A DNA stretch of 64,000 bases from Gammaproteobacteria bacterium (lineage in GTDB: Bacteria > Pseudomonadota > Gammaproteobacteria > Pseudomonadales > Pseudohongiellaceae). Positions 1-64,000 of the stretch are shown here, one piece after another; position 1 is the stretch's first letter, and every line of letters starts with the position of its first letter. The stretch is from positions 310,001 to 374,000 of the forward strand of contig JAUXNX010000012.1 in NCBI GenBank assembly GCA_030682575.1, in the 5' to 3' direction. Both the position numbers and the translations under genes were made by a program. The notes beneath the pieces were generated by a model. That model did no database searches, was not told where the DNA came from, and saw only the letters and a list, made by a program, of their open reading frames with translations.

Positions 1-1
1 C

Positions 2-1456
2 TATCTTCTGGCGGCAGTTCTGTTCATTCTCGGTCTCAAGCAGATGAGCTCGCCTGTCACCGCTCGACGCGGCATTCATTGGGCCGGCATCGGCATGGTG
101 CTCGCGACTCTGGTGACATTCCTCGCGCCAGAACTGTCGGACAATCCGCAAGCGGTAACCAACTACATCCTGATCATCATCGCGATCGCCATCGGTGGCG
201 GTTACGCCTATGTCACCGGCAAGAAGGTCGCGATGACCGACATGCCGCAGATGATTGCCATGTACAACGGCATGGGCGGTGGCGCGGCGGCAACAATCGC
301 GGCAGTGGAACTGCTCAAGGCTCAGGGCGAAGTCGCACGCGGAGCAGAGCCCACCAGCATGTTGCAATCCATCGGACTGCAAGAGCTGAGCCCTCACCCC
401 ACTACCATCGCGGAAGCGATGGGCGTGGACATCACCATTCTGGCGATACTTGGCGCCATCATCGGCACCATCGCGTTCAGCGGCAGCATTATCGCCTGGG
501 CGAAACTCGATGGTCGTCTGAACACCAGCAAACTGTTGCCACAGCAACAGCTTATCAATCTGATACTGGCCATCGTGCTGGTCGGGTTTGCCATTGCGGT
601 GTATTTCACTGGCGAGATGATGCCGATCATCGTGTTCTTCGCGCTGGCACTGGTGCTGGGTGTTTTCATCACCGTACCAGTGGGCGGTGCCGACATGCCG
701 GTAATCATATCCTTGTTCAATGCCCTGACCGGTCTGGCAGTGGGCTTTGAAGGCTACGTGCTGGGCAACGCCGCGATGATCATTGCGGGTACCGTGGTGG
801 GCTCGGCTGGCAGCCTGTTGACGCACCTGATGGCCAAGGCCATGAACCGCTCGGTCAGCAACGTCTTCTTCAGTGGCTTCGGCACTACACAGGTAGCGAG
901 CAGCGATGCGGGCGAAGGCGGCGGATCGATGAAGGAAATCCAGGGCCAGGACGTGGGCATCATGATGGCTTATGCAAGCCAGGTCGTGATCATTCCAGGT
1001 TATGGCATGGCAGTGGCGCAGGCTCAGCACAAAGTGTGGGAACTGACCCAGTTGCTCACCGAGAAAGGCGTGAAGGTGAAGTTTGCGATTCACCCGGTAG
1101 CAGGCCGCATGCCCGGACACATGAACGTACTGCTCGCTGAAGCTGGCGTGCCCTACGATCTGATCTATGACATGGAAGACATCAATGCGGACTTCCAGAA
1201 CACCACCGTGACGCTGGTGATCGGTGCCAACGATGTAGTGAACCCTGCTGCCAAGAATGATCCTAGCAGTCCGTTGTTCGGCATGCCGATCCTCAATGCC
1301 GAGCAATCCGACAACGTCATCGTCATCAAGCGTGGTCGTGGTACTGGATTCTCCGGCGTGGAGAATCCGCTGTTCCTGCTCGACAACACACGCATGCTGT
1401 TCGGTGATGGCCAGAAGGCTGTGAACGAACTGATCGTCGCTGTGAAGGAACTCTGA
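2..1456 (+). CDS. pntB: NAD(P) transhydrogenase subunit beta (5' end outside window)
   Basis: Beta subunit of the proton-translocating transhydrogenase of the inner membrane, which uses the proton gradient to reduce NADP+ with NADH. The reading frame is open from base 2, so the true start lies upstream; an internal ATG at 44 would cut off the first membrane helix. About 484 residues are visible. The first 270 residues are a run of hydrophobic segments (domain II). The C-terminal part is the NADP-binding domain III, with GYGMAVAQAQ, the VIGANDVVNPAA stretch and a GVENPLF motif near the end. The alpha subunit is expected just upstream. The next gene starts 5 bases after the stop. Confidence 0.96.
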   Translation, partial: YLLAAVLFILGLKQMSSPVTARRGIHWAGIGMVLATLVTFLAPELSDNPQAVTNYILIIIAIAIGGGYAYVTGKKVAMTDMPQMIAMYNGMGGGAAATIAAVELLKAQGEVARGAEPTSMLQSIGLQELSPHPTTIAEAMGVDITILAILGAIIGTIAFSGSIIAWAKLDGRLNTSKLLPQQQLINLILAIVLVGFAIAVYFTGEMMPIIVFFALALVLGVFITVPVGGADMPVIISLFNALTGLAVGFEGYVLGNAAMIIAGTVVGSAGSLLTHLMAKAMNRSVSNVFFSGFGTTQVASSDAGEGGGSMKEIQGQDVGIMMAYASQVVIIPGYGMAVAQAQHKVWELTQLLTEKGVKVKFAIHPVAGRMPGHMNVLLAEAGVPYDLIYDMEDINADFQNTTVTLVIGANDVVNPAAKNDPSSPLFGMPILNAEQSDNVIVIKRGRGTGFSGVENPLFLLDNTRMLFGDGQKAVNELIVAVKEL

Positions 1457-1461
1457 GGTAA

Positions 1462-1974
1462 ATGAGCGAGACGCACGCAGTGCAGGACGACGTAGTCAAG
1501 CCAGACGACACAGAGCCAGAGAGAACCGCGGGCCTGCTGCGCCGTCTGGCAGCGTTGCTCTACGATGCGTTTCTCGTTTTCGCTATCTGGATGGCGCTGG
1601 GATTTGCACTGCAGTTCATCGTGGGGCCCGACACCAACCGACTGGTGGATGGGCGTGTAGAAACCGATCCTGTACTCAGCATGATCCTGTTTATTGGGAT
1701 GACACTCAGCGCCGCGACTTTCTACATCTGGTTCTGGTTGCGTACCGGCCAGACGCTGGGGATGATTGCCTGGCGCATCAAGGCAGTCAATCGAGACGGG
1801 GATCTGATGTCACTCAAGCAGGGCATGCTTCGTTTTGCGCTGGCCTGGCCCGCGTTTTTCTGCTTTGGCCTCGGCTATCTGTGGTTGTATGTCGATCACA
1901 ATGGCGATGCGCTGCATGACAAATTGTCCGGCACACGAGTTGTCCTGCTTCCCAAGAGCGCTCGACCGTTCTGA
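1462..1974 (+). CDS. RDD family membrane protein
   Basis: A 170-residue membrane protein. After a charged N-terminus it has the RRLAALLYDAF stretch typical of the RDD domain (Arg, then two Asp), followed by about three hydrophobic segments and a C-terminal DHNGDALHDKLSGT motif, which is also characteristic. The function of RDD proteins is mostly unknown; some have been linked to ion transport. The start is set by a GAGGT ribosome site that overlaps the pntB stop region, only 5 bases after pntB, so the two are probably co-transcribed. The gene is followed by a long hairpin repeat that may end transcription. Confidence 0.85.
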   Translation: MSETHAVQDDVVKPDDTEPERTAGLLRRLAALLYDAFLVFAIWMALGFALQFIVGPDTNRLVDGRVETDPVLSMILFIGMTLSAATFYIWFWLRTGQTLGMIAWRIKAVNRDGDLMSLKQGMLRFALAWPAFFCFGLGYLWLYVDHNGDALHDKLSGTRVVLLPKSARPF

Positions 1975-2013
1975 CAGCATGACTGCGATGAATTCATAAA
2001 ATCTGATTCTATC

Positions 2014-2155
2014 GGCGCCGGGAGGCCGTAGCCCCCTTCTGCGGCTGACCGCGCCCCTCCGGGGTGCCCTCTCTCCGCAAAAAGCCTGGAGTCTTTTTGC
2101 TGCGTTCGGCGCTGGTCCTTTATGCCGCTGAAGGGGGCTACGGCCTCCCGGCACC
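2014..2155 (+). repeat. Long-hairpin repeat element, copy A
   Basis: A 142-base fold-back element. The outer arms (2014-2039 and 2130-2155, 26 bases each) are inverted repeats of each other with one mismatch. The central 90 bases begin TGCGGCTGAC and end TTTATGCCGCT and are shared with copies B, C and D. Inside the core is a smaller stem of CAAAAAG against CTTTTTG, and GACCGCGCC pairs roughly with GGCGCTGGTC. The arms differ in sequence from those of the other copies but stay self-complementary. There is no open reading frame that looks coding. The orientation was named by the core. Confidence 0.85.
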
Positions 2156-2453
2156 TTGCTTCACTCCAAACGACAGAATTTGCAGTTTCTTCCGACTACC
2201 TCGCTCTTCTGCGCCAACACATTGAGCACGGGAGATTCCCGCTAAACAACGCCTCCAGAGAACGGCACCAAGCGCTCCACATCACAAGATTTTCACCCTG
2301 TAGGTGCCGAAACGAGGAGACCTGCTCAATCCTGGTGCCACTCGCAGATCTGTACGGAAATGTCTGCGTACGTGCATGCCACCTACAGCTTGTGAGACAC
2401 GTTGAAAGTGCGCCAAGAAGAATCTGCAAATCCATTCGCATGGAATGTGCTCA
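2156..2453. other. Intergenic stretch between repeat copies A and B, no gene seen
   Basis: About 300 bases between two oppositely oriented hairpin repeats. Short open frames exist on both strands but none has a ribosome site, recognisable domain or plausible composition. I see no RNA gene or mobile-element remnant in it. Confidence 0.5.
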
Positions 2454-2595
2454 GGTGACGGGAGGTAGCAGAGGAGTTCAGCGGCATAAAAGACCTGCGC
2501 CGAACGCAGCAAAAAGACCTTGGGCTTTTTGCGGAGAGAGGGCACCCCGGAGGGGCGCAGTCAGCCGCAGAACTTCTCTGCTACCTCCCATCGCC
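2454..2595 (-). repeat. Long-hairpin repeat element, copy B
   Basis: Same family as copy A but with the core reversed. The arms at 2454-2479 and 2570-2595 are 26 bases and mutually complementary with about three mismatches; the inner 20 bases of each pair almost perfectly. The arm sequence is unlike that of copies C and D and only partly like A (shared GGGAGG and TTC blocks). The core (2480-2569), read on the minus strand, matches copy A at nearly all positions. It lies just downstream of the lptG stop, so it could act as a transcription terminator for the lptFG operon. Confidence 0.85.
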
Positions 2596-2657
2596 GTTCG
2601 AAAGGAGTGGCTCGAGAAGGAAGGGAACTTCAAAAGCATTCGCGTGCGAGCACGCTC

Positions 2658-3731
2658 CTACACTCTTCGCAGCAGATAGATTCCCAGCAACAAACACATG
2701 ACAATCGGCACCAACACCGCCAGCAGCGGATCAAATCCGTACAGCAGGCTCGCCGGCCCCATCATGCGCTGCACAATTGTGAAGGCAAGGCCGATGCTGA
2801 TTGCCACGAACACCCTGAAGCCCATCGTTGCACTGCGCAGCGGACCAAACACGAATGAGATCGCCAGCAGCACCAGTGATGCTGTGGCCAGAGGCTGCAA
2901 CAGTTTCTTCCAGAACGCCAGATAATAACTGTTACTCTCCAGACCTTCATTCTCGAAATATTGCGCGAACCGATACAATCCTGAGATCGATTGCCGCTCT
3001 GGCGCCACCAGCAGCACACTCAACAACTCCGGCGACATATCGACACGCCAGTCCAATGTCTCATACTGGAAAATCTCAATCTCGCCGTCACCGAAACGGG
3101 TTTCCTGCACATTGGCAAGACGCCAGAAGGGTGCGCCAGCATCCCGAATGTAGCGGGCACTGCTGGCAAAGCTGCTGCTCTGCACACGGCGGCGCTCATC
3201 CAGAACATAGCGGGTGACACCCTGCATTTCATCGCCTCCGGGCAATATCACATTGATATGAATGAACTCATTGCCTATCTTGCGCCAGTCACCGCCCGCA
3301 GAGCTGAGTGCCAGACCGCCGCTTTCTATCATGGCGAGATCACTCTGAGCACGCTGTTCAAGCTGAGGCGCAACGAACTCGCCCAACACCAGACTGATCA
3401 CCATCACGCCAAGGGTCGGCTTGGTCACAGCCCAGACAATGCGAGACGTACTCACGCCCGCCGCCTGCATCACTATCAATTCGTTGTTGGATGCCAGAAT
3501 ACCCAATCCAATCAATGCACCACCCAACGCAGAGAAGGGCAACATCTCGTAGATACCTGTCGGCATGATACGCAAGGTGAAGAACAACGCATCACCGGCG
3601 CTGTAGTTGACGGTGTTGCTGCCCAACTCGTCCGCAAGAGTAAAGATGAAATCGAGACTGCTCATCAGAGCCATCACTACCAGCATGGCAAGAATCACAC
3701 TCTTGCCAATATATGCATCGAGCTTTCTCAT
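2658..3731 (-). CDS. lptG: LPS export ABC transporter permease LptG
   Basis: Inner-membrane permease of the LptB2FGC complex that extracts lipopolysaccharide and passes it to the periplasmic bridge. The protein is 357 residues, usual for the family. It begins with KLDAYIGKSVILAML, has an N-terminal group of helices, a periplasmic beta domain in the middle and three C-terminal helices ending LLLGIYLLRRV. The ATG at 3731 is chosen because a GAGGAGG ribosome site precedes it; the open frame extends upstream into lptF but without homology. It starts 10 bases after the lptF stop, so the two form an operon. Confidence 0.95.
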   Translation of the reverse strand: MRKLDAYIGKSVILAMLVVMALMSSLDFIFTLADELGSNTVNYSAGDALFFTLRIMPTGIYEMLPFSALGGALIGLGILASNNELIVMQAAGVSTSRIVWAVTKPTLGVMVISLVLGEFVAPQLEQRAQSDLAMIESGGLALSSAGGDWRKIGNEFIHINVILPGGDEMQGVTRYVLDERRRVQSSSFASSARYIRDAGAPFWRLANVQETRFGDGEIEIFQYETLDWRVDMSPELLSVLLVAPERQSISGLYRFAQYFENEGLESNSYYLAFWKKLLQPLATASLVLLAISFVFGPLRSATMGFRVFVAISIGLAFTIVQRMMGPASLLYGFDPLLAVLVPIVMCLLLGIYLLRRV

Positions 3732-3741
3732 GATCGCCTCC

Positions 3742-4836
3742 TCACACAGACCGCCGTCGACCAGGAAGTCCAAACAACAGGAACAGGCCAAAAAGCAGGA
3801 AAAGACCGTGCACCCACCATAGGCCGATCGTGGGTGAAATGCTGCCCCCTCCGGTAAGATCCATCGCCACCTGCAGCAGCACGTAATAACCTGCATAGAT
3901 TATCGCTGCGGGCACCAGCTTGCTGTAGCGCCCCTGACGCGGATCGACACGGCTGAGTGGCACGGCAATCAGAGTCAGCACAGGAATCAGCAGCATCACC
4001 GAGAGACGCCACTGCAACTCGGCCTGTTGCTTCGGATCTGCCGAATTCCACAACTGCTCTGTCGGCAGCGCCTTCTCCCGCACCACTTCACCAATGCGTG
4101 TCTGCTCGGGCAGCAACAACGCCTGCTCCTGAAACTGTGTCACGAGGTAGTCAGCCTGACCAGGCACACCATCGTAGAGATAACCGTTCTCCAGCAGCAT
4201 GAAGCGTCTGCCACTCGTCTCTTCGATTATTGGGCGCGCACTCTCTGCCACAATGATTCGCACGCCAACTTCCCCCTCGCCGGAATCAGGACGTCGCCAT
4301 GCCACAAAGGTATTGTTGAGTTGGCGCCCTGCCGCTTCCACGCTGATGTCTTCCGCATAGGTGGTACGCAGACCATCGGCAAAATCCTGAAATTGCCCGG
4401 CCACAATAAGATCAAGCTCGGTCAACTCGTCCTGACTCCGCATCAGTTGTTCAGTATTCTGCAGCCCCCACGGTGCCACCTGCAGGCTGAGTCCGCCGAC
4501 TATCACCGCAACGATGGAAGAGCAGAGCAAGGTCGTAATCACCAGCCTCCTCTGGCTGATGCCACAGGCTCCGAGAACTGTCATCTCGTTGTCGGCGTAC
4601 ATCCGACCATAGGCAAGCAGAATGGCGAGAAAAAGTGCGAAAGGCAGGATAACTAGGAGAAACTCGGGAAGACGATACAACATCAGCAGTACAAGAATGT
4701 CGGAGGTAATCTCTCCTGCAACTGCCTGCCCCAGATATTGCAGAAAGCGTGTGATCATCGCGACCACCAGCAGAATGACGGTCACGGCAGCCATCACCTG
4801 AAGAATCTGCCGGCTCAGATAGCGGATGATGATCAC
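3742..4836 (-). CDS. lptF: LPS export ABC transporter permease LptF
   Basis: Partner permease of LptG in the lipopolysaccharide export complex. It has 364 residues and the family's typical start IIIRYLSRQIL, a DNEMTVLGACGIS segment (the conserved stretch before helix 3), a periplasmic domain, and the PLSRVDPRQGRYSKLVPA motif before the last helices. The start is GTG at 4836: it gives the start residues expected for LptF, and there is an in-frame stop a few codons upstream. The ribosome site is weak. The pair is divergent from pepA with the thioesterase gene between, close to the E. coli arrangement. Confidence 0.95.
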   Translation of the reverse strand: MIIIRYLSRQILQVMAAVTVILLVVAMITRFLQYLGQAVAGEITSDILVLLMLYRLPEFLLVILPFALFLAILLAYGRMYADNEMTVLGACGISQRRLVITTLLCSSIVAVIVGGLSLQVAPWGLQNTEQLMRSQDELTELDLIVAGQFQDFADGLRTTYAEDISVEAAGRQLNNTFVAWRRPDSGEGEVGVRIIVAESARPIIEETSGRRFMLLENGYLYDGVPGQADYLVTQFQEQALLLPEQTRIGEVVREKALPTEQLWNSADPKQQAELQWRLSVMLLIPVLTLIAVPLSRVDPRQGRYSKLVPAAIIYAGYYVLLQVAMDLTGGGSISPTIGLWWVHGLFLLFGLFLLFGLPGRRRSV

Positions 4837-4861
4837 AATGGCACCCGTTCGTCAGTGTTAA

Positions 4862-5302
4862 TCAGATCACATCCTCTGATTGCCCCAACATCTCGCGGAA
4901 TGCCTTGGGTATCAGTGCGATTTTGTGTTTGTCGAAATCAAAGAACACCACACCCATCTTGGCATTGCAAACCACACGGTCGAGTGCGGAATTGGTGATC
5001 TGAAAACAAATGTCGAAACCATAGCGATTGAAGCGACCCAGGCCCACGTCAATGACCAATACATCATTGGCGAACGATTCGGAGCGATAGTCCACTGCCA
5101 GGTCCGTTACTACCATGCCGTGTCCGAAGACGTTGGCTTCAGTAAAACCAAGATTAGCCAGAAACTGCAGGCGCGCTTCATGAACGATATGCACCATGGC
5201 AACACTGTTCAAGTGTCTGGCGTAATTGAGATCGCTGATGCCCACCGGATATCGCATTGTAAATATGAACTCTTCCGGCATGTTGATTTTGATGCGTGGC
5301 AT
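4862..5302 (-). CDS. Acyl-CoA thioesterase, 4-hydroxybenzoyl-CoA thioesterase/YbgC-like hotdog family
   Basis: A 146-residue single hotdog-fold protein. The segment VGISDLNYARHLN corresponds to the catalytic region of the YbgC/FadM family, in which an Asp acts near the start of the long helix. Such enzymes hydrolyse acyl-CoA thioesters; the substrate here cannot be told. It is on the minus strand 25 bases upstream of lptF and may be transcribed with the lpt genes. No other domain is present. Confidence 0.8.
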   Translation of the reverse strand: MPRIKINMPEEFIFTMRYPVGISDLNYARHLNSVAMVHIVHEARLQFLANLGFTEANVFGHGMVVTDLAVDYRSESFANDVLVIDVGLGRFNRYGFDICFQITNSALDRVVCNAKMGVVFFDFDKHKIALIPKAFREMLGQSEDVI

Positions 5303-5586
5303 TGTGATCTCGTTTTTATGAATTGATCGTGCGAACTGATCTTGTGAATCGTGACGGCTGTGCGAAGGCCGCCAATTCTAATCAGCGGGCCTGCATAAGT
5401 ACACTTCTTTAGCCCGTGTGAGCTGGCAGGTCCCGCAATTTCATCCCCGTACCAACCAATTCCGCACGGGGTTTGCTCGCAGACGGAGCGCCGCCCTCGC
5501 CCTTGCTTAACCCACTGAATATCTTTAGGATTGTGCCCCTGTCTTCAGTCCATTCATACGCCAGCATTGCCAGGAAACCTACGATC

Positions 5587-7074
5587 ATGAAATATTCACT
5601 ACTGTCCGCCAGCACCTCCACCAAAGCCACTGACTGCCTCGTTCTCGGTGTCTGGACCAAGAACAAACTCACAGCACAGGCTGCGGCTGTGGATAAGCTT
5701 CTGAACGGCGAAATCAACCGCATCGTTGGTTCAGGTGACGTCACCGGCAAAATCGGTGATTCACTGTTCATGCATCCGATGACCGGCAATGCCAAACGTA
5801 TTCTTCTGGTAGGTTGTGGTGACGAAGGCGCGCTGGATGCCCGCAATTATCGCAAAGTGATCAACGCGACCATCAAGGCCATCCTCAAATCGACTGCAAA
5901 GGACGCTGTACTTGCGCTGGCAGAGTTGCCGTTGAAGGATCGTGATCCCGCCTGGGCCATTACACTGCTGGTACAGGAATGTGACAACTGCACCTACCAG
6001 TACGATCATACCAAGAGCAAGAAAAAACCCGCGCACGCGCTCAAGGCAATTGCCATCACCACTCCTGCGGATGCAAACCGCAAAGCCATGACTGAGGCAT
6101 TGAAGGCAGGCGAGAGCATTGCCGTCGGCGTCAGTGCTGCAAAGGAACTCGGCAACCTGCCAGGCAACATCTGCACTCCCACCTATCTTGCCGACACGGC
6201 CGTCAAGCTGGCCGGACAGTACAAGTCTCTTACCACCAAAGTCCTCAACGAAAAACAGATGGAGAAGCTGGGCATGGGCTCGTTGCTATCCGTCAGCGCT
6301 GGCTCAAAGGAAGAAGCGAAGCTGATCGTCATCGAATACAAGGGTGCGGTCAAGACAGAAAGCAAACCGTATGTACTCGTGGGCAAGGGTATTACGTTCG
6401 ACACGGGTGGTATCAGCCTCAAACCTGGCCTGGGCATGGACGAGATGAAGTACGACATGTGCGGCGCAGCAAGCGTGATCGGCACCATGACCGCCGTGGC
6501 CGAACTGGGTCTGGCCATCAATGTCATCGGGGTGATTGCAGCAGCCGAGAATATGCCCAGTGGCAAGGCCACCAAGCCCGGTGACATCGTCACCAGCATG
6601 TCCGGCCAAACCATAGAGATTCTGAATACAGACGCCGAAGGCCGTCTCGTACTCTGCGATGCGCTGACCTATGTCGAGCGCTTCAAGCCAAAGACTGTCA
6701 TCGACATCGCCACCCTCACGGGAGCCGCCGTAGCCACTTTTGGTGACCAGACCAGTGCCCTGCTCAGCTCCCATCAACCTCTGGCCGATGAACTGCTGGG
6801 CATCAGCCAGCAGACCCTCGACTTTGTGTGGCAACTGCCCCTCTGGGAAGAGTATCAGTCATTGCTCGACAGCAATTTCGCCGACATCGCCAACATCGGC
6901 GGTCCCCGGGCAGGCACCATCACTGCGGCTTGCTTCCTGTCCCGCTTCACGAAGAAGTACCACTGGGCACATCTGGACATCGCTGGAACAGCGTGGCTGT
7001 CCGGTGCACAGAAAGGTGCCACTGGGCGCCCGGTACCACTGCTGGTGGAATATCTGCGCCGCCAGAAGGCTTGA
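5587..7074 (+). CDS. pepA: Leucyl aminopeptidase PepA (M17 family)
   Basis: Cytosolic aminopeptidase of 495 residues with two metal ions, which releases N-terminal amino acids from peptides; in E. coli it also binds DNA. Residues 1-155 are the N-terminal domain; the peptidase domain follows, with the metal-binding KGITFDTGG around residue 267 and the family signature NTDAEGRL around residue 346. The ATG at 5587 is preceded by an AGGAAA site and gives the usual start KYSLLSAS; longer in-frame starts have no homology. It is divergent from lptFG. The holC gene usually found between pepA and valS is not here; hairpin repeats C and D occupy the gap. Confidence 0.96.
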   Translation: MKYSLLSASTSTKATDCLVLGVWTKNKLTAQAAAVDKLLNGEINRIVGSGDVTGKIGDSLFMHPMTGNAKRILLVGCGDEGALDARNYRKVINATIKAILKSTAKDAVLALAELPLKDRDPAWAITLLVQECDNCTYQYDHTKSKKKPAHALKAIAITTPADANRKAMTEALKAGESIAVGVSAAKELGNLPGNICTPTYLADTAVKLAGQYKSLTTKVLNEKQMEKLGMGSLLSVSAGSKEEAKLIVIEYKGAVKTESKPYVLVGKGITFDTGGISLKPGLGMDEMKYDMCGAASVIGTMTAVAELGLAINVIGVIAAAENMPSGKATKPGDIVTSMSGQTIEILNTDAEGRLVLCDALTYVERFKPKTVIDIATLTGAAVATFGDQTSALLSSHQPLADELLGISQQTLDFVWQLPLWEEYQSLLDSNFADIANIGGPRAGTITAACFLSRFTKKYHWAHLDIAGTAWLSGAQKGATGRPVPLLVEYLRRQKA

Positions 7075-7090
7075 GATTGACTCCGAATCC

Positions 7091-7249
7091 GATCTGAGGA
7101 GAGGGGGAGGTGGGGCTTCGGTTCTGCGGCTGACCTGCGCCGCTCCGCGGTGCCCTCTCTTCGCAAAAATCCAGAAGTCTTTTTGCTGCGTGCGGCGCTG
7201 GTCTTTTATGCCGCTGAACCGAAGCCCCACCTCCCCCTCTCCTCAGATC
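7091..7249 (+). repeat. Long-hairpin repeat element, copy C
   Basis: A 159-base fold-back element 16 bases after the pepA stop. The arms 7091-7124 and 7216-7249 are 34 bases each and form a perfect inverted repeat. The core (7125-7215) is homologous to copies A, B and D. The arm sequence is purine-rich and unlike the other copies. It may serve as the pepA terminator. Confidence 0.88.
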
Positions 7250-7343
7250 TTGCATTGTGCTTCCTCGCTTCGCACTCTTGGAAGCGTTTCCATCCGAGCA
7301 GAAATGCCTTGCCCGCGATCTTTCTGCAGAAGGCACATGACAA

Positions 7344-7483
7344 GGCGGCAACTGGCAGAGCCCGGTTCAGCGGCATAAAAGACCAGCGCCGCACGCAACA
7401 AAAAGACCTTGGGCTTTTTGTGGAGTAAGGGCATCCCGGAGGGACGCGGTCAGCCGCAGAACCGGGCTCTGCCAGTTGCCGCC
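7344..7483 (-). repeat. Long-hairpin repeat element, copy D
   Basis: A 140-base fold-back element with perfect 25-base arms (7344-7368 and 7459-7483) and a reversed core (7369-7458). It faces copy C across 94 bases. The core carries several substitutions relative to A-C (for example TTACTCCA in place of CTCTCCG), so it is the most diverged copy, while its arms remain perfectly complementary. Confidence 0.87.
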
Positions 7484-7591
7484 GTCGACCATGGTGAAAA
7501 TCACGGGCAGGGCCCGCTCCCACAGGTGGCGCTTAGCGGTTATACTCCTCTCCTCTTTTAAATCGCCCACACGCAAGGTTTGCAGCACTCA

Positions 7592-10411
7592 ATGGACAAG
7601 ACTTACCAACCCCATCAAATCGAAAGCCACTGGTACAAAATCTGGGAAGAGAGCGGCTTCTTCGCCCCTTCCGGCGAAGGCGACGCCTATTCCATCGTGA
7701 TTCCACCGCCGAACGTGACCGGCCGACTGCACATGGGTCATGGTCTGCAGAACGCACTCATGGACGCCCTGATTCGTTACCACCGCATGCTCGGCAACAA
7801 CACGCTGTGGCAGGTGGGTACCGATCACGCTGGCATAGCAACGCAGATGGTCGTCGAGCGGCAATTGGGGCGCATCAACAAGACCCGTCAGGAACTCGGA
7901 CGCGAGGCCTTCGTCGACAAGGTGTGGGAGTGGAAGGAAGAGTCCGGCAACATCATCACGCAGCAGATTCGTCGCCTCGGCTCGTCCATCGACTGGAGCC
8001 GTGAGCGCTTCACCATGGACGACGATTTTTCCAAGGTCGTGGAGAAAGTGTTCGTCGAGCTCTATGACGAAGGCCTGATCTATCGTGGCAACCGCCTCGT
8101 GAACTGGGACCCGAAACTGCACACCGCCGTGTCCGATCTGGAAGTACTCTCCGAAGAGGAAGACGGTTTCCTGTGGCACTTCCGCTATCCGCTGGCCGAT
8201 GGCGCGACCACACGCAAGGGCGACGCGTATATCACCATCGCCACCACTCGCCCGGAAACATTGCTGGGTGACACCGCTGTCGCCGTGAATCCGAACGACG
8301 AACGCTACCAGGATCTGATCGGCCAGTTCGTCGAACTGCCATTATGTGGTCGTCGCATTCCAATCATCGCCGACGATTATGTCGATGCCGCATTCGGCAC
8401 CGGCTGCGTGAAGATCACGCCCGCCCACGACTTCAACGACTACGAAGTCGGCAAGCGCCACAATCTGGAAATGATCAATATCCTGACTCCGGACGCCGCG
8501 ATCAATGACAACGCGCCCGAAGCCTATCGCGGCATGGATCGCTTCGATGCGCGCAAGAAAGTGGTCGCGGATATTGAAGCCCTCGGCCTGCTCGCAAAAA
8601 TCGATCCGCACAAACTGAAGGTGCCACGTGGTGACCGTACCGGTGTCATCATCGAACCCTATCTCACCAACCAGTGGTATGTGGCCGTGCAATCTCTTGC
8701 CGAGCCCGCGATCAAGGCGGTGGAAGATGGCGACATCGAATTCGTGCCGAAGAACTGGGAGAACACCTACTTCGCGTGGATGCGCGATCTGCAGGACTGG
8801 TGCATCAGCCGTCAGTTGTGGTGGGGTCACCGCATTCCCGCTTACTACGACAGCGAAGGAAAAATCTACGTCGGCTACAGCGAGGCTGACGTGCGCAGCA
8901 AATACAAACTCGCCGACGACCTCGTTCTGACCCGCGACGAAGACGTGCTCGACACGTGGTTCTCCTCCGCTCTGTGGACCTTCGGCACGCTCGGCTGGCC
9001 GAACAACAGTGAAGAGATGAAGACCTTCCATCCGACCAGTGTGCTGGTAACCGGTTTCGACATCATCTTCTTCTGGGTTGCCCGCATGATCATGATGACG
9101 ATGAAATTCACCGGGCAGGTGCCGTTCAAGACCGTGTACATCCACGGCCTGGTGCGCGACGAGAACGGCCAGAAGATGTCCAAGTCCAAGGGCAACATAC
9201 TGGACCCCATCGACATCATCGACGGTATCGGCGTGGACGAACTGGTCAGGAAGCGCACCAGCGATCTGATGCAACCCCAGCTCGAACAGAAGATTGCGAA
9301 GACCACGCGTGCCTCGTTCCCCGACGGCATCACGGCCTATGGCACCGACGCGCTGCGCTTCACGTTCTACTCGCTCGCCTCCACCGGCCGCGACATCAAA
9401 TTCGATCTCAATCGCACCGAAGGCTTCCGCAATTTCTGCAACAAGATCTGGAATGCCTCGCGCTATGTGCTGATGAATTCCGAAGAGAAGGGCATCGTCT
9501 TCCACCAGGCCAAGCAGGATGCCCTGCGCGAGCGCGACTACTTCAGTCTGGCGGATCGCTGGATCATGTCTCGCTTCCAGCGCACGGTGCAGCAGGCGCA
9601 CGAGCACATGGCCGTCTACCGCTTCGATCTGCTGTCCCAGGTAATTTATGATTTCTTCTGGAACGAGTACTGCGACTGGTATCTGGAGCTGACCAAGCCT
9701 GTGCTGTGGGATGAGGAGAATCATCCGGATCACGCCCAGACCACCCGCTTGACGTTGATTTCCGTGCTCGAAGCCAGTCTGCGTCTGACGCACCCGCTGA
9801 TGCCCTTCATCACCGAAGAGATATGGCAGCGCGTGGCACCTCTGCTCGACATGAAAATGGAAGGTGACAACGTCAGTCTGATGAACCAGCGTTACCCGCA
9901 GGTGGATGAGTCACTCATCAATGTGAAGGCCGAAGCTGATATCGACTGGGTCAAGGGCATCATCCTTGGCATCCGCAATATTCGTGGCGAGATGGACATA
10001 GCGCCGGGCAAGGCCATTCCTGTGTTGCTGAAAAATTGCAGCGCGGAAGACCAGCGCCGTCTTGATGAGAACCGCCTGTTCCTGATGAAACTCGCCAAGC
10101 TTGCCGACATCACCAGCCTCGCTGCCAGCGCAGCGGCACCGATGGCGGCCACTCAGTTGTATGGCGAGATCGAGATTCTGGTGCCGCTGGCAGGGCTGAT
10201 CGACAAGGCCGCCGAAGCGGCGCGACTGGAGAAGGAGATCGCCAAGCTGGAGAAGAACCTGGCGGGTATCACGGGCAAGCTCTCAAACGCGAAGTTCGTG
10301 GATAACGCGCCAAAGGAGATCGTGGACGTGGAGCGCGAAAGAATGCGTGCCAATGAAGCTGCGATTGCCTCTCTGCGCGAGAAATTGGTGATGATTCAGG
10401 CGCTGGATTGA
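7592..10411 (+). CDS. valS: Valyl-tRNA synthetase
   Basis: Class I synthetase charging tRNA-Val, 939 residues. The HIGH-type motif is RLHMGHGL (residues 45-52) after the PPPNVTG stretch, the editing domain lies in the first half, and the KMSKS loop is at about residue 528. An anticodon-binding domain follows, and the last 70 residues form the charged coiled coil typical of bacterial ValS. The start was set at the ATG giving [10 protein letters not shown], which matches the family; a TTG four codons upstream is also in frame. Copy D of the hairpin repeat ends about 110 bases upstream, so the promoter must lie between. Confidence 0.97.
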
Positions 10412-10419
10412 TTCAACCT

Positions 10420-10480
10420 GTGGGAGCGAGCCCTGCTCCTACTATGCTTCCGGGTTGCTTTCCCGCGCGCTCCCGTGGGA
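10420..10480. repeat. REP-like palindromic sequence, degenerate
   Basis: Just after the valS stop is TGTGGGAGCGAGC with a short hairpin (GGAGC 10423-10427 against GCTCC 10435-10439), followed by a second half containing GCGCGCTCCCGTGGG. The sequence style matches the REP-like palindromes near 41.7, 49.4 and 50.8 kb. The two halves pair imperfectly. Confidence 0.5.
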
Positions 10481-10581
10481 TAGTAATCCGCATTCCGCCT
10501 TCTGCCCAAGGAGCAAGAAACACGCCTTGCGGTCGGTCTGAAGGCCTTGTAACAACAATAATAATCAGGAAATCCACAACA

Positions 10582-11418
10582 ATGACCAAGCCGTTTCATT
10601 GCGCCATTGCCATCGCTGCAGCCGCCGCATTCACGCTGGCAGCCACCCTCCTCGACACCAGTTCCACAGCTCTGGCTGCGGAAGCGAATGACATCCCCCG
10701 CTCCGCAGACGGCAGACCCGATTTCAACGGCCTCTGGCAGGCCATGGGCAATCATCACTACGGCATTGAACCCCATGCGGCACGATTCGGTCCGGACTAC
10801 CGCTGGGGGGCAGTGGGTGCCATTCCTGCCGGTGTCGGTGTTGTCGAGGGCGGCGAGATTCCCTACACGCCTGCAGCCCGCGCCGTGCAGCGCGAGAATG
10901 AGGCCAATTGGCTCGAACGCGACCCGGTGGTGAAGTGCTACATGCCTGGCATCCCGCGCGCCAATTACATGCCCTTCCCTTTCCAGATCGTGCAATCACC
11001 TGAACACATCATCATGGCCTACGAATTCGCCAGCGCCAGCCGCATCGTCTACATGAACCGCCCGGATTTTGCTGCGCCGATTCCCAGTTGGATGGGCCAC
11101 TCTCTCGGCCGCTGGGAAGGTGACACGCTGGTGATCGACGTCACCGAGCAGATGCCGGACTCCTGGCTCGATCAGTCCGGCAATCACCACACCGACCAGC
11201 TCAAGGTCACCGAGCGCTACACGCACCTGAGCCGCGACGTCATCAATTATGAAGTCACGCTGGAAGATCCCGGCGTCTACACGCGTCCCTGGAAAATGAA
11301 AATGCCGCTGTACCGGCGCCTTGATGAAAACGCGCAACTGCTGGAATTCAAGTGTGTGGAATTCACTGAAGAACTGATTTACGGACATCTGGTCAAGGGT
11401 GCCGAGCGCACCGAATGA
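10582..11418 (+). CDS. Secreted protein of uncharacterised family (GRWEGDTLV type), copy 1
   Basis: A 278-residue protein with an N-terminal signal peptide ending near the LAAEA stretch. The mature part begins RSADGRPDFNGLWQ and has GRWEGDTLVIDV about two thirds of the way through, then TERYTHL and a DPGVYTRPW segment. I know this pattern from hypothetical exported proteins of proteobacteria and acidobacteria, but no biochemical role. The next gene encodes a protein with the same ordered motifs, so the two are tandem paralogues. The ATG at 10582 follows an AGGAAA site; the upstream extension of the frame falls in repeat-like DNA. No function is assigned. Confidence 0.75.
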   Translation: MTKPFHCAIAIAAAAAFTLAATLLDTSSTALAAEANDIPRSADGRPDFNGLWQAMGNHHYGIEPHAARFGPDYRWGAVGAIPAGVGVVEGGEIPYTPAARAVQRENEANWLERDPVVKCYMPGIPRANYMPFPFQIVQSPEHIIMAYEFASASRIVYMNRPDFAAPIPSWMGHSLGRWEGDTLVIDVTEQMPDSWLDQSGNHHTDQLKVTERYTHLSRDVINYEVTLEDPGVYTRPWKMKMPLYRRLDENAQLLEFKCVEFTEELIYGHLVKGAERTE

Positions 11419-11461
11419 AATCAAAACAGTGTGAGCCTTTGCAACTCACCAGGAGCCAGTC

Positions 11462-12466
11462 ATGAAGATCACGCTAAACAGGAATGCATTGACCGTTGCA
11501 GTAGTATTCGCCCTGCTCTCTCCGCTGACGTTCGCGCAGAACGGCGATTATGTGGCACCGCGCACCATTGATGGCCAGCCGGATCTGCAGGGAGTGTGGG
11601 CAAACAACAGTACTACTCCGCTGCAACGGCCGGAGTTTTTCGCGGATCGCGAAGAGCTCACCGAAGAAGAATACGAAAGGCTGTTGGAACGGGCTCGTGA
11701 AATTGAACAAGGCGATGGTGATGCTCTGTTCGGTGACGGTTTTCTCAACGCCGCCATCACTGGCCAGGTTGAATCCTACGACCCCAGCACCGGCAACTAC
11801 GACCAGACCTGGATGGTGAATCGCAATATCGAGAACCGTACTTCCCTGATTATCGATCCACCGAATGGCCGACTCCCGGACATGGTGCCCGAAGCCCGCG
11901 ACAGAATGATGGCAGTTGCCCGCCAGCGACGAGAAAACCCTTCCGACTCCTACACCTCGCGCCCACTGCAGGAACGCTGCATCACCTATGGCATGCCCTA
12001 CCTGCTTGCGGGCTACAACAGCTACTATCAGGTCGTGCAGAGCGCCACCCACGTCGCCATCATTCAGGAAATGATTCACGACGTGCGCATCATTCCGCTT
12101 GATGCTGGTCCGCATATCGACGATAAAGTGCGCTTGTGGCACGGCGACTCACGTGGCTACTTCGACGGCGACACTCTCGTGGTGGAGACCCGCAATTTCT
12201 CCGACGCGAGTGAGTTCAGAGGCTCAGGTGGCAACCGTATCTTCAAGGAACGCTTCACGCGCACGGCGCCGGACATCCTCACTTACGAATTCACGATCGA
12301 GGACCCCACCACCTGGGTGGCACCGTGGACCGCAGTGATCAACTACACCCACAGCGAAGACCCCATCTACGAATACGCCTGCCATGAAGGCAACTACGCG
12401 CTGGAAGGTATTCTCTCCGGCGCCAGGGCTGAGGAAAGAATGGCGGCGGAGCAGGGAAACCGATAA
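11462..12466 (+). CDS. Secreted protein of uncharacterised family (GRWEGDTLV type), copy 2
   Basis: A 334-residue exported protein with a signal peptide ending at TFAQ. It shares with its neighbour the start of the mature region (TIDGQPDLQGVW), the segment before YFDGDTLVVETRNF (which replaces GRWEGDTLVIDV), the ERFTRTAPD segment and DPTTWVAPW. It has an extra acidic helix-rich insertion (residues 55-90, rich in Glu). A CAGGAG site precedes the ATG. It starts 43 bases after copy 1, so the pair is likely one transcription unit. The function is unknown; the periplasm is the likely location. Confidence 0.75.
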   Translation: MKITLNRNALTVAVVFALLSPLTFAQNGDYVAPRTIDGQPDLQGVWANNSTTPLQRPEFFADREELTEEEYERLLERAREIEQGDGDALFGDGFLNAAITGQVESYDPSTGNYDQTWMVNRNIENRTSLIIDPPNGRLPDMVPEARDRMMAVARQRRENPSDSYTSRPLQERCITYGMPYLLAGYNSYYQVVQSATHVAIIQEMIHDVRIIPLDAGPHIDDKVRLWHGDSRGYFDGDTLVVETRNFSDASEFRGSGGNRIFKERFTRTAPDILTYEFTIEDPTTWVAPWTAVINYTHSEDPIYEYACHEGNYALEGILSGARAEERMAAEQGNR

Positions 12467-12662
12467 CGCCAGGAACCGCATGTTGATGGATCAACACAAC
12501 CCAGTCATCAAACTCTGCGTTGTCGGCATGACTGCCGAAAACGACGGCCTGCACGTAAGAGCAAGGATGCTCCAGCTCCCCCCAAGTAAAACATTCTCGC
12601 AGCACCCCCCTCGCTGCTAGTATTCAGTATCAAAAAATTTAACAGTGATGCAGGACATAGAC

Positions 12663-12872
12663 ATGCGATTTGATATTTACGGCCAATTCGAAGTGGAAGT
12701 GGTTCAGGAAAACGGCCAGTGGGTCGTTTACCGCATGGAGGGAGGAAGTAAAAGCAGGGAATACGAAATTGTGATCCCCGCCGGATTGAATGCGAGCGGT
12801 GTCCTCGCATTTCTCGATGATGCCTATTTCGAATTTGCAGAATCAGGGGAACGAGTTACGCAGTTGGAATGA
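12663..12872 (+). CDS. Small conserved hypothetical protein (DUF7661-like)
   Basis: A 69-residue soluble protein beginning RFDIYGQFEVEV, with a middle IVIPAGL segment and an acidic C-terminal helix (FLDDAYFEFAESG). The pattern resembles a small family I recall as DUF7661, of unknown function. ATG 12663 has an AGGAC site in front; GTG 12645 and ATG 12648 are alternative starts in the same frame. It is monocistronic by spacing, convergent with the transglutaminase gene, whose end is 15 bases away. Confidence 0.6.
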   Translation: MRFDIYGQFEVEVVQENGQWVVYRMEGGSKSREYEIVIPAGLNASGVLAFLDDAYFEFAESGERVTQLE

Positions 12873-12887
12873 CGATCTCCAAGTGGG

Positions 12888-13754
12888 TTAACCCCCATCC
12901 GTCGAAAGCCCGTCCGCACAGTAATAGGGCAATTCGAATCCGCCAGCGCTGTCCTCCACTGCCACCGCACTGATGATCGGTGCCTGAGTCATCACGTTGC
13001 CAAAGATCGTGGCAAAGGCAACATCGGCCGCATCGCGACCAGTGGCAAAACGCACGAAAGCCATGGGAATAGCAGTGCCGGACGGGTCGAAGATATACCA
13101 GCGGTTGTCCAGATAAGCTTCGACATACGCATGAAAATCATGAGGCCCCAAGGAAGGATCGGCACCAAAATCGGTGCCGGTGGTCATGCGCGCTGGAATA
13201 TTCACCGCACGACACAACGCGATCATCACGTGGGCAAAATCGCGGCACACACCGACCTGATCAATCAGAGTGTCCAACGCCGAGGTGTTGGAGTTGGATG
13301 TATTGGATGTGAACATCACGTTGCGATTCACCCAGTCCTTGATCGCCTGCACACGACCGTAGCCCTGCCACAGACTCCCAAACTCCTTGGTCACCAATCT
13401 TCCAAGCCGGTCGGACTCGCAATAGCGACTGGGGTAGAGGTATGTCAATACTTCGGGGGGCAGCCTGTGTACGGGCACTTCGAAAATCTGTGACGGGGCA
13501 GCCCGGTGATGGTCCAGATCGATCGTGGCGCTGTACTGTACCTTCAGATCGCCTGGCAGGGCTCGCAAACGCATGCAGCGATTGCCGGTGCTGGAATCGG
13601 TGTGAATGTGCGGCGTCAGCGGCTGGCTCAAGTAGAGGTTTTCGTTGGACACCAACTGGTGCCTGGTCTGGGCAGCATGGATATTGAAGATGAAGTCAGC
13701 ACCATGCTGGTCGATCTGGTAGTTCAGTTCCAGTTGCAGGTTAATGCGGATCAT
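12888..13754 (-). CDS. Transglutaminase family protein
   Basis: A 288-residue protein with an N-terminal beta domain and a transglutaminase-like cysteine protease core. The catalytic Cys lies in GVCRDFAHVMIALCR, the His in HDFHAYVEAY and the Asp in WYIFDPSGTA, so the triad is complete. Members act as peptidases, amidases or crosslinkers, and the substrate is unknown. ATG 13754 gives the usual IRINLQLELNYQI start; the frame runs 20 codons further upstream without a better ribosome site. It has no signal peptide. Confidence 0.85.
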   Translation of the reverse strand: MIRINLQLELNYQIDQHGADFIFNIHAAQTRHQLVSNENLYLSQPLTPHIHTDSSTGNRCMRLRALPGDLKVQYSATIDLDHHRAAPSQIFEVPVHRLPPEVLTYLYPSRYCESDRLGRLVTKEFGSLWQGYGRVQAIKDWVNRNVMFTSNTSNSNTSALDTLIDQVGVCRDFAHVMIALCRAVNIPARMTTGTDFGADPSLGPHDFHAYVEAYLDNRWYIFDPSGTAIPMAFVRFATGRDAADVAFATIFGNVMTQAPIISAVAVEDSAGGFELPYYCADGLSTDGG

Positions 13755-14016
13755 AGCGGGTCCGGCTGCTGTGCAGCGAAGTGATCTCAATGGAAAGGCA
13801 GGCGATGGTACCACGCTGGCGCCTGAAAACCGGGCGCTGCCAGGATTCAGCCCGAGCGATTATTGCACTACTGCATCCCACTGCTCACTCGGAGTCGGTG
13901 TGATGTGATGCAATTACGTGGACTTCCGAACAGAAGAAACTCTGCAATCAGGAGAAAATTCACCGTCTGTGTGTATCAAACCCTCAAATCAACAACACAC
14001 GAAAAAGGAAAAACTG

Positions 14017-14220
14017 ATGGGAAACAACAAATTGATAGGTATTGTGCTGCTCGTGGTGGGCGTTATGCTGCTTTTCTTTGGACTGCAGTCATCGGAGTCT
14101 GTCGGCGATCAATTGACCGAAGCGGTCACCGGCCGTTTCACAGACGAAACCATGCTGTTCATATTTGGTGGTGTGGTGGCAATCGTTGCAGGATTGTACA
14201 TGGCAGCCATGCGCAAGTAA
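14017..14220 (+). CDS. Small membrane protein, DUF3185 family
   Basis: A 67-residue protein with two hydrophobic helices (IGIVLLVVGVMLLFFGL and MLFIFGGVVAIVAGLYM) separated by a short polar segment with SSESVGDQLTEAVTGRFTD, which is typical of DUF3185. Its role is unknown. The ATG is preceded by an AAGGAAAAA site. The open frame continues upstream but the extension is not hydrophobic and has no ribosome site. It is likely in the inner membrane. Confidence 0.75.
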   Translation: MGNNKLIGIVLLVVGVMLLFFGLQSSESVGDQLTEAVTGRFTDETMLFIFGGVVAIVAGLYMAAMRK

Positions 14221-14375
14221 TACGCGCAGCCGCATGGTGTCCATCACCGGGAGATCGAGCCTGGTGGTGGCGTATGCCATGGCACAGCCTGCTACATTTG
14301 CATACTGGAGCAATAGTGCCGCACGGAGTATATTAGCCGCGACTCCAAAATTAGAAGAACAGGAATAGCCCCACT

Positions 14376-16388
14376 ATGCACCGCCTGACTTTCCCTGCAG
14401 TACTGCTGGCTGCACTGCTTTCGCTGTCACCGTTTTCCACTCTGGCCCAGACCCCCTTTTCCATGGCCGTGCAACCGGAATGGCTGAAAGAGGTCATGCC
14501 CATGGCCGAGACCTTCTCCGAGAAGGAGCCTGGTGAGGCACCCGTCTACCGTGCTTATCGCAAGAATCCCGATACCGGTGCGCAAGAGCATATTGGATTC
14601 GTCTTCATGAGTGACGACTACAAGCCAGAGCGTGTGGGTTACGCGGCACCCATCGATTTGCTTGTAGGCATGGACCTGAATGGGGTCATCAGCAATATCA
14701 AGGTATTGGACTACTACGAATCCTATCTGTACTCCCGTGGCGACTTCGTCAATAACTCCGTTTTCCTGTCCCAGTTCCGCCGCAAGCCCATAACAGATGG
14801 CTTTCGCGTCGACCGCGACATTGATGGCTTGAGCAGTGCCACCGTGACCAGCAGCGCCATCTCCCGCACGGTAGGCGAGTCTTCACGCCGTGTGGCGCGC
14901 GCTTTCCTGGGCTATGGTGTAGGTACCGAGGAAGAACAGAACACTACCAGCAACGCGCTTGCCCTGCTCGAACCGTTGACCTGGCCGGCCATGCTGGACA
15001 TGGGGATCATCCGCACAATGGATGCCAAGACGGCAGAAGGTGTCGACATACAACTGGCCTTCACCTACATCGGTCGACGTGCATTGGGCGAATTTTTCCT
15101 CGGGGCTGAAGGCTACAACACCGTCGAATCCGATGCCGCTTTCCGCGCTGGCGGTGGTGAGCTGATGCTGATCGCACCCAGCGGCCCCGGCGCAGGTAAC
15201 AGTTACCGTCAATTTCCCATGTCCGTAGAGCAGGATGACATCGTGCGGCGCGTGGCGGGCAACCGCTTCAGCAATGCAGGCAATGCCAGCGTGGGTGCGA
15301 TTGCCGGCCATGCTAACTACGCCGTCGCAATTGCCATGCACCCGGACTTCGACATTACCCGGCCCTTCACGATCATCTATCACACTCCCGGTGGTGGTAC
15401 GGATGTGCGTACAGACTACAGCGTCACCGGGGTAGGGCTGACACTGGCCAGGAACGAACCAATACTCTCGGAAGAAGAACTGCTGGAGCAACGCATTGCC
15501 AACGCCGGTTTTTTCGAACGACTGATGATTGCTCCGCCATGGGGTGAAACTCCTTGGGTGGATGTCATTCTGCTATCGATCCTGCTTGGTCTCGTGCTGG
15601 CGGCATTCCTGCGCAAGAGCAGTGCAACTCGCTGGACAGCGATGACCATCACACTGTTTTACCTGGGCTTCTACAAGGACGGCTTCCTTTCCGTCTCCCA
15701 TATCACCAGTCTGCTGAAACAGGGGCCAACTGTCTTTACCAGCAATCTGACTACACTGATGATCGTAAGCTTCACACTGATCACCACGCTGATCTGGGGC
15801 CGCGTGTTCTGCTCGTCACTGTGCCCATTCGGAGCACTGCAGGATTTCATCGCACGTTTCACGCCCAAGCGTTTACAGTTCAAGATGCCGCAAGCGATTC
15901 ATGATCGTGCGCTCTACATCAAGTACGGTATTCTCGCGTTGATCCTGACTCTCGCACTGACCAATCCCGATATCAGCATCTTCCAGTACTTCGAACCCTT
16001 CGGCACCGTGTTCTTCTTCAGCCCTTCGACAACACTGTGGGTAATCCTGATTGCCATCCTGATTGCGTGTGTGCTCGTGGAGCGCTTCTACTGTCGCTAC
16101 GTTTGCCCGCTCGGCGCGGCGCTGGGGGTCATGTCACTTCTGAGTCCGCTGCGCATCAAGCGTGTGCCGCAATGTACGCTGTGCAAAGTGTGCGAATCGG
16201 CCTGCCCGACCGGAGCGATCCGCCGCGAAGTGATCGATTTCAAGGAATGTGTGCGCTGTGATGTCTGCGAGATAAAACTGATCAAGCTTGCGGGAACCTG
16301 TCGTCATCCGATGGAGGAGATCACGCGGCGCCAACGAGACAAGCAGACAATTCAGGTCGTCAACGTGATGCCACCAATCACTGCTTGA
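14376..16388 (+). CDS. NosR/NirI-like membrane flavoprotein with ferredoxin domain
   Basis: A 670-residue protein with the architecture of NosR. It has a signal peptide (1-25), then a periplasmic FMN-binding domain with the flavinylation-type motif DGLSSATVTS (around residue 153, FMN normally on the Thr), several transmembrane helices from about residue 390, two CxxxCP motifs (CSSLCPFG near 478, CRYVCPLG near 572), and a C-terminal ferredoxin part with CTLCKVCESACP near 600. The second cluster reads CVRCDVC and lacks the usual CP four residues on. NosR passes electrons to nitrous-oxide reductase, but no nos genes are in the window, so this is probably an orphan electron-transfer relative. Confidence 0.8.
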   Translation: MHRLTFPAVLLAALLSLSPFSTLAQTPFSMAVQPEWLKEVMPMAETFSEKEPGEAPVYRAYRKNPDTGAQEHIGFVFMSDDYKPERVGYAAPIDLLVGMDLNGVISNIKVLDYYESYLYSRGDFVNNSVFLSQFRRKPITDGFRVDRDIDGLSSATVTSSAISRTVGESSRRVARAFLGYGVGTEEEQNTTSNALALLEPLTWPAMLDMGIIRTMDAKTAEGVDIQLAFTYIGRRALGEFFLGAEGYNTVESDAAFRAGGGELMLIAPSGPGAGNSYRQFPMSVEQDDIVRRVAGNRFSNAGNASVGAIAGHANYAVAIAMHPDFDITRPFTIIYHTPGGGTDVRTDYSVTGVGLTLARNEPILSEEELLEQRIANAGFFERLMIAPPWGETPWVDVILLSILLGLVLAAFLRKSSATRWTAMTITLFYLGFYKDGFLSVSHITSLLKQGPTVFTSNLTTLMIVSFTLITTLIWGRVFCSSLCPFGALQDFIARFTPKRLQFKMPQAIHDRALYIKYGILALILTLALTNPDISIFQYFEPFGTVFFFSPSTTLWVILIAILIACVLVERFYCRYVCPLGAALGVMSLLSPLRIKRVPQCTLCKVCESACPTGAIRREVIDFKECVRCDVCEIKLIKLAGTCRHPMEEITRRQRDKQTIQVVNVMPPITA

Positions 16389-16449
16389 TGCAGGAGCTTG
16401 CCTGCAAGCGAAAGGATTCAATCTACGCGGTTCGCCAGTAAGCCGGCTG
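16388..16449. repeat. REP-like palindrome, decayed
   Basis: It begins at the stop of the NosR-like gene with TGCAGGAGCTTGCCTGCAAGCGAAAGG and continues to GGCTGCTAC on the far side, which pair only in part. It looks like a degraded member of the same family as the elements near 49.4 and 50.8 kb. Confidence 0.4.
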
Positions 16450-16489
16450 CTACGGTGAGATTGTCAACCACAACGGCAAGGAGCTGTAT

Positions 16490-17851
16490 ATGAAACCTCT
16501 CGTGGTCATCCATGGGTGGAGTGACGAGGCCTCCTCGTTTCTCCCACTCGCCAGCGCGATCGAACAGGTCGCCCACCGCCCCGTGCAAACTCTCTTCCTC
16601 GGCAACTACGTCTCGCTCGATGATGACGTGCAGATGAAGGACCTGGTCCAAGGCCTGACCAGGGCCTGGAAGAGGGAGAAACTGCCAACAAGTCCCGGCA
16701 GTGTTGATGTCATCATCCACTCCACCGGCGGGTTGGTGGTGCGAGACTGGATGCACAGCGAATACACCGCGCAGAACCTGAAACCTCCGATCAGCAATCT
16801 CGTCATGCTCGCGCCTGCCAACTTCGGCTCCCCTCTCGCCCACAAGGGTCGCGCAGTCTATGGCCGGGTATTGAAGGGTTTCAATTCCGCCAAACGCTTT
16901 CAGACCGGGGGGCACATTCTCAAGGCACTGGAGATGGCCAGCCCCTATACATGGGACCTTGCCCAGCGCGACAGATTCGACAGCAATGCATTGAACGCCA
17001 GCGGCGTGCGCACGACAGTGATCGTCGGCAACAGGGGTTACGGCGGCGTCAGTTCGCTCGCCAACGAGCCGGGGTCAGATGGCACAGTCTATGTATCCAC
17101 AGCCAATCTCAATTGCGCCCATGTCGAGATTCACTTCCCCGCTGGCGATCGTATCCCCAGAGTGAAGTCGATCAAGACATCGAAGGGTGAAACCGCCTTT
17201 CTCGTCATGGAGGAATTCGATCATTCATCCATCGCCTTGAAGGACGACAATCACAAGGACAAAGCACAGCTTCTCGGCAACATCATCACAGCGTTGAGCA
17301 TCAGCAGCGCTGCTCAATTCAAGCAGTGGGTAACACACTGCGATGAGCAGACAACCGCAGTATTGAAAGCGAATGAGAGCAGCACCGACGATTACAAGCA
17401 CGGCTTTCAGAACACCGTGTTTCGCGTGATGGACGATCACGGCTACCATGTGCTCGACTATGTCATCGAGTTCTATCACGACGTCGAACGCGGCTTTGCC
17501 GACACACTCGCGGCCCTGTTCAACAAGAAGGCGGTGAGCAAGGTACACGCTTATGGCGACAACGCCGCCTACCGCAGCTTCATGATCAACTGCACCGCGC
17601 TGTACAAGATCATCAAGAAAGAGAAGGAAGCACTACGCATCAGCCTGTCAGCGATGCCGGACTTGAGCGACGAAAACACGCTGGTCGGCTATCGCAGTTT
17701 CGGCAACAACGATATCGGCCAGGTCGATCTCAAACCTGCCGCAATTCCTGAGTTCTTCGCACCCAACCGTACCTTGTTCGTCGACATCACCCTGACACGC
17801 GAACAGAAGGATGAGCTGTTCTGGATCAGGAATGTGGAGGATGTGGATTAG
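16490..17851 (+). CDS. Alpha/beta hydrolase, lipase/PGAP1-like
   Basis: A 453-residue protein without a signal peptide. The N-terminal half is an alpha/beta hydrolase: VVIHGWSDE near the start is the oxyanion-side strand, and IIHSTGGLVVRDW holds the nucleophile Ser78. The usual Gly before the His-Ser is replaced by Ile. A lid-like segment (LAPANFGSPLAHKG) follows, as in lipases that act on large lipids. The C-terminal 170 residues match no domain I know. AAGGAG precedes the ATG. It may be an esterase or lipase of unknown substrate in the cytoplasm. Confidence 0.72.
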   Translation: MKPLVVIHGWSDEASSFLPLASAIEQVAHRPVQTLFLGNYVSLDDDVQMKDLVQGLTRAWKREKLPTSPGSVDVIIHSTGGLVVRDWMHSEYTAQNLKPPISNLVMLAPANFGSPLAHKGRAVYGRVLKGFNSAKRFQTGGHILKALEMASPYTWDLAQRDRFDSNALNASGVRTTVIVGNRGYGGVSSLANEPGSDGTVYVSTANLNCAHVEIHFPAGDRIPRVKSIKTSKGETAFLVMEEFDHSSIALKDDNHKDKAQLLGNIITALSISSAAQFKQWVTHCDEQTTAVLKANESSTDDYKHGFQNTVFRVMDDHGYHVLDYVIEFYHDVERGFADTLAALFNKKAVSKVHAYGDNAAYRSFMINCTALYKIIKKEKEALRISLSAMPDLSDENTLVGYRSFGNNDIGQVDLKPAAIPEFFAPNRTLFVDITLTREQKDELFWIRNVEDVD

Positions 17852-17946
17852 TGCGGTTGCTGCCCCCGGGCACACCTGCAATAATCCCGGCCAGTTTTCC
17901 ATCTTCTGGTCATCACGCCCTGCTTTTCAATCAACGGAGTCAACAC

Positions 17947-18534
17947 ATGAAAAAGTCCGCCCTCTTCGCACTCGCACTCGCACTGCTGTGCGCCGGTGTC
18001 GTCAGTTCCAGCCATGCCCAGAACGATTGGATCATCCTGATCGACGGCACCAATGGCATGGAGAACTTCAATGTGGTCGGAGGCGCCAACTGGAGCGCCA
18101 CCGACGGCACCATTCAATCCACTGGTGAAGCCGGTGGCTTTCTGGTGACCAGGGAGTCCTACGGCAATTTCCTGCTGACTGTGGAGTTCTGGGTAAGCGA
18201 CGATGCCAACAGCGGCATCTACATGCGCTGTCAGGATGCCACGACGATCACGGATCGCAGCTGCTATGAGGCCAATATCTTCGATCAGCGCCCGGACCTG
18301 ACATTCGGTACCGGCGGTATCGTGCACATTGCGCCGGTGGCAGAGCCGTTCCCGAAGGCGGGTGGCAAGTGGAACACTTACCAGATCACGATGGATGGCG
18401 AGCACATGACTGTCGTGCTCAACGGTGTACAGACTGTGCACGCGATGGACTCACAGTTTGCCAGTGGCCCGATTGCGTTGCAGTGGGCGCGTGGCACGGT
18501 GCGCTTCCGCAACGTCAGAATCCAGCCCTTGTAA
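17947..18534 (+). CDS. Secreted DUF1080 (3-keto-disaccharide hydrolase-type) protein
   Basis: A 195-residue exported protein with a signal peptide ending SHAQ. The mature part is one concanavalin-like beta-sandwich of the DUF1080 family: IDGTNGMENFNVVG at the start, GGFLVTRESYGNFLLTVEF, then NSGIYMRCQ in the middle and GPIALQWARG near the end. Relatives hydrolyse 3-keto glycosides or simply bind sugars. The frame runs upstream of 17947, but that ATG starts the signal peptide. It stands 96 bases after the hydrolase and may be co-transcribed. Confidence 0.8.
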   Translation: MKKSALFALALALLCAGVVSSSHAQNDWIILIDGTNGMENFNVVGGANWSATDGTIQSTGEAGGFLVTRESYGNFLLTVEFWVSDDANSGIYMRCQDATTITDRSCYEANIFDQRPDLTFGTGGIVHIAPVAEPFPKAGGKWNTYQITMDGEHMTVVLNGVQTVHAMDSQFASGPIALQWARGTVRFRNVRIQPL

Positions 18535-18562
18535 CACACGCTGCAGTTTGGAGTCAGCTGGT

Positions 18563-19219
18563 TCAACGCAGATCCAGCAGTCCGGACCTCATCGCAATGA
18601 TCGCCAGTTCCGCACTGTTGGATGCCCCCAGTTTCTGCTTGATGTTGTAGAGATGGGTGCCCACAGTGCGGGGGCTGAGTGACATGACTTCTGCAATTTC
18701 CTGCACCGACTTCCCCTTCGCAAGCGCCACGAATACCTTGAACTCCTTCTCAGTCAGCGCATCAACGGGGTTCTTCGAGCCTGACACCTGCTCCATTGCC
18801 AGCTCCCGGGCAATCATGGGCTCCAGATAGATCGTGCCCTTGTGCACTGCTCGCACCGCCTCGATCAACACGTCTGCTGCGCTGCGTTTGGTCAAATAAC
18901 CCGATGCACCGGATTTGAGTACGCGCCTGGCATGCATCACATCCTCATGGGCAGACAGCACCAGAATCTTTTGCTGAGGCTTCTTGGCCAGCACTCTGTC
19001 GATGGCTTCCAGCCCCCCGATGCCCGGCATGCTGATGTCCATGATGAGCACGTCCGGTGCGATATCCTGAAACCGTCTTACTGCGTCCTCTCCACTCTCT
19101 GCTTCACCGACGACCTTGATGTCCTGTGCGCCTTCGAGCAGGAGTCGAAACCCCATCCTCACGACAGCGTGGTCATCCACCAGCATGACTGTGGTCTTGC
19201 TTTCGACCGTGCGTTCCAC
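18563..19219 (-). CDS. LuxR/NarL-type response regulator
   Basis: A 218-residue response regulator. The receiver domain has the acidic pair in [10 protein letters not shown], the phosphoacceptor Asp61 in LIMDISMPG and the Lys in GYLTKRS. A helix-turn-helix of the LuxR/FixJ type occupies residues 150-215 ([34 protein letters not shown]). The start is GTG at 19219, overlapping the kinase stop by one base (TAGTG) with AGGAGG in front, so translation is coupled. Its place next to pqqA suggests it controls PQQ-linked oxidation, as NarL-type regulators do in other alcohol-oxidising bacteria; this is inference. Confidence 0.9.
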
Positions 19220-20940
19220 TACGAAGATCCTCCTGGAAGCATTGCCAGAATCGAAGTTCCCTGCGCCGGATCCGAATCCACCACCAGTTCGCCCCCGAAT
19301 GCCTGCACTCTCTCTCTGATGCCGAGCAGACCAAACCGCCCTCCTTCGGTGAATTCAGGGCCGAGTCCTCTGCCATTGTCAGCAACGCGTATCTCCAGGC
19401 GCTCTTGAGAGTTCTCTGATTGAGTCAATGCAACCTCCACCATGACCTCTGACGCTTCTGCATGTTTAACCGCATTGGTCAGACACTCCTGCACCACCCG
19501 ATACACTGTGATGTTGATTTTTTCATCGAAACGATTCAGATCGCCATCGAGATTCAGGCCTATGGTCAACTGCGGATTCTGGCGCCGGTAGCGCTCCACG
19601 ATTTCAGTGATGGCATCGGAGAGTCCCAGATGATCCAGCGCACTGGGCCGCAATTGCTTGATGATGGAGTGCACCACATCATAGATATGTGTCGCCACCT
19701 CCACGATTGTCTCCGCGTTCTGCCTTGTTTCCGACGCTTCCGTCGTGCGATTGGTGATGGCCGTGCCAATGGTCCTGATCGCAGTGACGCACTGGCCCAG
19801 CTCGTCATGCAATTCCCTCGCGATGGTCTTTCTCTCTTCCTCCAGCTTGACCTGGATCAGTTGCGTGAACTTGCGACTCTGTTGCAACTCGAGTTCTGCC
19901 GCCATGCGCTGTTTGTGCTCAGTCATGTCGCGGATGGCGTAGATTTCGCCAATCACTTCATTGCTGCCCGGATCTATCAACGGCGCGATGGAGATGGCGA
20001 CTTCGAGGGGTTTGTTCTCTTTCGTTCTGAGCCGGGTTTCCAGATGTTCGATGCTCTTGTTGTTCACAACCCGGGTCTGAATTTGCGCCAGTTGCGAAGC
20101 GCAATCCTGTGCCACGATTGTGTCAGCGGAAGAACCAACCATCTCCTCTACACTGAATCCAAACAAACGTTCGACGGCCGGATTGCAGAAGGAAATGATG
20201 CCATCCAGATCACGAATCATGATGGCGTCACTGGATTGCTGAGCGATCAGCGCCAGGCGCGCATTCTGGGAAAGGGCTTCCTCCAACGTGGCGGCCATCC
20301 TGTTGAAGGTATGACTGATGGCATCGAATTCGGGCAGATCGTAATTGGGTAGTCTCGACGTCAGTTTGCCTCTCTCCATCTCCGACATGGCGGCCAGTAT
20401 GCCCTGCAGCGGTTCGAGAGAACGCCCCAGCATCCGAAACACGGCGTAGTTCAGAATCAGGAAAAACACGATGATCAAGAGGCCGTAGCGGCTCAACTCA
20501 TCCCAGGCGTCCAGAACCGAACGGGAGAAATCCGGCGTGACCAGAATCGAACCAACGGGAAGAATCAAGCGGACTTCCGGAGTCCCGGGCGCCACCAGCT
20601 TCGAGAACCACTGTGGCGCATCACGCCCCTGTTTGTATTCGGAGGGCGGAGATTCGTAGATCAACACATTGTTGTTATCGAAAAGACGGACCTCGTTGGC
20701 ACGCACCCGACCAACGCTGCGCAGGTATTGCACAAAGCCCGCCAGTGGATCTTCCCCCTGTTGAAAGGTGGCAGGATTGATAGCAATGGATTCCAGCAAC
20801 TGTATGGTGACCCGCGTACCCGCATCGATCTCTTCATTGATCGACCGACGTTTGTAGTCAATCAGGATGTAGGCCACGGCTGCGACAAAGATGATGCCAA
20901 TGAGAGAGATGGCCAGATTGACCCGGAAGCGGAGACCCAT
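19219..20940 (-). CDS. NarX-type sensor histidine kinase with PAS domain
   Basis: A 573-residue membrane sensor. TM1 lies at about 9-27, a periplasmic region at 28-150 and TM2 at 152-171; then a HAMP segment, a PAS domain (about 228-345), a HisKA_3 dimerisation box [10 protein letters not shown] with the phosphorylated His near 378, and the ATPase domain ([25 protein letters not shown]). It partners the response regulator that follows with a one-base overlap. It is divergent from pqqA with a 294-base shared intergenic region. The signal sensed is unknown. Confidence 0.9.
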
Positions 20941-21054
20941 TTATAACTCGCCCATTCTTGTTGATCCTGACCTGAACTCTATTGAAAGCACCTTAGTGAA
21001 AGAGGTGTGTACATGGGTCGGGGAGCTTTGCCAAGTCCGCGCAACCCAATCTAA

Positions 21055-21093
21055 TGATTATCCTGAGGCGTTTTTGCTGATTATCCTGCAGCG
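21055..21093. promoter_or_regulatory. Direct repeat pair in the kinase-pqqA intergenic region
   Basis: Two copies of TGATTATCCTG(AG/CA)GCG at 21055-21070 and 21078-21093 match at 14 of 16 bases and are spaced 23 bases start to start, about two helix turns. They lie 140-180 bases upstream of pqqA and 115 bases upstream of the divergent kinase. Tandem sites of this spacing fit a dimeric activator, possibly the adjacent NarL-type regulator. No binding data; inference from position. Confidence 0.4.
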
Positions 21094-21234
21094 CTGGACG
21101 CCCTGTCAGGAGCACAATCCAGACGTCACGCAACCGGTTCAATCCTTTGGCCCGGTCATGTGACCCCGGACGGGCATCGTCATATCAGATGGCTATCCGG
21201 GCAAAATCACTTTTATCTCTGGAGAACAAAAACC

Positions 21235-21306
21235 ATGTGGATCAAGCCCCAGTACACCGAAATGCGTTTTGGTTTTGAAGTGACCATGTACGTAGCCGCT
21301 GAATAA
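21235..21306 (+). CDS. pqqA: PQQ precursor peptide PqqA
   Basis: A 23-residue peptide, too short for most gene finders, that is the substrate for PQQ synthesis. It reads MWIKPQYTEMRFGFEVTMY and ends VAAE. The two residues that become PQQ are present and spaced correctly: Glu15 and Tyr19 in EVTMY. A GGAG ribosome site lies 11 bases before the ATG. It heads the pqqABCDE cluster and is followed by a terminator hairpin, which would make pqqA mRNA more abundant than the downstream genes. Confidence 0.95.
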   Translation: MWIKPQYTEMRFGFEVTMYVAAE

Positions 21307-21332
21307 TCTCGCGATTATCGGATGGTAGTACG

Positions 21333-21360
21333 AAAAGCCCCGACCTGGGGCTTTTCTTTC
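21333..21360 (+). terminator. Attenuating hairpin between pqqA and pqqB
   Basis: AAAAGCCCC pairs perfectly with GGGGCTTTT around a 5-base loop, followed by CTTTC. It starts 27 bases after the pqqA stop. As pqqB-E have no other obvious promoter in the 55 bases before pqqB, partial read-through is expected, giving excess pqqA transcript. Confidence 0.8.
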
Positions 21361-21414
21361 TCGACAACAAACGATCTCAACAACCTCTACAACAACAGAC
21401 GAGAAGTCCGGGCT

Positions 21415-22332
21415 ATGCGGATAAGAGTGCTTGGTTCTGCCGCTGGCGGCGGATTTCCCCAGTGGAATTGCAATTGCCCCAACTGCGATGGCATTCGCAA
21501 GGGCACCATCAAGGCGACGAGAAGAACCCAGTCTTCCATTGCAGTGACCGGTGACAACGTCAACTGGATATTGTTCAACGCCTCCCCTGATATCCTGACC
21601 CAGTTCATCAACTTCCCCGAGTTGCAACCAGCTCGCGCCATCCGGGATACGGCAGTCCGCTCCATCGTGCTCATGGATGCCCAGATCGACCACACCACCG
21701 GCCTGTTCATGCTGCGCGAGGGCAAAACGCCGCTGAATATCTACTGCACCGACATGGTCCACGAGGACCTGACCCAGGGCAATCCGATCTTCAAGATCCT
21801 TGACCACTTCTGCGGGGTCAACTGGCACAGGATTTCCACGGCTGCAGGAAACAGTTTCGAAGCCATCGGCGTTCCCCACATCAGGATCACCGCCGTGCCG
21901 CTGACCAGCAAGGCACCTCCCTATTCGCCTCACCGTCATGACCCTCACGAGGGCGACAATCTGGGCGTACAACTTGAGGATGTCCGCAGCGGCAAGAAGG
22001 TGTTTTACGCGCCGGGGCTTGGCGCCATCGAGCCGCACATCGTGCCTTTCATGGAGAAGGCTGACTGCCTCCTCGTCGATGGCACCTGTTGGACCAACGA
22101 TGAGATGATCACTTTGGGAATCAGCCAGAAACAATCCCTGGACATGGGACACCTGCCCCAGTCCGGTGAAGGCGGGATGATCGAAACGCTGAGGCCGCTG
22201 CAGGCAGCTCGCAAGATACTCATTCATATCAACAACACCAATCCCATTCTGCGCGAGGACTCGGACGAGCGCAGAGTGCTGGAAAGGGAAAATATCGAAG
22301 TGGCCTGTGACGGCATGGACTTCACTCTCTGA
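21415..22332 (+). CDS. pqqB: PQQ biosynthesis protein PqqB
   Basis: A 305-residue metallo-beta-lactamase-fold protein required in PQQ synthesis; it is thought to act as a hydroxylase on the tyrosine moiety. The N-terminal RIRVLGSAAGGGFPQWNCNCPNC is the PqqB signature, with a Cys-rich zinc site, and LMDAQIDHTTGL and GLGAIEPH are further conserved stretches. ATG 21415 gives the family start; the in-frame extension upstream crosses the terminator. It is followed by pqqC after 15 bases. Confidence 0.95.
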   Translation: MRIRVLGSAAGGGFPQWNCNCPNCDGIRKGTIKATRRTQSSIAVTGDNVNWILFNASPDILTQFINFPELQPARAIRDTAVRSIVLMDAQIDHTTGLFMLREGKTPLNIYCTDMVHEDLTQGNPIFKILDHFCGVNWHRISTAAGNSFEAIGVPHIRITAVPLTSKAPPYSPHRHDPHEGDNLGVQLEDVRSGKKVFYAPGLGAIEPHIVPFMEKADCLLVDGTCWTNDEMITLGISQKQSLDMGHLPQSGEGGMIETLRPLQAARKILIHINNTNPILREDSDERRVLERENIEVACDGMDFTL

Positions 22333-22347
22333 TCGGGATCTGACGCA

Positions 22348-23088
22348 ATGAACAGCAATACCGATGCACCCTGGACAAGCGAAGACTTTGAAGCCCGCCT
22401 GCGCGCCAAGGAGAATTGCTATCACATTCATCATCCGTTCCACATCGCCATGAACAGCGGCAAGTGCACCAGGGAACAAGTGCAGGGCTGGGTGCTGAAC
22501 CGCTTCTACTACCAGATCATGATTCCCATCAAGGACAGCGCAGTCCTGTCCAACATGCCGGACAAGGAACACCGGCGCCTGTGGATACAGCGCATCCTCG
22601 ATCACGATGGTTTCGAGGGGGATGACGGCGGCATCGAAGCCTGGCTGGCGCTTGCCGAGGCGGTAGGTCTGCAGCGCGAAGAAGTGCTGTCACTGCAGAG
22701 AGTCACCCCCGGGGTGCGTTTCGCTGTGGATGCCTATGTCAACTTTGCCAGAAAAGCGCCCTGGCAGGAGGCAGTCTGCTCGTCACTCACCGAATTGTTT
22801 GCACCCACCATTCACCAGAAACGACTCGACAACTGGCCCGCTCACTACCCATGGATCGACGCCAACGGCTACCAGTATTTTCGCAAGCGCTTGTCAGAAG
22901 CGCGTCGTGATGTGGAGCACGGGCTACGTGTGACTCTGGACCACTTCAAGACCCGCAGCGAGCAGGAACGAGCGCTGGGCATTCTGCAATTCAAACTCGA
23001 CATTCTGTGGTCGATGCTGGACGCGATTCATGTCACCTACGGGATCGGTGCCTCGCGCGATGGCGCAATCGCCAGGATGGCGACATGA
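22348..23088 (+). CDS. pqqC: PQQ synthase PqqC
   Basis: A 246-residue cofactorless oxidase that does the final ring closure and oxidation to PQQ. It is all alpha-helical, with [14 protein letters not shown] near residue 25, [11 protein letters not shown], and [11 protein letters not shown] in the second half, all expected for the family. It overlaps pqqD by 4 bases (ATGA), so translation is coupled. Confidence 0.96.
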
Positions 23089-23357
23089 GCCTGCCTCTGG
23101 ATAAGGCTCTGGCGCTGGAGAAGCAGTACAGATTTCAATGGGAACCTGCGCAGAAGCGCCATGTGCTGCTCTACCCGGAAGGGCTCATTCAACTGACCGA
23201 GAGCGCTGGTGAAATTCTCAAGCGCATCGACGGCAACGCCAGCGCTGAAGACATCGTGGAGAGCCTCGAACAGGCCTTTCCCGGCGCAGACCTGAAGCAG
23301 GATGTGATCGACTTTCTGGAGGTGGCCCATGACAAAGGCTGGATCAGGGTCAACTGA
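23085..23357 (+). CDS. pqqD: PqqA-binding chaperone PqqD
   Basis: A 90-residue winged-helix RRE-type protein that binds PqqA and presents it to PqqE. It has the segments [22 protein letters not shown] and [10 protein letters not shown], which match PqqD. ATG 23085 sits in the pqqC stop (ATGA). The 3' end overlaps pqqE by 29 bases, so pqqC, pqqD and pqqE are tightly coupled. Confidence 0.95.
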
Positions 23358-24480
23358 CGCCGTCAGCGGCCCACTGTGGGTCAACGCGGAAATCACCTAC
23401 AAGTGCCCGCTGCACTGCGTGTTCTGTTACAACCCGCTCGACTACACGTCCACGTATGACTCTGAACTGTCGACCGACGAGTGGGTGAAGGCGTTGCGTG
23501 AAGCCCGTGCGCTGGGCGCGGTACAGCTCGGCATTTCCGGCGGTGAACCGCTGGTCCGCAAGGATGCCGAAGTGATCGTTGCCGAGGCGACGAAGATGGG
23601 CTACTACGTCAACCTCATTACCTCCGGTGTCGGGCTGACGGAAGAGCGCATCGCCGCATTCAAGGAAGGCGGTCTTGCCCAGATTCAACTGTCCTTTCAG
23701 GATTCCACGAAGGAGTTGAATGACTTCCTGTCCAGCACCCGGACGTTCGAGCTGAAACTGAAAGTCGCCAGGCTGATCAAGCAATACGATTACCCCATGG
23801 TGCTCAACGTGGTTCTGCATCGACTCAACATCGATCACATCGAACAGATTCTGGAAATGGCAGAGGCCATGGAAGCGGACCACGTGGAACTGGCCAACAG
23901 CCAGTACTACTCCTGGGCGATGAAGAACCGTGAGTACTTGATGCCCAGCCGGGAGCAGATTCAGAACGCGAGGGTTGTCACCGAACGTTTTCGTGAACGG
24001 CTCGGCAACAAGATGAAGCTCTATTTCGTCATGCCTGATTATTATGCCGACCGCCCCAAGGCCTGCATGAAGGGCTGGGGCTCACTGTTTCTGAATATCG
24101 CACCCGATGGACTGGCACTGCCCTGCCACGAAGCCCGAATGCTGCCGGGTCTGGAGTTCCCCAATGTGCGCGATCATGACGTGGCGTGGATATGGAACGA
24201 GTCCAGCGCGTTCAACGCCTATCGCGGAGACTCGTGGATGCAGGAACCGTGCAGAAGCTGCGATGAAAAGGACAAGGATTTTGGCGGCTGCCGTTGTCAG
24301 GCGTTCATGCTCACCGGCGATGCCACGAATGCCGACCCGGTGTGCAGCAAGTCGCCCCATCACAGCCTGATCACAGAGCAGGTTGAACTGGCCCAACAAT
24401 CCCGGACGTCTGCCGAAGAAGTCAGACCCCTGCTCTTCTACCGTGATGACAAGACCTCACGCACACTGACGATGGAGTAA
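23329..24480 (+). CDS. pqqE: Radical SAM enzyme PqqE
   Basis: A 383-residue radical SAM enzyme that links Glu and Tyr of PqqA by a carbon-carbon bond. The SAM iron-sulfur site is CPLHCVFC (Cys26, 30, 33). The C-terminal SPASM part carries CMKGWGS, CHEAR, CRSCDEKDKDFGGCRCQAF and VCSKSPHH, supplying the auxiliary cluster ligands. The start overlaps pqqD. No pqqF, pqqG or tldD-like protease follows, so the leader must be cut by a protein encoded elsewhere. Confidence 0.96.
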   Translation: MTKAGSGSTDAVSGPLWVNAEITYKCPLHCVFCYNPLDYTSTYDSELSTDEWVKALREARALGAVQLGISGGEPLVRKDAEVIVAEATKMGYYVNLITSGVGLTEERIAAFKEGGLAQIQLSFQDSTKELNDFLSSTRTFELKLKVARLIKQYDYPMVLNVVLHRLNIDHIEQILEMAEAMEADHVELANSQYYSWAMKNREYLMPSREQIQNARVVTERFRERLGNKMKLYFVMPDYYADRPKACMKGWGSLFLNIAPDGLALPCHEARMLPGLEFPNVRDHDVAWIWNESSAFNAYRGDSWMQEPCRSCDEKDKDFGGCRCQAFMLTGDATNADPVCSKSPHHSLITEQVELAQQSRTSAEEVRPLLFYRDDKTSRTLTME

Positions 24481-24609
24481 ACCACCCTGCTCGCGATGAC
24501 TTGACCCAGATCAACAGATGCTTCGATTCCTCCGCTGTCACACCTCGCGACAGCCGCCACATACCCCAGAAAAAACCGATAATTCAATGTGTTGCATACT
24601 GAAAGATAC

Positions 24610-24634
24610 AATGCCGCCTAGCCCTTGCGGCATT
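24610..24634. other. Short inverted repeat in the pqqE-receptor gap
   Basis: AATGCCGC (24610-24617) pairs with GCGGCATT (24627-24634) around 9 bases, 68 bases before the receptor start. There is no T-run on the plus strand, so it is more likely an operator or mRNA structure than a terminator. The role is not known. Confidence 0.3.
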
Positions 24635-24701
24635 ATGCCGCACTTTTCTTCGTGCCTCTTCCGCTATATTGAACCTGTATCAACCACTACAGGAAAACTT
24701 C

Positions 24702-26825
24702 ATGAGCTATCACACTCGCCTTCTGGCCCCAGTCGTCACGCTGTTGTCCAGTACCGCGCTCGCGCAACCCGCCAACATCGAAGAGATTCTGGTGATCGGC
24801 GTGCAGGACACGCACACCGTCCGCACTGATGACACGATGGTAGCGCCTGCGGATACCGCCGAGTTGTTGAAGAAGATGCCAGGCGCGAATATCAACAAGA
24901 ATGGAGAGCTGACCGGCATTGCCCAGTACCGAGGCATGTTCGGCGATCGCGTCAATGTCTCCATCAATGGCGCACACGTCAGCTCCGGTGGCCCCAACGC
25001 CATGGATGCTCCCCTGCACTATGCACCTGTTGCGCTGATCGAGTCGCTGTCAATCAGTCGTGGCATCGTGCCAGTGAGCGCCGGACAGGAAACCATCGGC
25101 GGTCATGTGCATGCCGAAACCTATTCTGGAGACTTCGGTAACTCAACCGAGTGGCAACTGGCAGGACGCACCTATCTTGGCGGACAGTCGGTAAACAACG
25201 GCAGTGTCGGCAGTGCCTTGCTGTCACTCACCAACCGCAACCATATCCTGCGCGCCTTCCTGATGAAGGAGCGTGGCGATGATTCCGAATTTCATGACGG
25301 CAGGATCACACCTTCCAATTACGACCGCGATCGCTGGGACGCAGGCTATTCGTATCAGCGAGGCAATCATGAATTCAGCTTCGACTTTGCCCGCAACAAC
25401 ACACTGGATTCCGGTACAGCTGCGCTGCCAATGGACATCAATTCACTGGACAGTGAGTTGCTGCGCTCCCGCTACCAGTGGAGCAACCTGGATTACACAT
25501 TCACAGCCGAGTATTCGTTGAACGACATCCGCCACTGGATGAGCAACTACCACCTGCGCAGACCTCCGTTGAACGCGCAGGGTAATCCGGATCTCGCCCG
25601 CTTCCGCAACACTTATACCTCAAGCGACAATTCCGGGCTGGTATTGAAACTGGAAAAAGATGTCGATAACGGATTGTGGCGCGCCGGTGTGGACAGTCAC
25701 TTCTCGGAGCACCTCGCGCTGATTCTCAATCCGAATGCTGCGGCATTCTTTACCGACAACTTCAAGGACATCGAGCGCAATGTGATTGGCGCTTTCATTG
25801 AAAGAGAGATGTCTCTGTCATCCAACACCGGGCTGGAAATCGGCGTGCGTTACAATCGCGTGACGTCGGATTCAGGTGCTGTCGACGTCAATCTGAACCC
25901 CGCCAACCTGAGTGCCGGCATGCCCTTCCAGATGAACAACATGGCACACACTCTGGCAGCCCAGTTCAACGCCAAAGATCTGAGCCAGAGCGATGGCAAT
26001 ACCGATTGGTTCGCCCGCTTCAGCATTGACACCTCCTATGATGTCACCTGGTACGTTGGAGCAGCACGCAAGTCCCGCTCGCCCTCCTACCAGGAACGCT
26101 ACCTGTGGATGCCTGCTTCATCTGCAGGTGGTCTGGCGGACGGCAAGATCTACATGGGTGATCCGGATCTGAAGCCCGAGGTGGCGCACGAGATGGAAGT
26201 TGGTTTCGACATGAACAGAGGCCGCTTCACCTTCTATCCGCGCGCCTTCTACAAGGAAGTGACCGACTTCATCCAGGGCGTGCCAAGCACCAATGCGCTG
26301 GCCAATTCGCTTGCACAGATGCTCGCCAATGCCGGCATGGGTTCTGCGAACCCGCTGCAATTTGCCAACGTGGATGCGAGCTACTACGGCTTCGACATGG
26401 AATCCAGCTACGAATTGAGTGAGCGCCTGACGCTGCGTTCGGTTCTCAGCATTGTGCGCGGGCAGCGCGAAGATATCCGCGATGATCTCTATCGCATCTC
26501 TCCGGACAACATGATCCTGAGTCTGGATTACACGAAGAATAATTGGACGGCCAGTCTGGAAAGCATGACCTACGCCGATCAGAAACGGGTATCCAATACC
26601 AATCTGGAGGCGAAGACCGATGGCTACACCATAGTCAATCTGACCGGCAGAATAAACGTGTCCCCCGACATGGAACTGGGAATGGGTGTCAACAATCTAC
26701 TGGACAAGGAGTATGAAGATCACCTTGCGGCATACAACCGCGCCTGGAACCCGGATGTCGCGATCGGAGCCCGTCTACCTGGACTGGGGCGCAGTGTGTA
26801 CGCCAGGATGATGTGGTACTTCTGA
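24702..26825 (+). CDS. TonB-dependent outer membrane receptor (PQQ locus)
   Basis: A 707-residue receptor. ATG 24702 has an AGGAAAA site and gives a signal peptide ending ALAQP, then the TonB box EEILVIGV. The plug domain has GVQ-type segments, SSGGPNAMDAPLHYAPVALI and RGIVPVSAGQETIGG; the PNxMDxP pattern recalls OprC/NosA-type copper receptors. A beta barrel follows, ending in aromatic YARMMWYF. It lies 221 bases after pqqE in the same direction. The substrate is not certain: a metal (copper, calcium or a lanthanide) or PQQ itself are possible given the neighbours. Confidence 0.85.
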   Translation: MSYHTRLLAPVVTLLSSTALAQPANIEEILVIGVQDTHTVRTDDTMVAPADTAELLKKMPGANINKNGELTGIAQYRGMFGDRVNVSINGAHVSSGGPNAMDAPLHYAPVALIESLSISRGIVPVSAGQETIGGHVHAETYSGDFGNSTEWQLAGRTYLGGQSVNNGSVGSALLSLTNRNHILRAFLMKERGDDSEFHDGRITPSNYDRDRWDAGYSYQRGNHEFSFDFARNNTLDSGTAALPMDINSLDSELLRSRYQWSNLDYTFTAEYSLNDIRHWMSNYHLRRPPLNAQGNPDLARFRNTYTSSDNSGLVLKLEKDVDNGLWRAGVDSHFSEHLALILNPNAAAFFTDNFKDIERNVIGAFIEREMSLSSNTGLEIGVRYNRVTSDSGAVDVNLNPANLSAGMPFQMNNMAHTLAAQFNAKDLSQSDGNTDWFARFSIDTSYDVTWYVGAARKSRSPSYQERYLWMPASSAGGLADGKIYMGDPDLKPEVAHEMEVGFDMNRGRFTFYPRAFYKEVTDFIQGVPSTNALANSLAQMLANAGMGSANPLQFANVDASYYGFDMESSYELSERLTLRSVLSIVRGQREDIRDDLYRISPDNMILSLDYTKNNWTASLESMTYADQKRVSNTNLEAKTDGYTIVNLTGRINVSPDMELGMGVNNLLDKEYEDHLAAYNRAWNPDVAIGARLPGLGRSVYARMMWYF

Positions 26826-26852
26826 GCGCACTCTTACCGGATGAGCGGTGGA

Positions 26853-27137
26853 TCAACCACCGCTCAGCGCGCCGACGATCTGGACTCTGGAGTTCTCGGT
26901 CACCGGCACATCAAGCGTCCTCACCATTGTCTCGCCAACGAACATGGCGATGTGCCGACGGATGTTGCCGTGCTCATCGACAATGCGAAACGCCAGCCCC
27001 TTGTAGCGGCGTTCCAGCTCAGCGATGACATCAGCCAGTACCAGTGACTGCCCGGCCTCCGCGCGCATGTCCAGCTCCAGCTCTCGCACGCTGTCCGTGT
27101 AATCATCCAACTGGCTGGGCAGAAAGACGCGGATCAT
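26853..27137 (-). CDS. MoaD/ThiS family ubiquitin-fold protein
   Basis: A 94-residue beta-grasp protein. It starts IRVFLPSQLDDY, has a helix DVIAELERRYKGL, and ends GALSGG with the terminal Gly-Gly that in MoaD and ThiS is activated by adenylation and loaded with sulfur. No moa, moe or thi genes are nearby. The gene is the second in a pair: its ATG overlaps the stop of the Asp-box propeller gene (ATGA). Both proteins are therefore probably made together. It could be a sulfur carrier or a protein modifier, as in other orphan MoaD homologues. Confidence 0.8.
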   Translation of the reverse strand: MIRVFLPSQLDDYTDSVRELELDMRAEAGQSLVLADVIAELERRYKGLAFRIVDEHGNIRRHIAMFVGETMVRTLDVPVTENSRVQIVGALSGG

Positions 27138-28270
27138 TTGATCGTCACCACCTCGACGGAATAGATCTGCGGCAGGTCCATGGCGATTCCCTGCCACGTG
27201 GCACCTTCGTCGAAGCTGCCCCACAGTTGTCCATTCGTAGTTCCGAGATACACGCCGACGGATGGCTCCGCATCCACCGCCATGCACTGACGCTTGACCG
27301 TCCACCACGCCTGCTTCTGCGGAAACCCCTTGTTCAGGCGTTCGAAACTCTTGCCGCCGTCGCGCGTTCTGAATACCGCTGCCTTGCCACCGGGCGCCGT
27401 GCGCGGCCACTGACCGGAACCATCCATCGGGAACGTCCAGGCCGTGTTCGGATCACGCGGATGCACGACGATGGGAAAACCAACATCGCCCACGTCCTTG
27501 GGCATGTTGTCACCGATGCGGGTCCAGCGATCACCCTGATCGCGATCCAGTGCATAGAGCCCGCAGTGGTTCTGGTGATAGAGCCGATTGGAATGAACCG
27601 GGTGCATGACCATGCAGTGCGGGTCGTGACCGAACTCGTACTCGCTGCCGTCTTCCCTGGGTGGATAGAAATCCATCGCCACGCCCTTGTTCAAGGGCTT
27701 CCATGTGGCGCCTTCATCGAAGCTCTCGAAGATGCCGCCGCCGGACATACCCACCAGCAGGTGCGTCTTGTCCGTATGATCCACGATGATCGAATGCAGC
27801 TTCGGGCCGTCGGGCGTACCGTCCTTGTCGCCACCGCGCCAGGTGAAACAGTCGGGATGATGATTGAATCCCGTGACCTCTTCCCAGGTGTTGCCACCAT
27901 CGAGGGATTTGAAGAGTCCCTGTGGCGAAGTGCCTGCGTACCACACATGAGGCTCGCTGGCATGGCCAGGCGTGAGCCAGAAGACATGGTCAACGGTGCG
28001 CGCAGATTCGCCCACGGGCGCGAACGCGGGTGGTTTTGCAGCCTCTGTCCAGCTTTCTCCATGATCCTTCGATATGTATACGGAAGGTCCGAGATGCCCA
28101 CTGCCCACGGACATCAGTTGATAGCCCACTGTGCGCGGGTCGGCCACATAGTGGCTGATGACAGCCCCCAGATGCATGGGCCCCTTGATCTTCCAGTTCG
28201 AGCGATTCGCATCGCCCTCGACAATCCAGGCGCCCTTGCGGGTTCCGACCAGTATGAGATGTCTAACCAT
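27134..28270 (-). CDS. Asp-box (BNR/sialidase-like) beta-propeller protein
   Basis: A 378-residue propeller without a signal peptide. Five Asp-boxes are visible: KDHGESWT, SLDGGNTWE, SFDEGATWK, TRDGGKSFE and SFDEGATWQ, spread evenly, as in sialidase- and VPS10-like propellers. The start VRHLILVGTRKG and the PHCMVMHP stretch are typical of a conserved family often annotated as glycosyl hydrolase or exo-alpha-sialidase. The catalytic Arg triad of true sialidases cannot be confirmed, so no enzyme activity is claimed. It is coupled to the MoaD/ThiS gene. ATG 28270 has an AGGGAGAA site. Confidence 0.78.
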   Translation of the reverse strand: MVRHLILVGTRKGAWIVEGDANRSNWKIKGPMHLGAVISHYVADPRTVGYQLMSVGSGHLGPSVYISKDHGESWTEAAKPPAFAPVGESARTVDHVFWLTPGHASEPHVWYAGTSPQGLFKSLDGGNTWEEVTGFNHHPDCFTWRGGDKDGTPDGPKLHSIIVDHTDKTHLLVGMSGGGIFESFDEGATWKPLNKGVAMDFYPPREDGSEYEFGHDPHCMVMHPVHSNRLYHQNHCGLYALDRDQGDRWTRIGDNMPKDVGDVGFPIVVHPRDPNTAWTFPMDGSGQWPRTAPGGKAAVFRTRDGGKSFERLNKGFPQKQAWWTVKRQCMAVDAEPSVGVYLGTTNGQLWGSFDEGATWQGIAMDLPQIYSVEVVTIK

Positions 28271-28405
28271 TGTTGTTCTCCCTGTTTTTCTGAACAAGCT
28301 TCTTGAAGCAAGAGTATCGCGACATGCTCTCCACAGCACAGAGTGAAGGGCGTTGAACCTTGGTCGTTCAGGAGATGGCCAATTCGACACCTGGTCAAAT
28401 TTATT

Positions 28406-29209
28406 TCAGGCACTCACCTTTTCTGTCAGACCGTTGGCATTGATGTCCGTGTCGATCCTTGCCTTTGGCGTGTATACATCCTGCCACAGCAGCATTTCCG
28501 CGACACGATCAGAGGCCCCCTGATAGAAACCTGTCTCGGAAAAACCCTGTGGATTGTAGAAAGAGCCAAAGACAATGTCGATCACTGGCAGATCAGAGTA
28601 GTTGTCACGATGACGCCCCTTGCCATGGTGAAAAGAATGGCTCTCCGGACGCTGAATGAAATAACCCAGCCAGCGCGGTGTGCGGATATTCGCATGCTGG
28701 AAGATCGCCAGAAATAATGTCGCCAGCAAGATGATGACGGCGGCCTGTACCTCCAATCCGGCTACCACCACAAACGCAAAACTTCCCACAAACGTGAACC
28801 CCACCATGTCCAGCGGACTGAACCAGAACGCGCCGAACGTATCGAGGCGCTCGGCACTGTGATGCATCTGGTGAAACGCGCGCCACAACGGCGTGAAGTG
28901 ATGCATGGCGCGATGATAGGCATAGGCCAGCAACTCGTAGACGAACAGGCCGATGACGACCTGCAACGCGACATTCATTCCTGCCAGATCGAACAACTGC
29001 AGTGCAGCAAGCTTGCCGTCCCACCACAGCGGCAGATAGGACGACAGGAAAAAATAACAGGCGAAGGACAGCAGGCCGCGAGTGCGCCACCATTTGACAT
29101 GAGGCAATACGCGTGCGGGAAACAGGAACTCCCACAACATCAAGGCGGCATAAATACCAAACACAATGTACGACACGGGATCGAAGATAAGTTCAAGTGG
29201 GCTGGGCAT
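28406..29209 (-). CDS. Sterol desaturase / fatty acid hydroxylase family protein
   Basis: A 267-residue inner-membrane di-iron oxygenase with about five hydrophobic segments. The iron-binding His motifs are HRAMHH, HQMHHSAE and HSFHHGKGRH, a full set for this family. Members hydroxylate or desaturate lipids or carotenoids; the substrate is unknown. GGAGAG precedes the ATG. It is divergent from the tetR gene with a 250-base gap that contains direct repeats, so the regulator may control it. Confidence 0.85.
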   Translation of the reverse strand: MPSPLELIFDPVSYIVFGIYAALMLWEFLFPARVLPHVKWWRTRGLLSFACYFFLSSYLPLWWDGKLAALQLFDLAGMNVALQVVIGLFVYELLAYAYHRAMHHFTPLWRAFHQMHHSAERLDTFGAFWFSPLDMVGFTFVGSFAFVVVAGLEVQAAVIILLATLFLAIFQHANIRTPRWLGYFIQRPESHSFHHGKGRHRDNYSDLPVIDIVFGSFYNPQGFSETGFYQGASDRVAEMLLWQDVYTPKARIDTDINANGLTEKVSA

Positions 29210-29223
29210 GATAACTCTCCATC

Positions 29224-29256
29224 AACAAAATCAGTTGGTCATAAACAAAATCAGTT
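29224..29256. promoter_or_regulatory. Tandem direct repeats, candidate operator
   Basis: AACAAAATCAGTT occurs twice, at 29224-29236 and 29244-29256, 20 bases apart, 15 bases upstream of the sterol-desaturase-family start. A related ACAATCGGTT lies near 29376-29386 closer to tetR. The spacing and position between divergent genes fit a repressor site for the TetR protein. It is not a perfect palindrome, which is unusual for TetR operators. Confidence 0.35.
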
Positions 29257-29459
29257 AGAATCCGCAGCCTCAGACCGCAGATGAACAGTAACGGACGCAG
29301 AGTCTAGAGAGCACCTGATGTGAAAACCAGTGAACCGGAAGTACTAATCTTTCAGCCAATTTTGTAGTTAAAAAACAATCGGTTATACAGGGTAATCGCG
29401 ATTTCTGCCGATGTCGGCCGGAAATCCGGGGCATAACTGAACCACAGGTATAGTTAACG

Positions 29460-30089
29460 ATGAACACGAGAGCCAACAGCAGCCGCGAGCGCATTCTCAC
29501 CGTCGCCGAGTCCATCATTTTGCAGAAGGGATATACCGGCACCAACATCGAGGAAATCCTCGACAAGGCTGCCATCACCAAAGGTGGCTTCTTCTACCAC
29601 TTCAATGGCAAGGGCGAATTGGCGCGAGCGTTGGTCGAGCGTTATATAGAGCACGACAGAGCTGTGTTCATGGAATTGTTGGAACGTGCCGACTCCCTGA
29701 GTGAAGATCCTCTCCAGCGAGCGCTGATCTTCCTCAATCTGTTCTCTGAAATGGTCAGCGGTATGAATGCCACACATCCAGGCTGCCTGGTGGCGGCGTT
29801 CACTTACGAGCTACAACAATTTGACGAAGACGTGCGCAAACGAATGGAGGTTGGCGTGATGGAATGGCGACGCTTGGTTGCCGAGCGTCTGCATCTGGTG
29901 ATGGAACGCTACAAGCCACGTCTCGATGTATCGGTCGACGTGCTTGCCGACATGTTCACCTCGACACTGGAAGGCGGCATCATCCTCGCCCGCGTGCTCG
30001 ACAACAATCAAGCACTGATCGATCAGGTGCAGGCGTATCGCACGCACTTGCGATTGATATTTGATCCTTCGGTCAGTTTCGAAAAATAA
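29460..30089 (+). CDS. TetR family transcriptional regulator
   Basis: A 209-residue repressor with the N-terminal helix-turn-helix: SRERILTVAESIILQKGYTGTNIEEILDKA, then GGFFYHFNGKGELARAL. The C-terminal part matches the AcuR/NemR-like ligand domain (GCLVAAFTYELQ). Its last 25 codons occur again in decayed form at 35863-35937, in front of the OYE gene. It is divergent from the sterol-desaturase-family gene. NemR-like regulators usually sense electrophiles and control an OYE reductase, so the original partner may have been the gene at 36 kb. Confidence 0.88.
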   Translation: MNTRANSSRERILTVAESIILQKGYTGTNIEEILDKAAITKGGFFYHFNGKGELARALVERYIEHDRAVFMELLERADSLSEDPLQRALIFLNLFSEMVSGMNATHPGCLVAAFTYELQQFDEDVRKRMEVGVMEWRRLVAERLHLVMERYKPRLDVSVDVLADMFTSTLEGGIILARVLDNNQALIDQVQAYRTHLRLIFDPSVSFEK

Positions 30090-30101
30090 GCAACCGTAAT
30101 G

Positions 30102-30123
30102 AAAAGGGGCCTGCTGCGGCCCC
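30102..30123 (-). terminator. Rho-independent terminator of the TonB/ABC operon
   Basis: GGGGCC (30106-30111) and GGCCCC (30118-30123) form a strong stem with a 6-base loop. On the minus strand the stem is followed by TTTT, so it ends the minus-strand operon 9 bases after its last stop; it may also slow tetR transcripts coming from the other side. Confidence 0.75.
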
Positions 30124-30131
30124 ACCTGCAC

Positions 30132-31388
30132 TTATTCGTTGGAGGCGAACTCTGGAATGTCTGTCAGCAGCTCCCTCCGATAGGGCATCTCGTTGAACAG
30201 GAAAGGATAGTAGTAGCGGCGCAGCCTTTCATGAAAGGCGCGAATGCGTTGGTCATAGGCGAGGCTCGCCTGAACGTCCGTACCTGCCACATGCTGCATC
30301 ACGCGCTGCACAGCCACCGGAGGCGACACAAGTGAGATCCACCCCGTCAGCCTGTCTCGCTGTGCTATGGCTGCTCGATAGGCGCTTGAGAGTTCTGCTG
30401 CGCTTTCATCTCCCACCTGCTGGAATGCATAGAACCACTTCCAGTGAAAAGGCAACGTCACTGGCGGCGTGTTCGCCCACTCCGGATGGCTCACGTAGAA
30501 GCGCTCCATGGTCGCGGCCTTGGGAATATCCCACGCGTCGTTGACACTTTCGCGCTGCAACAGACTGATCTGTGCACCGTCAACGTCGGGTATCACTCGA
30601 TCGACCAGCAGCTTCCCTCCGAGCGGAATGATGATTGCCAGCATCAACCACACTCCCATCAGAGAAGTGGCAATCACGGGTGAAGACCAGGACTGAAAGC
30701 TGAATAGCAGAATAAACGCACTCCACACCAGCAACGCGGCAACCACGATCAGGGAGACGGACAGTAGAGATCCAGCGCTCGTGCCGATGAAAATTCCGAT
30801 GAGCCAGAGCGGGAGCAGGCATGCAAGCAGCAGTCCACTCATGCGGACAGCAGCGCGAATGATCCACAACTTGCGGACATTTCCAACACTGGCAGCGAGC
30901 AGCGGGATACGTCCGGCATCGCGCTCCGCAGAGACCATGTCATACATCACGACGATGGCGAACAAGGGCAGCAGAAACGCGATGACAAAGGCATAGTCGA
31001 AACGGCCAGTCAGAGAAAGCTCTGGATTGAAATTGTCAGTCTCGTGAATTTGCCCCTCCAGCGCCAACGCGCGGACGCGCAGCATCCACGGGGAGATATC
31101 GCGCTGCCCCATCGCAAGGAAGGCCGAGTCGGATGGGGGATTCCAGGTCAGGAAAAACGCGGCATAGGCAGCATCGCCGAAGTCCGGCGCACCCGCAAGG
31201 GCAGCTTCCCGCTCGATGCTGTCCAACTCCTGAACCCGATCGATGCTTGCCTGTTGCCGCAGCACTTCCGCCTGACCGAGCAAGACCGCGATGGTTACAA
31301 GTATGCATAACAGACCCAGAGCTGCAATCGGAGTACGGCTGCGCAAAAAAAGGCCGGCCTCGCGACGAAAATTCTTGAATGCATTCAT
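30132..31388 (-). CDS. ABC-2 type permease with DUF3526-like architecture, second copy
   Basis: A 418-residue membrane protein with an N-terminal helix, a long periplasmic loop (about 40-150), then five or six helices and a C-terminal soluble tail. The same layout, including the SLVSPPVAVQRVMQHVAGTD segment (compare VSPYIAIRHLSMSSAGTD in the neighbour), shows it is a paralogue of the permease before it. ATG 31388 overlaps the previous stop (ATGA). It is the last gene of the operon. A role with the ATPase as a heterodimeric transporter is likely; the substrate is not known. Confidence 0.82.
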   Translation of the reverse strand: MNAFKNFRREAGLFLRSRTPIAALGLLCILVTIAVLLGQAEVLRQQASIDRVQELDSIEREAALAGAPDFGDAAYAAFFLTWNPPSDSAFLAMGQRDISPWMLRVRALALEGQIHETDNFNPELSLTGRFDYAFVIAFLLPLFAIVVMYDMVSAERDAGRIPLLAASVGNVRKLWIIRAAVRMSGLLLACLLPLWLIGIFIGTSAGSLLSVSLIVVAALLVWSAFILLFSFQSWSSPVIATSLMGVWLMLAIIIPLGGKLLVDRVIPDVDGAQISLLQRESVNDAWDIPKAATMERFYVSHPEWANTPPVTLPFHWKWFYAFQQVGDESAAELSSAYRAAIAQRDRLTGWISLVSPPVAVQRVMQHVAGTDVQASLAYDQRIRAFHERLRRYYYPFLFNEMPYRRELLTDIPEFASNE

Positions 31389-32827
31389 AGAGTGCTCACC
31401 CTTGCGGTCGCCGAGCGCAGCATGATGATACTTGCCGTCAGCCATAGCAGCAGTGCGATCAGCAGGGTCAGGGCGCTGACAGCCCGTTGGGCGGGTGCGG
31501 TGCCCGTGAAATCGAACTCCTGCAGATGCGACCAGAACTCGCTGTTGACGCGCGTGCGCTGCTCGGCGTCCTGGTCGCGGCTGCGAGCACTGTCATCGGC
31601 ATAATCCAGCTCCTCGGCATGGATGGTATTCAGGCCCTGAATCAGATTGAAGCGATGAGCCTCTGCGGCATCCAGAAACTGCTGATGATTGAGAAGATCT
31701 GTGCCAGCGCTGCTCATCGACAGATGACGTATCGCAATGTAAGGGCTGACCAGTGCGAACCACTTCATCACACCACTCTGCCCGCGCTGCAATGCGTGCT
31801 GCTCTGCCATCAGTCTATCCATGACGGCGCTGCTCTCGGCTTCGCCCTGCAGTGACACCAGCCCGCGATAGTTGACTGGCAATTCTTCAATACTCGAGAC
31901 ACCATACTGCTCCAGCACCTGCTGCTGAAAACTCTGGAACCCAGGATCGTTGATGTTGTGGCTGTCGCCCACAGCGCGCAGTTCTGCCTGCAGCCGGATG
32001 TCGATTTCAGCCTGATTTGGTGTGGGCAAGACCGAAGCCGCGACATCAGTGGCGAGTCGCGGCACGAGCACAGTCAGCAACACCCAGGCACCGATCAGTA
32101 CGATCAGTGCACTGCGGGTGCTGGAGGCCAGCGCGGACACCGCGACGATGGCACCAACCCAGAACGCGAGGTAGGCCGCATGGCCCGCGAGCACCATTGC
32201 AAGCGGCCTCAGCTCGGCGGGATGAGTAATCGCAAGCCAGATTCCGCTGACGAGCAGCGGCAACAGTGCCAACGCGGCTACACCAGCCAGAGCGATCGCC
32301 TTGCCGCAGATCAGCGCGCTACCACTGGTCCCCTGGGCGAGCAACTGCAGCAGGATGCCACGCTCGCGTTCCCGGGCGACACTGGAGAAACCTATCAGAA
32401 TGAGCAGCAAGGGCGCGAGGACCTGCAGTGAAAACGCCGGGGAAACGCTACCGAAGCGTGTCAGCACAGAGGTTTCCCGTGCTTCCGAGAAGGTGGCCGT
32501 GTTACGTCGATGCCCTTCCAGAAAGATCGACCTCCCCGTAAACGAGTCTACACCGGGGTCAAGGACAGCCAACGGAGCAGGGGTACGAAAGACGTAGTGG
32601 CCATAGTGAACCATCCGGTGTGGATGGCGGTCTGGCTGGGCGCGATATGCCTCGTCAGCCTGCCGCTGATACTCAGCACGAGTAGTCGCTTCCGCTCGCA
32701 GCTGGGCGTCGGAATTGAGGGCAGAAACTGCCACCAGCGCCACCAAGATTCCCAGAGTCCACACGGCCAAACGGCTGCGCAAGACGTATGTCCATTCGCC
32801 AGCAGCAATTTTCATGGCCTGAGTCAT
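31385..32827 (-). CDS. ABC-2 type permease with DUF3526 domain, first copy
   Basis: A 480-residue permease with an N-terminal helix, a periplasmic loop containing His-rich stretches (DRHPHRMVHYGHYVF), six helices, a second large loop and a final helix. The His-rich loop would suit metal handling, in line with the Zur-like operator. ATG 32827 overlaps the stop of the ATPase gene (ATGA). It is on the minus strand between the ATPase and the second permease, and all three are coupled. Confidence 0.84.
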   Translation of the reverse strand: MTQAMKIAAGEWTYVLRSRLAVWTLGILVALVAVSALNSDAQLRAEATTRAEYQRQADEAYRAQPDRHPHRMVHYGHYVFRTPAPLAVLDPGVDSFTGRSIFLEGHRRNTATFSEARETSVLTRFGSVSPAFSLQVLAPLLLILIGFSSVARERERGILLQLLAQGTSGSALICGKAIALAGVAALALLPLLVSGIWLAITHPAELRPLAMVLAGHAAYLAFWVGAIVAVSALASSTRSALIVLIGAWVLLTVLVPRLATDVAASVLPTPNQAEIDIRLQAELRAVGDSHNINDPGFQSFQQQVLEQYGVSSIEELPVNYRGLVSLQGEAESSAVMDRLMAEQHALQRGQSGVMKWFALVSPYIAIRHLSMSSAGTDLLNHQQFLDAAEAHRFNLIQGLNTIHAEELDYADDSARSRDQDAEQRTRVNSEFWSHLQEFDFTGTAPAQRAVSALTLLIALLLWLTASIIMLRSATARVSTL

Positions 32828-33606
32828 ACTGCCTCCGGTGCGCTGAAGGCACGTCTGACAGTGTCCACATCAATGTGGGCGCGCCCCCCATTCCTGTCCT
32901 CAGTGGCAGAAAAACTGGCAACCAGCCTGCCATCGCGCAGCAAGCCGACCCGCGTGGCGACTTCGCAGGCACCGAAGAGATCATGCGTCACCATGAGGAC
33001 GGCGACGCCCCGATTGCGCAGAGTATTCAACAACTGATTGAACTCCTCGACTGCGACAGGATCGAGACCGGAGGTTGGTTCGTCCAGCAGCAGCACCGGC
33101 GTTTCCCGCAATATGGCCAGGGCGATCGCCACCTTCTGGCGCATGCCCTTGGAGAAACTTCCGGTGCGCTGATCTCGCGCCTCAGGCTGCAGACCCACTG
33201 TGTCCAGCGCCTCATCGATGGCTGCAGCACTGGCATTATTGCCCGCAAGGTCCAGAAAGTACCGCAGGTTCTCGCGCGCCGAGAGGTGTTCGTAGAGCGT
33301 CGCTGTTTCCGACAGATACGCAAGGGATCTGCGCACCACCTCCGGGTCCTGCGAAGGGGATGTACCCAACACGAAAACGTCTCCACGACTTGGTGGCAAC
33401 AGCCCGATGCATGTCAGCAGGGTCGTCGACTTGCCAGCCCCGTTTCCTCCCAGCAAAGCGAACACTTCGCCCGATGCCACTGAAAAGCTCAGATCGGACA
33501 GTACTTCCCGGCCGTTGCGACTGACATGGAGATTGCTCACTTTCAGTGCTGGGCCTGCAATGAGCGCTGGGTTTTTATCCGGTGTTGCGTCTTGAGCGGT
33601 CATCAT
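32824..33606 (-). CDS. ABC transporter ATP-binding protein
   Basis: A 260-residue ATPase with Walker A GGNGAGKST, the signature region SFSKGMRQKVA (SKGM in place of SGGQ, common in ABC-2 exporters), Walker B VLLLDEPTSGLD and the His switch in VTHD. It starts at the TGATG junction with the TonB receptor gene (one-base overlap); a second Met is one codon on. It drives the two downstream permeases. Exporter-type ATPases of this class normally move substrates out or across the inner membrane. Confidence 0.92.
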   Translation of the reverse strand: MMTAQDATPDKNPALIAGPALKVSNLHVSRNGREVLSDLSFSVASGEVFALLGGNGAGKSTTLLTCIGLLPPSRGDVFVLGTSPSQDPEVVRRSLAYLSETATLYEHLSARENLRYFLDLAGNNASAAAIDEALDTVGLQPEARDQRTGSFSKGMRQKVAIALAILRETPVLLLDEPTSGLDPVAVEEFNQLLNTLRNRGVAVLMVTHDLFGACEVATRVGLLRDGRLVASFSATEDRNGGRAHIDVDTVRRAFSAPEAV

Positions 33607-35744
33607 CAGAATGTCACCGCTGCAGACAGACGCAGCCGCTGGGGGCTGCCTGGCTGAATCCAGAGTTGCGAGAAAGAGTTGGTGTAGTAGGTCTCATCCA
33701 GAACATTGTCCAGTTCCGCCCGCAGGTTGATCTGTGAGGTCGGCTGCCACGAGACGAAGGCTCGCAACAGTGTGTAGTCAGGCAGCATGAATGTGCTCGC
33801 CACTTCTCCAAGGCGCTCGTCGACATGCAGCAATCCACCCCCTGCCGTCAAGGACGTACCGCCGACATTGAAGTCACGACTGAGCTGCACATTGAAAGTG
33901 TGCTCCGGCACATTCAGAAGAGGATCCCCTGACGCGATCGGCGTACCAAAATTGAAGTCGAGGGTCGAGCTGGCCGTCTCCGCTTTCACGTAGGCGTAGG
34001 ACAGATAGAAATTGATGTCCGCCAACGTACCGGCCAGATCAAACTCCAGTCCCTTGCTTCTGGCCTTGCCGATGGCGACGGAAAAGCCTGCGTTGACGGG
34101 GTCAGCGCTCAGAATGTTGTTCTGGGTCTGGCGAAACACCGCGATGTTGCCCGTAATATCCCGGTTGGAGAGCTCAAACTTGATGCCCGCCTCGGCCGAG
34201 ATGCTCTCATTGGGATCAAACGTGTTGCCCGCGAAGTCCGCGCCGGAGGTCGCTCTGAAGCCTTCTCCGTACGTGGTATAGAAGGACATTCCGGAGCTGA
34301 TTGCATAGACCAGTCCCATTTGCGGACTGAAACGCTCGTCGGATTGCTTCTGGGTGCTGCCCGCCAGTCGATTGTTCAGGGTCTGGCTGAAATCATCGAA
34401 ACGGACGCCGAGGCGAATCTGCAGACGCTCGTTGATGTTGATCTGGTCTTGAAGGTAGGCACCTGTCGCATCCAGTGTTTCCAATCGATCTGTCAAAGGG
34501 CTGACGTTTGGCAGGGGGTACTGACCATAGACCGGCGCGAGAATATCCAGTGCGTAGGATGCCTGTAAGCTCGGATTACCAGCGAGGCCCGGCGCGCGGT
34601 AGCGCTTGAATATCTGATCGTTGTCGAACTGATCTGTGTCGGCACCCAGCAGGATACGATGGGCAAGGCGACCGGTATTGAAGCTTCCGCTCATCTCTGC
34701 ACGGTACACAACGTATTCGGAATCATAGGCGCGCTGGCGTCGCTGGCGCGTGAGGGTGCGTCCGTCCAGGTTGAGGCGCTGGCGGCTGTCCGTCAGCTCC
34801 GGCTCCGTCGAGAATCCCTCCATGGACGTGGTGCGGTAGTTCACGCCAGCGAGAAAGTCCCAGTTCTCGGAAAGCGCGTGCCGCAATTCCAATTGATGTC
34901 CCAGGACCTCGGCCTCCATGTCGCCGTCCCCCGGTTCTCCGAGAAAGCGGCTGGCGGGAATCACCCCGAGTTCCCCGCGCACGGCCACTACTCCCCGGTC
35001 AAAGGGCAGGGCTTGCCGCGTGGCTTCAAGCTCATAAAAAAGAGTGGTCGATTCTGTCAATTGCCACTGAACGGAAGGCGTAAGTCCATAGCGTTTGCTA
35101 TCGACCGCGTCCCGGAAGCTGCCCCCGTCTTCGTAGAAACCGACCACCCGAAAGGCGCCGCCACTGGCCATGGAGGCAGACGTGAAATCCATGTCCGTGC
35201 GATAGGTATCGAACTCGTCTGCGGAGAATCGAATCTCGCCACCGCGCTGACCCGTTGGGCGCTTGGTCACAAGATTGACCGCTCCCCCGGGCTCACCACG
35301 TCCGAAAAGTGCGGCAGTCGGGCCTTTCAGGACTTCAACGCTTTCAATGCCGGAAATGTCGCGGGAACCACCAAAACCACGCCCCGCATTGAATCCGTTG
35401 ACGAGATAATTGCTGGGCAGGTTTTCATCACCCACGAAGCCGCGCACCGCAAAACTGTTCCAGAGACCACCGAAGTTGTTCTGGCGCGCAACCGATGCCG
35501 ACAGGTCCAGTGCCTCGTTGAGATCGCGCACACCCGCCTGGTCCATGATGAGGCTGTCCAGGATTTGAATGGCCTGCGGAGTCTCGAGATTGCTGAAGTC
35601 TCCTCGATAGGCGCGCCGCTGGTCGGAGACGAGTATCTCTTCCACCTGTTGCGCTTCGGCAGTAGTGACGGCCAACGTAATAAGCAGGGCAGGAAGTGCC
35701 GTCATGGAGATCAGAGGGAGGTGTCCGTATTGGGGTTTTTTCAT
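33606..35744 (-). CDS. TonB-dependent siderophore-type receptor, candidate Zur target
   Basis: A 712-residue outer-membrane receptor. It has a signal peptide, a TonB-box-like VEEILVSDQ, a plug with VRGFVGDENLPSNYLVNGF and VEVLKGPTAALFGRGEPGG, and a barrel ending RLSAAVTF with terminal Phe. The plug matches the siderophore receptor subfamily (FhuA/FpvA type). The ATG at 35744 is preferred: a start at 35774 would overlap the palindrome of the promoter. It is the first gene of a four-gene operon with an ABC-2 ATPase and two permeases, all joined by overlaps. The ligand is unknown; zinc-loaded metallophore is a reasonable guess from the operator. Confidence 0.88.
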   Translation of the reverse strand: MKKPQYGHLPLISMTALPALLITLAVTTAEAQQVEEILVSDQRRAYRGDFSNLETPQAIQILDSLIMDQAGVRDLNEALDLSASVARQNNFGGLWNSFAVRGFVGDENLPSNYLVNGFNAGRGFGGSRDISGIESVEVLKGPTAALFGRGEPGGAVNLVTKRPTGQRGGEIRFSADEFDTYRTDMDFTSASMASGGAFRVVGFYEDGGSFRDAVDSKRYGLTPSVQWQLTESTTLFYELEATRQALPFDRGVVAVRGELGVIPASRFLGEPGDGDMEAEVLGHQLELRHALSENWDFLAGVNYRTTSMEGFSTEPELTDSRQRLNLDGRTLTRQRRQRAYDSEYVVYRAEMSGSFNTGRLAHRILLGADTDQFDNDQIFKRYRAPGLAGNPSLQASYALDILAPVYGQYPLPNVSPLTDRLETLDATGAYLQDQININERLQIRLGVRFDDFSQTLNNRLAGSTQKQSDERFSPQMGLVYAISSGMSFYTTYGEGFRATSGADFAGNTFDPNESISAEAGIKFELSNRDITGNIAVFRQTQNNILSADPVNAGFSVAIGKARSKGLEFDLAGTLADINFYLSYAYVKAETASSTLDFNFGTPIASGDPLLNVPEHTFNVQLSRDFNVGGTSLTAGGGLLHVDERLGEVASTFMLPDYTLLRAFVSWQPTSQINLRAELDNVLDETYYTNSFSQLWIQPGSPQRLRLSAAVTF

Positions 35745-35772
35745 GTTGTCGCTCAGAGAGGTTGGTTTTCGC

Positions 35773-35805
35773 ATGTTATATCATAACATAACATGGTGAT
35801 GTCAA
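35773..35805 (-). promoter_or_regulatory. Promoter with Zur-box-like palindrome upstream of the receptor operon
   Basis: On the minus strand the -35 is TTGACA (35800-35805) and TATAAC (35775-35780) is a good -10 with a 19-base spacer. The palindrome ATGTTATATCATAACAT (35773-35789) covers the -10: two 7-base arms around 3 bases. It differs at one position from the gammaproteobacterial Zur box as I recall it, ATGTTATANTATAACAT. A repressor bound here would block polymerase, so the operon should be on when zinc is low. The match was made by eye; the regulator is not in the window. Confidence 0.6.
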
Positions 35806-35841
35806 ACCCTCGTTGCGAGCCCCGGTGAGAATGGCAGCATG

Positions 35842-35937
35842 CCCAACAACCAGTCCAACGACCTGATTGATCAGGTGCAGGCATATCGCACCTATCCAAG
35901 ATTGATATTTGATCCCTCTGTCAGTTTCGAAAGCTGA
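35842..35937 (+). pseudogene. Fragment of a tetR gene 3' end
   Basis: From 35863 to 35937, 61 of 75 bases by my count match the last 75 bases of the intact tetR at 30015-30089, and the frame and stop are kept: LIDQVQAYRTYPRLIFDPSVSFES against LIDQVQAYRTHLRLIFDPSVSFEK, same direction. Upstream of it only a few weakly alike codons (NNQSND) remain, and no promoter or helix-turn-helix sequence. It sits 104 bases before the OYE gene. It looks like the remains of the regulator that once stood before the OYE gene. Confidence 0.75.
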
Positions 35938-36040
35938 ATTACCACTCATAACCTGTGCAGCCTTGGAAAACACTTCCAGCGTACCCATCTTTCTACACAC
36001 TTTTGACACCAACACCTTTGTATCCAACCAGGAGCCTGCT

Positions 36041-37093
36041 TTGAAAACCTTGTTCGAACCTATCCAGATCGGCGATCTCACCTTGCCTAACCGCATCATC
36101 ATGGCGCCCCTCACCCGCTGCCGCGCCAGTGAAGGCCGCGTTCCCAACGCCATGATGGCGGAGTATTACCGCCAGCGCGCCAATGCCGGATTAATCCTCA
36201 CCGAGGCCACCTCCGTGGCACCGATGGGCGTTGGTTATCCCAACACACCGGGTATCTGGTCGGACGCTCAGGTCGAAGGCTGGAAACTCATTACCAAAGC
36301 TGTGCACGACGCTGGCGGTCGCATCTTCATGCAACTGTGGCACGTGGGACGTATATCCGATCCTGTGTATCTGGATGGCCAGTCGCCTGTCGCGCCAAGC
36401 GCAATCGCCGCCAAGGGCCATGTCAGTCTGGTGCGCCCCGAAAAGGCATATGAAGTACCCCGCGCATTGACGCTGGAGGAGATTCCAGCTGTCATCGAGG
36501 CCTACCGCAAGGGTGCTGAAAATGCGAAGCAAGCTGGCTTCGACGGTGTCGAACTGCACGGTGCCAATGGTTATCTGCTCGATCAGTTCCTGCAGAGCTC
36601 CAGCAACCAGCGTACCGATGAATACGGGGGCAGCATCGAGAACCGTGCCCGCCTGATGCTCGCTGCGACTGATGCCGCGATCTCCGTGTGGGGGCCAGGC
36701 AGGGTCGGCATGCACCTGGCACCAAGAGGCGACGCACACGACATGGGCGACAGCGACCCGCTGGCAACCTTCACGTATGTTGCAAAGGAGTTGGGCAAGC
36801 GCGGCATCGCCTTCATCTGCACGCGTGAGCACTACAACGCTCCAGCCCTCACCCCCACGATCAAGAAAGCGTTTGGCGGAGTGGTGATTGCCAACGAAGG
36901 ACTGACGAAGCAAAGCGCACAGCGATTGCTGGACGATGGTAGTGCGGATGCAGTGGCATTCGGCAAGGACTTCATCTCCAACCCGGATTTGCCGGAGCGT
37001 CTCAAGGCGGATGCGCCATTGAATCCATGGGACAAGATGACGTTCTATGGTTCTGGACCAAAAGGGTATACCGACTATCCAGCGATGGCATAA
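36041..37093 (+). CDS. Alkene reductase, Old Yellow Enzyme family
   Basis: A 350-residue FMN enzyme that reduces activated C=C bonds and nitro groups with NAD(P)H. Visible family features are LFEPIQIGDLTLPNRIIMAPLTR at the start, ANAGLILTEATSVAP, QLWHVGR, the FDGVELHGANGYLLDQFLQ barrel strand, and the NQRTDEYGGSIENRARL loop. The start is TTG at 36041 (AGGAG 6 bases before), as it gives the standard N-terminus KTLFEPI; the in-frame ATG upstream lies inside the tetR fragment. A NemR-like TetR regulator would be expected next to it. Confidence 0.9.
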   Translation: MKTLFEPIQIGDLTLPNRIIMAPLTRCRASEGRVPNAMMAEYYRQRANAGLILTEATSVAPMGVGYPNTPGIWSDAQVEGWKLITKAVHDAGGRIFMQLWHVGRISDPVYLDGQSPVAPSAIAAKGHVSLVRPEKAYEVPRALTLEEIPAVIEAYRKGAENAKQAGFDGVELHGANGYLLDQFLQSSSNQRTDEYGGSIENRARLMLAATDAAISVWGPGRVGMHLAPRGDAHDMGDSDPLATFTYVAKELGKRGIAFICTREHYNAPALTPTIKKAFGGVVIANEGLTKQSAQRLLDDGSADAVAFGKDFISNPDLPERLKADAPLNPWDKMTFYGSGPKGYTDYPAMA

Positions 37094-37103
37094 GCCACAA
37101 TGC

Positions 37104-37147
37104 AAAAAGGCCAGTGCCATGAAACTGTCTTCATGTCATTGGCCCTT
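37104..37147 (-). terminator. Terminator between OYE and the secreted protein gene
   Basis: AAGGCCAGTGCCATGAA pairs imperfectly with TTCATGTCATTGGCCCTT around a short loop. On the minus strand the stem ends in TTTTT, so it suits the convergent gene that stops at 37173; on the plus strand there is no clear T-run. It may work for both. Confidence 0.6.
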
Positions 37148-37172
37148 CTTCAAGTTGCAGGACGTACCTTGA

Positions 37173-37667
37173 TCAGATTTCGCAGTGTTTGTGCGAACCC
37201 ATGTTGTGGCCGCCTGGGTTGAAACAACCTGTGGCCACTTTCATCGCTGTTGAGAAAACATCGACGCTTACCCAGCTTGAAGTCTCAACCGTCTCGGTCT
37301 TGTAGTGATCGAAGCACTTCTGGGGCTTACTGCCGGAAGTATCACAACCATTGAAGTTCGGCGTACCTGCGGGCACAAACACTTGAATTTCGGTCTCTTC
37401 AGTTTCGATGCCATAAGTCTCGATCGTCGTTTCGACAACCACTCCGACTGCTGTCCAACCCAGGCCCGACTTGCCCGATGGACGAACCATCTCGGCATAG
37501 GGGCTTTCAGTCACTGTTGTCACGGTACAAGTTGACCCGCCATATACGCCTCCGAGCTCGTCTGTGCAAAATTCGTCCAGAGATACTTCTTGTGCAATTG
37601 TGAGACTACTCAGGAGGACTGAAGCTCCCAAGATCAGAACGGAACGGATTGTGTTGGAACTTTTCAT
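37173..37667 (-). CDS. Small secreted protein of unknown function
   Basis: A 164-residue exported protein with a signal peptide ending TIAQ. The mature part has six Cys (FCTDELG, STCTVTTV, NGCDTSG, QKCFDHY, TGCFNP and HCEI), enough for three disulfides, many Thr and Glu, and a His-rich end (GGHNMGSHKHCEI). I do not recognise the family. The gene is alone; it faces the OYE gene across a terminator. A periplasmic or cell-surface location is probable. Confidence 0.6.
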   Translation of the reverse strand: MKSSNTIRSVLILGASVLLSSLTIAQEVSLDEFCTDELGGVYGGSTCTVTTVTESPYAEMVRPSGKSGLGWTAVGVVVETTIETYGIETEETEIQVFVPAGTPNFNGCDTSGSKPQKCFDHYKTETVETSSWVSVDVFSTAMKVATGCFNPGGHNMGSHKHCEI

Positions 37668-37851
37668 GATTACACTGTCCTTCTATGGATATGGTGGCGC
37701 CGCAACTGTCACTGAAACGCAACGATTGCAACAGGAAACAAGAGCCTTACAGCTCTGCTGCTGACTAGAATAGTGTTGTGTGGCGGCTGGAAAAATCGGG
37801 CCTATCCCTGATTTTGCGTGGATTGAAACCCTATATTGGCGGCATTTGCTG

Positions 37852-39123
37852 TCATGCAGAACGATTGCGAAGCACCATTACCAGCAATGCGGCCATGATG
37901 CAAAGCGCGCCTGCGAGCTGCAGAGCGGGCATGTAAGTTTCCAGATCGGTACGCATCACGCCTGCCACATAGGCAGCAGTGGCGGCGCCGATCTGATGTC
38001 CCGCAAAAATCCATCCGAAGGTCATGTTCGCGGTCTGCGTGCCGTAACGCTGCGCAGTGAGTTTTACCGTGGGCGGCACGGTCGCCACCCAATCCAGACC
38101 ATAGAAGATCGCGAAGACCAGCAGTGCGCCAGTGCCAAAACCGGAATAGGAAAGAAATATCAGCGACAGACCACGCAGCCCGTAAAACCAGAACAGCAGC
38201 CAACGATTGTCGAAGCGATCCGATAGCCAGCCCGACAGAATCGTGCCCACGAAATCGAATAGCCCGATCAGTGCCAGCATGCTTGCCGCGCCCACTGCAG
38301 CCACGCCGAAATCGCTGTTCATCGGAATCCAGTGTGTATGAATCAGACCATTCGTGCTGAAGCCACACACGTAGAAACTCAGGAACAATACCCAGAACGT
38401 GCCTGTGCGGGAGATGTCGCGCAGATTCTGCAGTGGTGTCAGCAGCAGTGAAGACAGTTTCGTGCTGCGCATCTGCAAAGGCGCCACTTCACTCTCTCCA
38501 TACTGTGGTAGTTGCACATCGGCTGGATTGTCGCGCATCAGCGCCAGCACCAGCAGCATCGTCACTACGATGAACACGACGATGACGCCGAGTGCAAAAC
38601 GCCAGCCATGGTCTTCAGTCAGTGACGCAAGCAGCGGCAGAAAGATCAACTGGCCTGTCGCGTTGCTTGCTGTCAGCAACCCGACCACCAACCCGCGTCT
38701 CTTCGAGAACCAGCGCGTAGCAACAGTGGCGCCGAGTACCAGCGCCGTCATGCCGGTCCCCATGCCCACTACAATGCCCCACAACAACAGCAGCTGCCAC
38801 AGTTCAGTCATGTAGAACGAGAAGAGCAGTCCAGAGGCAATCAACGCGAGTGCGCACGCCACCACTTTCTTCACACCGAAGTGATTCATGAATGCAGCGG
38901 CAAATGGTCCGAACAAACCGAAGAGCACCAGACGAATCGCCATCGCAGTGGAAATTTCTGCCGTGCTCCAACCGAACTCCTGTTGCAGTGGCCCGATCAT
39001 GACGCCAGCGGAGCCCATCGCTCCCGCCGTCGAGAGCATGGTCAGAAACGTGGTGGCCGCAACGACCCAGCCATAGTGAATGTTTTTCTGCTTGAACCAC
39101 TCGGCGCACTGAGTCGAAATCAT
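37852..39123 (-). CDS. MFS transporter
   Basis: A 423-residue major facilitator with twelve predicted helices. The start HYGWVVAATTFLTML and the loop RFDNRWLLFWFYG resemble oxalate/formate-antiporter-like and monocarboxylate carriers. The conserved loop 2-3 reads AAFMNHFGVKKVVACAL and the loop 8-9 GWLSDRF. The substrate cannot be told. The start at 39123 overlaps the M48 protease stop by 4 bases (ATGA); a start at 39156 is also open but has no better site. The ribosome site is weak, so coupling is likely. Confidence 0.82.
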   Translation of the reverse strand: MISTQCAEWFKQKNIHYGWVVAATTFLTMLSTAGAMGSAGVMIGPLQQEFGWSTAEISTAMAIRLVLFGLFGPFAAAFMNHFGVKKVVACALALIASGLLFSFYMTELWQLLLLWGIVVGMGTGMTALVLGATVATRWFSKRRGLVVGLLTASNATGQLIFLPLLASLTEDHGWRFALGVIVVFIVVTMLLVLALMRDNPADVQLPQYGESEVAPLQMRSTKLSSLLLTPLQNLRDISRTGTFWVLFLSFYVCGFSTNGLIHTHWIPMNSDFGVAAVGAASMLALIGLFDFVGTILSGWLSDRFDNRWLLFWFYGLRGLSLIFLSYSGFGTGALLVFAIFYGLDWVATVPPTVKLTAQRYGTQTANMTFGWIFAGHQIGAATAAYVAGVMRTDLETYMPALQLAGALCIMAALLVMVLRNRSA

Positions 39124-41015
39124 GATGATTGCAATGGTATTGGCGGCAATGGGCAATCGATTGCAGCGGCAATCGCGCGGAAGATATCCATCTCCTGAAC
39201 GGAGGCAACACCATCAGCGCCGATACAGAACGCACAGGCTTTCAGGAACGCCGGCTTCTGCAATGGTTTCAAGGTAACCAGAGCATCCAGTGCTGCATTG
39301 ATGTTGCTCGTTGCCAACGCTGTGGTATCCGGCATCGACGCAGCAGGCAGACCAAGATCTGATATCGCATGCGAGAATATTGACGCTTCTTCACCCGCCG
39401 GTTGCTTGCCCGCCCGCACAAGAAAAGCAAGCAGCGTGGTGCACTGTGAAGCAAGGTCATGCAGACTGTGCCTGCGCTGATGATGAAACGCATTGTGAGG
39501 CTGGAACACCGCGTCAAGTTGATGTAACAACACGCGTTGCAGTGCCCACTCCCACAAGCTGATCCTGCCGTCGGCCAATACCATCGCGACGATATTTTCG
39601 CGGAACAGCGGATACTGTTCGCGACTCAGTTGTCGCAGGGCAGGCAGGCAGAGACTGATCAGCGGCATGCGAATTTCGGAAGAAATCTCGACCTGCTGAG
39701 TCAACAATTTTTCAAGAGCGGAGAAGACTGCACCATCCGCGCGCTCCCGCAAGAACGTCATCTGCTTCTGCGCCGTTGCAGGTTTACTGTCAAGCAGAAG
39801 CAGATACACCAACGCACGCGCACTGAAGGGATCATGGGCAGCATCCAGCAATCCTTGCGGGATACTATTGAGAATGCTGCGTGCCTGTTGCAGATCGGTT
39901 TCCTGCGGATTGCCCGCCTGCGCCAGCAACGTACCTATCATTGCAAGACTGGCTGCCGTCCCGATACCGCCCGGACGAGCAGCATCGCCATCCGTCAAAC
40001 CACTTCGTTGGGGTTTGTCGACCACATCGAAAGAACCGTCCCAATTTGGCTGAATGCGGCGAATGCGTTTGTCCAATGGTGGATGCGTGGCGAACAGCGA
40101 GTTGATGGACAACCTGACCCCATTGCTGAACAGCGCGTGACTGATCTCCGAAGCGCCAGGATTCTCCAGTATCGAACCGGATGCATTGCTGCCAATGCGC
40201 TTGAGCGCGTCAGCGATGCCATCGGGATTACGCGTGTACTGCACGGCCGATGCGTCGGCGAGAAATTCGCGCTGCCGACTCACGGCCGACTTGATCAGAT
40301 TACCGAAGAACGTGCCCGCATAACCGATCACCATGAGCCCAATGCCAACAACGGCGATGTTGCCGCCATTCTTTGAGCGGCGTGAATAACGTGTCGTGCG
40401 CACCAGGTAATACCCCATCATGCCCAGTACCATGATGCCGTGCAGGATGCCTATGAGGCGAATGTTCAGACGCATGTCGCCATGCAGGATATGACTGAAC
40501 TCATGCGCCACCACGCCCTGCAGTTCATCGCGCGACAGTTTTTCTATGGCACCACGGGTTATGCCAATCACTGCATCGGCAGGCGAATAACCTGCCGCGA
40601 AGGCATTGATCGCATCCTCCTCCATCAGATACACGGGCGGCACCGGCGTGCCCGAGGCAATCGCCATCTCTTCCACGACATTGAGGATTTTCTGCTCGGC
40701 AAGATTCTGTGTGCCAGAGAGGATCAAGCGCCCCTGCATCATCTCCGCCACTCGCGCCCCACCACCGGAAAGGCTGATGACCTTGTAGAGACTGCCGAAT
40801 CCAACAACAGCAAGAATTCCCACCGTGACAGCAGCAAACAATCGCCAGTCGATGCGCTCGAACATCGGCACATTCATGGTGTTGGCGAACACGCCGAGTG
40901 CGAACATGATGAGCAGATTGGTGATGGCGATGAGACTGAGCAAAGCCAACAGGAACAGCACCACCAGTCTGACCGTGTTGCGACGGGCAATGTCCTGGGA
41001 ACGGAAGAAGTCCAT
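39120..41015 (-). CDS. M48 family metalloprotease, HtpX-like, with C-terminal extension
   Basis: A 631-residue membrane zinc protease. Two N-terminal helices (17-45, 58-80), then the catalytic HEFSH at 171-175 with the third ligand Glu in REFLADASAV, further helices around 180-250, and THPPLDKRIRRI near 310. The last 300 residues are a soluble helical region, rich in Leu, that resembles nothing I can name; it roughly doubles the length of HtpX. It follows lemA by 36 bases, the usual LemA-M48 pair. Likely role: membrane protein quality control. Confidence 0.85.
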   Translation of the reverse strand: MDFFRSQDIARRNTVRLVVLFLLALLSLIAITNLLIMFALGVFANTMNVPMFERIDWRLFAAVTVGILAVVGFGSLYKVISLSGGGARVAEMMQGRLILSGTQNLAEQKILNVVEEMAIASGTPVPPVYLMEEDAINAFAAGYSPADAVIGITRGAIEKLSRDELQGVVAHEFSHILHGDMRLNIRLIGILHGIMVLGMMGYYLVRTTRYSRRSKNGGNIAVVGIGLMVIGYAGTFFGNLIKSAVSRQREFLADASAVQYTRNPDGIADALKRIGSNASGSILENPGASEISHALFSNGVRLSINSLFATHPPLDKRIRRIQPNWDGSFDVVDKPQRSGLTDGDAARPGGIGTAASLAMIGTLLAQAGNPQETDLQQARSILNSIPQGLLDAAHDPFSARALVYLLLLDSKPATAQKQMTFLRERADGAVFSALEKLLTQQVEISSEIRMPLISLCLPALRQLSREQYPLFRENIVAMVLADGRISLWEWALQRVLLHQLDAVFQPHNAFHHQRRHSLHDLASQCTTLLAFLVRAGKQPAGEEASIFSHAISDLGLPAASMPDTTALATSNINAALDALVTLKPLQKPAFLKACAFCIGADGVASVQEMDIFRAIAAAIDCPLPPIPLQSS

Positions 41016-41051
41016 TTTGGAATACTCTGGTGGGCTTTAGAAACCTGCTCC

Positions 41052-41648
41052 CTAGAACGACACTTTGGGCGCGGCCTGAATCTGTGCGCTGTCTTCGAAC
41101 TGCAGCAGAGTGGCATCCTGTCCGTGGCCGAAAATTCCGGCCAGCACAATCGGAGGGAATGACTGACGATAAGTGTTGTAAGCCATCACCTGATCGTTGA
41201 ATGCCTGACGTGCAAACGCCACCTTGTTCTCGGTGCTGGTCAACTCCTCACTCAATTGCATCATGTTCTGATTGGCCTTGAGATCGGGGTAGGCTTCCAT
41301 TACCACGTTGAGACGACCGAGCGCTGCGCCAAGAGCGCCTTCCTTGCCGGCAAGATCAGCAATCGCAGCCGCGTTGCCGGGATTCGCGGCGGCAGCGGCA
41401 AGACCACTGGCTGCTGCGTTCCGCGCACTGATCACCGCTTCGAGTGTGTCACGCTCGTGAGCCATGTAGGCCTTGGCAGTTTCCACCAGGTTGGGAATGA
41501 GGTCGTAGCGACGCTTGAGTTGCACTTCGATCTGTGCAAACGCGTTCTGGAAGCGGTTACGCAGACTGACAAGTTGGTTATAGATGCCGATAAAGTAGAA
41601 CGCCGCAATGGCGAGCAGAGCCAGAATGACGATTGTTGAAATTCCCAT
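41052..41648 (-). CDS. LemA family protein
   Basis: A 198-residue protein with one N-terminal membrane helix and long helices: YNQLVSLRNRFQNAFAQIEVQLKRRYDLIPNLV, AYPDLKANQN and FARQAFNDQVMAYNTYRQSFP are the standard LemA motifs. The exact function of LemA is not known, but it is usually encoded next to an HtpX-type protease, as here. AGGAACC stands before the ATG. It heads a three-gene minus-strand unit: lemA, M48 protease, MFS. Confidence 0.88.
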   Translation of the reverse strand: MGISTIVILALLAIAAFYFIGIYNQLVSLRNRFQNAFAQIEVQLKRRYDLIPNLVETAKAYMAHERDTLEAVISARNAAASGLAAAAANPGNAAAIADLAGKEGALGAALGRLNVVMEAYPDLKANQNMMQLSEELTSTENKVAFARQAFNDQVMAYNTYRQSFPPIVLAGIFGHGQDATLLQFEDSAQIQAAPKVSF

Positions 41649-41685
41649 GGCGGTTCCTCTTTGATTTGCGCGTCTACAAATGACT

Positions 41686-41754
41686 TGTGGGAGCGGACCT
41701 TGCCCGCGATTGATGTGAGTCTACTATCAATCGCTTGCAAGGCAAGCTCCCACA
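41686..41754. repeat. REPIN-like palindrome
   Basis: Left arm 41686-41714 and right arm 41726-41754, 29 bases each, are inverted repeats with about 7 mismatches, around an 11-base loop. The arms start TGTGGGAGC and end GCGATTGAT. This is like a pair of inverted REP units in Pseudomonas. It lies between the lemA start and the PQQ-dehydrogenase stop and could terminate the latter. Confidence 0.7.
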
Positions 41755-41784
41755 GGTTCAACACGAGCAAACACGCTCAATGGT

Positions 41785-43995
41785 TTACGGCAACGCCAGC
41801 GCCACAATCCGCGCAGCCGCGCCGCGCGAGCTGACTGCCATCACCAGATACTGCTTACCCTCGTACATGTACGTCATGGGGACGCCGGTCACCGTCCCAG
41901 GCATGGCGATCTTCGCCACGATCTCGCCAGTGGCCTTGTCGTGAGCCCACAGCACCGGGTCTCCGCCAACACCTTCGCCGGAGAACAGCAGTGTCTTGGT
42001 CAGCACCAGACCAGAGCGGGTCGGCTTGCCGGTACGACCTATATCCACACCTTTGAGCAACGGGTGATTCTTGATCGCCTCAGGCGTATCGCCATTCACC
42101 ACTTGCCATACATGGTCACCAGAGGTCATGTCGATCGCTGTGATGCGGCCATAGGGTGGCTTCACGAGCGGAATGCCTTCCACAGACGGCGTACGGCTGC
42201 CGCCCTGGATATAGGCCACGCTCGACGCATTGGGCTCGTTGGTCAGAGACAGCACACTGGTCGCGGTTCTGGAGGGCACGTAGATGATGCCTGTCTCGGG
42301 ATCATACGCGGCGCCCTCCCAGTTCGAGCCGCCAGTGGAAGACGGCAGGTGCAACGTGCCCTGAGTGCCATCACGCGGATCCTTGTACAGTGACGGAGGC
42401 GTGAACACGGACGTGCTGAAACGGAATGGGGCAGCAGCTTCTTTCGCCTTTTTCAGGATCTCCGGAGTAAAGTCGACCAAATCATCTTCCTGGAAACCCT
42501 GGCGATCATAAGGTAGCGGCTTCACCGGGAACGGCTGCGTCAGCGCAGTCCACTCGCCAGGCACATCGGTACCTGGAACCGGGCGGTCCTCGATCGGGAA
42601 CAAAGGTGTGCCGTCAGCACGATCGAACGTGAACAGGTGTGACTGCTTCAGAGTCTGGATCAACGCCTTTCTGCCGTCGGGCAGGTCGGCGAGAATTGGC
42701 GCAGAAGGAGTATCCCAGTCCCAGATGTCGTGACGGGTCGACTGGAAGTACCAGCGCATCTCGCCCGTCTTGTAGTCCACCGCCACGGTCGAGCTTGAGA
42801 ACAGGTTGTTGCCAGGCCGATCACCGCCATAACGATCGCCGGTGGCAGACTCGACGGGCAGATACACCAGACCCAGTTCCGCATCGGCGGACATGGGCGC
42901 CCAAACGCCGGCATTACCAGTGAATTCAGCACCAGCCAGCCAGGATTCATAACCAGGCTCACCCGGCTCAGGGATGGTCTTGAAGGTCCAGAGCAATTCA
43001 CCTGTGGTGGCATCAAAGCCGCGGATGTCGCCCTTGACGTTGGAGGCAGAAACCGGGCGCATGCCCACCAGGTGCGCTGCTCCCGTTATGACCACACCAT
43101 CGACCGCCATGGGCATGAAGGACATGCCGATATCCAGATCGTCACGACCGGGCCCACGGCGCAGCCCCTGTTGCAGATCCACCCAGCCCTTCTCGCCAAA
43201 GGTTTCGATCTCGCGACCGGTGGCGGCATCCAGTGCCACAAGGTAATAGCCCGGAGTCATGACAAAGATAGTCTCCTGGCCATTGTTGTCATAGTAAGTC
43301 AGGCCCTTGCCCGAGCCCTTGCGCGGCGCCGCGTCGAAGCGCGCGCCTTCATCGGGGCGCCACATCCACAGCATCTGGCCGGAAGCAGCATCTATTGCCA
43401 CTACATTGCGTGTCGCTCCAGCAGTCAGGAAAACACGGCCATTCACCATCAGCGGCGTTGTTACACTGGTGGACTCGGGTTCAGGCCCGAAGGGTCCACC
43501 ATCAAATTCCCAGGCGACTTTCAGGCTGGCCACATTTGACGCATCAATCTGATCCAACGGCGCATAACGGGTAGAAGCATTTGTCCCGTTGAATGCAATC
43601 CAATCATAAGAATCACTGCCCTGCTCAACTACTGCACCAGGAGTAATTGTCAGAGCAGTCAGCGCGGCACTGCTGATCTGGCCATTGGGAATGGCAACGC
43701 TGCCGGCCTGCAGGATGAATGCTGTGACGTCCAGATATTCGTCATTGGTGAGGGAACCCGGAGTTTCTGCAGGCATGGTGGCACGAATCTGATTGAACAG
43801 TTCGCCACCGCTACGACCAATCCAGTTTGCACGCAGGCGGAAGTCCATTTCGACCGGAACATGGCAGCGAGAGCACTCCGCCTGGAAAACGGATTCACCT
43901 CTGGCGACGCTCGCATCCTGAGCATATGCAGATGCGGCACTTAAGACGCCAAAAGTTATTAAAAACAATGTCTTGGACACAGAGACTCTCCTCAT
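41785..43995 (-). CDS. PQQ-dependent dehydrogenase with N-terminal cytochrome c domain
   Basis: A 736-residue periplasmic enzyme. The signal peptide ends AYAQ, a class I cytochrome c domain follows (heme site CSRCH, residues 41-45), then an eight-bladed quinoprotein propeller with repeats such as [16 protein letters not shown] and [13 protein letters not shown]. The segment [14 protein letters not shown] and the [11 protein letters not shown] stretch resemble membrane glucose dehydrogenase-type propellers. Electrons likely go from PQQ through its own heme to the respiratory chain. The substrate is uncertain. PQQ comes from the pqq genes 17 kb away. GGAGGA stands in front of the ATG. Confidence 0.88.
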
Positions 43996-44199
43996 GACGA
44001 CAATTCCTCCAGGTACTGGCCGGTACTTCTGATGCGGGCGTGCATACTACAGTTTTTCTCCTGTAGCGGCCACCCACAGACGGGCAAATGGACAGCCCCT
44101 GTCAGTGTCTGGCACTATGCAGACCCTTCCAGTCATGACAATGCATTGCAATCGCTTAACACTCCCTTAACAGCACAATCCCGTACAACCGAGACCCCG

Positions 44200-44541
44200 A
44201 TGCCCGACTTGCCGAATTGCCCACAATGCTCCTCCGAGTTTACCTATGAGAGTGGCAGTCTCTATGTGTGCCCCGAGTGCGCCCACGAATGGCCAATGGT
44301 CGCGGACGAACTCCAGAGCGACGATGCCCGCATCATCAAGGACAGTAATGGCAACATATTGCAGGATGGCGACTCGGTCACGGTGATCAAGGACTTGAAG
44401 GTCAAAGGCACATCGCTGGTCGTGAAAGTCGGCACGAAGGTCAAGAACATCCGCCTGGTCGACGGCGATCACGACATCGACTGCAAGATTGATGGCATTG
44501 GCGCAATGAAACTGAAATCGGAATTTGTCAGGAAGGCATAG
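44200..44541 (+). CDS. yjdM: Zinc ribbon protein YjdM (PhnA family)
   Basis: A 113-residue protein. The N-terminal zinc ribbon has CPQC and CPECAHEW, and the C-terminal beta domain reads [17 protein letters not shown] and [15 protein letters not shown], which is the PhnA domain. The name PhnA came from the phn region, but no role in phosphonate use has been established. ATG 44200 is chosen because it gives the family N-terminus; the long in-frame extension is not coding. Confidence 0.88.
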
Positions 44542-44594
44542 CTGCGCATCCCGACGAGGTCTGTTTGCTGAGGCCAATGCAAGTAAATGATGGG

Positions 44595-44708
44595 TTACGC
44601 TGCCTTGCCATCGCTCTTGAACACAGGTGACCAGGCCTCAATCATGAGGCCGAACTCCGACTGCTCTCCGCCGATGATTATTTCAAGACTCTGCGTGCCA
44701 TGACTCAC
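44595..44708 (-). CDS. Possible tiny ORF downstream of hsp20
   Basis: A 37-codon frame starting at GTG 44708, 13 bases after the hsp20 stop, and ending at TAA. It reads SHGTQSLEIIIGGEQ in the first half and IEAWSPVFKSDG near the end, a composition that looks like protein rather than chance. It has no clear ribosome site and I know no family. It could be a real small protein, or the last part of a longer decayed gene. Confidence 0.25.
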   Translation of the reverse strand: MSHGTQSLEIIIGGEQSEFGLMIEAWSPVFKSDGKAA

Positions 44709-44721
44709 AGTACTTGCCGTT

Positions 44722-45183
44722 TCATGACTCCACCTTGATCAACTGAGGCTTGTTCGCTGGTTTTTTCGCTATCGTGACAGTCAGAATGCCGTGTCTGCCC
44801 TTTGCTGTGATGTTGCTTGCATCAGCGGTCTCTGGCATCAGGAATCTCCTCTCGAAGGTGCCATGCGCACTTTCCTGCAACTTGTAGCCGGACTTTTTTT
44901 CCTTTCTCTCTTCATGGCGTTCACCCTTGATGCAGAGTGAACCCCGATCCATGTATACCTGCACGTCCTTCGGATCAACCCCGGGAATGTCGGCCTCGAT
45001 TACAAATCCGGACTCCTCCTCACGGATATTCACGGTAGGTGACCAATCGCCAGAGAATAGTGAAGGCGTGGCATGGTCGAACAGATCGGGTACTTGATGA
45101 TAACCACTACCCTTGAAGTAATCGTTGAGGTCAGACTGAATTCTGCGTAGAAACTTGAAAGGCTCGTGACGCATAAGTGACAT
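44722..45183 (-). CDS. Small heat shock protein, Hsp20 family
   Basis: A 153-residue alpha-crystallin chaperone that holds unfolding proteins. The crystallin domain spans about 50-145: WSPTVNIREEESGFVIEADIPGVDPKDVQVYMD, then SLCIKGERHEE, and the GILTVTIAKK beta strand near the end, matching the conserved GxLT motif. It ends in an I-x-V type tail (LIKVES). ATG 45183 has an AGGAGAG site; the longer frame is not homologous. It is probably heat induced, but I could not find a convincing sigma-32 promoter. Confidence 0.9.
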   Translation of the reverse strand: MSLMRHEPFKFLRRIQSDLNDYFKGSGYHQVPDLFDHATPSLFSGDWSPTVNIREEESGFVIEADIPGVDPKDVQVYMDRGSLCIKGERHEERKEKKSGYKLQESAHGTFERRFLMPETADASNITAKGRHGILTVTIAKKPANKPQLIKVES

Positions 45184-45357
45184 GTGTCTCTCTCCTGTAA
45201 ACGTGCACTGAAATAGAAGGAAAAATCTCCTCAGATTGGACAGTTGGGAAATGATAATGGGACCAGTACCAAGTTGTATTGACAATTCTCAACAGAACCC
45301 AAACAGTTACCCGCATAGTCTCATGACATAACTTCCATAAATGAGGAATCTTGCAAC

Positions 45358-46074
45358 ATGGCTTCAGGCAGCCATCGACTGGACCGTCATCTCAGCAGCA
45401 CTCTGGGCATCAATCGTCGCAACATCAAACCGCTGCTCGCACAGGGCCTCATCAGCGTGGATGACAAAATTGCCTGCGCTGCGGATCAGTTGGTCAATCA
45501 ATTTTCACGGATTGTGGTGGATGACATGGAACTGCCATCCATGACAGCCACCTACCTGCAGATGCATAAAGCCGTCGGCCTGCTCAGTGCCACAAAAGAC
45601 GCACAGTATCCAACAGTCATCGATCAGATCGATCACCCCGCAAAACTGGAGCTGCACATTGTCGGACGCCTTGATCGCAACAGTTCCGGCCTGTTGTTGC
45701 TGACCAATGATGGCAACTGGTCCCAAGCCATGATGGCACCGGAAAATTGCGTGGAGAAAGTCTATCGGGTCGAACTGGCGAAGCCCGTAACCCCTGACTG
45801 CATTGACGCCTTTGCATCCGGCATGCACTTCCCCTTTGAGGACATCACCACACTGCCCGCCAAACTGGAAGTCCTCGACGAACGCGTCGCTCAGGTGACA
45901 CTTGTCGAGGGCCGCTATCACCAGATCAAACGCATGTTCGGCCGCTTTCGCAATCCGGTGGTCGGTCTGCACAGAATCGCCATTGGCCCGCTGCTTCTGG
46001 ACCCGACTTTGGAACCGGGACAGTGGCGGGAACTGTCTGCCAGCGAGCGTGCGGAAGCCGTCTCGGAGCACTGA
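45358..46074 (+). CDS. RNA pseudouridine synthase, RsuA/RluE family
   Basis: A 238-residue enzyme. The N-terminal S4-like part (DRHLSSTLGINRRNIKPLLAQGLISVDDK) binds RNA, and the catalytic domain has the signature GRLDRNSSGLLLLTNDG, with the nucleophile Asp in RLDR. The LVEGRYHQIKRMFG and VVGLHRIAIGPL segments are also conserved. It makes pseudouridine in rRNA; the site cannot be told. A near-consensus -35 TTGACA lies at 45279-45284. Confidence 0.86.
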   Translation: MASGSHRLDRHLSSTLGINRRNIKPLLAQGLISVDDKIACAADQLVNQFSRIVVDDMELPSMTATYLQMHKAVGLLSATKDAQYPTVIDQIDHPAKLELHIVGRLDRNSSGLLLLTNDGNWSQAMMAPENCVEKVYRVELAKPVTPDCIDAFASGMHFPFEDITTLPAKLEVLDERVAQVTLVEGRYHQIKRMFGRFRNPVVGLHRIAIGPLLLDPTLEPGQWRELSASERAEAVSEH

Positions 46075-46127
46075 GCAGATCCCATGTTCAGCCATTATGT
46101 AGAAGAGCGACCCCGCTTTGGGCTGGA

Positions 46128-46325
46128 TCAGGGCTGCGTGCAGTGAGCACCAGTTGGTGCCTCACCAGAACCCAGAGCCACAGGCGGTGGCGCCGCGAAG
46201 GGGTTGATCGGCGCCGACTGCACCGTGTCGATGACCACCAAACCTACAATGAACACTATCGCCAGAGTGCCGACCAGCGGCCTTCCGGGTAGTGCATGGT
46301 GTGATGATTGGATGTTTGCATTCAT
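46128..46325 (-). CDS. Tiny membrane protein coupled to YeeE/YedE
   Basis: A 65-residue protein with one hydrophobic helix (LVGTLAIVFIVGLVVI) and a Pro-rich tail ending in a Cys-containing THCTQP-like segment (GAHCTQP). Its ATG overlaps the stop of the YeeE/YedE gene (ATGA at 46322-46325), which is the main support for it being real. I do not know the family. It may be a helper of the transporter. Confidence 0.6.
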   Translation of the reverse strand: MNANIQSSHHALPGRPLVGTLAIVFIVGLVVIDTVQSAPINPFAAPPPVALGSGEAPTGAHCTQP

Positions 46326-47461
46326 GCTGTCGCCACCGTCCCCGAAGCAACAGCAGGCCGCAACAGTGCTGGCCGCAGCTTCAGTCCCAGCGTGGAGCCC
46401 GCAAATGCCGCGAAGAACCAGACCCAGCCATGCACACTGCCGGTGGAAATTCCGCTGAAGAACGCGCCAACATTGCAGCCAAACGCGATGCGGGCGCTGT
46501 AACCCAGCACCAATCCGGCCAGCAATACGATCACCCAGCTCCCACCGGATATCGGGACCACCTGCGCATCCGGCACACGCCGCCAGCGCATGACGAGAAA
46601 AGCCCCCGCGATCAGACCAATATTGGTCAGAGAGGTAACATCCGTCAGCAGGCTTTGGTCCAGACGCTCAGCATGGGACGGCAATGACCAGAACGCCGTC
46701 GCCGCCACATCCACCCCACCCGCCTGCGCCAGCTTCGCACCCCACAAGCCCAGGCCATACACCACGCCCCAGGGTTGACCGGCTATCACGAGATTCAACA
46801 CTGCAAGCACTGCAATCAACGCTGCAGCCCACCACAGGCGCGCAGGAGGCATGCGCTTGCCGGGCGCAGAACGCGACAAGGCCAGGGCTCCAATTCCTGC
46901 CAGCGCGATGAGAGTGACCCACAGCCCGGCGCTGTTGCCGAAAATTCCCTGCAATGTGTAGACGGGCAAACTGCCAAGTCCGGTCCACCAGTTCAGATGC
47001 AGCGAACCCAGGAAGCTGCCACCGATGAACCCCAGCAACGCGACGAGAGCGATGAGGTTGCCGCTCCCCGCATTGACCAGCGTGCCCGATCCACAGCCCA
47101 TGACCAGTTGCATCATTGCCCCAAATACAAAGGCGCCACCGATCATGGCAATACCCACAGGCGCATGAGCACCGCCGAGTTCTTCGGGAAAAGCTGCAAG
47201 GAGGGGGAAAACGACGGCAGCGGTAATACCGATAGCAAGAAACTGAGCGATCAGACCTCGGCTGTCACGATCAGTGATTACGACGCGCCAGGGACCGGCG
47301 AAGCCAAAACGCAGCCCCTCGAGCACCAGACCAAAACCGAGCCCAACCAGCATCAACAATGCGGCGCGCGGCCCGGTCATGGCAAAGGTGCCAAACACCA
47401 GCACCAGCGCGAACAGAATCAGACCTGTCCGGGTAGCCGCCATTGCCTTGAATTCCGACAT
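46322..47461 (-). CDS. YeeE/YedE family sulfur transporter
   Basis: A 379-residue inner-membrane protein with about ten helices. It has two internal repeats, each with a conserved Cys: VMGCGSGTLVNAGSGN in the first half and RIAFGCNVGAFFSGISTGS in the second, the pattern of the thiosulfate importer TsuA/YeeE. The family moves thiosulfate or other sulfur compounds across the membrane. The gene follows the rhodanese gene after 3 bases and overlaps the tiny downstream gene, making a sulfur module. Confidence 0.87.
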   Translation of the reverse strand: MSEFKAMAATRTGLILFALVLVFGTFAMTGPRAALLMLVGLGFGLVLEGLRFGFAGPWRVVITDRDSRGLIAQFLAIGITAAVVFPLLAAFPEELGGAHAPVGIAMIGGAFVFGAMMQLVMGCGSGTLVNAGSGNLIALVALLGFIGGSFLGSLHLNWWTGLGSLPVYTLQGIFGNSAGLWVTLIALAGIGALALSRSAPGKRMPPARLWWAAALIAVLAVLNLVIAGQPWGVVYGLGLWGAKLAQAGGVDVAATAFWSLPSHAERLDQSLLTDVTSLTNIGLIAGAFLVMRWRRVPDAQVVPISGGSWVIVLLAGLVLGYSARIAFGCNVGAFFSGISTGSVHGWVWFFAAFAGSTLGLKLRPALLRPAVASGTVATA

Positions 47462-47464
47462 GAC

Positions 47465-48415
47465 TCAGGACCCTAGCAGACCGCTGAACCAGTCCGTAGT
47501 CATCTCCCAGTAATGCTTGATACGGCTGGGTTGATTGTCCATGGGACGATCTTCCATGCTCCACTCGGTCATGCTCTCGGCATACAACCGTGTATTGGGA
47601 ACGCCCTGCAACTCGCTCATCACGAACCAGTTCACGGCAGCCTGATGACCTGTGTTGCAGAAAGAGACTGTGATTGGCGCAGCACCCTGTTCATAGGAAG
47701 CCAGAATCGAGCTGACCTGTGGCTGCGGCTTCACGCGACTGCCCTCGAACCAGTTCTCGAAATTCAGATTGCCCGCGCCCTTGATGGTGCCCGGACGTCC
47801 GGTAGATGCCTGCAGCCCCTCGAAGAATGTCGGCGGACGGGCATCGATCAGGCGGGCACTGCCATCTGCAACCAATGCTTCCACTTCGGCTGTCGTCACA
47901 CGCCAGTCGTTGTTCCACTCGGGTGTGAATGTGGAAGCGGCCACACTGGCAGTCTCGGTGCTCACTGGCAGGTTGGCCGCATTCCAGGCATTGAAGCCGC
48001 CGTTGAGCAGCGTCAGATCCTGTACACCCAGAGATTTAAGCGTCCAGTACACGCGCGCTGCCGCACCGAAATCAGAAGGATTGGAACCCTGATGAACAAT
48101 GGCGACTGGAGTAGTGGCGGTAATGCCAAGTCGTTGCACTACAGGCGTGAGCGCAGAAATATCGAGTACTGCGCCAGGATTTTCCTGTGGACCACGGAAC
48201 TGTGGATAGGGTGCAGCGACCGCTCCGGGGATATGCCCTGCCGCGTAATCTCCCGTGACATGGATAACGCGCACTTCAGGGTTACTGTCGAGAATGCTCT
48301 TCAGTTGAGCCGGTTCCAGCAGTGGCGACCAGCCTTGAGGAGCGGCGAAGCCAGACAGTGGCAGTGAGATCAGAAAAAACAGAACTATCGATTGAAAGCG
48401 CATCAAGGGACGCAT
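47465..48415 (-). CDS. Periplasmic two-domain rhodanese-type sulfurtransferase
   Basis: A 316-residue exported protein with a signal peptide ending GFAA. Two rhodanese domains follow. The first (about 40-150) has VAIVHQGSNPSDFGAA at the active loop and lacks the catalytic Cys; the second (about 165-300) carries the loop SFCNTGHQAA, with the nucleophile Cys. Such enzymes move sulfur from thiosulfate or similar donors. The next gene is the YeeE/YedE transporter, so the pair may process and import sulfur. ATG 48415 has an AGAGGTG site. Confidence 0.86.
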   Translation of the reverse strand: MRPLMRFQSIVLFFLISLPLSGFAAPQGWSPLLEPAQLKSILDSNPEVRVIHVTGDYAAGHIPGAVAAPYPQFRGPQENPGAVLDISALTPVVQRLGITATTPVAIVHQGSNPSDFGAAARVYWTLKSLGVQDLTLLNGGFNAWNAANLPVSTETASVAASTFTPEWNNDWRVTTAEVEALVADGSARLIDARPPTFFEGLQASTGRPGTIKGAGNLNFENWFEGSRVKPQPQVSSILASYEQGAAPITVSFCNTGHQAAVNWFVMSELQGVPNTRLYAESMTEWSMEDRPMDNQPSRIKHYWEMTTDWFSGLLGS

Positions 48416-48667
48416 GGGGTTTACACCTCTTCTGTACATGAATGGCAATCGGGCGTGATTGATGTGCTCTATTTAGCACAATTGACGCAGGAAGAACACG
48501 AGGAGACTGCAACGATTGCTGACAATCCAGAACCTTCATCGCTTGTTGCTGACGGACCATCCGATTGACATGAAAAACTGCCATCACCTGTGTTCTGCTC
48601 CCGCCTGATCTGGGGTATGTTTCAGCGTACCCCTGGCAACCTCGCAGATTCAACAAGGAAGAAAAAC

Positions 48668-48967
48668 ATGATGGAAAAACTTCGCTCCGAGCGCGCGCTG
48701 AACCAGAAAAAACTCGTCGTAACCAGTTGCATAAGCGCATTCAACATGACTCTCATTGCCCTTGGTGCGGTCAGTCTTGCCACAGCCAACAGCGGTCAAG
48801 GTTTGCACCCCATTCTGGAACTTCCAACTGTCTACTACAGTCTTATTGCCATCGGGGTACTAAGTGAAGCTATTATCCTCCCACAGATTGTTCGCATACT
48901 CGCACAGCGGCGCCAGTTGGAGACGGAGATAAGAAAAGCCAATGATAAGACAGGCGAGATCCGATGA
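48668..48967 (+). CDS. Small two-helix membrane protein of unknown function
   Basis: A 99-residue protein with two hydrophobic helices (about 20-42 and 57-77) and a charged coiled C-terminus (AQRRQLETEIRKANDKTG). AAGGAAGAA precedes the ATG. Its 3' end overlaps the GNAT gene by 26 bases, so the two are co-translated. I know no family. Confidence 0.6.
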   Translation: MMEKLRSERALNQKKLVVTSCISAFNMTLIALGAVSLATANSGQGLHPILELPTVYYSLIAIGVLSEAIILPQIVRILAQRRQLETEIRKANDKTGEIR

Positions 48968-49439
48968 TGCCGCGCAACTCGCGGGTATCTACAACCACTA
49001 CGTTCTGAACACAGTCATCACATTCGAGGAAACCTCCGTATTGCCCGTGGAAATGGCAGCCCGCATCCAGAGTATAGAGGCACATGGTCTGCCCTGGCTG
49101 ATCGCGGAAGACAACGGTCTAGTGCAGGGTTTTGCCTATGCCAATACCTGGAAGGCCCGCCACGCCTATCGCCACAGTGTCGAAATCACTATCTACCTGG
49201 CTCCCAATCTAACCACCAGAGGTATCGGCACTGCGCTGTACCACTCTCTTTTCAAGGAGTTGCGACAGTTGCAGGTACACGCGGTCGTCGCCTGCATTGC
49301 TTTGCCCAACGCCCACAGCGCGGCGCTGCACGAAAAATTCGGCATGAAGAAAACGGCTCACTTCAGTGAGGTGGGATACAAATTCGGGCGCTGGCTGGAT
49401 GTAGGGTACTGGCAGGTAAACCTGAGGCTGGAAAAATAA
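48942..49439 (+). CDS. GNAT N-acetyltransferase, phosphinothricin/methionine sulfoximine type
   Basis: A 165-residue acetyltransferase. The acetyl-CoA-binding part is ITIYLAPNLTTRGIGTALYHSLFKEL, and the start IRQARSDDAAQLAGIYNHYVLNTVITFEE, together with GFAYANTWKARHAYRHSVE and LHEKFGMKKTAHFSEVGYKFGRW, matches the family of YncA/Pat. Members acetylate amino acid analogues such as methionine sulfoximine or phosphinothricin. It overlaps the small membrane protein gene. Confidence 0.88.
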   Translation: MIRQARSDDAAQLAGIYNHYVLNTVITFEETSVLPVEMAARIQSIEAHGLPWLIAEDNGLVQGFAYANTWKARHAYRHSVEITIYLAPNLTTRGIGTALYHSLFKELRQLQVHAVVACIALPNAHSAALHEKFGMKKTAHFSEVGYKFGRWLDVGYWQVNLRLEK

Positions 49440-49441
49440 GC

Positions 49442-49504
49442 TGTAGCAGCGAGCTTGCTCGCGAAGGAGTAGACAAGACCTTCGCGAGCAGGCTCGCTCC
49501 TGCA
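49442..49504. repeat. REPIN-like palindrome between convergent genes
   Basis: Arms 49442-49467 and 49479-49504 pair closely: AGCGAGCTTGCTCGCGAAGG against CCTTCGCGAGCAGGCTCGCT, with an 11-base loop. It fills the 73-base gap between the convergent GNAT and NHL genes and can serve as a two-way terminator. The unit is like REP sequences of Pseudomonas. Confidence 0.8.
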
Positions 49505-49512
49505 TATAGGTG

Positions 49513-50721
49513 TTACCTGCCGTTCAGGCGAATGAACTTCTGCACACGGTGGCCCGTCTGCACTTCACCTGTAAACAGATTGCCATTGGAGTCGAAGTCC
49601 ATGTTGTGCAGCCAATCGAACTGGCCAGGCTGACGACCACCGGTTCCCCATGAGTACACGGGTTCCATGGTGGCGCGATCCAGCGCCCACACAACGTTAT
49701 TGGTGCCGTCTGGCACGTACACAAAGCGCTGCTCCGTATCCAGCGGATCAAACTCCATCTCCCAGGTAGTGCCTGGACCATAGGTCAGAGGGCGCAGCAA
49801 ACTTTCGCTGACGTATGTGCCATCCTTCCGGAACACCTGAATGCGGTTACTGGGGCGATCGCTGACATAGACCAACCCGTCATTGGCAATCGCCACACCG
49901 TGAACAGGCGTACGCCAGGTGCGACTGGGCGGCGCATCCGGATCCCACGGACCAGGGTTGTTGTCGTTCGGCACTTCGCCATAGGCACCCCAATGACGCA
50001 GGTATGCACCAGTCTCGGCATTGAACACGATCAGCCGACGGTTACCATAACCATCGGCCACATATAGCTCGTTGTTGGTCGGATCAACTTCCATCACTGC
50101 GGAACGATTCACGGAGTCGATATCGTTGCTGCCGGAGTTCATGCCCACACCACCAATAGTCAGAACAAGGCGTCCTTCCTTGGTGAATTTATGGATCATG
50201 TGGTCGTCGGTGCCATTGCCGCCCACCCAAACGAAACCATTGTGGTCAACGTGAATACCATGCTCGCTGTTGAACCAGTCATACTCATTGGTCGGACTTG
50301 AGCCCCAGGCGTGAATCACTTCCCCTGCCGGGTTGAAGGCCAGCACCGCAGGGGCGGTGGTGCAGCAGGCTGATTGCAGAACTGCATGGCCCCAGGTCTG
50401 ATCGCGCACAGTCTGCAGGGGAGTGGAACCGGCATTGGTGCCCTGCACGGTCCAGGGGCGATGAATGATCCAGACATTGTCTTCCAGATCCACTGCAGTA
50501 CCGGCTACCTGGCCGATAATCCAGTTGTTCGGAAGCGGTTTCGGCCAGAACGGGTCAACGGCAAATTGCGCGACGCCTGCTGGCACTTCGGGACCGGAAG
50601 CATCTTCCGGCATGTGAGGAACGGTGAGAGTCTGTGCCCAAGCTGCACTTTGCAGAACTGCCATTCCAACCAGGCAGGTACCCGCCGCGGCAATTCGCAT
50701 TCTTGTAACGAGTTTTTTCAT
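49513..50721 (-). CDS. Secreted NHL-repeat (amidating-lyase-like) propeller protein
   Basis: A 402-residue exported protein (signal peptide ending AWAQ). The mature part is a propeller of NHL repeats: HGIHVDHNGFVWVGG, ELYVADGYGNRRLIVFN and HGVAIANDGLVYVSDRPSNRIQVF, with a pair CCTTAPAVLAFN. The layout resembles the lyase half of peptidylglycine alpha-amidating enzyme, which is how relatives are often named, but no activity is shown for the bacterial ones. AGGAG stands before the ATG. Confidence 0.8.
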   Translation of the reverse strand: MKKLVTRMRIAAAGTCLVGMAVLQSAAWAQTLTVPHMPEDASGPEVPAGVAQFAVDPFWPKPLPNNWIIGQVAGTAVDLEDNVWIIHRPWTVQGTNAGSTPLQTVRDQTWGHAVLQSACCTTAPAVLAFNPAGEVIHAWGSSPTNEYDWFNSEHGIHVDHNGFVWVGGNGTDDHMIHKFTKEGRLVLTIGGVGMNSGSNDIDSVNRSAVMEVDPTNNELYVADGYGNRRLIVFNAETGAYLRHWGAYGEVPNDNNPGPWDPDAPPSRTWRTPVHGVAIANDGLVYVSDRPSNRIQVFRKDGTYVSESLLRPLTYGPGTTWEMEFDPLDTEQRFVYVPDGTNNVVWALDRATMEPVYSWGTGGRQPGQFDWLHNMDFDSNGNLFTGEVQTGHRVQKFIRLNGR

Positions 50722-50856
50722 TATTGTTATAACTCCTTATAGGATTTTGGATGTTCACTGCAACACAGTTCCCCCTGGGACTGCATGGCTGGCAGTGTAA
50801 GTAGCCATCGCGATGTTGTCCATCAACTGATGCATTCCGGGCAGCATTTACCACCC

Positions 50857-50886
50857 CTGCAGGAGCGAGCAAGCTCGCTCCTGCAG
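50857..50886. repeat. Perfect REP-like palindrome
   Basis: CTGCAGGAGCGAGC and GCTCGCTCCTGCAG, 14 bases each, are perfect inverted repeats separated by AA. It lies 34 bases before the sigma factor start and 136 bases upstream of the divergent NHL gene. Same family as the elements at 41.7 and 49.4 kb. Confidence 0.8.
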
Positions 50887-50919
50887 AATTTTTGGTCGGT
50901 AACCGATACCGCATCGGTC

Positions 50920-51576
50920 ATGATGGAACCTTTTTCCCTGGCCCACGTTTACAACAACAGAAGAACAGCAAATTTGCGGCATGAGGGTGCAGACATAGAC
51001 ATAGAACAACTACTGCAGGCCTGCCGCCGCCACGAACCACTGGCATGGGAGGCACTCGTGCGGATGTATCAGAACCGCCTCTATGCTCTCTGTTACGGCT
51101 ATCTGCGTAACAGCGCCGAGGCCGAGGAAGTTGCCCAGGAGGCTTTCGTGCAGGTGTTCCGCAATTTGCATCAATTCAGTGGACCTGCCGCAGGTTTCGA
51201 ACCATGGTTGTTCGCCATCACCCGGCACTGCTGCATAGATCGGCGCCGCCACAATCAGGCACGCTTGCCTGCGGGTCAGAACAGGGCCGGCACTGACGCG
51301 TGGCCTGATGACGATGCTGTGCCCGACCCCGGTACAACCCCGGAGCAAACTCTGGTGACTGATCAGGAACATCGCATGCTTTACAGAGCCCTGCAGGAAA
51401 CCAGCGAGGAAACCCGCGACCTGATTCTGCTCAGAGATATTCAGGGACTGAAGATCGAAGAGGTTGCCACTATCCTCGGGATGCCCATTGGCACAGTCAA
51501 ATCGAAATGCCACCGGGCCAAGCTTGAACTCGCGAAAATTCTCGTCAGGCTGAGTGCGGAGGGAGCAAGTACATGA
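50920..51576 (+). CDS. ECF-type RNA polymerase sigma factor
   Basis: A 218-residue sigma factor. Region 2 has LVRMYQNRLYALCYGYLRNSAEAEEVAQEAFVQVF, and region 4 has RDLILLRDIQGLKIEEVATILGMPIGTVKSKCHRAKLEL. The start is unclear: ATG 50920 and ATG 50923 both follow a small stem-loop (ACCGAT/ATCGGT) without a good ribosome site, and the frame is open further up, through the REP palindrome. It overlaps the anti-sigma gene by 4 bases. Its regulon is unknown. Confidence 0.88.
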   Translation: MMEPFSLAHVYNNRRTANLRHEGADIDIEQLLQACRRHEPLAWEALVRMYQNRLYALCYGYLRNSAEAEEVAQEAFVQVFRNLHQFSGPAAGFEPWLFAITRHCCIDRRRHNQARLPAGQNRAGTDAWPDDDAVPDPGTTPEQTLVTDQEHRMLYRALQETSEETRDLILLRDIQGLKIEEVATILGMPIGTVKSKCHRAKLELAKILVRLSAEGAST

Positions 51577-52292
51577 ACGCTGAACAATTCACACAGCAGG
51601 TTCTCGGTGCGCTGCAACTGGATGCCTGCGCACAGGCTCAGACAATGCTCGACGAATACGTGAGTGCGACACTCCCTGCACTGCACCAGGAACTGACGCG
51701 GCGACACCTGGAAACCTGCGCAGATTGCCGCTCCGTACACGGTGCGATGCTCGCACTCGATAGCAAGCTCCCTGCGCTGCGTTCACTGAGTGCTCCGCAG
51801 GATTTCACGGCCAGCGTGATGAGTAGAACCATTCACGAAAGTTCTGCATCCCGCGCATCGAAAGCCCGGACCAGATCACCGGAAAAACTGCGGGCGTGGC
51901 TCGCGCGTCCACGCTTCGCCCTCGAGAGCGCCTACGCGATGACCGTGCTGGCGATTCTGTTCAGTAGCATGACCGGTGTGAACGCCTTCGATGCCGAGCA
52001 GATCGAGAGACTCGCCACCCAGGCAGCAACCAATGGCCAGAACGCAATGCAGCAAATCTGTCTGTGGGAGCGGGCCTGTCCGAGATTGCTGGAGCCTCCT
52101 CTCCTGCTGCAGGAAGTCTCGGAGCAGGTCAGCCAGCAAGTCGAGCAGCAGGGCGACAGAATCGAATCGATCTACGAAAACTACCGCGAAAAGTGGCTCA
52201 TTGAATTCCACAACACCACACACTCAATGCAGTCATGGATACAGGAAAAATACACAGCATTCACAGAAACCATTACCGCCCTGACACGCTAA
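51573..52292 (+). CDS. Anti-sigma factor with zinc-finger domain
   Basis: A 239-residue membrane protein. The N-terminal part has the anti-sigma zinc motif H-x3-C-x2-C (HLETCADC, around residues 46-53), preceded by a helix that would clasp the sigma factor. A single helix (ESAYAMTVLAILFSSMTGV, about 113-131) crosses the membrane; the C-terminal region has a coiled coil with many Gln and Glu (EVSEQVSQQVEQQGDRIESI). It starts at the ATGA shared with the sigma gene. It holds the sigma factor in an inactive state until an envelope signal is sensed. Confidence 0.82.
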   Translation: MNAEQFTQQVLGALQLDACAQAQTMLDEYVSATLPALHQELTRRHLETCADCRSVHGAMLALDSKLPALRSLSAPQDFTASVMSRTIHESSASRASKARTRSPEKLRAWLARPRFALESAYAMTVLAILFSSMTGVNAFDAEQIERLATQAATNGQNAMQQICLWERACPRLLEPPLLLQEVSEQVSQQVEQQGDRIESIYENYREKWLIEFHNTTHSMQSWIQEKYTAFTETITALTR

Positions 52293-52307
52293 GACAAGGA
52301 GAGAACC

Positions 52308-52892
52308 ATGAACGAGACCACGCTGCACACAGAAAACCTCTACAACGACGGCACACAAAATGCTGCATCACGCAGCTCTCCAGCAATCAAACCCATGCCG
52401 ACCTATCCTTCCCGCGATCCTCGGCGCAAGACAATTTTCCTGACTGTCCTGCTCTCGCTGATGCCGGGCCTCGGACACACTTACGTTGGCTACTATCAGC
52501 GCGGCTTCATCCACTTTGCGGTATTCGGCAGCACCATCGCGCTGGCGTCATCAGGGCAGATGGAAGGTCTCGCTCCTTTATTTGCCACTTTCATTCCCTT
52601 CTTCTGGTTCTTCAACCAGATCGATGCCGTCCGCCGCGCCACGTTCTACAATCTGTCGCTCGAAGGGGTGGAGGACATGCCGCTTCCGGATGAAATGAAC
52701 GGCCCTGCTCTGGGCGGCAGCTATGTGGGCGGAGTGGCGCTATTGATAGGCGGTGGGGTGGCGCTGTCAAACACATTGTTCAACCTGCCACTGGACTGGC
52801 TGGAAGACTGGTGGCCGATGGCCCCGATTGCGCTGGGAGCGTATCTGGTTTATCGGGCGCGGATGGACGAAACCTCAGGTTCTTCGGAATAG
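52308..52892 (+). CDS. TM2-like membrane protein in sigma factor operon
   Basis: A 194-residue protein with four or so hydrophobic segments. The stretch LMPGLGHTYVGYYQRGFIHF is like the start of TM2-domain proteins. The first 40 residues are polar, and the middle loop contains EGVEDMPLPDEMNG. It follows the anti-sigma gene by 15 bases with an AAGGAGAG site, so it is the third gene of the sigma operon. It may be the target or the sensor; the function is unknown. Confidence 0.68.
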   Translation: MNETTLHTENLYNDGTQNAASRSSPAIKPMPTYPSRDPRRKTIFLTVLLSLMPGLGHTYVGYYQRGFIHFAVFGSTIALASSGQMEGLAPLFATFIPFFWFFNQIDAVRRATFYNLSLEGVEDMPLPDEMNGPALGGSYVGGVALLIGGGVALSNTLFNLPLDWLEDWWPMAPIALGAYLVYRARMDETSGSSE

Positions 52893-53006
52893 AGACCATG
52901 AGGATGTGCTGAGAACTTGCTGAAGAGTGTGCGTGTAGCTTTATGGCCCGCAAATATGGCTAAATGCGCTCTACAATCTACCCGGACCATCCTGAGGATC
53001 AGCAAA

Positions 53007-53780
53007 TTGGATAAATCGTTATTCGGTTCCATGTGGGAAAGTATGCAGCAGAACGGCTATTTTTCTCGACACCCGCACTATCAGGATTATTTCGGCGGCA
53101 CGCTGAGCGACGAAGACAAGGAACTGGACAATGCCATTCTGCGTCTCGATTTCAGATCCGGGCACATCGAAATGCCCGCCCCCTACTCCGACACTCTGGA
53201 GCGCAGCGTAAAACGCACCGAATCTGTCTGGCTCGGGAAAATGTTCGACCTGCCCGCGTCTGGCACAGTGCTGGATGTCGGCTGCGGATTCGGCAGATCT
53301 GTGGCCTGGTTGTCGCAGCGCTATGAGCAGGTCATCGGTACCGATATTTCTCCGGCGGTAATCGACAGCGCCAGAGAGCGATTCAGCAACCAGAAAAATA
53401 TCCGCTTCCTTGTGAACGAGTCGGATCGCATTCCCGAGGAAATTGCCGAGGGCTCCATCGACCTCACCTATATCTTCACGGTGTTCCAGCACATCCCACG
53501 GGATTTCGCGACCAGCATACTCAAGAGCGTCGAGCGGGCACTGACCGACGATGGCATCGTAATCTTCAACCTGCTCACCAATACCAATGAACATCTCGAT
53601 GACGGAGAGTTTGAGCAGGAGTGGTCCATTGGTTACAACCAGGAGCAGGCACTCGAAATGCTGAGCAGAAGCAATCTGGCACCATTGAAGATATGCACGT
53701 GGTCGGCACCTGAGTCTGGCGCAGGGTGGTTGTGGATTGCAGCGGGAAAGAATTCCAGCCAGTCCTCGGAAATTCGATGA
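53007..53780 (+). CDS. Class I SAM-dependent methyltransferase
   Basis: A 257-residue enzyme, with the SAM-binding motif LDVGCGFGRSVAWL and motif II (VIGTDISPAVIDSA), motif III NESDRIPEEIAEGSIDLTYIF and a helix QHIPRDFATSILKSV. The acceptor is unknown. I chose TTG 53007 because a GAGGA lies at the right distance; ATG 52956 and ATG 53031 are possible, and the frame is open to 52917. It is not clearly linked to its neighbours. Confidence 0.7.
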   Translation: MDKSLFGSMWESMQQNGYFSRHPHYQDYFGGTLSDEDKELDNAILRLDFRSGHIEMPAPYSDTLERSVKRTESVWLGKMFDLPASGTVLDVGCGFGRSVAWLSQRYEQVIGTDISPAVIDSARERFSNQKNIRFLVNESDRIPEEIAEGSIDLTYIFTVFQHIPRDFATSILKSVERALTDDGIVIFNLLTNTNEHLDDGEFEQEWSIGYNQEQALEMLSRSNLAPLKICTWSAPESGAGWLWIAAGKNSSQSSEIR

Positions 53781-53833
53781 CAGAGACACTTTTCCCGGAA
53801 TCAACCAGCCTCTCCGGTCACCCCGATTGTAGA

Positions 53834-55264
53834 CTACCTGAAAGTCAGCATCGCCCCGATTGCCATGTCGTAGTCCATCCGCTCCCCCTGCCAAAGCGTC
53901 ACCGCCGTCCGCGCATCAATCTGCAATCCAATCTGCTCATGCTCCCGCTCAATCGCAAGCGTTTCCGTCATTCGATCCACTTCAACAATCTGCGGCGCAA
54001 CCGCTCTCGCCATTCTCCTCCCCTGCGGCGTCACAAACTCAAACACGCCGTCCGCGCCACGCTCAATCTCATATCCTTCCTGATGCAACAACCGATGGTG
54101 ATGGCGGCACAGCAGCACCAGGTTATCCATTTTCGTTTCGCCACCATCACACCAGTGCTGCACATGGTGCGCATCTACGTAGCGAGACTCGCAGCAGCCG
54201 GGGAATCGGCAACCGCCATCACGGATCTGCAGCGCACGGCGGATTGAAGGGGGAATTGTGCGGGTTCTGCGACCGACATTGAGGACGTTTCCGCGGAAAT
54301 CTTCCAGCACTGTGACCATTGAAGCATCACAGCAAAGGCGTCGGGCCGTGGCTGCCGACAGATGAAAATGTGAGTTGCCGCACTCGATGGAACACTGCTG
54401 GTGATCTGTGTGTGGATGAACGTGTGGAGTACCTACATGAGTATCCGCGTGAATCATCGCATCATCAGCCACAGAAATTCCTTCACGTTCAATGTGCACA
54501 ACCACCTGATACTTCTCAGCGGAAGACACGGACTTCAACCCCTCCTCCATCGTGCTCACCGCCTGCTCGGCAATCGCCAACAACGCATCGGCACGTTTCT
54601 GCGGAAACGTTTTCCGGACGACATCTTCCGCAACTTCCGACTTTGCCACCGGCGGATTCAACGCCACCATCATCGCATCCATCGCCTTCATGAAGACTGC
54701 ACCATCCTCCGGTGTCAACCGCCCACGCAACACCAACATGCCATCCTCGTCGACGTGACAGGTGAACTCTCGCGCTTCGTAATTGTCTCTATCACGCGCT
54801 GCATCACTCAACCGCTCAGTGCGACGATACTTGCGCGTCAATTGTTCCATGTGCTGCGCCGTGCCATGGCGGGCGATCTGTAAAAGGAATGCTTCATTCT
54901 GCGGTGTCGCCGAACGGGTCATGGCGCGCACTTTGGAGTAGCTGATCTCGCCGGTGCGAAACGCCTCGTCGATGCCGGGCAAATTCGCCAGGCACTTCGC
55001 CACTCGCAACTTCTCGCGCGCGGCGCCGAGATCAATGCCGCAGTGATAGTTGAGCCAGTGGGCTGGGGATTTCATGCCAGCACCTTCCCACGCGTCGCGT
55101 TCGATCAGTGCGGCGAGCAGTTTCAGGAAGCGATGTTGTGCTGCATTGATGTGACCCGCGAGGCGGGTGATTTCGTGGCTAAGTGCCACGTTGTCTTCGG
55201 GGATGAAAGAGGCGCTGACAGGCCGACTTGCGACAGAAGCTGGAAGTAGAGAATGGTGTGGCAT
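53834..55264 (-). CDS. HNH endonuclease with DUF222 (13E12 repeat family)
   Basis: A 476-residue protein. The N-terminal DUF222 region covers about 30-290 (HWLNYHCGIDLGAAREKLRVAKCLANLP and ISYSKVRAMTRSATP), and the HNH nuclease near 345-400 has RDGGCRFPGCCESRYVDAHHVQHWCDGG and LVLLCRHHHRLLH, with the metal-binding His and Cys residues complete. The family is found as dispersed copies in many genomes and may be mobile or defensive, with no proven role. GGAGGG stands before the ATG. Confidence 0.88.
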   Translation of the reverse strand: MPHHSLLPASVASRPVSASFIPEDNVALSHEITRLAGHINAAQHRFLKLLAALIERDAWEGAGMKSPAHWLNYHCGIDLGAAREKLRVAKCLANLPGIDEAFRTGEISYSKVRAMTRSATPQNEAFLLQIARHGTAQHMEQLTRKYRRTERLSDAARDRDNYEAREFTCHVDEDGMLVLRGRLTPEDGAVFMKAMDAMMVALNPPVAKSEVAEDVVRKTFPQKRADALLAIAEQAVSTMEEGLKSVSSAEKYQVVVHIEREGISVADDAMIHADTHVGTPHVHPHTDHQQCSIECGNSHFHLSAATARRLCCDASMVTVLEDFRGNVLNVGRRTRTIPPSIRRALQIRDGGCRFPGCCESRYVDAHHVQHWCDGGETKMDNLVLLCRHHHRLLHQEGYEIERGADGVFEFVTPQGRRMARAVAPQIVEVDRMTETLAIEREHEQIGLQIDARTAVTLWQGERMDYDMAIGAMLTFR

Positions 55265-55673
55265 GGAACGATCCCTCCATGGATTTGTTGTGATGAAAAA
55301 ACACTGTTTATATATACATATTATAGATCTATCCTTATGATTATGCTTGTAAATATCGAAAGTTTTTTAAATGCTTTGCAGCGGAACGCGCTGAATCGTC
55401 GCCCCCTGGAAAGCACATTTCTGTAGAAATGTTTCGCTCGAAAAAACTTCACTCGCGTGCGACGCCTCCGCCGTTTCCGACATCGCTGACATTCCGAAGC
55501 TGCCAAGGGAGGATTCTGAAGAATGAGAATCACAGGTCGATGCTTCTCTTCGCAAGCAGGCTGGCTTGCTCCGCCGGAAAATAAATGTTTCTGCGCCAGC
55601 CACGATCCACCTATACTCTCCACGACCGCTCCAGAACCCGTCCCCAAACAATAACAACAGGATAGGCAGGCAA
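55265..55673. other. Intergenic stretch, AT-rich, with half a REP unit
   Basis: About 400 bases between divergent genes. The first part (55290-55380) is much richer in A and T than the surroundings and may hold promoters for the HNH gene. At 55549-55574 there is a partial REP-like motif (TTCGCAAGCAGGCTGGCTTG). No gene or RNA was recognised. Confidence 0.45.
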
Positions 55674-57695
55674 ATGATTCGCATCACTTCCGCACGGCTG
55701 GTACTGGCCTCACTCTTCATTTGCATTTGCACCACTGCATCAGCAGATGTCGCCCGCATCGAAATCGAGCGGCGCGAGACGCTCTCCTCCGAGCAGACAC
55801 ACATCCGTTACGAGGCCATCTACGGCACATTGCACTTCACCCTCGATCCGCGTGCAGACGGCAATCAGAAAATCACCGACATTCGCCTTGCGCCGGTCAA
55901 CGCCAACGGACTTGTTGAATTCTCCGCCGACTTCAAACTGCTGGTACCGGATGCGGACATCGCCAGCGACTCGTTGCTCTATCACGTCAACAATCGTGGC
56001 GGCAGTCGTGTGCCACCGGAGATTTCTCTCACCCATCCCCTCACCGCGCTGGGGCATACCTATCTGGTCACCGGCTGGATCAATGAGTTGACGCCGAGTG
56101 ATTCGCGCATCCGTCTGCACGCGCCGGTCGTGGGCACAGCCGCGCAACCCATCACCGGCCAGGTCCGTTACGAGATCATTGTGGGCAGTGCCGGGAATGA
56201 CGAGAACATCGCGGGCGACAACCACCTGGCCTATGCACCGACAGAAGCGGGCATGCAGAACGCCACGCTCACCCGGCGAATCAATCAGGCTGACCCCCGT
56301 GTGCCCATCGCCCGCGAGGATTTCACGCTGACTGTCAACGAAGCACCGGAATCCAATCAACCGCTGGTCACGCTGAACCTCAAGGGTGGGCTGCAGCCGG
56401 GCGTGATCTATGAGTTGATGTACGAGGCACGAGATCCAGTGCTGGCTGGTGCAGGCATGGCAGGCATCCGTGACATGGTGGCCCTGCTGCGCCACGGCAC
56501 CGACGATGCCGCACTCAACTCCCAACTCGCCGGGCTTGATCTGCCGACGCTGGAACACACCGTCGCATGGGGGAATTCCCAGAGCGGGCGTTTGCTGCGT
56601 TTGTTTCTGTATCAGGGCTTCAATGAAGACCTGGAAGGCCGGCGCGTTTTCGACGGCGTGATGCCGGTGATCGCTGGTGCGGGTTACGGGATGTTCAACA
56701 ATCGCTTCGCCATGCCTACGCGCACCAATGGCCAGCATGAAAGCCATCTCTATCCGAACGACTACTACCCCTTTACCTATGGTGAGAACGACGGCCTCGA
56801 TCCATACAGTGGCCGCCCCGACAGTGTGCTGCGACTGGCCCGCAACACCAACACCGTGCCGAAGCTGATGCACATCCAGACCTCGAACGAATACTGGATC
56901 AGGGGCGGTTCATTGCCCCACACCGATCCGCTGGGCAGACTCGACGCCGTCATTCCCGACAATGTGCGCTTCTATGCCATCGGAGGCTCCCAGCACGGTT
57001 CCGGTACCGGACAGCCACGCGAGGCAACGGCAGGTCAATTGCCGAACAATCCCAACATGTGGACGCCCTTCGCCGACACCCTGCTCGCAGCACTGGTGAA
57101 CTGGGTCAGCGACGACACGCTGCCGCCGCCAAGCCGCTATCCAAGGATTGCCGATGGCACGCTGGTGCCGTCGCACCTGCCCTCCGGCGAAATCAATCCG
57201 GCGGCGTGGAATCCACTGCCCGGTGTGAATCACCCCAAGGCGATGTACAAAGTGGGCTATGCCGATTACGGTCCGCGCTTCCGCAGCCAGGGCATCATTG
57301 ACCTGCATCCGTCGGGCACTAACCGTTATTACGAACCAATGGTCCCCGCTGTTGGCCCCGACAACAACGATAGCCCGATCAGCACTCTTCTACCGCCGTT
57401 GACAGCCGTGCCACTTGGCACATTTGTGCCGTGGAATCTGCGCTCGCTGGCATCCGGTGCGGAGACGGAACTGGCAAGGCTGGCGGGTGGCTATATTCCC
57501 TTCCCCGCCACGCCGCAAGACGCAGCCCGGAACAATGATCCGCGCACGCCAATCAGCGAACTGTACTCAGGTTTCGAGGACTATCTAGGGCGCTACGAAG
57601 CCGTCACCGATCAATTGATTGAGGAGGGTTACCTGTTACCCGAATTCAAGGATGTGTTGATGGCCATTGCGCGAGGCAACGCCACTCGGTTCTGA
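55674..57695 (+). CDS. Large secreted alpha/beta hydrolase-domain protein
   Basis: A 673-residue exported protein with a signal peptide ending ASAD. The N-terminal half is beta-rich; the second half holds the hydrolase core, with nucleophile elbow WGNSQSGRLLRLFLYQG (Ser around 311) and GGSQHGSGTG with the likely His. It belongs to a family I know as alpha/beta hydrolase domain-containing protein, without known substrate. CAGG sites lie a few bases in front of the ATG. The longer frame upstream is not homologous. It would work in the periplasm or outside. Confidence 0.75.
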   Translation: MIRITSARLVLASLFICICTTASADVARIEIERRETLSSEQTHIRYEAIYGTLHFTLDPRADGNQKITDIRLAPVNANGLVEFSADFKLLVPDADIASDSLLYHVNNRGGSRVPPEISLTHPLTALGHTYLVTGWINELTPSDSRIRLHAPVVGTAAQPITGQVRYEIIVGSAGNDENIAGDNHLAYAPTEAGMQNATLTRRINQADPRVPIAREDFTLTVNEAPESNQPLVTLNLKGGLQPGVIYELMYEARDPVLAGAGMAGIRDMVALLRHGTDDAALNSQLAGLDLPTLEHTVAWGNSQSGRLLRLFLYQGFNEDLEGRRVFDGVMPVIAGAGYGMFNNRFAMPTRTNGQHESHLYPNDYYPFTYGENDGLDPYSGRPDSVLRLARNTNTVPKLMHIQTSNEYWIRGGSLPHTDPLGRLDAVIPDNVRFYAIGGSQHGSGTGQPREATAGQLPNNPNMWTPFADTLLAALVNWVSDDTLPPPSRYPRIADGTLVPSHLPSGEINPAAWNPLPGVNHPKAMYKVGYADYGPRFRSQGIIDLHPSGTNRYYEPMVPAVGPDNNDSPISTLLPPLTAVPLGTFVPWNLRSLASGAETELARLAGGYIPFPATPQDAARNNDPRTPISELYSGFEDYLGRYEAVTDQLIEEGYLLPEFKDVLMAIARGNATRF

Positions 57696-57849
57696 GTGCC
57701 GATGCTCACTTATTGCGTAGGGTATTCACCTGTTATTGCTGCGATTTCCGAACCGGCGGTTGCCGGATTCACCTGATAGGAGTAAATATACCAACAGTTC
57801 CTGATCTTTCTTGTTCCCCTGTAGTGTTGACGCAATTCCGGAGCGCCTT

Positions 57850-59088
57850 ATGTCGATTCGAATTTTCGCTGTCCTCATTGCTTTTGTTCTGTCCTCCTGC
57901 TCATCCAACCCAACGGTCACCTCAGGTGCGCCGCCACTCTCTCCGGCTGATACTGCAGCGTTGCTGCACGACGAATTTTTCACTGACGACAGCGCCGCCA
58001 ACTTCCAGCCGGTTGAAATCTATGCCCTGACAGACAGCATCACTGCCTACCTGGATGAGCATATCGTCAACATCCCGAATGAGGAGCGCAGGTATCGAGA
58101 ACTGCGACGCTGGATTTTTGACCTCGCAGATCAGTACGAGTACGACCCCGAAGTCACCTCCTCCATCGCGGATCTGGAGCGGATCGGCATCATCAACTGC
58201 TTCTCCTTCTCCAATCTGTACGTTGCTGCCGCCCGCCATGTGAGTGTGCCGGCAGACTTCCAACTGGTCTATACGCCACCCAGTTGGGGAGCCTCAAATC
58301 AGACCTGGGTGCTGAACCAGCACGTCAACGTCTCCGGGCGTATCAATCGTATCAGCGACAACGGTTCACTGCGGCTGGAAGACAATCTGCCCATGCAGAC
58401 GGGCACCCATATCAATCCAACCGCCAGGCGCAGCGTTTATATCCGCTACGTGGTCGATCTCAACCCCCGCATTGTCGTTGATGCCTACCGCACCGAGACC
58501 CTGCAGGACCATCAGGTGTTGTCGCTCTACTACAGCAACAAGGCTGCGGAGGCATTGTTCGAGAACCAACTCGGGCTGGCCTATCAATATGCCAAACACG
58601 CGGTGCTGGCCGATTCTTCATCCGCCACTGCACTCAATACCCTCGGGGTGCTGTATGGCCGTGTGAATCAAACTGCACTGGCCAGAGCCGCCTACACCAC
58701 TGCCATCGCCATGGACCCCGATGCGGACTCTGCGCGCAGCAATCTTGCGTCGCTGTACAACCGCATCGGAGAAGCCCGGAGTGCAGAGCAGATGCAAGAA
58801 CGCTTGAAGCAGCGACGCGAGCGCAATCCCTACTATCACTACAATATGGGTGAGGACATGCGACAGGCAGGCGCCTGGATGGACGCCATCGTTCACTATC
58901 GGGCGGCCATCCGTCGCAAGAAGGAAGAGCAACTGTTCTATCTGTCGATGGCGGAAGCGCAACTGCGCCTGCAGCAGCTCAGGGATGCCGAACGCTCCCT
59001 GCGGCAGGCTGAGCGCTATGCGGACAGAGATAACGCGGAACGCTACGCGGAGTTGCAGCGAGCACTCGCGCAGGCGACAGGCGGATAA
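57850..59088 (+). CDS. Lipoprotein with transglutaminase-like domain and TPR repeats
   Basis: A 412-residue protein. Its signal peptide ends in the lipobox LSSCSS, so it is probably a lipoprotein with Cys as residue 17. The middle part has INCFSFSNLYVAAARHVSVP, NQHVNVSGRI and IRYVVDLNPR, which line up with the Cys-His-Asp of transglutaminase-like domains. The last 200 residues are TPR repeats (AYQYAKHAVLADSSSATALNTLGVLYGRV, YHYNMGEDMRQAG). It may help assemble envelope proteins. The start is based on the signal peptide. Confidence 0.75.
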   Translation: MSIRIFAVLIAFVLSSCSSNPTVTSGAPPLSPADTAALLHDEFFTDDSAANFQPVEIYALTDSITAYLDEHIVNIPNEERRYRELRRWIFDLADQYEYDPEVTSSIADLERIGIINCFSFSNLYVAAARHVSVPADFQLVYTPPSWGASNQTWVLNQHVNVSGRINRISDNGSLRLEDNLPMQTGTHINPTARRSVYIRYVVDLNPRIVVDAYRTETLQDHQVLSLYYSNKAAEALFENQLGLAYQYAKHAVLADSSSATALNTLGVLYGRVNQTALARAAYTTAIAMDPDADSARSNLASLYNRIGEARSAEQMQERLKQRRERNPYYHYNMGEDMRQAGAWMDAIVHYRAAIRRKKEEQLFYLSMAEAQLRLQQLRDAERSLRQAERYADRDNAERYAELQRALAQATGG

Positions 59089-59143
59089 TTGAAGGGTGAG
59101 CTATTGTGGGGATTGCGTGGCGCCCGGAGATTGCATTACTCTT

Positions 59144-59160
59144 GTACGGAAACTCCGTAC
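59144..59160. promoter_or_regulatory. Palindrome upstream of yefM-yoeB, candidate operator
   Basis: GTACGGA and TCCGTAC are perfect 7-base inverted repeats around AAC; with the flanks the outer ends read TTGTAC and GTACAT. YefM operators of E. coli contain TGTACA-like cores, so this is the expected autoregulatory site, 18 bases before the antitoxin start. Confidence 0.6.
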
Positions 59161-59177
59161 ATTTGAGCACATACGAT

Positions 59178-59450
59178 ATGGAAACTGTCAGCGTCAACAA
59201 ATTCCGCGACAACTTGAAAAGTCTTGTAGAACAAGCTGTCAGCAATCACGAGCCGCTACGTGTCACACGCCGTTCCGGAGAAGACTTCGTGGTCATCAGT
59301 GCCGAAGACTGGGAACGGGAGCAGGAAAGCCTGTATATCCTGCAGAACAGCGATCTGGTGAAACAAATCGCGGTCTCCGCAGTGACGCACGGTGCAAGGA
59401 CAGGATACCGCCCCACGGAAGAGCAAATGGATGAGATCACTCGTATTTGA
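59178..59450 (+). CDS. yefM: Antitoxin YefM (Phd/YefM family)
   Basis: A 90-residue antitoxin with an N-terminal dimerising and DNA-binding domain: VSVNKFRDNLKSLVEQAVSNHEPLRVTRRSGEDFVVISAEDWE, which is standard. The C-terminal part (ILQNSDLVKQIAVS) is the flexible YoeB-binding tail. ATG 59178 is chosen since it gives the family start METVSVNKFR. It overlaps yoeB by 20 bases and has a palindromic operator just upstream. Confidence 0.92.
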   Translation: METVSVNKFRDNLKSLVEQAVSNHEPLRVTRRSGEDFVVISAEDWEREQESLYILQNSDLVKQIAVSAVTHGARTGYRPTEEQMDEITRI

Positions 59451-59700
59451 AGGGAATACCTGGGCCGCATACGAAGCCATGCGCGAAAAGGACAAGAGCC
59501 TTCACAAGGCATTGTGCAGACAACTCAGAGAAATGCTCCGCTCTGACGACCTCTCAAAGGGCACTGGCAAACCGGAGCAACTCAAGCACAATCTCGCAGG
59601 TCTTTGGTCCAGACGCATCTCTCACAAGGACCGTCTCATCTACAGGTTTGACGACACCACAATTTACATTTTCGCCATCGGTGGTCACTACGATCACTGA
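59431..59700 (+). CDS. yoeB: Toxin YoeB (Txe/YoeB family mRNA interferase)
   Basis: An 89-residue ribosome-dependent mRNA interferase, cutting mRNA at the A site. It contains GTGKPEQLKHNLAGLWSRRISHKDRLIYRF and ends GGHYDH; the catalytic residues Glu (GKPE), Arg (DRLIY) and His-Tyr (GGHY) are all present, so it should be active. ATG 59431 lies inside the yefM end (20-base overlap), giving coupled synthesis. Confidence 0.92.
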   Translation: MRSLVFEGNTWAAYEAMREKDKSLHKALCRQLREMLRSDDLSKGTGKPEQLKHNLAGLWSRRISHKDRLIYRFDDTTIYIFAIGGHYDH

Positions 59701-59708
59701 TCCTTCAG

Positions 59709-61340
59709 TCAACGCAAGCCCAGGAAAATTCTCGCCTGCTGCAGCTCGGGTCGATCAGTGTCTGCAGAACCGGCAACGTCCAGCAGTTGTTGATAGTACT
59801 CACGCGCCTTTGCCTCGGCACCGGCTTCCTCCGCCGCGCGCGCACCACCGAACAGCGTCAGAAACCGGTTCGGCTCCTTGACCATGGTGGACTCGAATTC
59901 TGTCAGTGCTTCGCGGGGACGACCTGCTTCCAGCAGCATCATGCCCAGCATTTCCCGCGCCGGTGCCATGGGGCCAGGAGAGATCGCGGCCTTGTCGGTA
60001 CCATCTTCAATCTGCGCTGCAGCCGTCATCAGGTTGATCGCATCATCACGACGGCCCTCAGCGAACGCTACCCACGCACGTGCCACTTGCCACTGAATAT
60101 CCACCTGTTCGGTCCAGTAGGCATCCGAACGAGCGCGCAGTGCCTCGCGCAGTTGGGCCAGCATATCGATGTCCTGCGCCGCCGCCGCAAGCGTGCCACT
60201 GCGGGCCGCGCCCAAGGCGCGAGCGAAATGGGTTATCGCCTGCGTGTGTGGGGTGCTCTCAGCTGGAATAACCGGCAACTGCGCCGCCGCCGCAAAATCA
60301 CCGCGCTCCAGTGCATAGCGTGCGGGAATCGCGGCAATGGCGAATGCTCCTGCCGCAGTGGCACCAATCGCCGTCACGTCAACTTCATCCAGCAGTGCGA
60401 GTGCACGATCCACGACCGCGAGCGCCTTCTGATCCTGCGCCATCTGCAGGTAGGCATAGGCCTGATAATCCAGTGCGTGAAGCTCTTCACCTGCCGTGCT
60501 GCTGGCACGAGCTGTGTCGGCAGAGCGCTGATTGGTGTCGATGGATTCCTGCCACATGCCCACGCGGGTGAATGTGTGGGACGGCATGTGCAATGCATGG
60601 GGAACTGCTGGCGCCAGCGACGCATAGCGCGTCGCAGCATTCAATGCCATCTCCGCCAGCGGCGGGTGATCATAGGCATGGATGATGTAATGCGCCAGCC
60701 CCGGATGCTCTGGATATTCCATGAAGAGCGGTTCCAGAATCTGTGCCGCTTTCAATTGCTGGGAATAGGTCTTGTCATTCGGTGACGCAGTGCCGTTCAC
60801 GGCCAGTGCATAGAATATTCTGCCCTCACGATCATCGGGGTACTCATTCACCAGTTTTTCCATGGCGAGTTCATAAGCCTTGGTGCGTGCGCCCTGGGTG
60901 CTCGACTGATTGTCGGAGAACAGTTCGGCAACAGCGGCAATATAGGCACTCTCACGGGGAGTAGGTGACCCGGTGGCCTGCGCCAGAGCAACTGCATCCT
61001 GCCCCCTTGCCAGTTGCGGCGCATTACGCAGTCCGGCAAAAGGATTACCCCAGTGACTGAGCGCAATACCCCAGTGCGCCATCGCGCAATCAGCATCCAT
61101 CGCCAGCACTTCGTTGAAACTGTTGATCGCCTCGGCGAACCAGAACGAATGGATCAACGCCACGCCACGATTGAAGTTGTCAGCAGTAGCGGCATCGCAG
61201 GATGTACTGAAAGACACATTCGTGCTGCCGATTTCCTCTGCTGATGGGATCCCGTGATCGTGATCCGAATGCTGCGCGAATATAGTGGAGGAGAGCGCCA
61301 GGCTGGAAACCGCGCAAAGGGCAAAAAGTCGATTGTGCAT
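59709..61340 (-). CDS. Secreted TPR-repeat protein
   Basis: A 543-residue exported protein with a signal peptide ending IFAQ and then a His-rich HSDHDHG segment. The mature chain is a series of TPR-like helices, for example RGVALIHSFWFAEAINSFNEVLAMDADCAMAHWGIAL and HYIIHAYDHPPLAEMALNAATRYA and VPHALHMPSHTFTRVG. Such proteins are found in several phyla without a defined role. The gene faces yoeB with 8 bases between the stops. GAGGTC lies before the ATG. Confidence 0.78.
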   Translation of the reverse strand: MHNRLFALCAVSSLALSSTIFAQHSDHDHGIPSAEEIGSTNVSFSTSCDAATADNFNRGVALIHSFWFAEAINSFNEVLAMDADCAMAHWGIALSHWGNPFAGLRNAPQLARGQDAVALAQATGSPTPRESAYIAAVAELFSDNQSSTQGARTKAYELAMEKLVNEYPDDREGRIFYALAVNGTASPNDKTYSQQLKAAQILEPLFMEYPEHPGLAHYIIHAYDHPPLAEMALNAATRYASLAPAVPHALHMPSHTFTRVGMWQESIDTNQRSADTARASSTAGEELHALDYQAYAYLQMAQDQKALAVVDRALALLDEVDVTAIGATAAGAFAIAAIPARYALERGDFAAAAQLPVIPAESTPHTQAITHFARALGAARSGTLAAAAQDIDMLAQLREALRARSDAYWTEQVDIQWQVARAWVAFAEGRRDDAINLMTAAAQIEDGTDKAAISPGPMAPAREMLGMMLLEAGRPREALTEFESTMVKEPNRFLTLFGGARAAEEAGAEAKAREYYQQLLDVAGSADTDRPELQQARIFLGLR

Positions 61341-61450
61341 GATGACCTCGTGATGACGTCCAAAGTGGCCGGGAATATGCCCATTAACTTACCATCGCAA
61401 TGCGTCGGGATCACGCACTTAATGTCGGAACTCCTGGCACAGGTGCCACC

Positions 61451-62713
61451 TCACACGTTCGGCCCCGGCGCCGGGCCTTCCACAAACCCATGTCTGCCCA
61501 TGATGAGATTCAGGATGGGAGTGGTGGCGAAGGTGGTGATCAATGCCATGATCACCAGCATGGTGAAAAGTCTGGGAGAAATGACGCCCATCTCCAGCCC
61601 CAGATTAAGCACGATCAATTCCATCAGGCCCCGCGTATTCATGAGAATGCCGATGGCACCGGACTCGCGCCAGCTCAACCCCACGAAACGTCCGGCGATG
61701 AACGAACCACCGAATTTGCCGATCGTCGCCACGACGATGATCGCCAGACACATCAGCCAATCGCTCGCACCTTGAAGCAGCCCCACCTCGGTGCGCATGC
61801 CCGTATATGCAAAGAAACTCGGCAACAGCAATACCATGACAATGTCCTGCATTCGCGCACGAATCTGTTCCGCCAGACGACTGTCATGCTGCATGACTGC
61901 CCCCAGCAGAAAGGCGCCGAACAGTGCATGAATGCCGATGAACTCTGTAGCGGCTCCAGCAAGCAACAGCGCCACGAAGACTATGCCCAGCACACTCTGC
62001 GACAACGGCTGTGTATTCTTTTCCTCGCGCTCGGCAAGGCGCCGCAGCAGTGGACGCGCCACCCACAACATGGATGCCACAAACAGCCCTGCAAACAACA
62101 CCGTCCAGGCCACGCCCGCTACCTCTGCAGTCGCAACACCGGCAACAAACGCGAGCAACACCCAGGCCGAGGCATCGCCTATGGCGGCACTGGAAAGAGC
62201 CAGACCACCAACACGCGTCCGCTGCACCCCGGTGTCCTTGAGGATACGAGCGAGTACAGGAAATGCCGTCACAGACATCGACACACCAATGAACAGAGAA
62301 AACACGGTGAAATCGACATCCTGCGAGGCATACAGCGGATAGAGCGCCAGCGCCAGCAATGCTCCCAACAGGAACGGCACAGCGATACTGGTATAGGCAA
62401 TGATGAAGGTGGCGCGCCCCTGCGCCTTGGACGTTCTCACGTCCAGCTCCAGCCCGACCAGAAACATGAACAGCACCACGCCCACCTTCGCGATCATGCC
62501 GACGAACAGTGCTGCATCAGTCGGCAGAATGAACGCCTGCAAACCAGGCGCAACCGCGCCCAGCAGCGACGGCCCCAGTGCCAGGCCCGCAAAGATTTCA
62601 CCAATGACAGGGGGTTGACGCAGAAAGCGTTGAAACAGTACGCCCATCCCCCGCGCAGCGAGGGTAATCAGCGCCAGTGCCAGCAGCACATGGGCCAGAG
62701 GATCGGTATTCAT
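61451..62713 (-). CDS. Cation/proton antiporter, CPA2 (KefB/GerN-like) family
   Basis: A 420-residue membrane transporter with about 12 helices. It has the family's RQPPVIGEIFAGLALGPSLLG at the start, LFMFLVGLELDVR, ALSSAAIGDASAWVLLAFV with the conserved Asp in the middle of the transport core, and RGLMELIVLNLGLEMGVIS near the end. It exchanges Na+ or K+ for protons. There is no C-terminal RCK/NAD domain, so it is the short form. ATG 62713 was taken; the longer frame to 62791 has no homology. Confidence 0.88.
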   Translation of the reverse strand: MNTDPLAHVLLALALITLAARGMGVLFQRFLRQPPVIGEIFAGLALGPSLLGAVAPGLQAFILPTDAALFVGMIAKVGVVLFMFLVGLELDVRTSKAQGRATFIIAYTSIAVPFLLGALLALALYPLYASQDVDFTVFSLFIGVSMSVTAFPVLARILKDTGVQRTRVGGLALSSAAIGDASAWVLLAFVAGVATAEVAGVAWTVLFAGLFVASMLWVARPLLRRLAEREEKNTQPLSQSVLGIVFVALLLAGAATEFIGIHALFGAFLLGAVMQHDSRLAEQIRARMQDIVMVLLLPSFFAYTGMRTEVGLLQGASDWLMCLAIIVVATIGKFGGSFIAGRFVGLSWRESGAIGILMNTRGLMELIVLNLGLEMGVISPRLFTMLVIMALITTFATTPILNLIMGRHGFVEGPAPGPNV

Positions 62714-62866
62714 GGTTTCAGAGATTCGACTCGGGTCAGAAATGCGGCGAACTATAGCGCAAAACGTCCTGATCGGCTTCCGGTTGCTCATTGCAGCACT
62801 TCAGGGGATGATTCATGCCATCGGCGGGTCTGCTACTGTAATTCCGTCCATCAGGGAGTCGCGTCA

Positions 62867-64000
62867 ATGCGCAAGGTTCATGATCCAAGGCCCGGCCGCC
62901 CCCAAGGCCGCAGTAGAGCATCCAGACCAGCGGGATTCCTGTCTCTGTGCGCGACTCTGCTTTATGTGACGCTGGCACCCTCTACCGCGACGGCGCAGGA
63001 CGTAGAGCAACGCCTCTCTGTGCTGGAATCGCAACGAATCATCTATCTGAACGCCCGTGCGGCACTGGAGGCCAGGCGCACAGAAGAATACCAGACACTG
63101 CTGCAGGAACTGGGTGACTACCCCCTGCGCTCCTACCTGGAGTATGCGGAGCTCACTCCCCGCCTCGCAGGACTGGCACGGCCCGGCGGCAATACCGCAG
63201 ATATCGACAGGTTCCTGGGTCTCTATCCCGATACCTATCTGACCAACAGACTCGAACGCACCTGGGTCGATCTGCTGGCGCGACAGGAGCGCTGGGCCGA
63301 CGTACTGCGCTACCACAACCCCAACAACACCACGACTGAACTCACCTGCCATGCCCTGCACGCACAATTGTTGACAGGGGACACCAGCGCCATGAGCAGT
63401 GTCGCTCCGCTGTGGAATGTGGCCCGCTCACAGCCCAATGCCTGCGATCCGGTATTTGCCCGCTGGATAGAGGCTGGCATGCTCACTCCAGACATTGCCT
63501 GGGAACGTTTCAGCAAGACCATCAAGGCCGGACAGAACTCCCTGGCGAGTTACATCAGCCGCCTGCTCCCGGCGCACGAACAAACTTTGGCGCAACTCTA
63601 TCTGCGGGTGGACCGCGATCCCACAGCACTCAGAGATCAATCCGCCTTCGCTGAACAGATTCCGGAAATACGCGAGATGGTGCTGTACGGACTGCAACAA
63701 CTGGCAGTGAACAATGGCAACCAGGCAATGGCACTGCTGCAGGACTACGATGCGCGACACGCATTCCCGGCGGAAGAAAAGCGCACACTGCAGCGCTATA
63801 TCGCTCAGCGTCTGCTGCTGCAGGGATACATCGCGGAAACCGAAACGCTGCTGCAGAACTCGCCCGAATTGATCTCTGAAACTCTGGCCAGTTGGATCCT
63901 GCGCGATGCGCTGAAAAAGCAGCAATGGTCACGCATTGAAACCTGGCTCGATCTGTTGCCGCCTGACGTGCGTGACACCGAACGCTGGCAATACTGGCGA
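62867..64000 (+). CDS. slt: Soluble lytic murein transglycosylase Slt (3' end outside window)
   Basis: The first 378 residues of a peptidoglycan-cleaving enzyme. An N-terminal Arg-rich stretch precedes a signal peptide (FLSLCATLLYVTLAP, ending TATAQ). The remainder is the helical superhelix of Slt70: LGDYPLRSYLEYAELT, YPDTYLTNRLERTWVDLLARQERWADVLRYH, and ERWQYWR at the very end. The catalytic C-terminal domain lies beyond the window, so activity cannot be judged. The ATG has a CAGGGAG site. It is divergent from the CPA2 antiporter. Confidence 0.88.
   Translation, partial: MRKVHDPRPGRPQGRSRASRPAGFLSLCATLLYVTLAPSTATAQDVEQRLSVLESQRIIYLNARAALEARRTEEYQTLLQELGDYPLRSYLEYAELTPRLAGLARPGGNTADIDRFLGLYPDTYLTNRLERTWVDLLARQERWADVLRYHNPNNTTTELTCHALHAQLLTGDTSAMSSVAPLWNVARSQPNACDPVFARWIEAGMLTPDIAWERFSKTIKAGQNSLASYISRLLPAHEQTLAQLYLRVDRDPTALRDQSAFAEQIPEIREMVLYGLQQLAVNNGNQAMALLQDYDARHAFPAEEKRTLQRYIAQRLLLQGYIAETETLLQNSPELISETLASWILRDALKKQQWSRIETWLDLLPPDVRDTERWQYWR

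Follow-up and report, generated by a model that had tools for sequence, protein, structure and literature searches.

Four hairpin units at two intergenic sites

The window, a 64,000-nt stretch of a gammaproteobacterial contig, carries related hairpin units in two intergenic regions, one between an RDD-family gene and lptG and the other between pepA and valS (Table 1). The first-pass annotation had described them as a four-copy repeat with a conserved core and outer arms that form perfect or near-perfect inverted repeats within each copy. Both the positions and the pairing are borne out: the arm pairs could be located in all four copies, with 88-98% complementarity, and the folding energies lie 7.7-13.1 SD under those of dinucleotide shuffles, none of 200 shuffles being as good for any of the four (unit 3 was folded as 7094-7243 owing to a length limit). 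The core strands alternate (-, +, -, +), and the four copies thus form two divergent pairs, with core-to-core gaps of 342 bp in doublet 1 (units 1 and 2) and 145 bp in doublet 2 (units 3 and 4). The number four proved too small, as a genome-wide search returned 26 matches to this family (family 1) in this genome; its members are found in 10 of 14 genomes from the genus. All 14 also contain a second family, built on the same plan around a different core, and cores of the two families can be partners in one doublet.

Table 1. Features of the two intergenic sites (positions in the window; for units, the strand is the sense strand; arm complementarity is from an inverted-repeat search of the window)
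Feature	Positions	Strand	Arms	Core	Remarks
Unit 1	2014-2155	-	2014-2045/2124-2155	2036-2133	cmsearch R1 114.1 bits; fold z -9.0; P1 arms 32 nt, 94% complementary
Unit 2	2454-2595	+	2454-2485/2564-2595	2476-2573	cmsearch R1 118.7 bits; fold z -7.7; P1 arms 32 nt, 88% complementary
Unit 3	7091-7249	-	7091-7130/7210-7249	7121-7219	cmsearch R1 117 bits; fold z -13.1; arms 40 nt, 98% complementary
Unit 4	7344-7483	+	7344-7374/7453-7483	7365-7462	cmsearch R1 113.9 bits; fold z -9.5; arms 31 nt, 97% complementary
Doublet 1 spacer	2156-2453				AGATTCT/AGAATCT-like motifs near units, by eye; comparable inner flanks kept among other doublets of this genome
Intergenic region of doublet 1	1975-2657				Between convergent RDD-family gene (1462-1974, +) and lptG (ends 2658, -); names from translations
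Intergenic region of doublet 2	7075-7591				Between pepA (+) and valS (+)

A variable stem beneath a conserved branched core

Each unit, about 145 nt in size, consists of a basal stem (P1) of about 22 bp, variable in sequence, which bears a conserved branched core at its tip. Across 135 copies, P1 pairing extends to position 21-22 and is at background level by position 23; only 4 of 134 copies, unit 3 of the window among them, have arms that clearly pair past 22 nt (with 7 or 8 of the 8 following positions paired). The median pairing of arms is 95% within a copy versus 50% between copies. The proposal that the arms are specific to each copy holds in part: in 22 well-paired copies of this genome they differ far more than the cores (median identity 0.37 versus 0.84), but at least six copies (L003, L008, L009, L010, L017, and L024) have near-identical arms by eye. 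Hence, the arms are not all unique, and subfamilies have them in common. Thirteen of the 136 copies with known arms pair at fewer than 16 of 20 positions and were excluded from the ortholog comparison and the GU/AC counts given below. Some poorly paired copies sit at contig ends or in a fragmented genome (G005), and chimeric assembly may lie behind these.

In the core, 96.2% of cells are paired and covariation is 0.398, against at most 0.075 with partners slid, values that are to be read with the caveat that the core alignment had been fitted to the model. Among 41 aligned copies of family 1, the GGA of the P4 loop is invariant. The second loop of family 2 likewise has an invariant GGA, in the form ANGGAN, and GG is invariant in its first loop (26 aligned copies). 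Outside the stem, foot motifs are conserved in part of the copies, namely GGCAC, 7-12 nt outside, and GCCGG or CGAAG after the stem; where present, they lie at a fixed distance from the arms, and no more than 6 of 25 copies of this genome have GGCAC. A sigma-54 promoter reading of TGGCAC was discarded by eye, as the -12 element misfits the consensus.

Compensatory change in the stem

Orthologous copies from 24 clusters were examined in 72 comparisons; those that share a cluster are not independent of one another, nor are orthologous doublets. In near pairs, GU steps number 70 and AC steps 15, along with 39 single mismatches and 51 double changes of the Watson-Crick type; far pairs in the same set have 197 double changes and a further 33 in which the pair is left broken. 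Among 48 non-redundant well-paired copies, GU outnumbers AC by 42 to 9 on the sense strand (p = 3e-6), an excess confined to that one strand. Because orthologous copies alter stepwise and GU exceeds AC on the sense strand, compensatory change in what would be a folded single strand explains the arms best. Of the earlier suggestion of selection on an RNA hairpin, the hairpin thus stands, on the stepwise compensation between orthologs, the one-strand GU excess, and the covarying branched core. The folded strand may be RNA or ssDNA, an equal GU bias being predicted for both.

A further explanation offered earlier, snap-back or template-switch copying, holds that one arm is rewritten from the other in replication, pairing being kept without selection. 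The long near-perfect arms of some copies (e.g., 7091-7249) accord with it, as do two orthologs (L155 and L184) that differ by 12 double changes and no single change. However, such copying predicts GU and AC in equal number, at odds with both ratios given above for copies and near orthologs, and sense-strand mismatches are far more often purine-purine (144) than pyrimidine-pyrimidine (15) in 123 copies. Snap-back copying is not needed to account for the arms and, as an explanation of them, appears very unlikely, though it may still contribute.

Orthologous and unoccupied sites

At the RDD-lptG site, seven relatives have no unit; their genes are separated by 0-86 bp and none of the arms is present. 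This bears on the idea that only the core moves, entering palindromes already present (e.g., terminators), with differing targets giving rise to differing arms. Such insertion would fit the contrast in family 2 between cores (92% identical) and arms (37%), and another relative (G010) has at this site a coreless palindrome, made of arm and foot sequence, that could be taken for an unoccupied target. However, the two feet of this palindrome correspond to the outer feet of both units in another genome (G000), and we read it as the probable outcome of a deletion from one unit of a doublet to the other. At a second site in G010, core and one arm have been lost and the other arm remains. Insertion into existing hairpins is disfavored because the seven empty orthologous sites lack the arms. 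It is further opposed by the fixed distance of the foot motifs outside the arms and by arms that are common to paralogs and kept among orthologs. We therefore consider it highly improbable. The comparison of empty sites, which had been proposed as a check on this idea, hence yielded seven sites without the arm palindrome. At the pepA-valS site, eight relatives could be read across, of which five have a single family 2 unit and three have neither family. No clear target-site duplication was seen by eye around doublets of this genome, and the relatives are too diverged to place the ends.

Doublets and placement among genes

The divergent arrangement seen in the window is the rule. Among the genus matches listed for both families, 47 of 50 close neighbors are divergent, 3 tandem, and none convergent; family 1 alone, among the 150 genus places listed, gives 26 divergent, 2 tandem, and 0 convergent neighbors. 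The loci retrieved for this family contain 30 divergent, 2 tandem, and no convergent doublets, and 26 loci of other genera contain 7, 4, and 0, respectively. In this genome, both units and the inner flanks are common to five doublets at separate loci, and doublets thus appear to have moved as units. A hairpin equivalent to a third core is rare next to single units, with 1 of 70 singles that had sufficient 5' sequence showing a 5' hairpin of 18/20 pairs; the 3' control gave 2 of 71, both artefactual (L220 and L223, units near the locus start). Autonomous copies, in which a gene would lie between paired units, were considered at two loci with distant units (L213 and L195) and rejected: the three proteins encoded there have no transposase domain, matching LptE and NHL/propeller proteins, with HTH domains below the cut-off.

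The units are intergenic and lie preferably downstream of genes: none of 147 is inside a predicted ORF, and once orthologs are set aside, the gene flanking the 3' side points toward the unit in 57 of 80 cases (p = 1.8e-4). A tendency of units to lie antisense to codirectional genes was dropped, as the counts fell from 20 versus 8 with orthologs to a non-significant 12 versus 8 without them. In the three genomes inspected, column counts show no T run after the stem, and an intrinsic terminator was rejected, since one would have a U-run immediately 3' of its hairpin. Action at the ends of transcripts is accordingly a conjecture, given that neither a significant codirectional strand preference nor a U-run was found.

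Comparison with known repeats and RNAs

The nearest known kind is the REP/REPIN doublet, and the units here are far larger. Like REP/BIME/REPIN elements, they are intergenic palindromes, often in inverted doublets with a variable spacer, that form hybrid dimers of two families and have compensated variable stems with GT pairs (PMC3116915, PMC3733652). The earlier view that this property is unknown in any named class of repeats was too strong: compensatory hairpin changes are termed common in REPINs (PMC3116915), and GTAG repeat families have subfamilies with alternative complementary stem residues and frequent GT pairing (PMC3733652). However, a REP unit is short, 20-40 bp, with GTAG or CGTC at the foot of its stem, in contrast to the approximately 145-nt units, branched conserved core, and stem of about 22 bp seen here; GTAG-like letters occur by eye only at some unit ends, several nt off the stem. 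In GTAG/CGTC REP repeats, stems measure 5-13 bp and loops 2-20 bp (PMC3733652, Table 1).

These likenesses raise the possibility of an oversized REPIN-like DNA element that folds as ssDNA in replication and is moved by an HUH-type or other single-strand transposase, only well-folded copies being mobile. The divergent doublets, intergenic placement, and variable paired stems are as in REPINs and REP dimers (PMC3116915, PMC3733652), the doublets seem to have moved as units, and the GU bias fits strand-specific ssDNA equally well. Against this, a unit of either family occurs at none of the 30 Y1_Tnp loci (about 1.5 kb on each side) detected in 13 of the 14 genus genomes, though 4 of them have ordinary REP-like repeats, and one genome (G002, 86% complete) has no Y1 match yet 25 family 1 copies. 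Mobilization by a RAYT was rejected, as none of these Y1_Tnp matches adjoins a unit. Moreover, fixed orthologs keep compensating, a pattern that selection for mobility would not by itself sustain. We regard such an element as a tenable but doubtful alternative.

Other systems are more distant. The ERIC and Pae-1 families are likewise structured repeats of about 100 nt that are dispersed between genes, with suggested action at the RNA level, but ERIC is described as one long stem-loop and Pae-1 as two adjacent stem-loops (PMC2267715), which would distinguish them from the branched units here. MITEs, too, are short, non-coding, and dispersed, with inverted ends as in the doublets, but here no parent transposase was identified, and each end, instead of being a plain inverted repeat, is itself a folded unit.

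CsrA/RsmA-binding RNAs have GGA in stem loops, as the predicted loops of both families do, though with only one or two such loops per unit here. Integron attC sites have R'' RYYYAAC and R' GTTRRRY boxes; this identity was rejected by eye, as the closing letters vary (GTTC, CTTC, ATTC, GGGG, CGCC) and GTT precedes AAC.

Proposed mode of action and significance

We consider it reasonably probable that the units are a dispersed hairpin element, mobile at least formerly, that acts as a folded single strand, with RNA likelier than DNA. The structure, covariation, strand bias, stem length, doublet geometry, dispersion, and persistence at orthologous sites have direct support. The branched core and the partly conserved foot would be held at a fixed distance by the stem, of which mainly length and pairing would matter; its sequence could therefore drift by compensation and come to differ between copies. 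The folded strand may be RNA from read-through of neighboring genes, with a protein binding foot and core, an effect on the 3' ends or stability of neighboring transcripts, and a trans-acting enzyme that spread the doublets.

A bolder and rather improbable proposition is that two GGA-loop cores, interchangeable as doublet partners and carried on sequence-free rods, constitute a dispersed RNA system, spread as a mobile element and then kept by selection. If true, the network might titrate a GGA-binding regulator or control transcript ends in both directions. In this family, stem length, branched core, doublet orientation, and, in part, the foot are conserved, whereas the stem sequence is free, and this separation offers a natural test between palindromic repeats that act in place as folded strands and mobile debris. 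That orthologous copies fixed at their sites change in a compensatory manner argues for function in place, a question that is open for REP-like repeats. The mixed doublets of family 1 and family 2 provide a direct experimental handle.

Occurrence in sequence collections

Rfam 15 at gathering score gave no match to family 1 and no other match within the window. At a lax E-value, the region 1950-2650 and seven family 2 or family 1 loci gave nothing credible, the matches to eukaryotic miRNA or IRES and Yersinia sRNA models being rejected as all under gathering scores. A literature search of open-licence papers found no published report of these sequences, and a scan of 80 named pepA loci, about 1.5 Mb in all, gave no match to family 2. 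Searched with a single exact pattern for each family, viral contigs gave no match, which is weak evidence given exact matching, and phages gave none either. In plasmids, the family 1 pattern had no match, and that of family 2 is present in two alphaproteobacterial plasmids.

Distribution and anatomy of family 1

The four repeats with self-complementary arms described in the first-pass annotation were recovered by a repeat search with their arms as claimed, and they fold far better than shuffled sequences. By covariance-model orientation, they form two divergent pairs. Their genome, G000 (3.73 Mb, 33 contigs), encodes a PepA whose top relative among named genomes, in a search that may leave out G000's own records, is from a Pseudohongiella MAG (69% identity). 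This places the organism in the Gammaproteobacteria, close to Pseudohongiella. The genome-wide core search proposed in that annotation reveals a family (family 1) dispersed well beyond these copies: BLAST lists 31 matches (27 with E <= 2.1e-6), and a covariance model derived from 41 copies finds 26 at a threshold of E <= 0.01. In the covariance-model search of 14 genomes of the genus, 10 are positive, with 5 to 41 matches each, and G001, G003, G006, and G012 give none. Under stricter filters, 12 of 390 sampled genomes of the order are positive, the window's own counted in.

Location of doublets in the window and of mixed doublets in fetched loci and listed matches
Feature	Units or loci	Setting	Basis
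Doublet 1	2014-2155 (-), 2454-2595 (+)	between convergent RDD-family gene and lptG	ORF prediction; gene names read from translations
Doublet 2	7091-7249 (-), 7344-7483 (+)	between pepA and valS	ORF prediction; gene names read from translations
Mixed family 1/family 2 doublets	L178, L182, L183, L202, L204, L226, L233, L043, L044, G005:C55:13653-13996		

We put 147 family 1 matches from fetched loci in a common orientation. Among the 135 copies with known arms, stem pairing reaches position 21-22 counted from the core and falls at 23, with positions 1-20 comprising 2318 Watson-Crick, 144 GU, 28 AC, and 210 other cells. For arms of the same copy, the median paired fraction is 0.95; for arms of different copies, it is 0.50 (95th percentile 0.80, maximum 1.00). 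The branched core (P2, P3, and P4) has 96.2% of its cells paired over 106 distinct rows and a covariation score of 0.398 versus 0.032-0.075 in slid controls, in an alignment fitted to the model itself. Some genomes also conserve a foot outside the stem: in 13 copies of G004, CGCTGGCA-N7-AGGC precedes and GCCGG follows the variable arm. The motif GGCAC, mostly at -34, is present in 34 of the 49 G007 and G004 copies, against only 6 of 25 in G000.

Arm pairing is poor in 13 of 136 copies, which were dropped from the ortholog comparison and the GU/AC test below. Several belong to the fragmented genome G005. Another, L015, lies at the end of contig C8, and its right arm is complementary to the left arm of L002, at the end of contig C27. 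We infer that the poorly pairing copies are assembly or recombination chimeras. Contig breaks fall inside or adjoining units at both loci, and the complementary arms suggest that these two contig ends join.

Divergence and compensation in the arms

The claim that each copy has its own arms holds in that arms diverge far more than cores, with median identities of 0.37 and 0.84 in G000 (22 well-paired copies), 0.50 and 0.81 in G007 (28 copies), and 0.50 and 0.88 in G004 (13 copies). It does not hold in the sense of arms random per copy: subfamilies have arms in common, and many orthologous copies (29 clusters) retain similar ones. We compared 72 orthologous pairs from 24 clusters, of which 50 were near (left arm identity >= 0.6) and 22 far. 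In the near pairs, pairing is kept at 908 unchanged positions, 51 Watson-Crick double changes, and 5 other paired doubles; single steps yield 70 GU, 15 AC, and 39 mismatches, pairing is lost in 6 broken doubles, and 6 changes turn one mismatch into another. The far pairs keep pairing at 193 unchanged positions, 197 double changes, and 28 other paired doubles, the rest being 33 broken doubles, 18 GU, 4 AC, and 11 mismatches; they may descend from a single insertion or from independent insertions at the same site.

Such compensation at fixed orthologous copies argues for function in place. The arms would act as a rod of fixed length selected for pairing, with information carried by the core and the foot. 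Among 48 non-redundant well-paired copies, GU cells exceed AC cells (42 versus 9, p = 3e-6; 50 other mismatches), and the folding strand is therefore the one that reads GTTCAGCGGCATAAAAGACC. RNA is the simplest folded carrier, with ssDNA as the alternative.

A second family, doublets, and mixed pairs

At pepA-valS, five of the eight relatives read across hold a different unit (family 2; core GAGCCCCCANGGANGGGTTCACGGCGTGTC). Family 2 loci (L249, L250, L259, L247, L256, and, in G000, L302-L327) share the plan of family 1. Over 26 aligned copies, the family 2 core forms two hairpins, the first with stem pairs that differ between genera (5-11 pairs in 15 of 16 rows examined) and the second with a conserved ANGGAN in its loop. 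GGA in stem loops is the CsrA/RsmA-binding motif. A pattern search recovers family 2 from 42 of 194 genomes of the order and at 26 places in G000, and a model search recovers it from all 14 genomes of the genus (19 to 56 matches each). In G000, its cores are 92% identical (22 copies) and its arms 37% (16 copies); 25 arm positions in 19 copies give 437 Watson-Crick, 19 GU, 5 AC, and 14 other cells. In 9 of 21 copies the GGCAC motif sits at -41 to -43, at a distance from the stem similar to that in family 1. On the Ancylobacter novellus plasmid pDCA, a family 2-like unit (L357, 2440-2667) is flanked by an ISAs1 transposase gene on one side and a haloalkane dehalogenase gene on the other, with the same match in a Xanthobacter flavus plasmid record; it may have travelled along with the gene.

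Among the genus matches listed (150 places per family; gap <= 400 bp), close neighbors are 26 divergent and 2 tandem within family 1, 15 divergent and 1 tandem within family 2, and 6 divergent between families, with none convergent. Fetched family 1 loci give 30 divergent, 2 tandem, and 0 convergent, and 26 loci from other genera give 7, 4, and 0; orthologous doublets enter these counts more than once. Outside the genus, the fetched loci include four divergent close pairs of family 2 units (L292, L295, L297, and L300), and L290 (genome G078) is a one-strand tandem array of six units at ~227-bp spacing, giving five tandem neighbors.

Five G000 doublets (L003, L008, L009, L014, and L017) have in common both units and ~45-50 bp of inner flank per side, which suggests from their sequences that doublets spread as units; their spacer middles are unrelated. 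The orthologous doublets L006 (G000) and L035 (G010) carry two arm types on swapped sides, as if the whole doublet had been inverted or re-inserted in the opposite direction. All 10 mixed doublets, nine in fetched loci (from six sites) and one more among the matches listed, are divergent. At two sites, genomes differ in which of the two families occupies the corresponding place: L156 versus L178, and RDD-lptG in G000 and G007 versus G004.

Empty and decayed sites

Insertion into pre-existing palindromes, one origin proposed at first pass, is not favored by the empty sites: in seven relatives, the interval between the RDD gene and lptG spans 0-86 bp without the family 1 arms of G000. At this place, G008 and G009 carry REP-like repeats of the ordinary kind. 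In G010, the region (171 bp, with a run of N) holds a coreless palindrome, which could be an unoccupied target if the core alone were mobile and inserted into existing palindromes. Both sides of this palindrome, together with their feet, correspond to the outer arms of the two G000 units, and we read it as a deletion between the two units of a doublet; a mobile core seems very improbable. Elsewhere in G010, one site has lost the core and one arm, with the other arm remaining, and at a third the partner unit persists as a remnant. Units therefore decay.

Relationship to known repeats and genomic position

By the features set out in PMC3116915 and PMC3733652, the family works like a REPIN in its geometry and stem evolution but departs from that class in the size of the unit, the tag at its foot, and the linkage to RAYT genes; hence, we do not claim REP/REPIN membership. 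Stem-loop sequence families such as ERIC and Pae-1 were compared through their description in PMC2267715. The sole Y1_Tnp match of G000 (L138, contig C31) is a RAYT-like gene that is long (325-331 aa) and solitary, with no REP-like repeats or hairpin units within ~1.5 kb.

By our ORF predictions, none of 147 units lies inside a gene. With orthologs removed and tandem groups excluded, 57 of the 80 genes that lie 3' of a unit read toward it (p = 1.8e-4; median distance, 63 bp). At pepA-valS in G002 (L213), two extra genes, for a 182-aa LptE-like and a 396-aa NHL-repeat protein, lie between two units, and in G007 (L173), part of this segment has the opposite orientation with respect to one unit.
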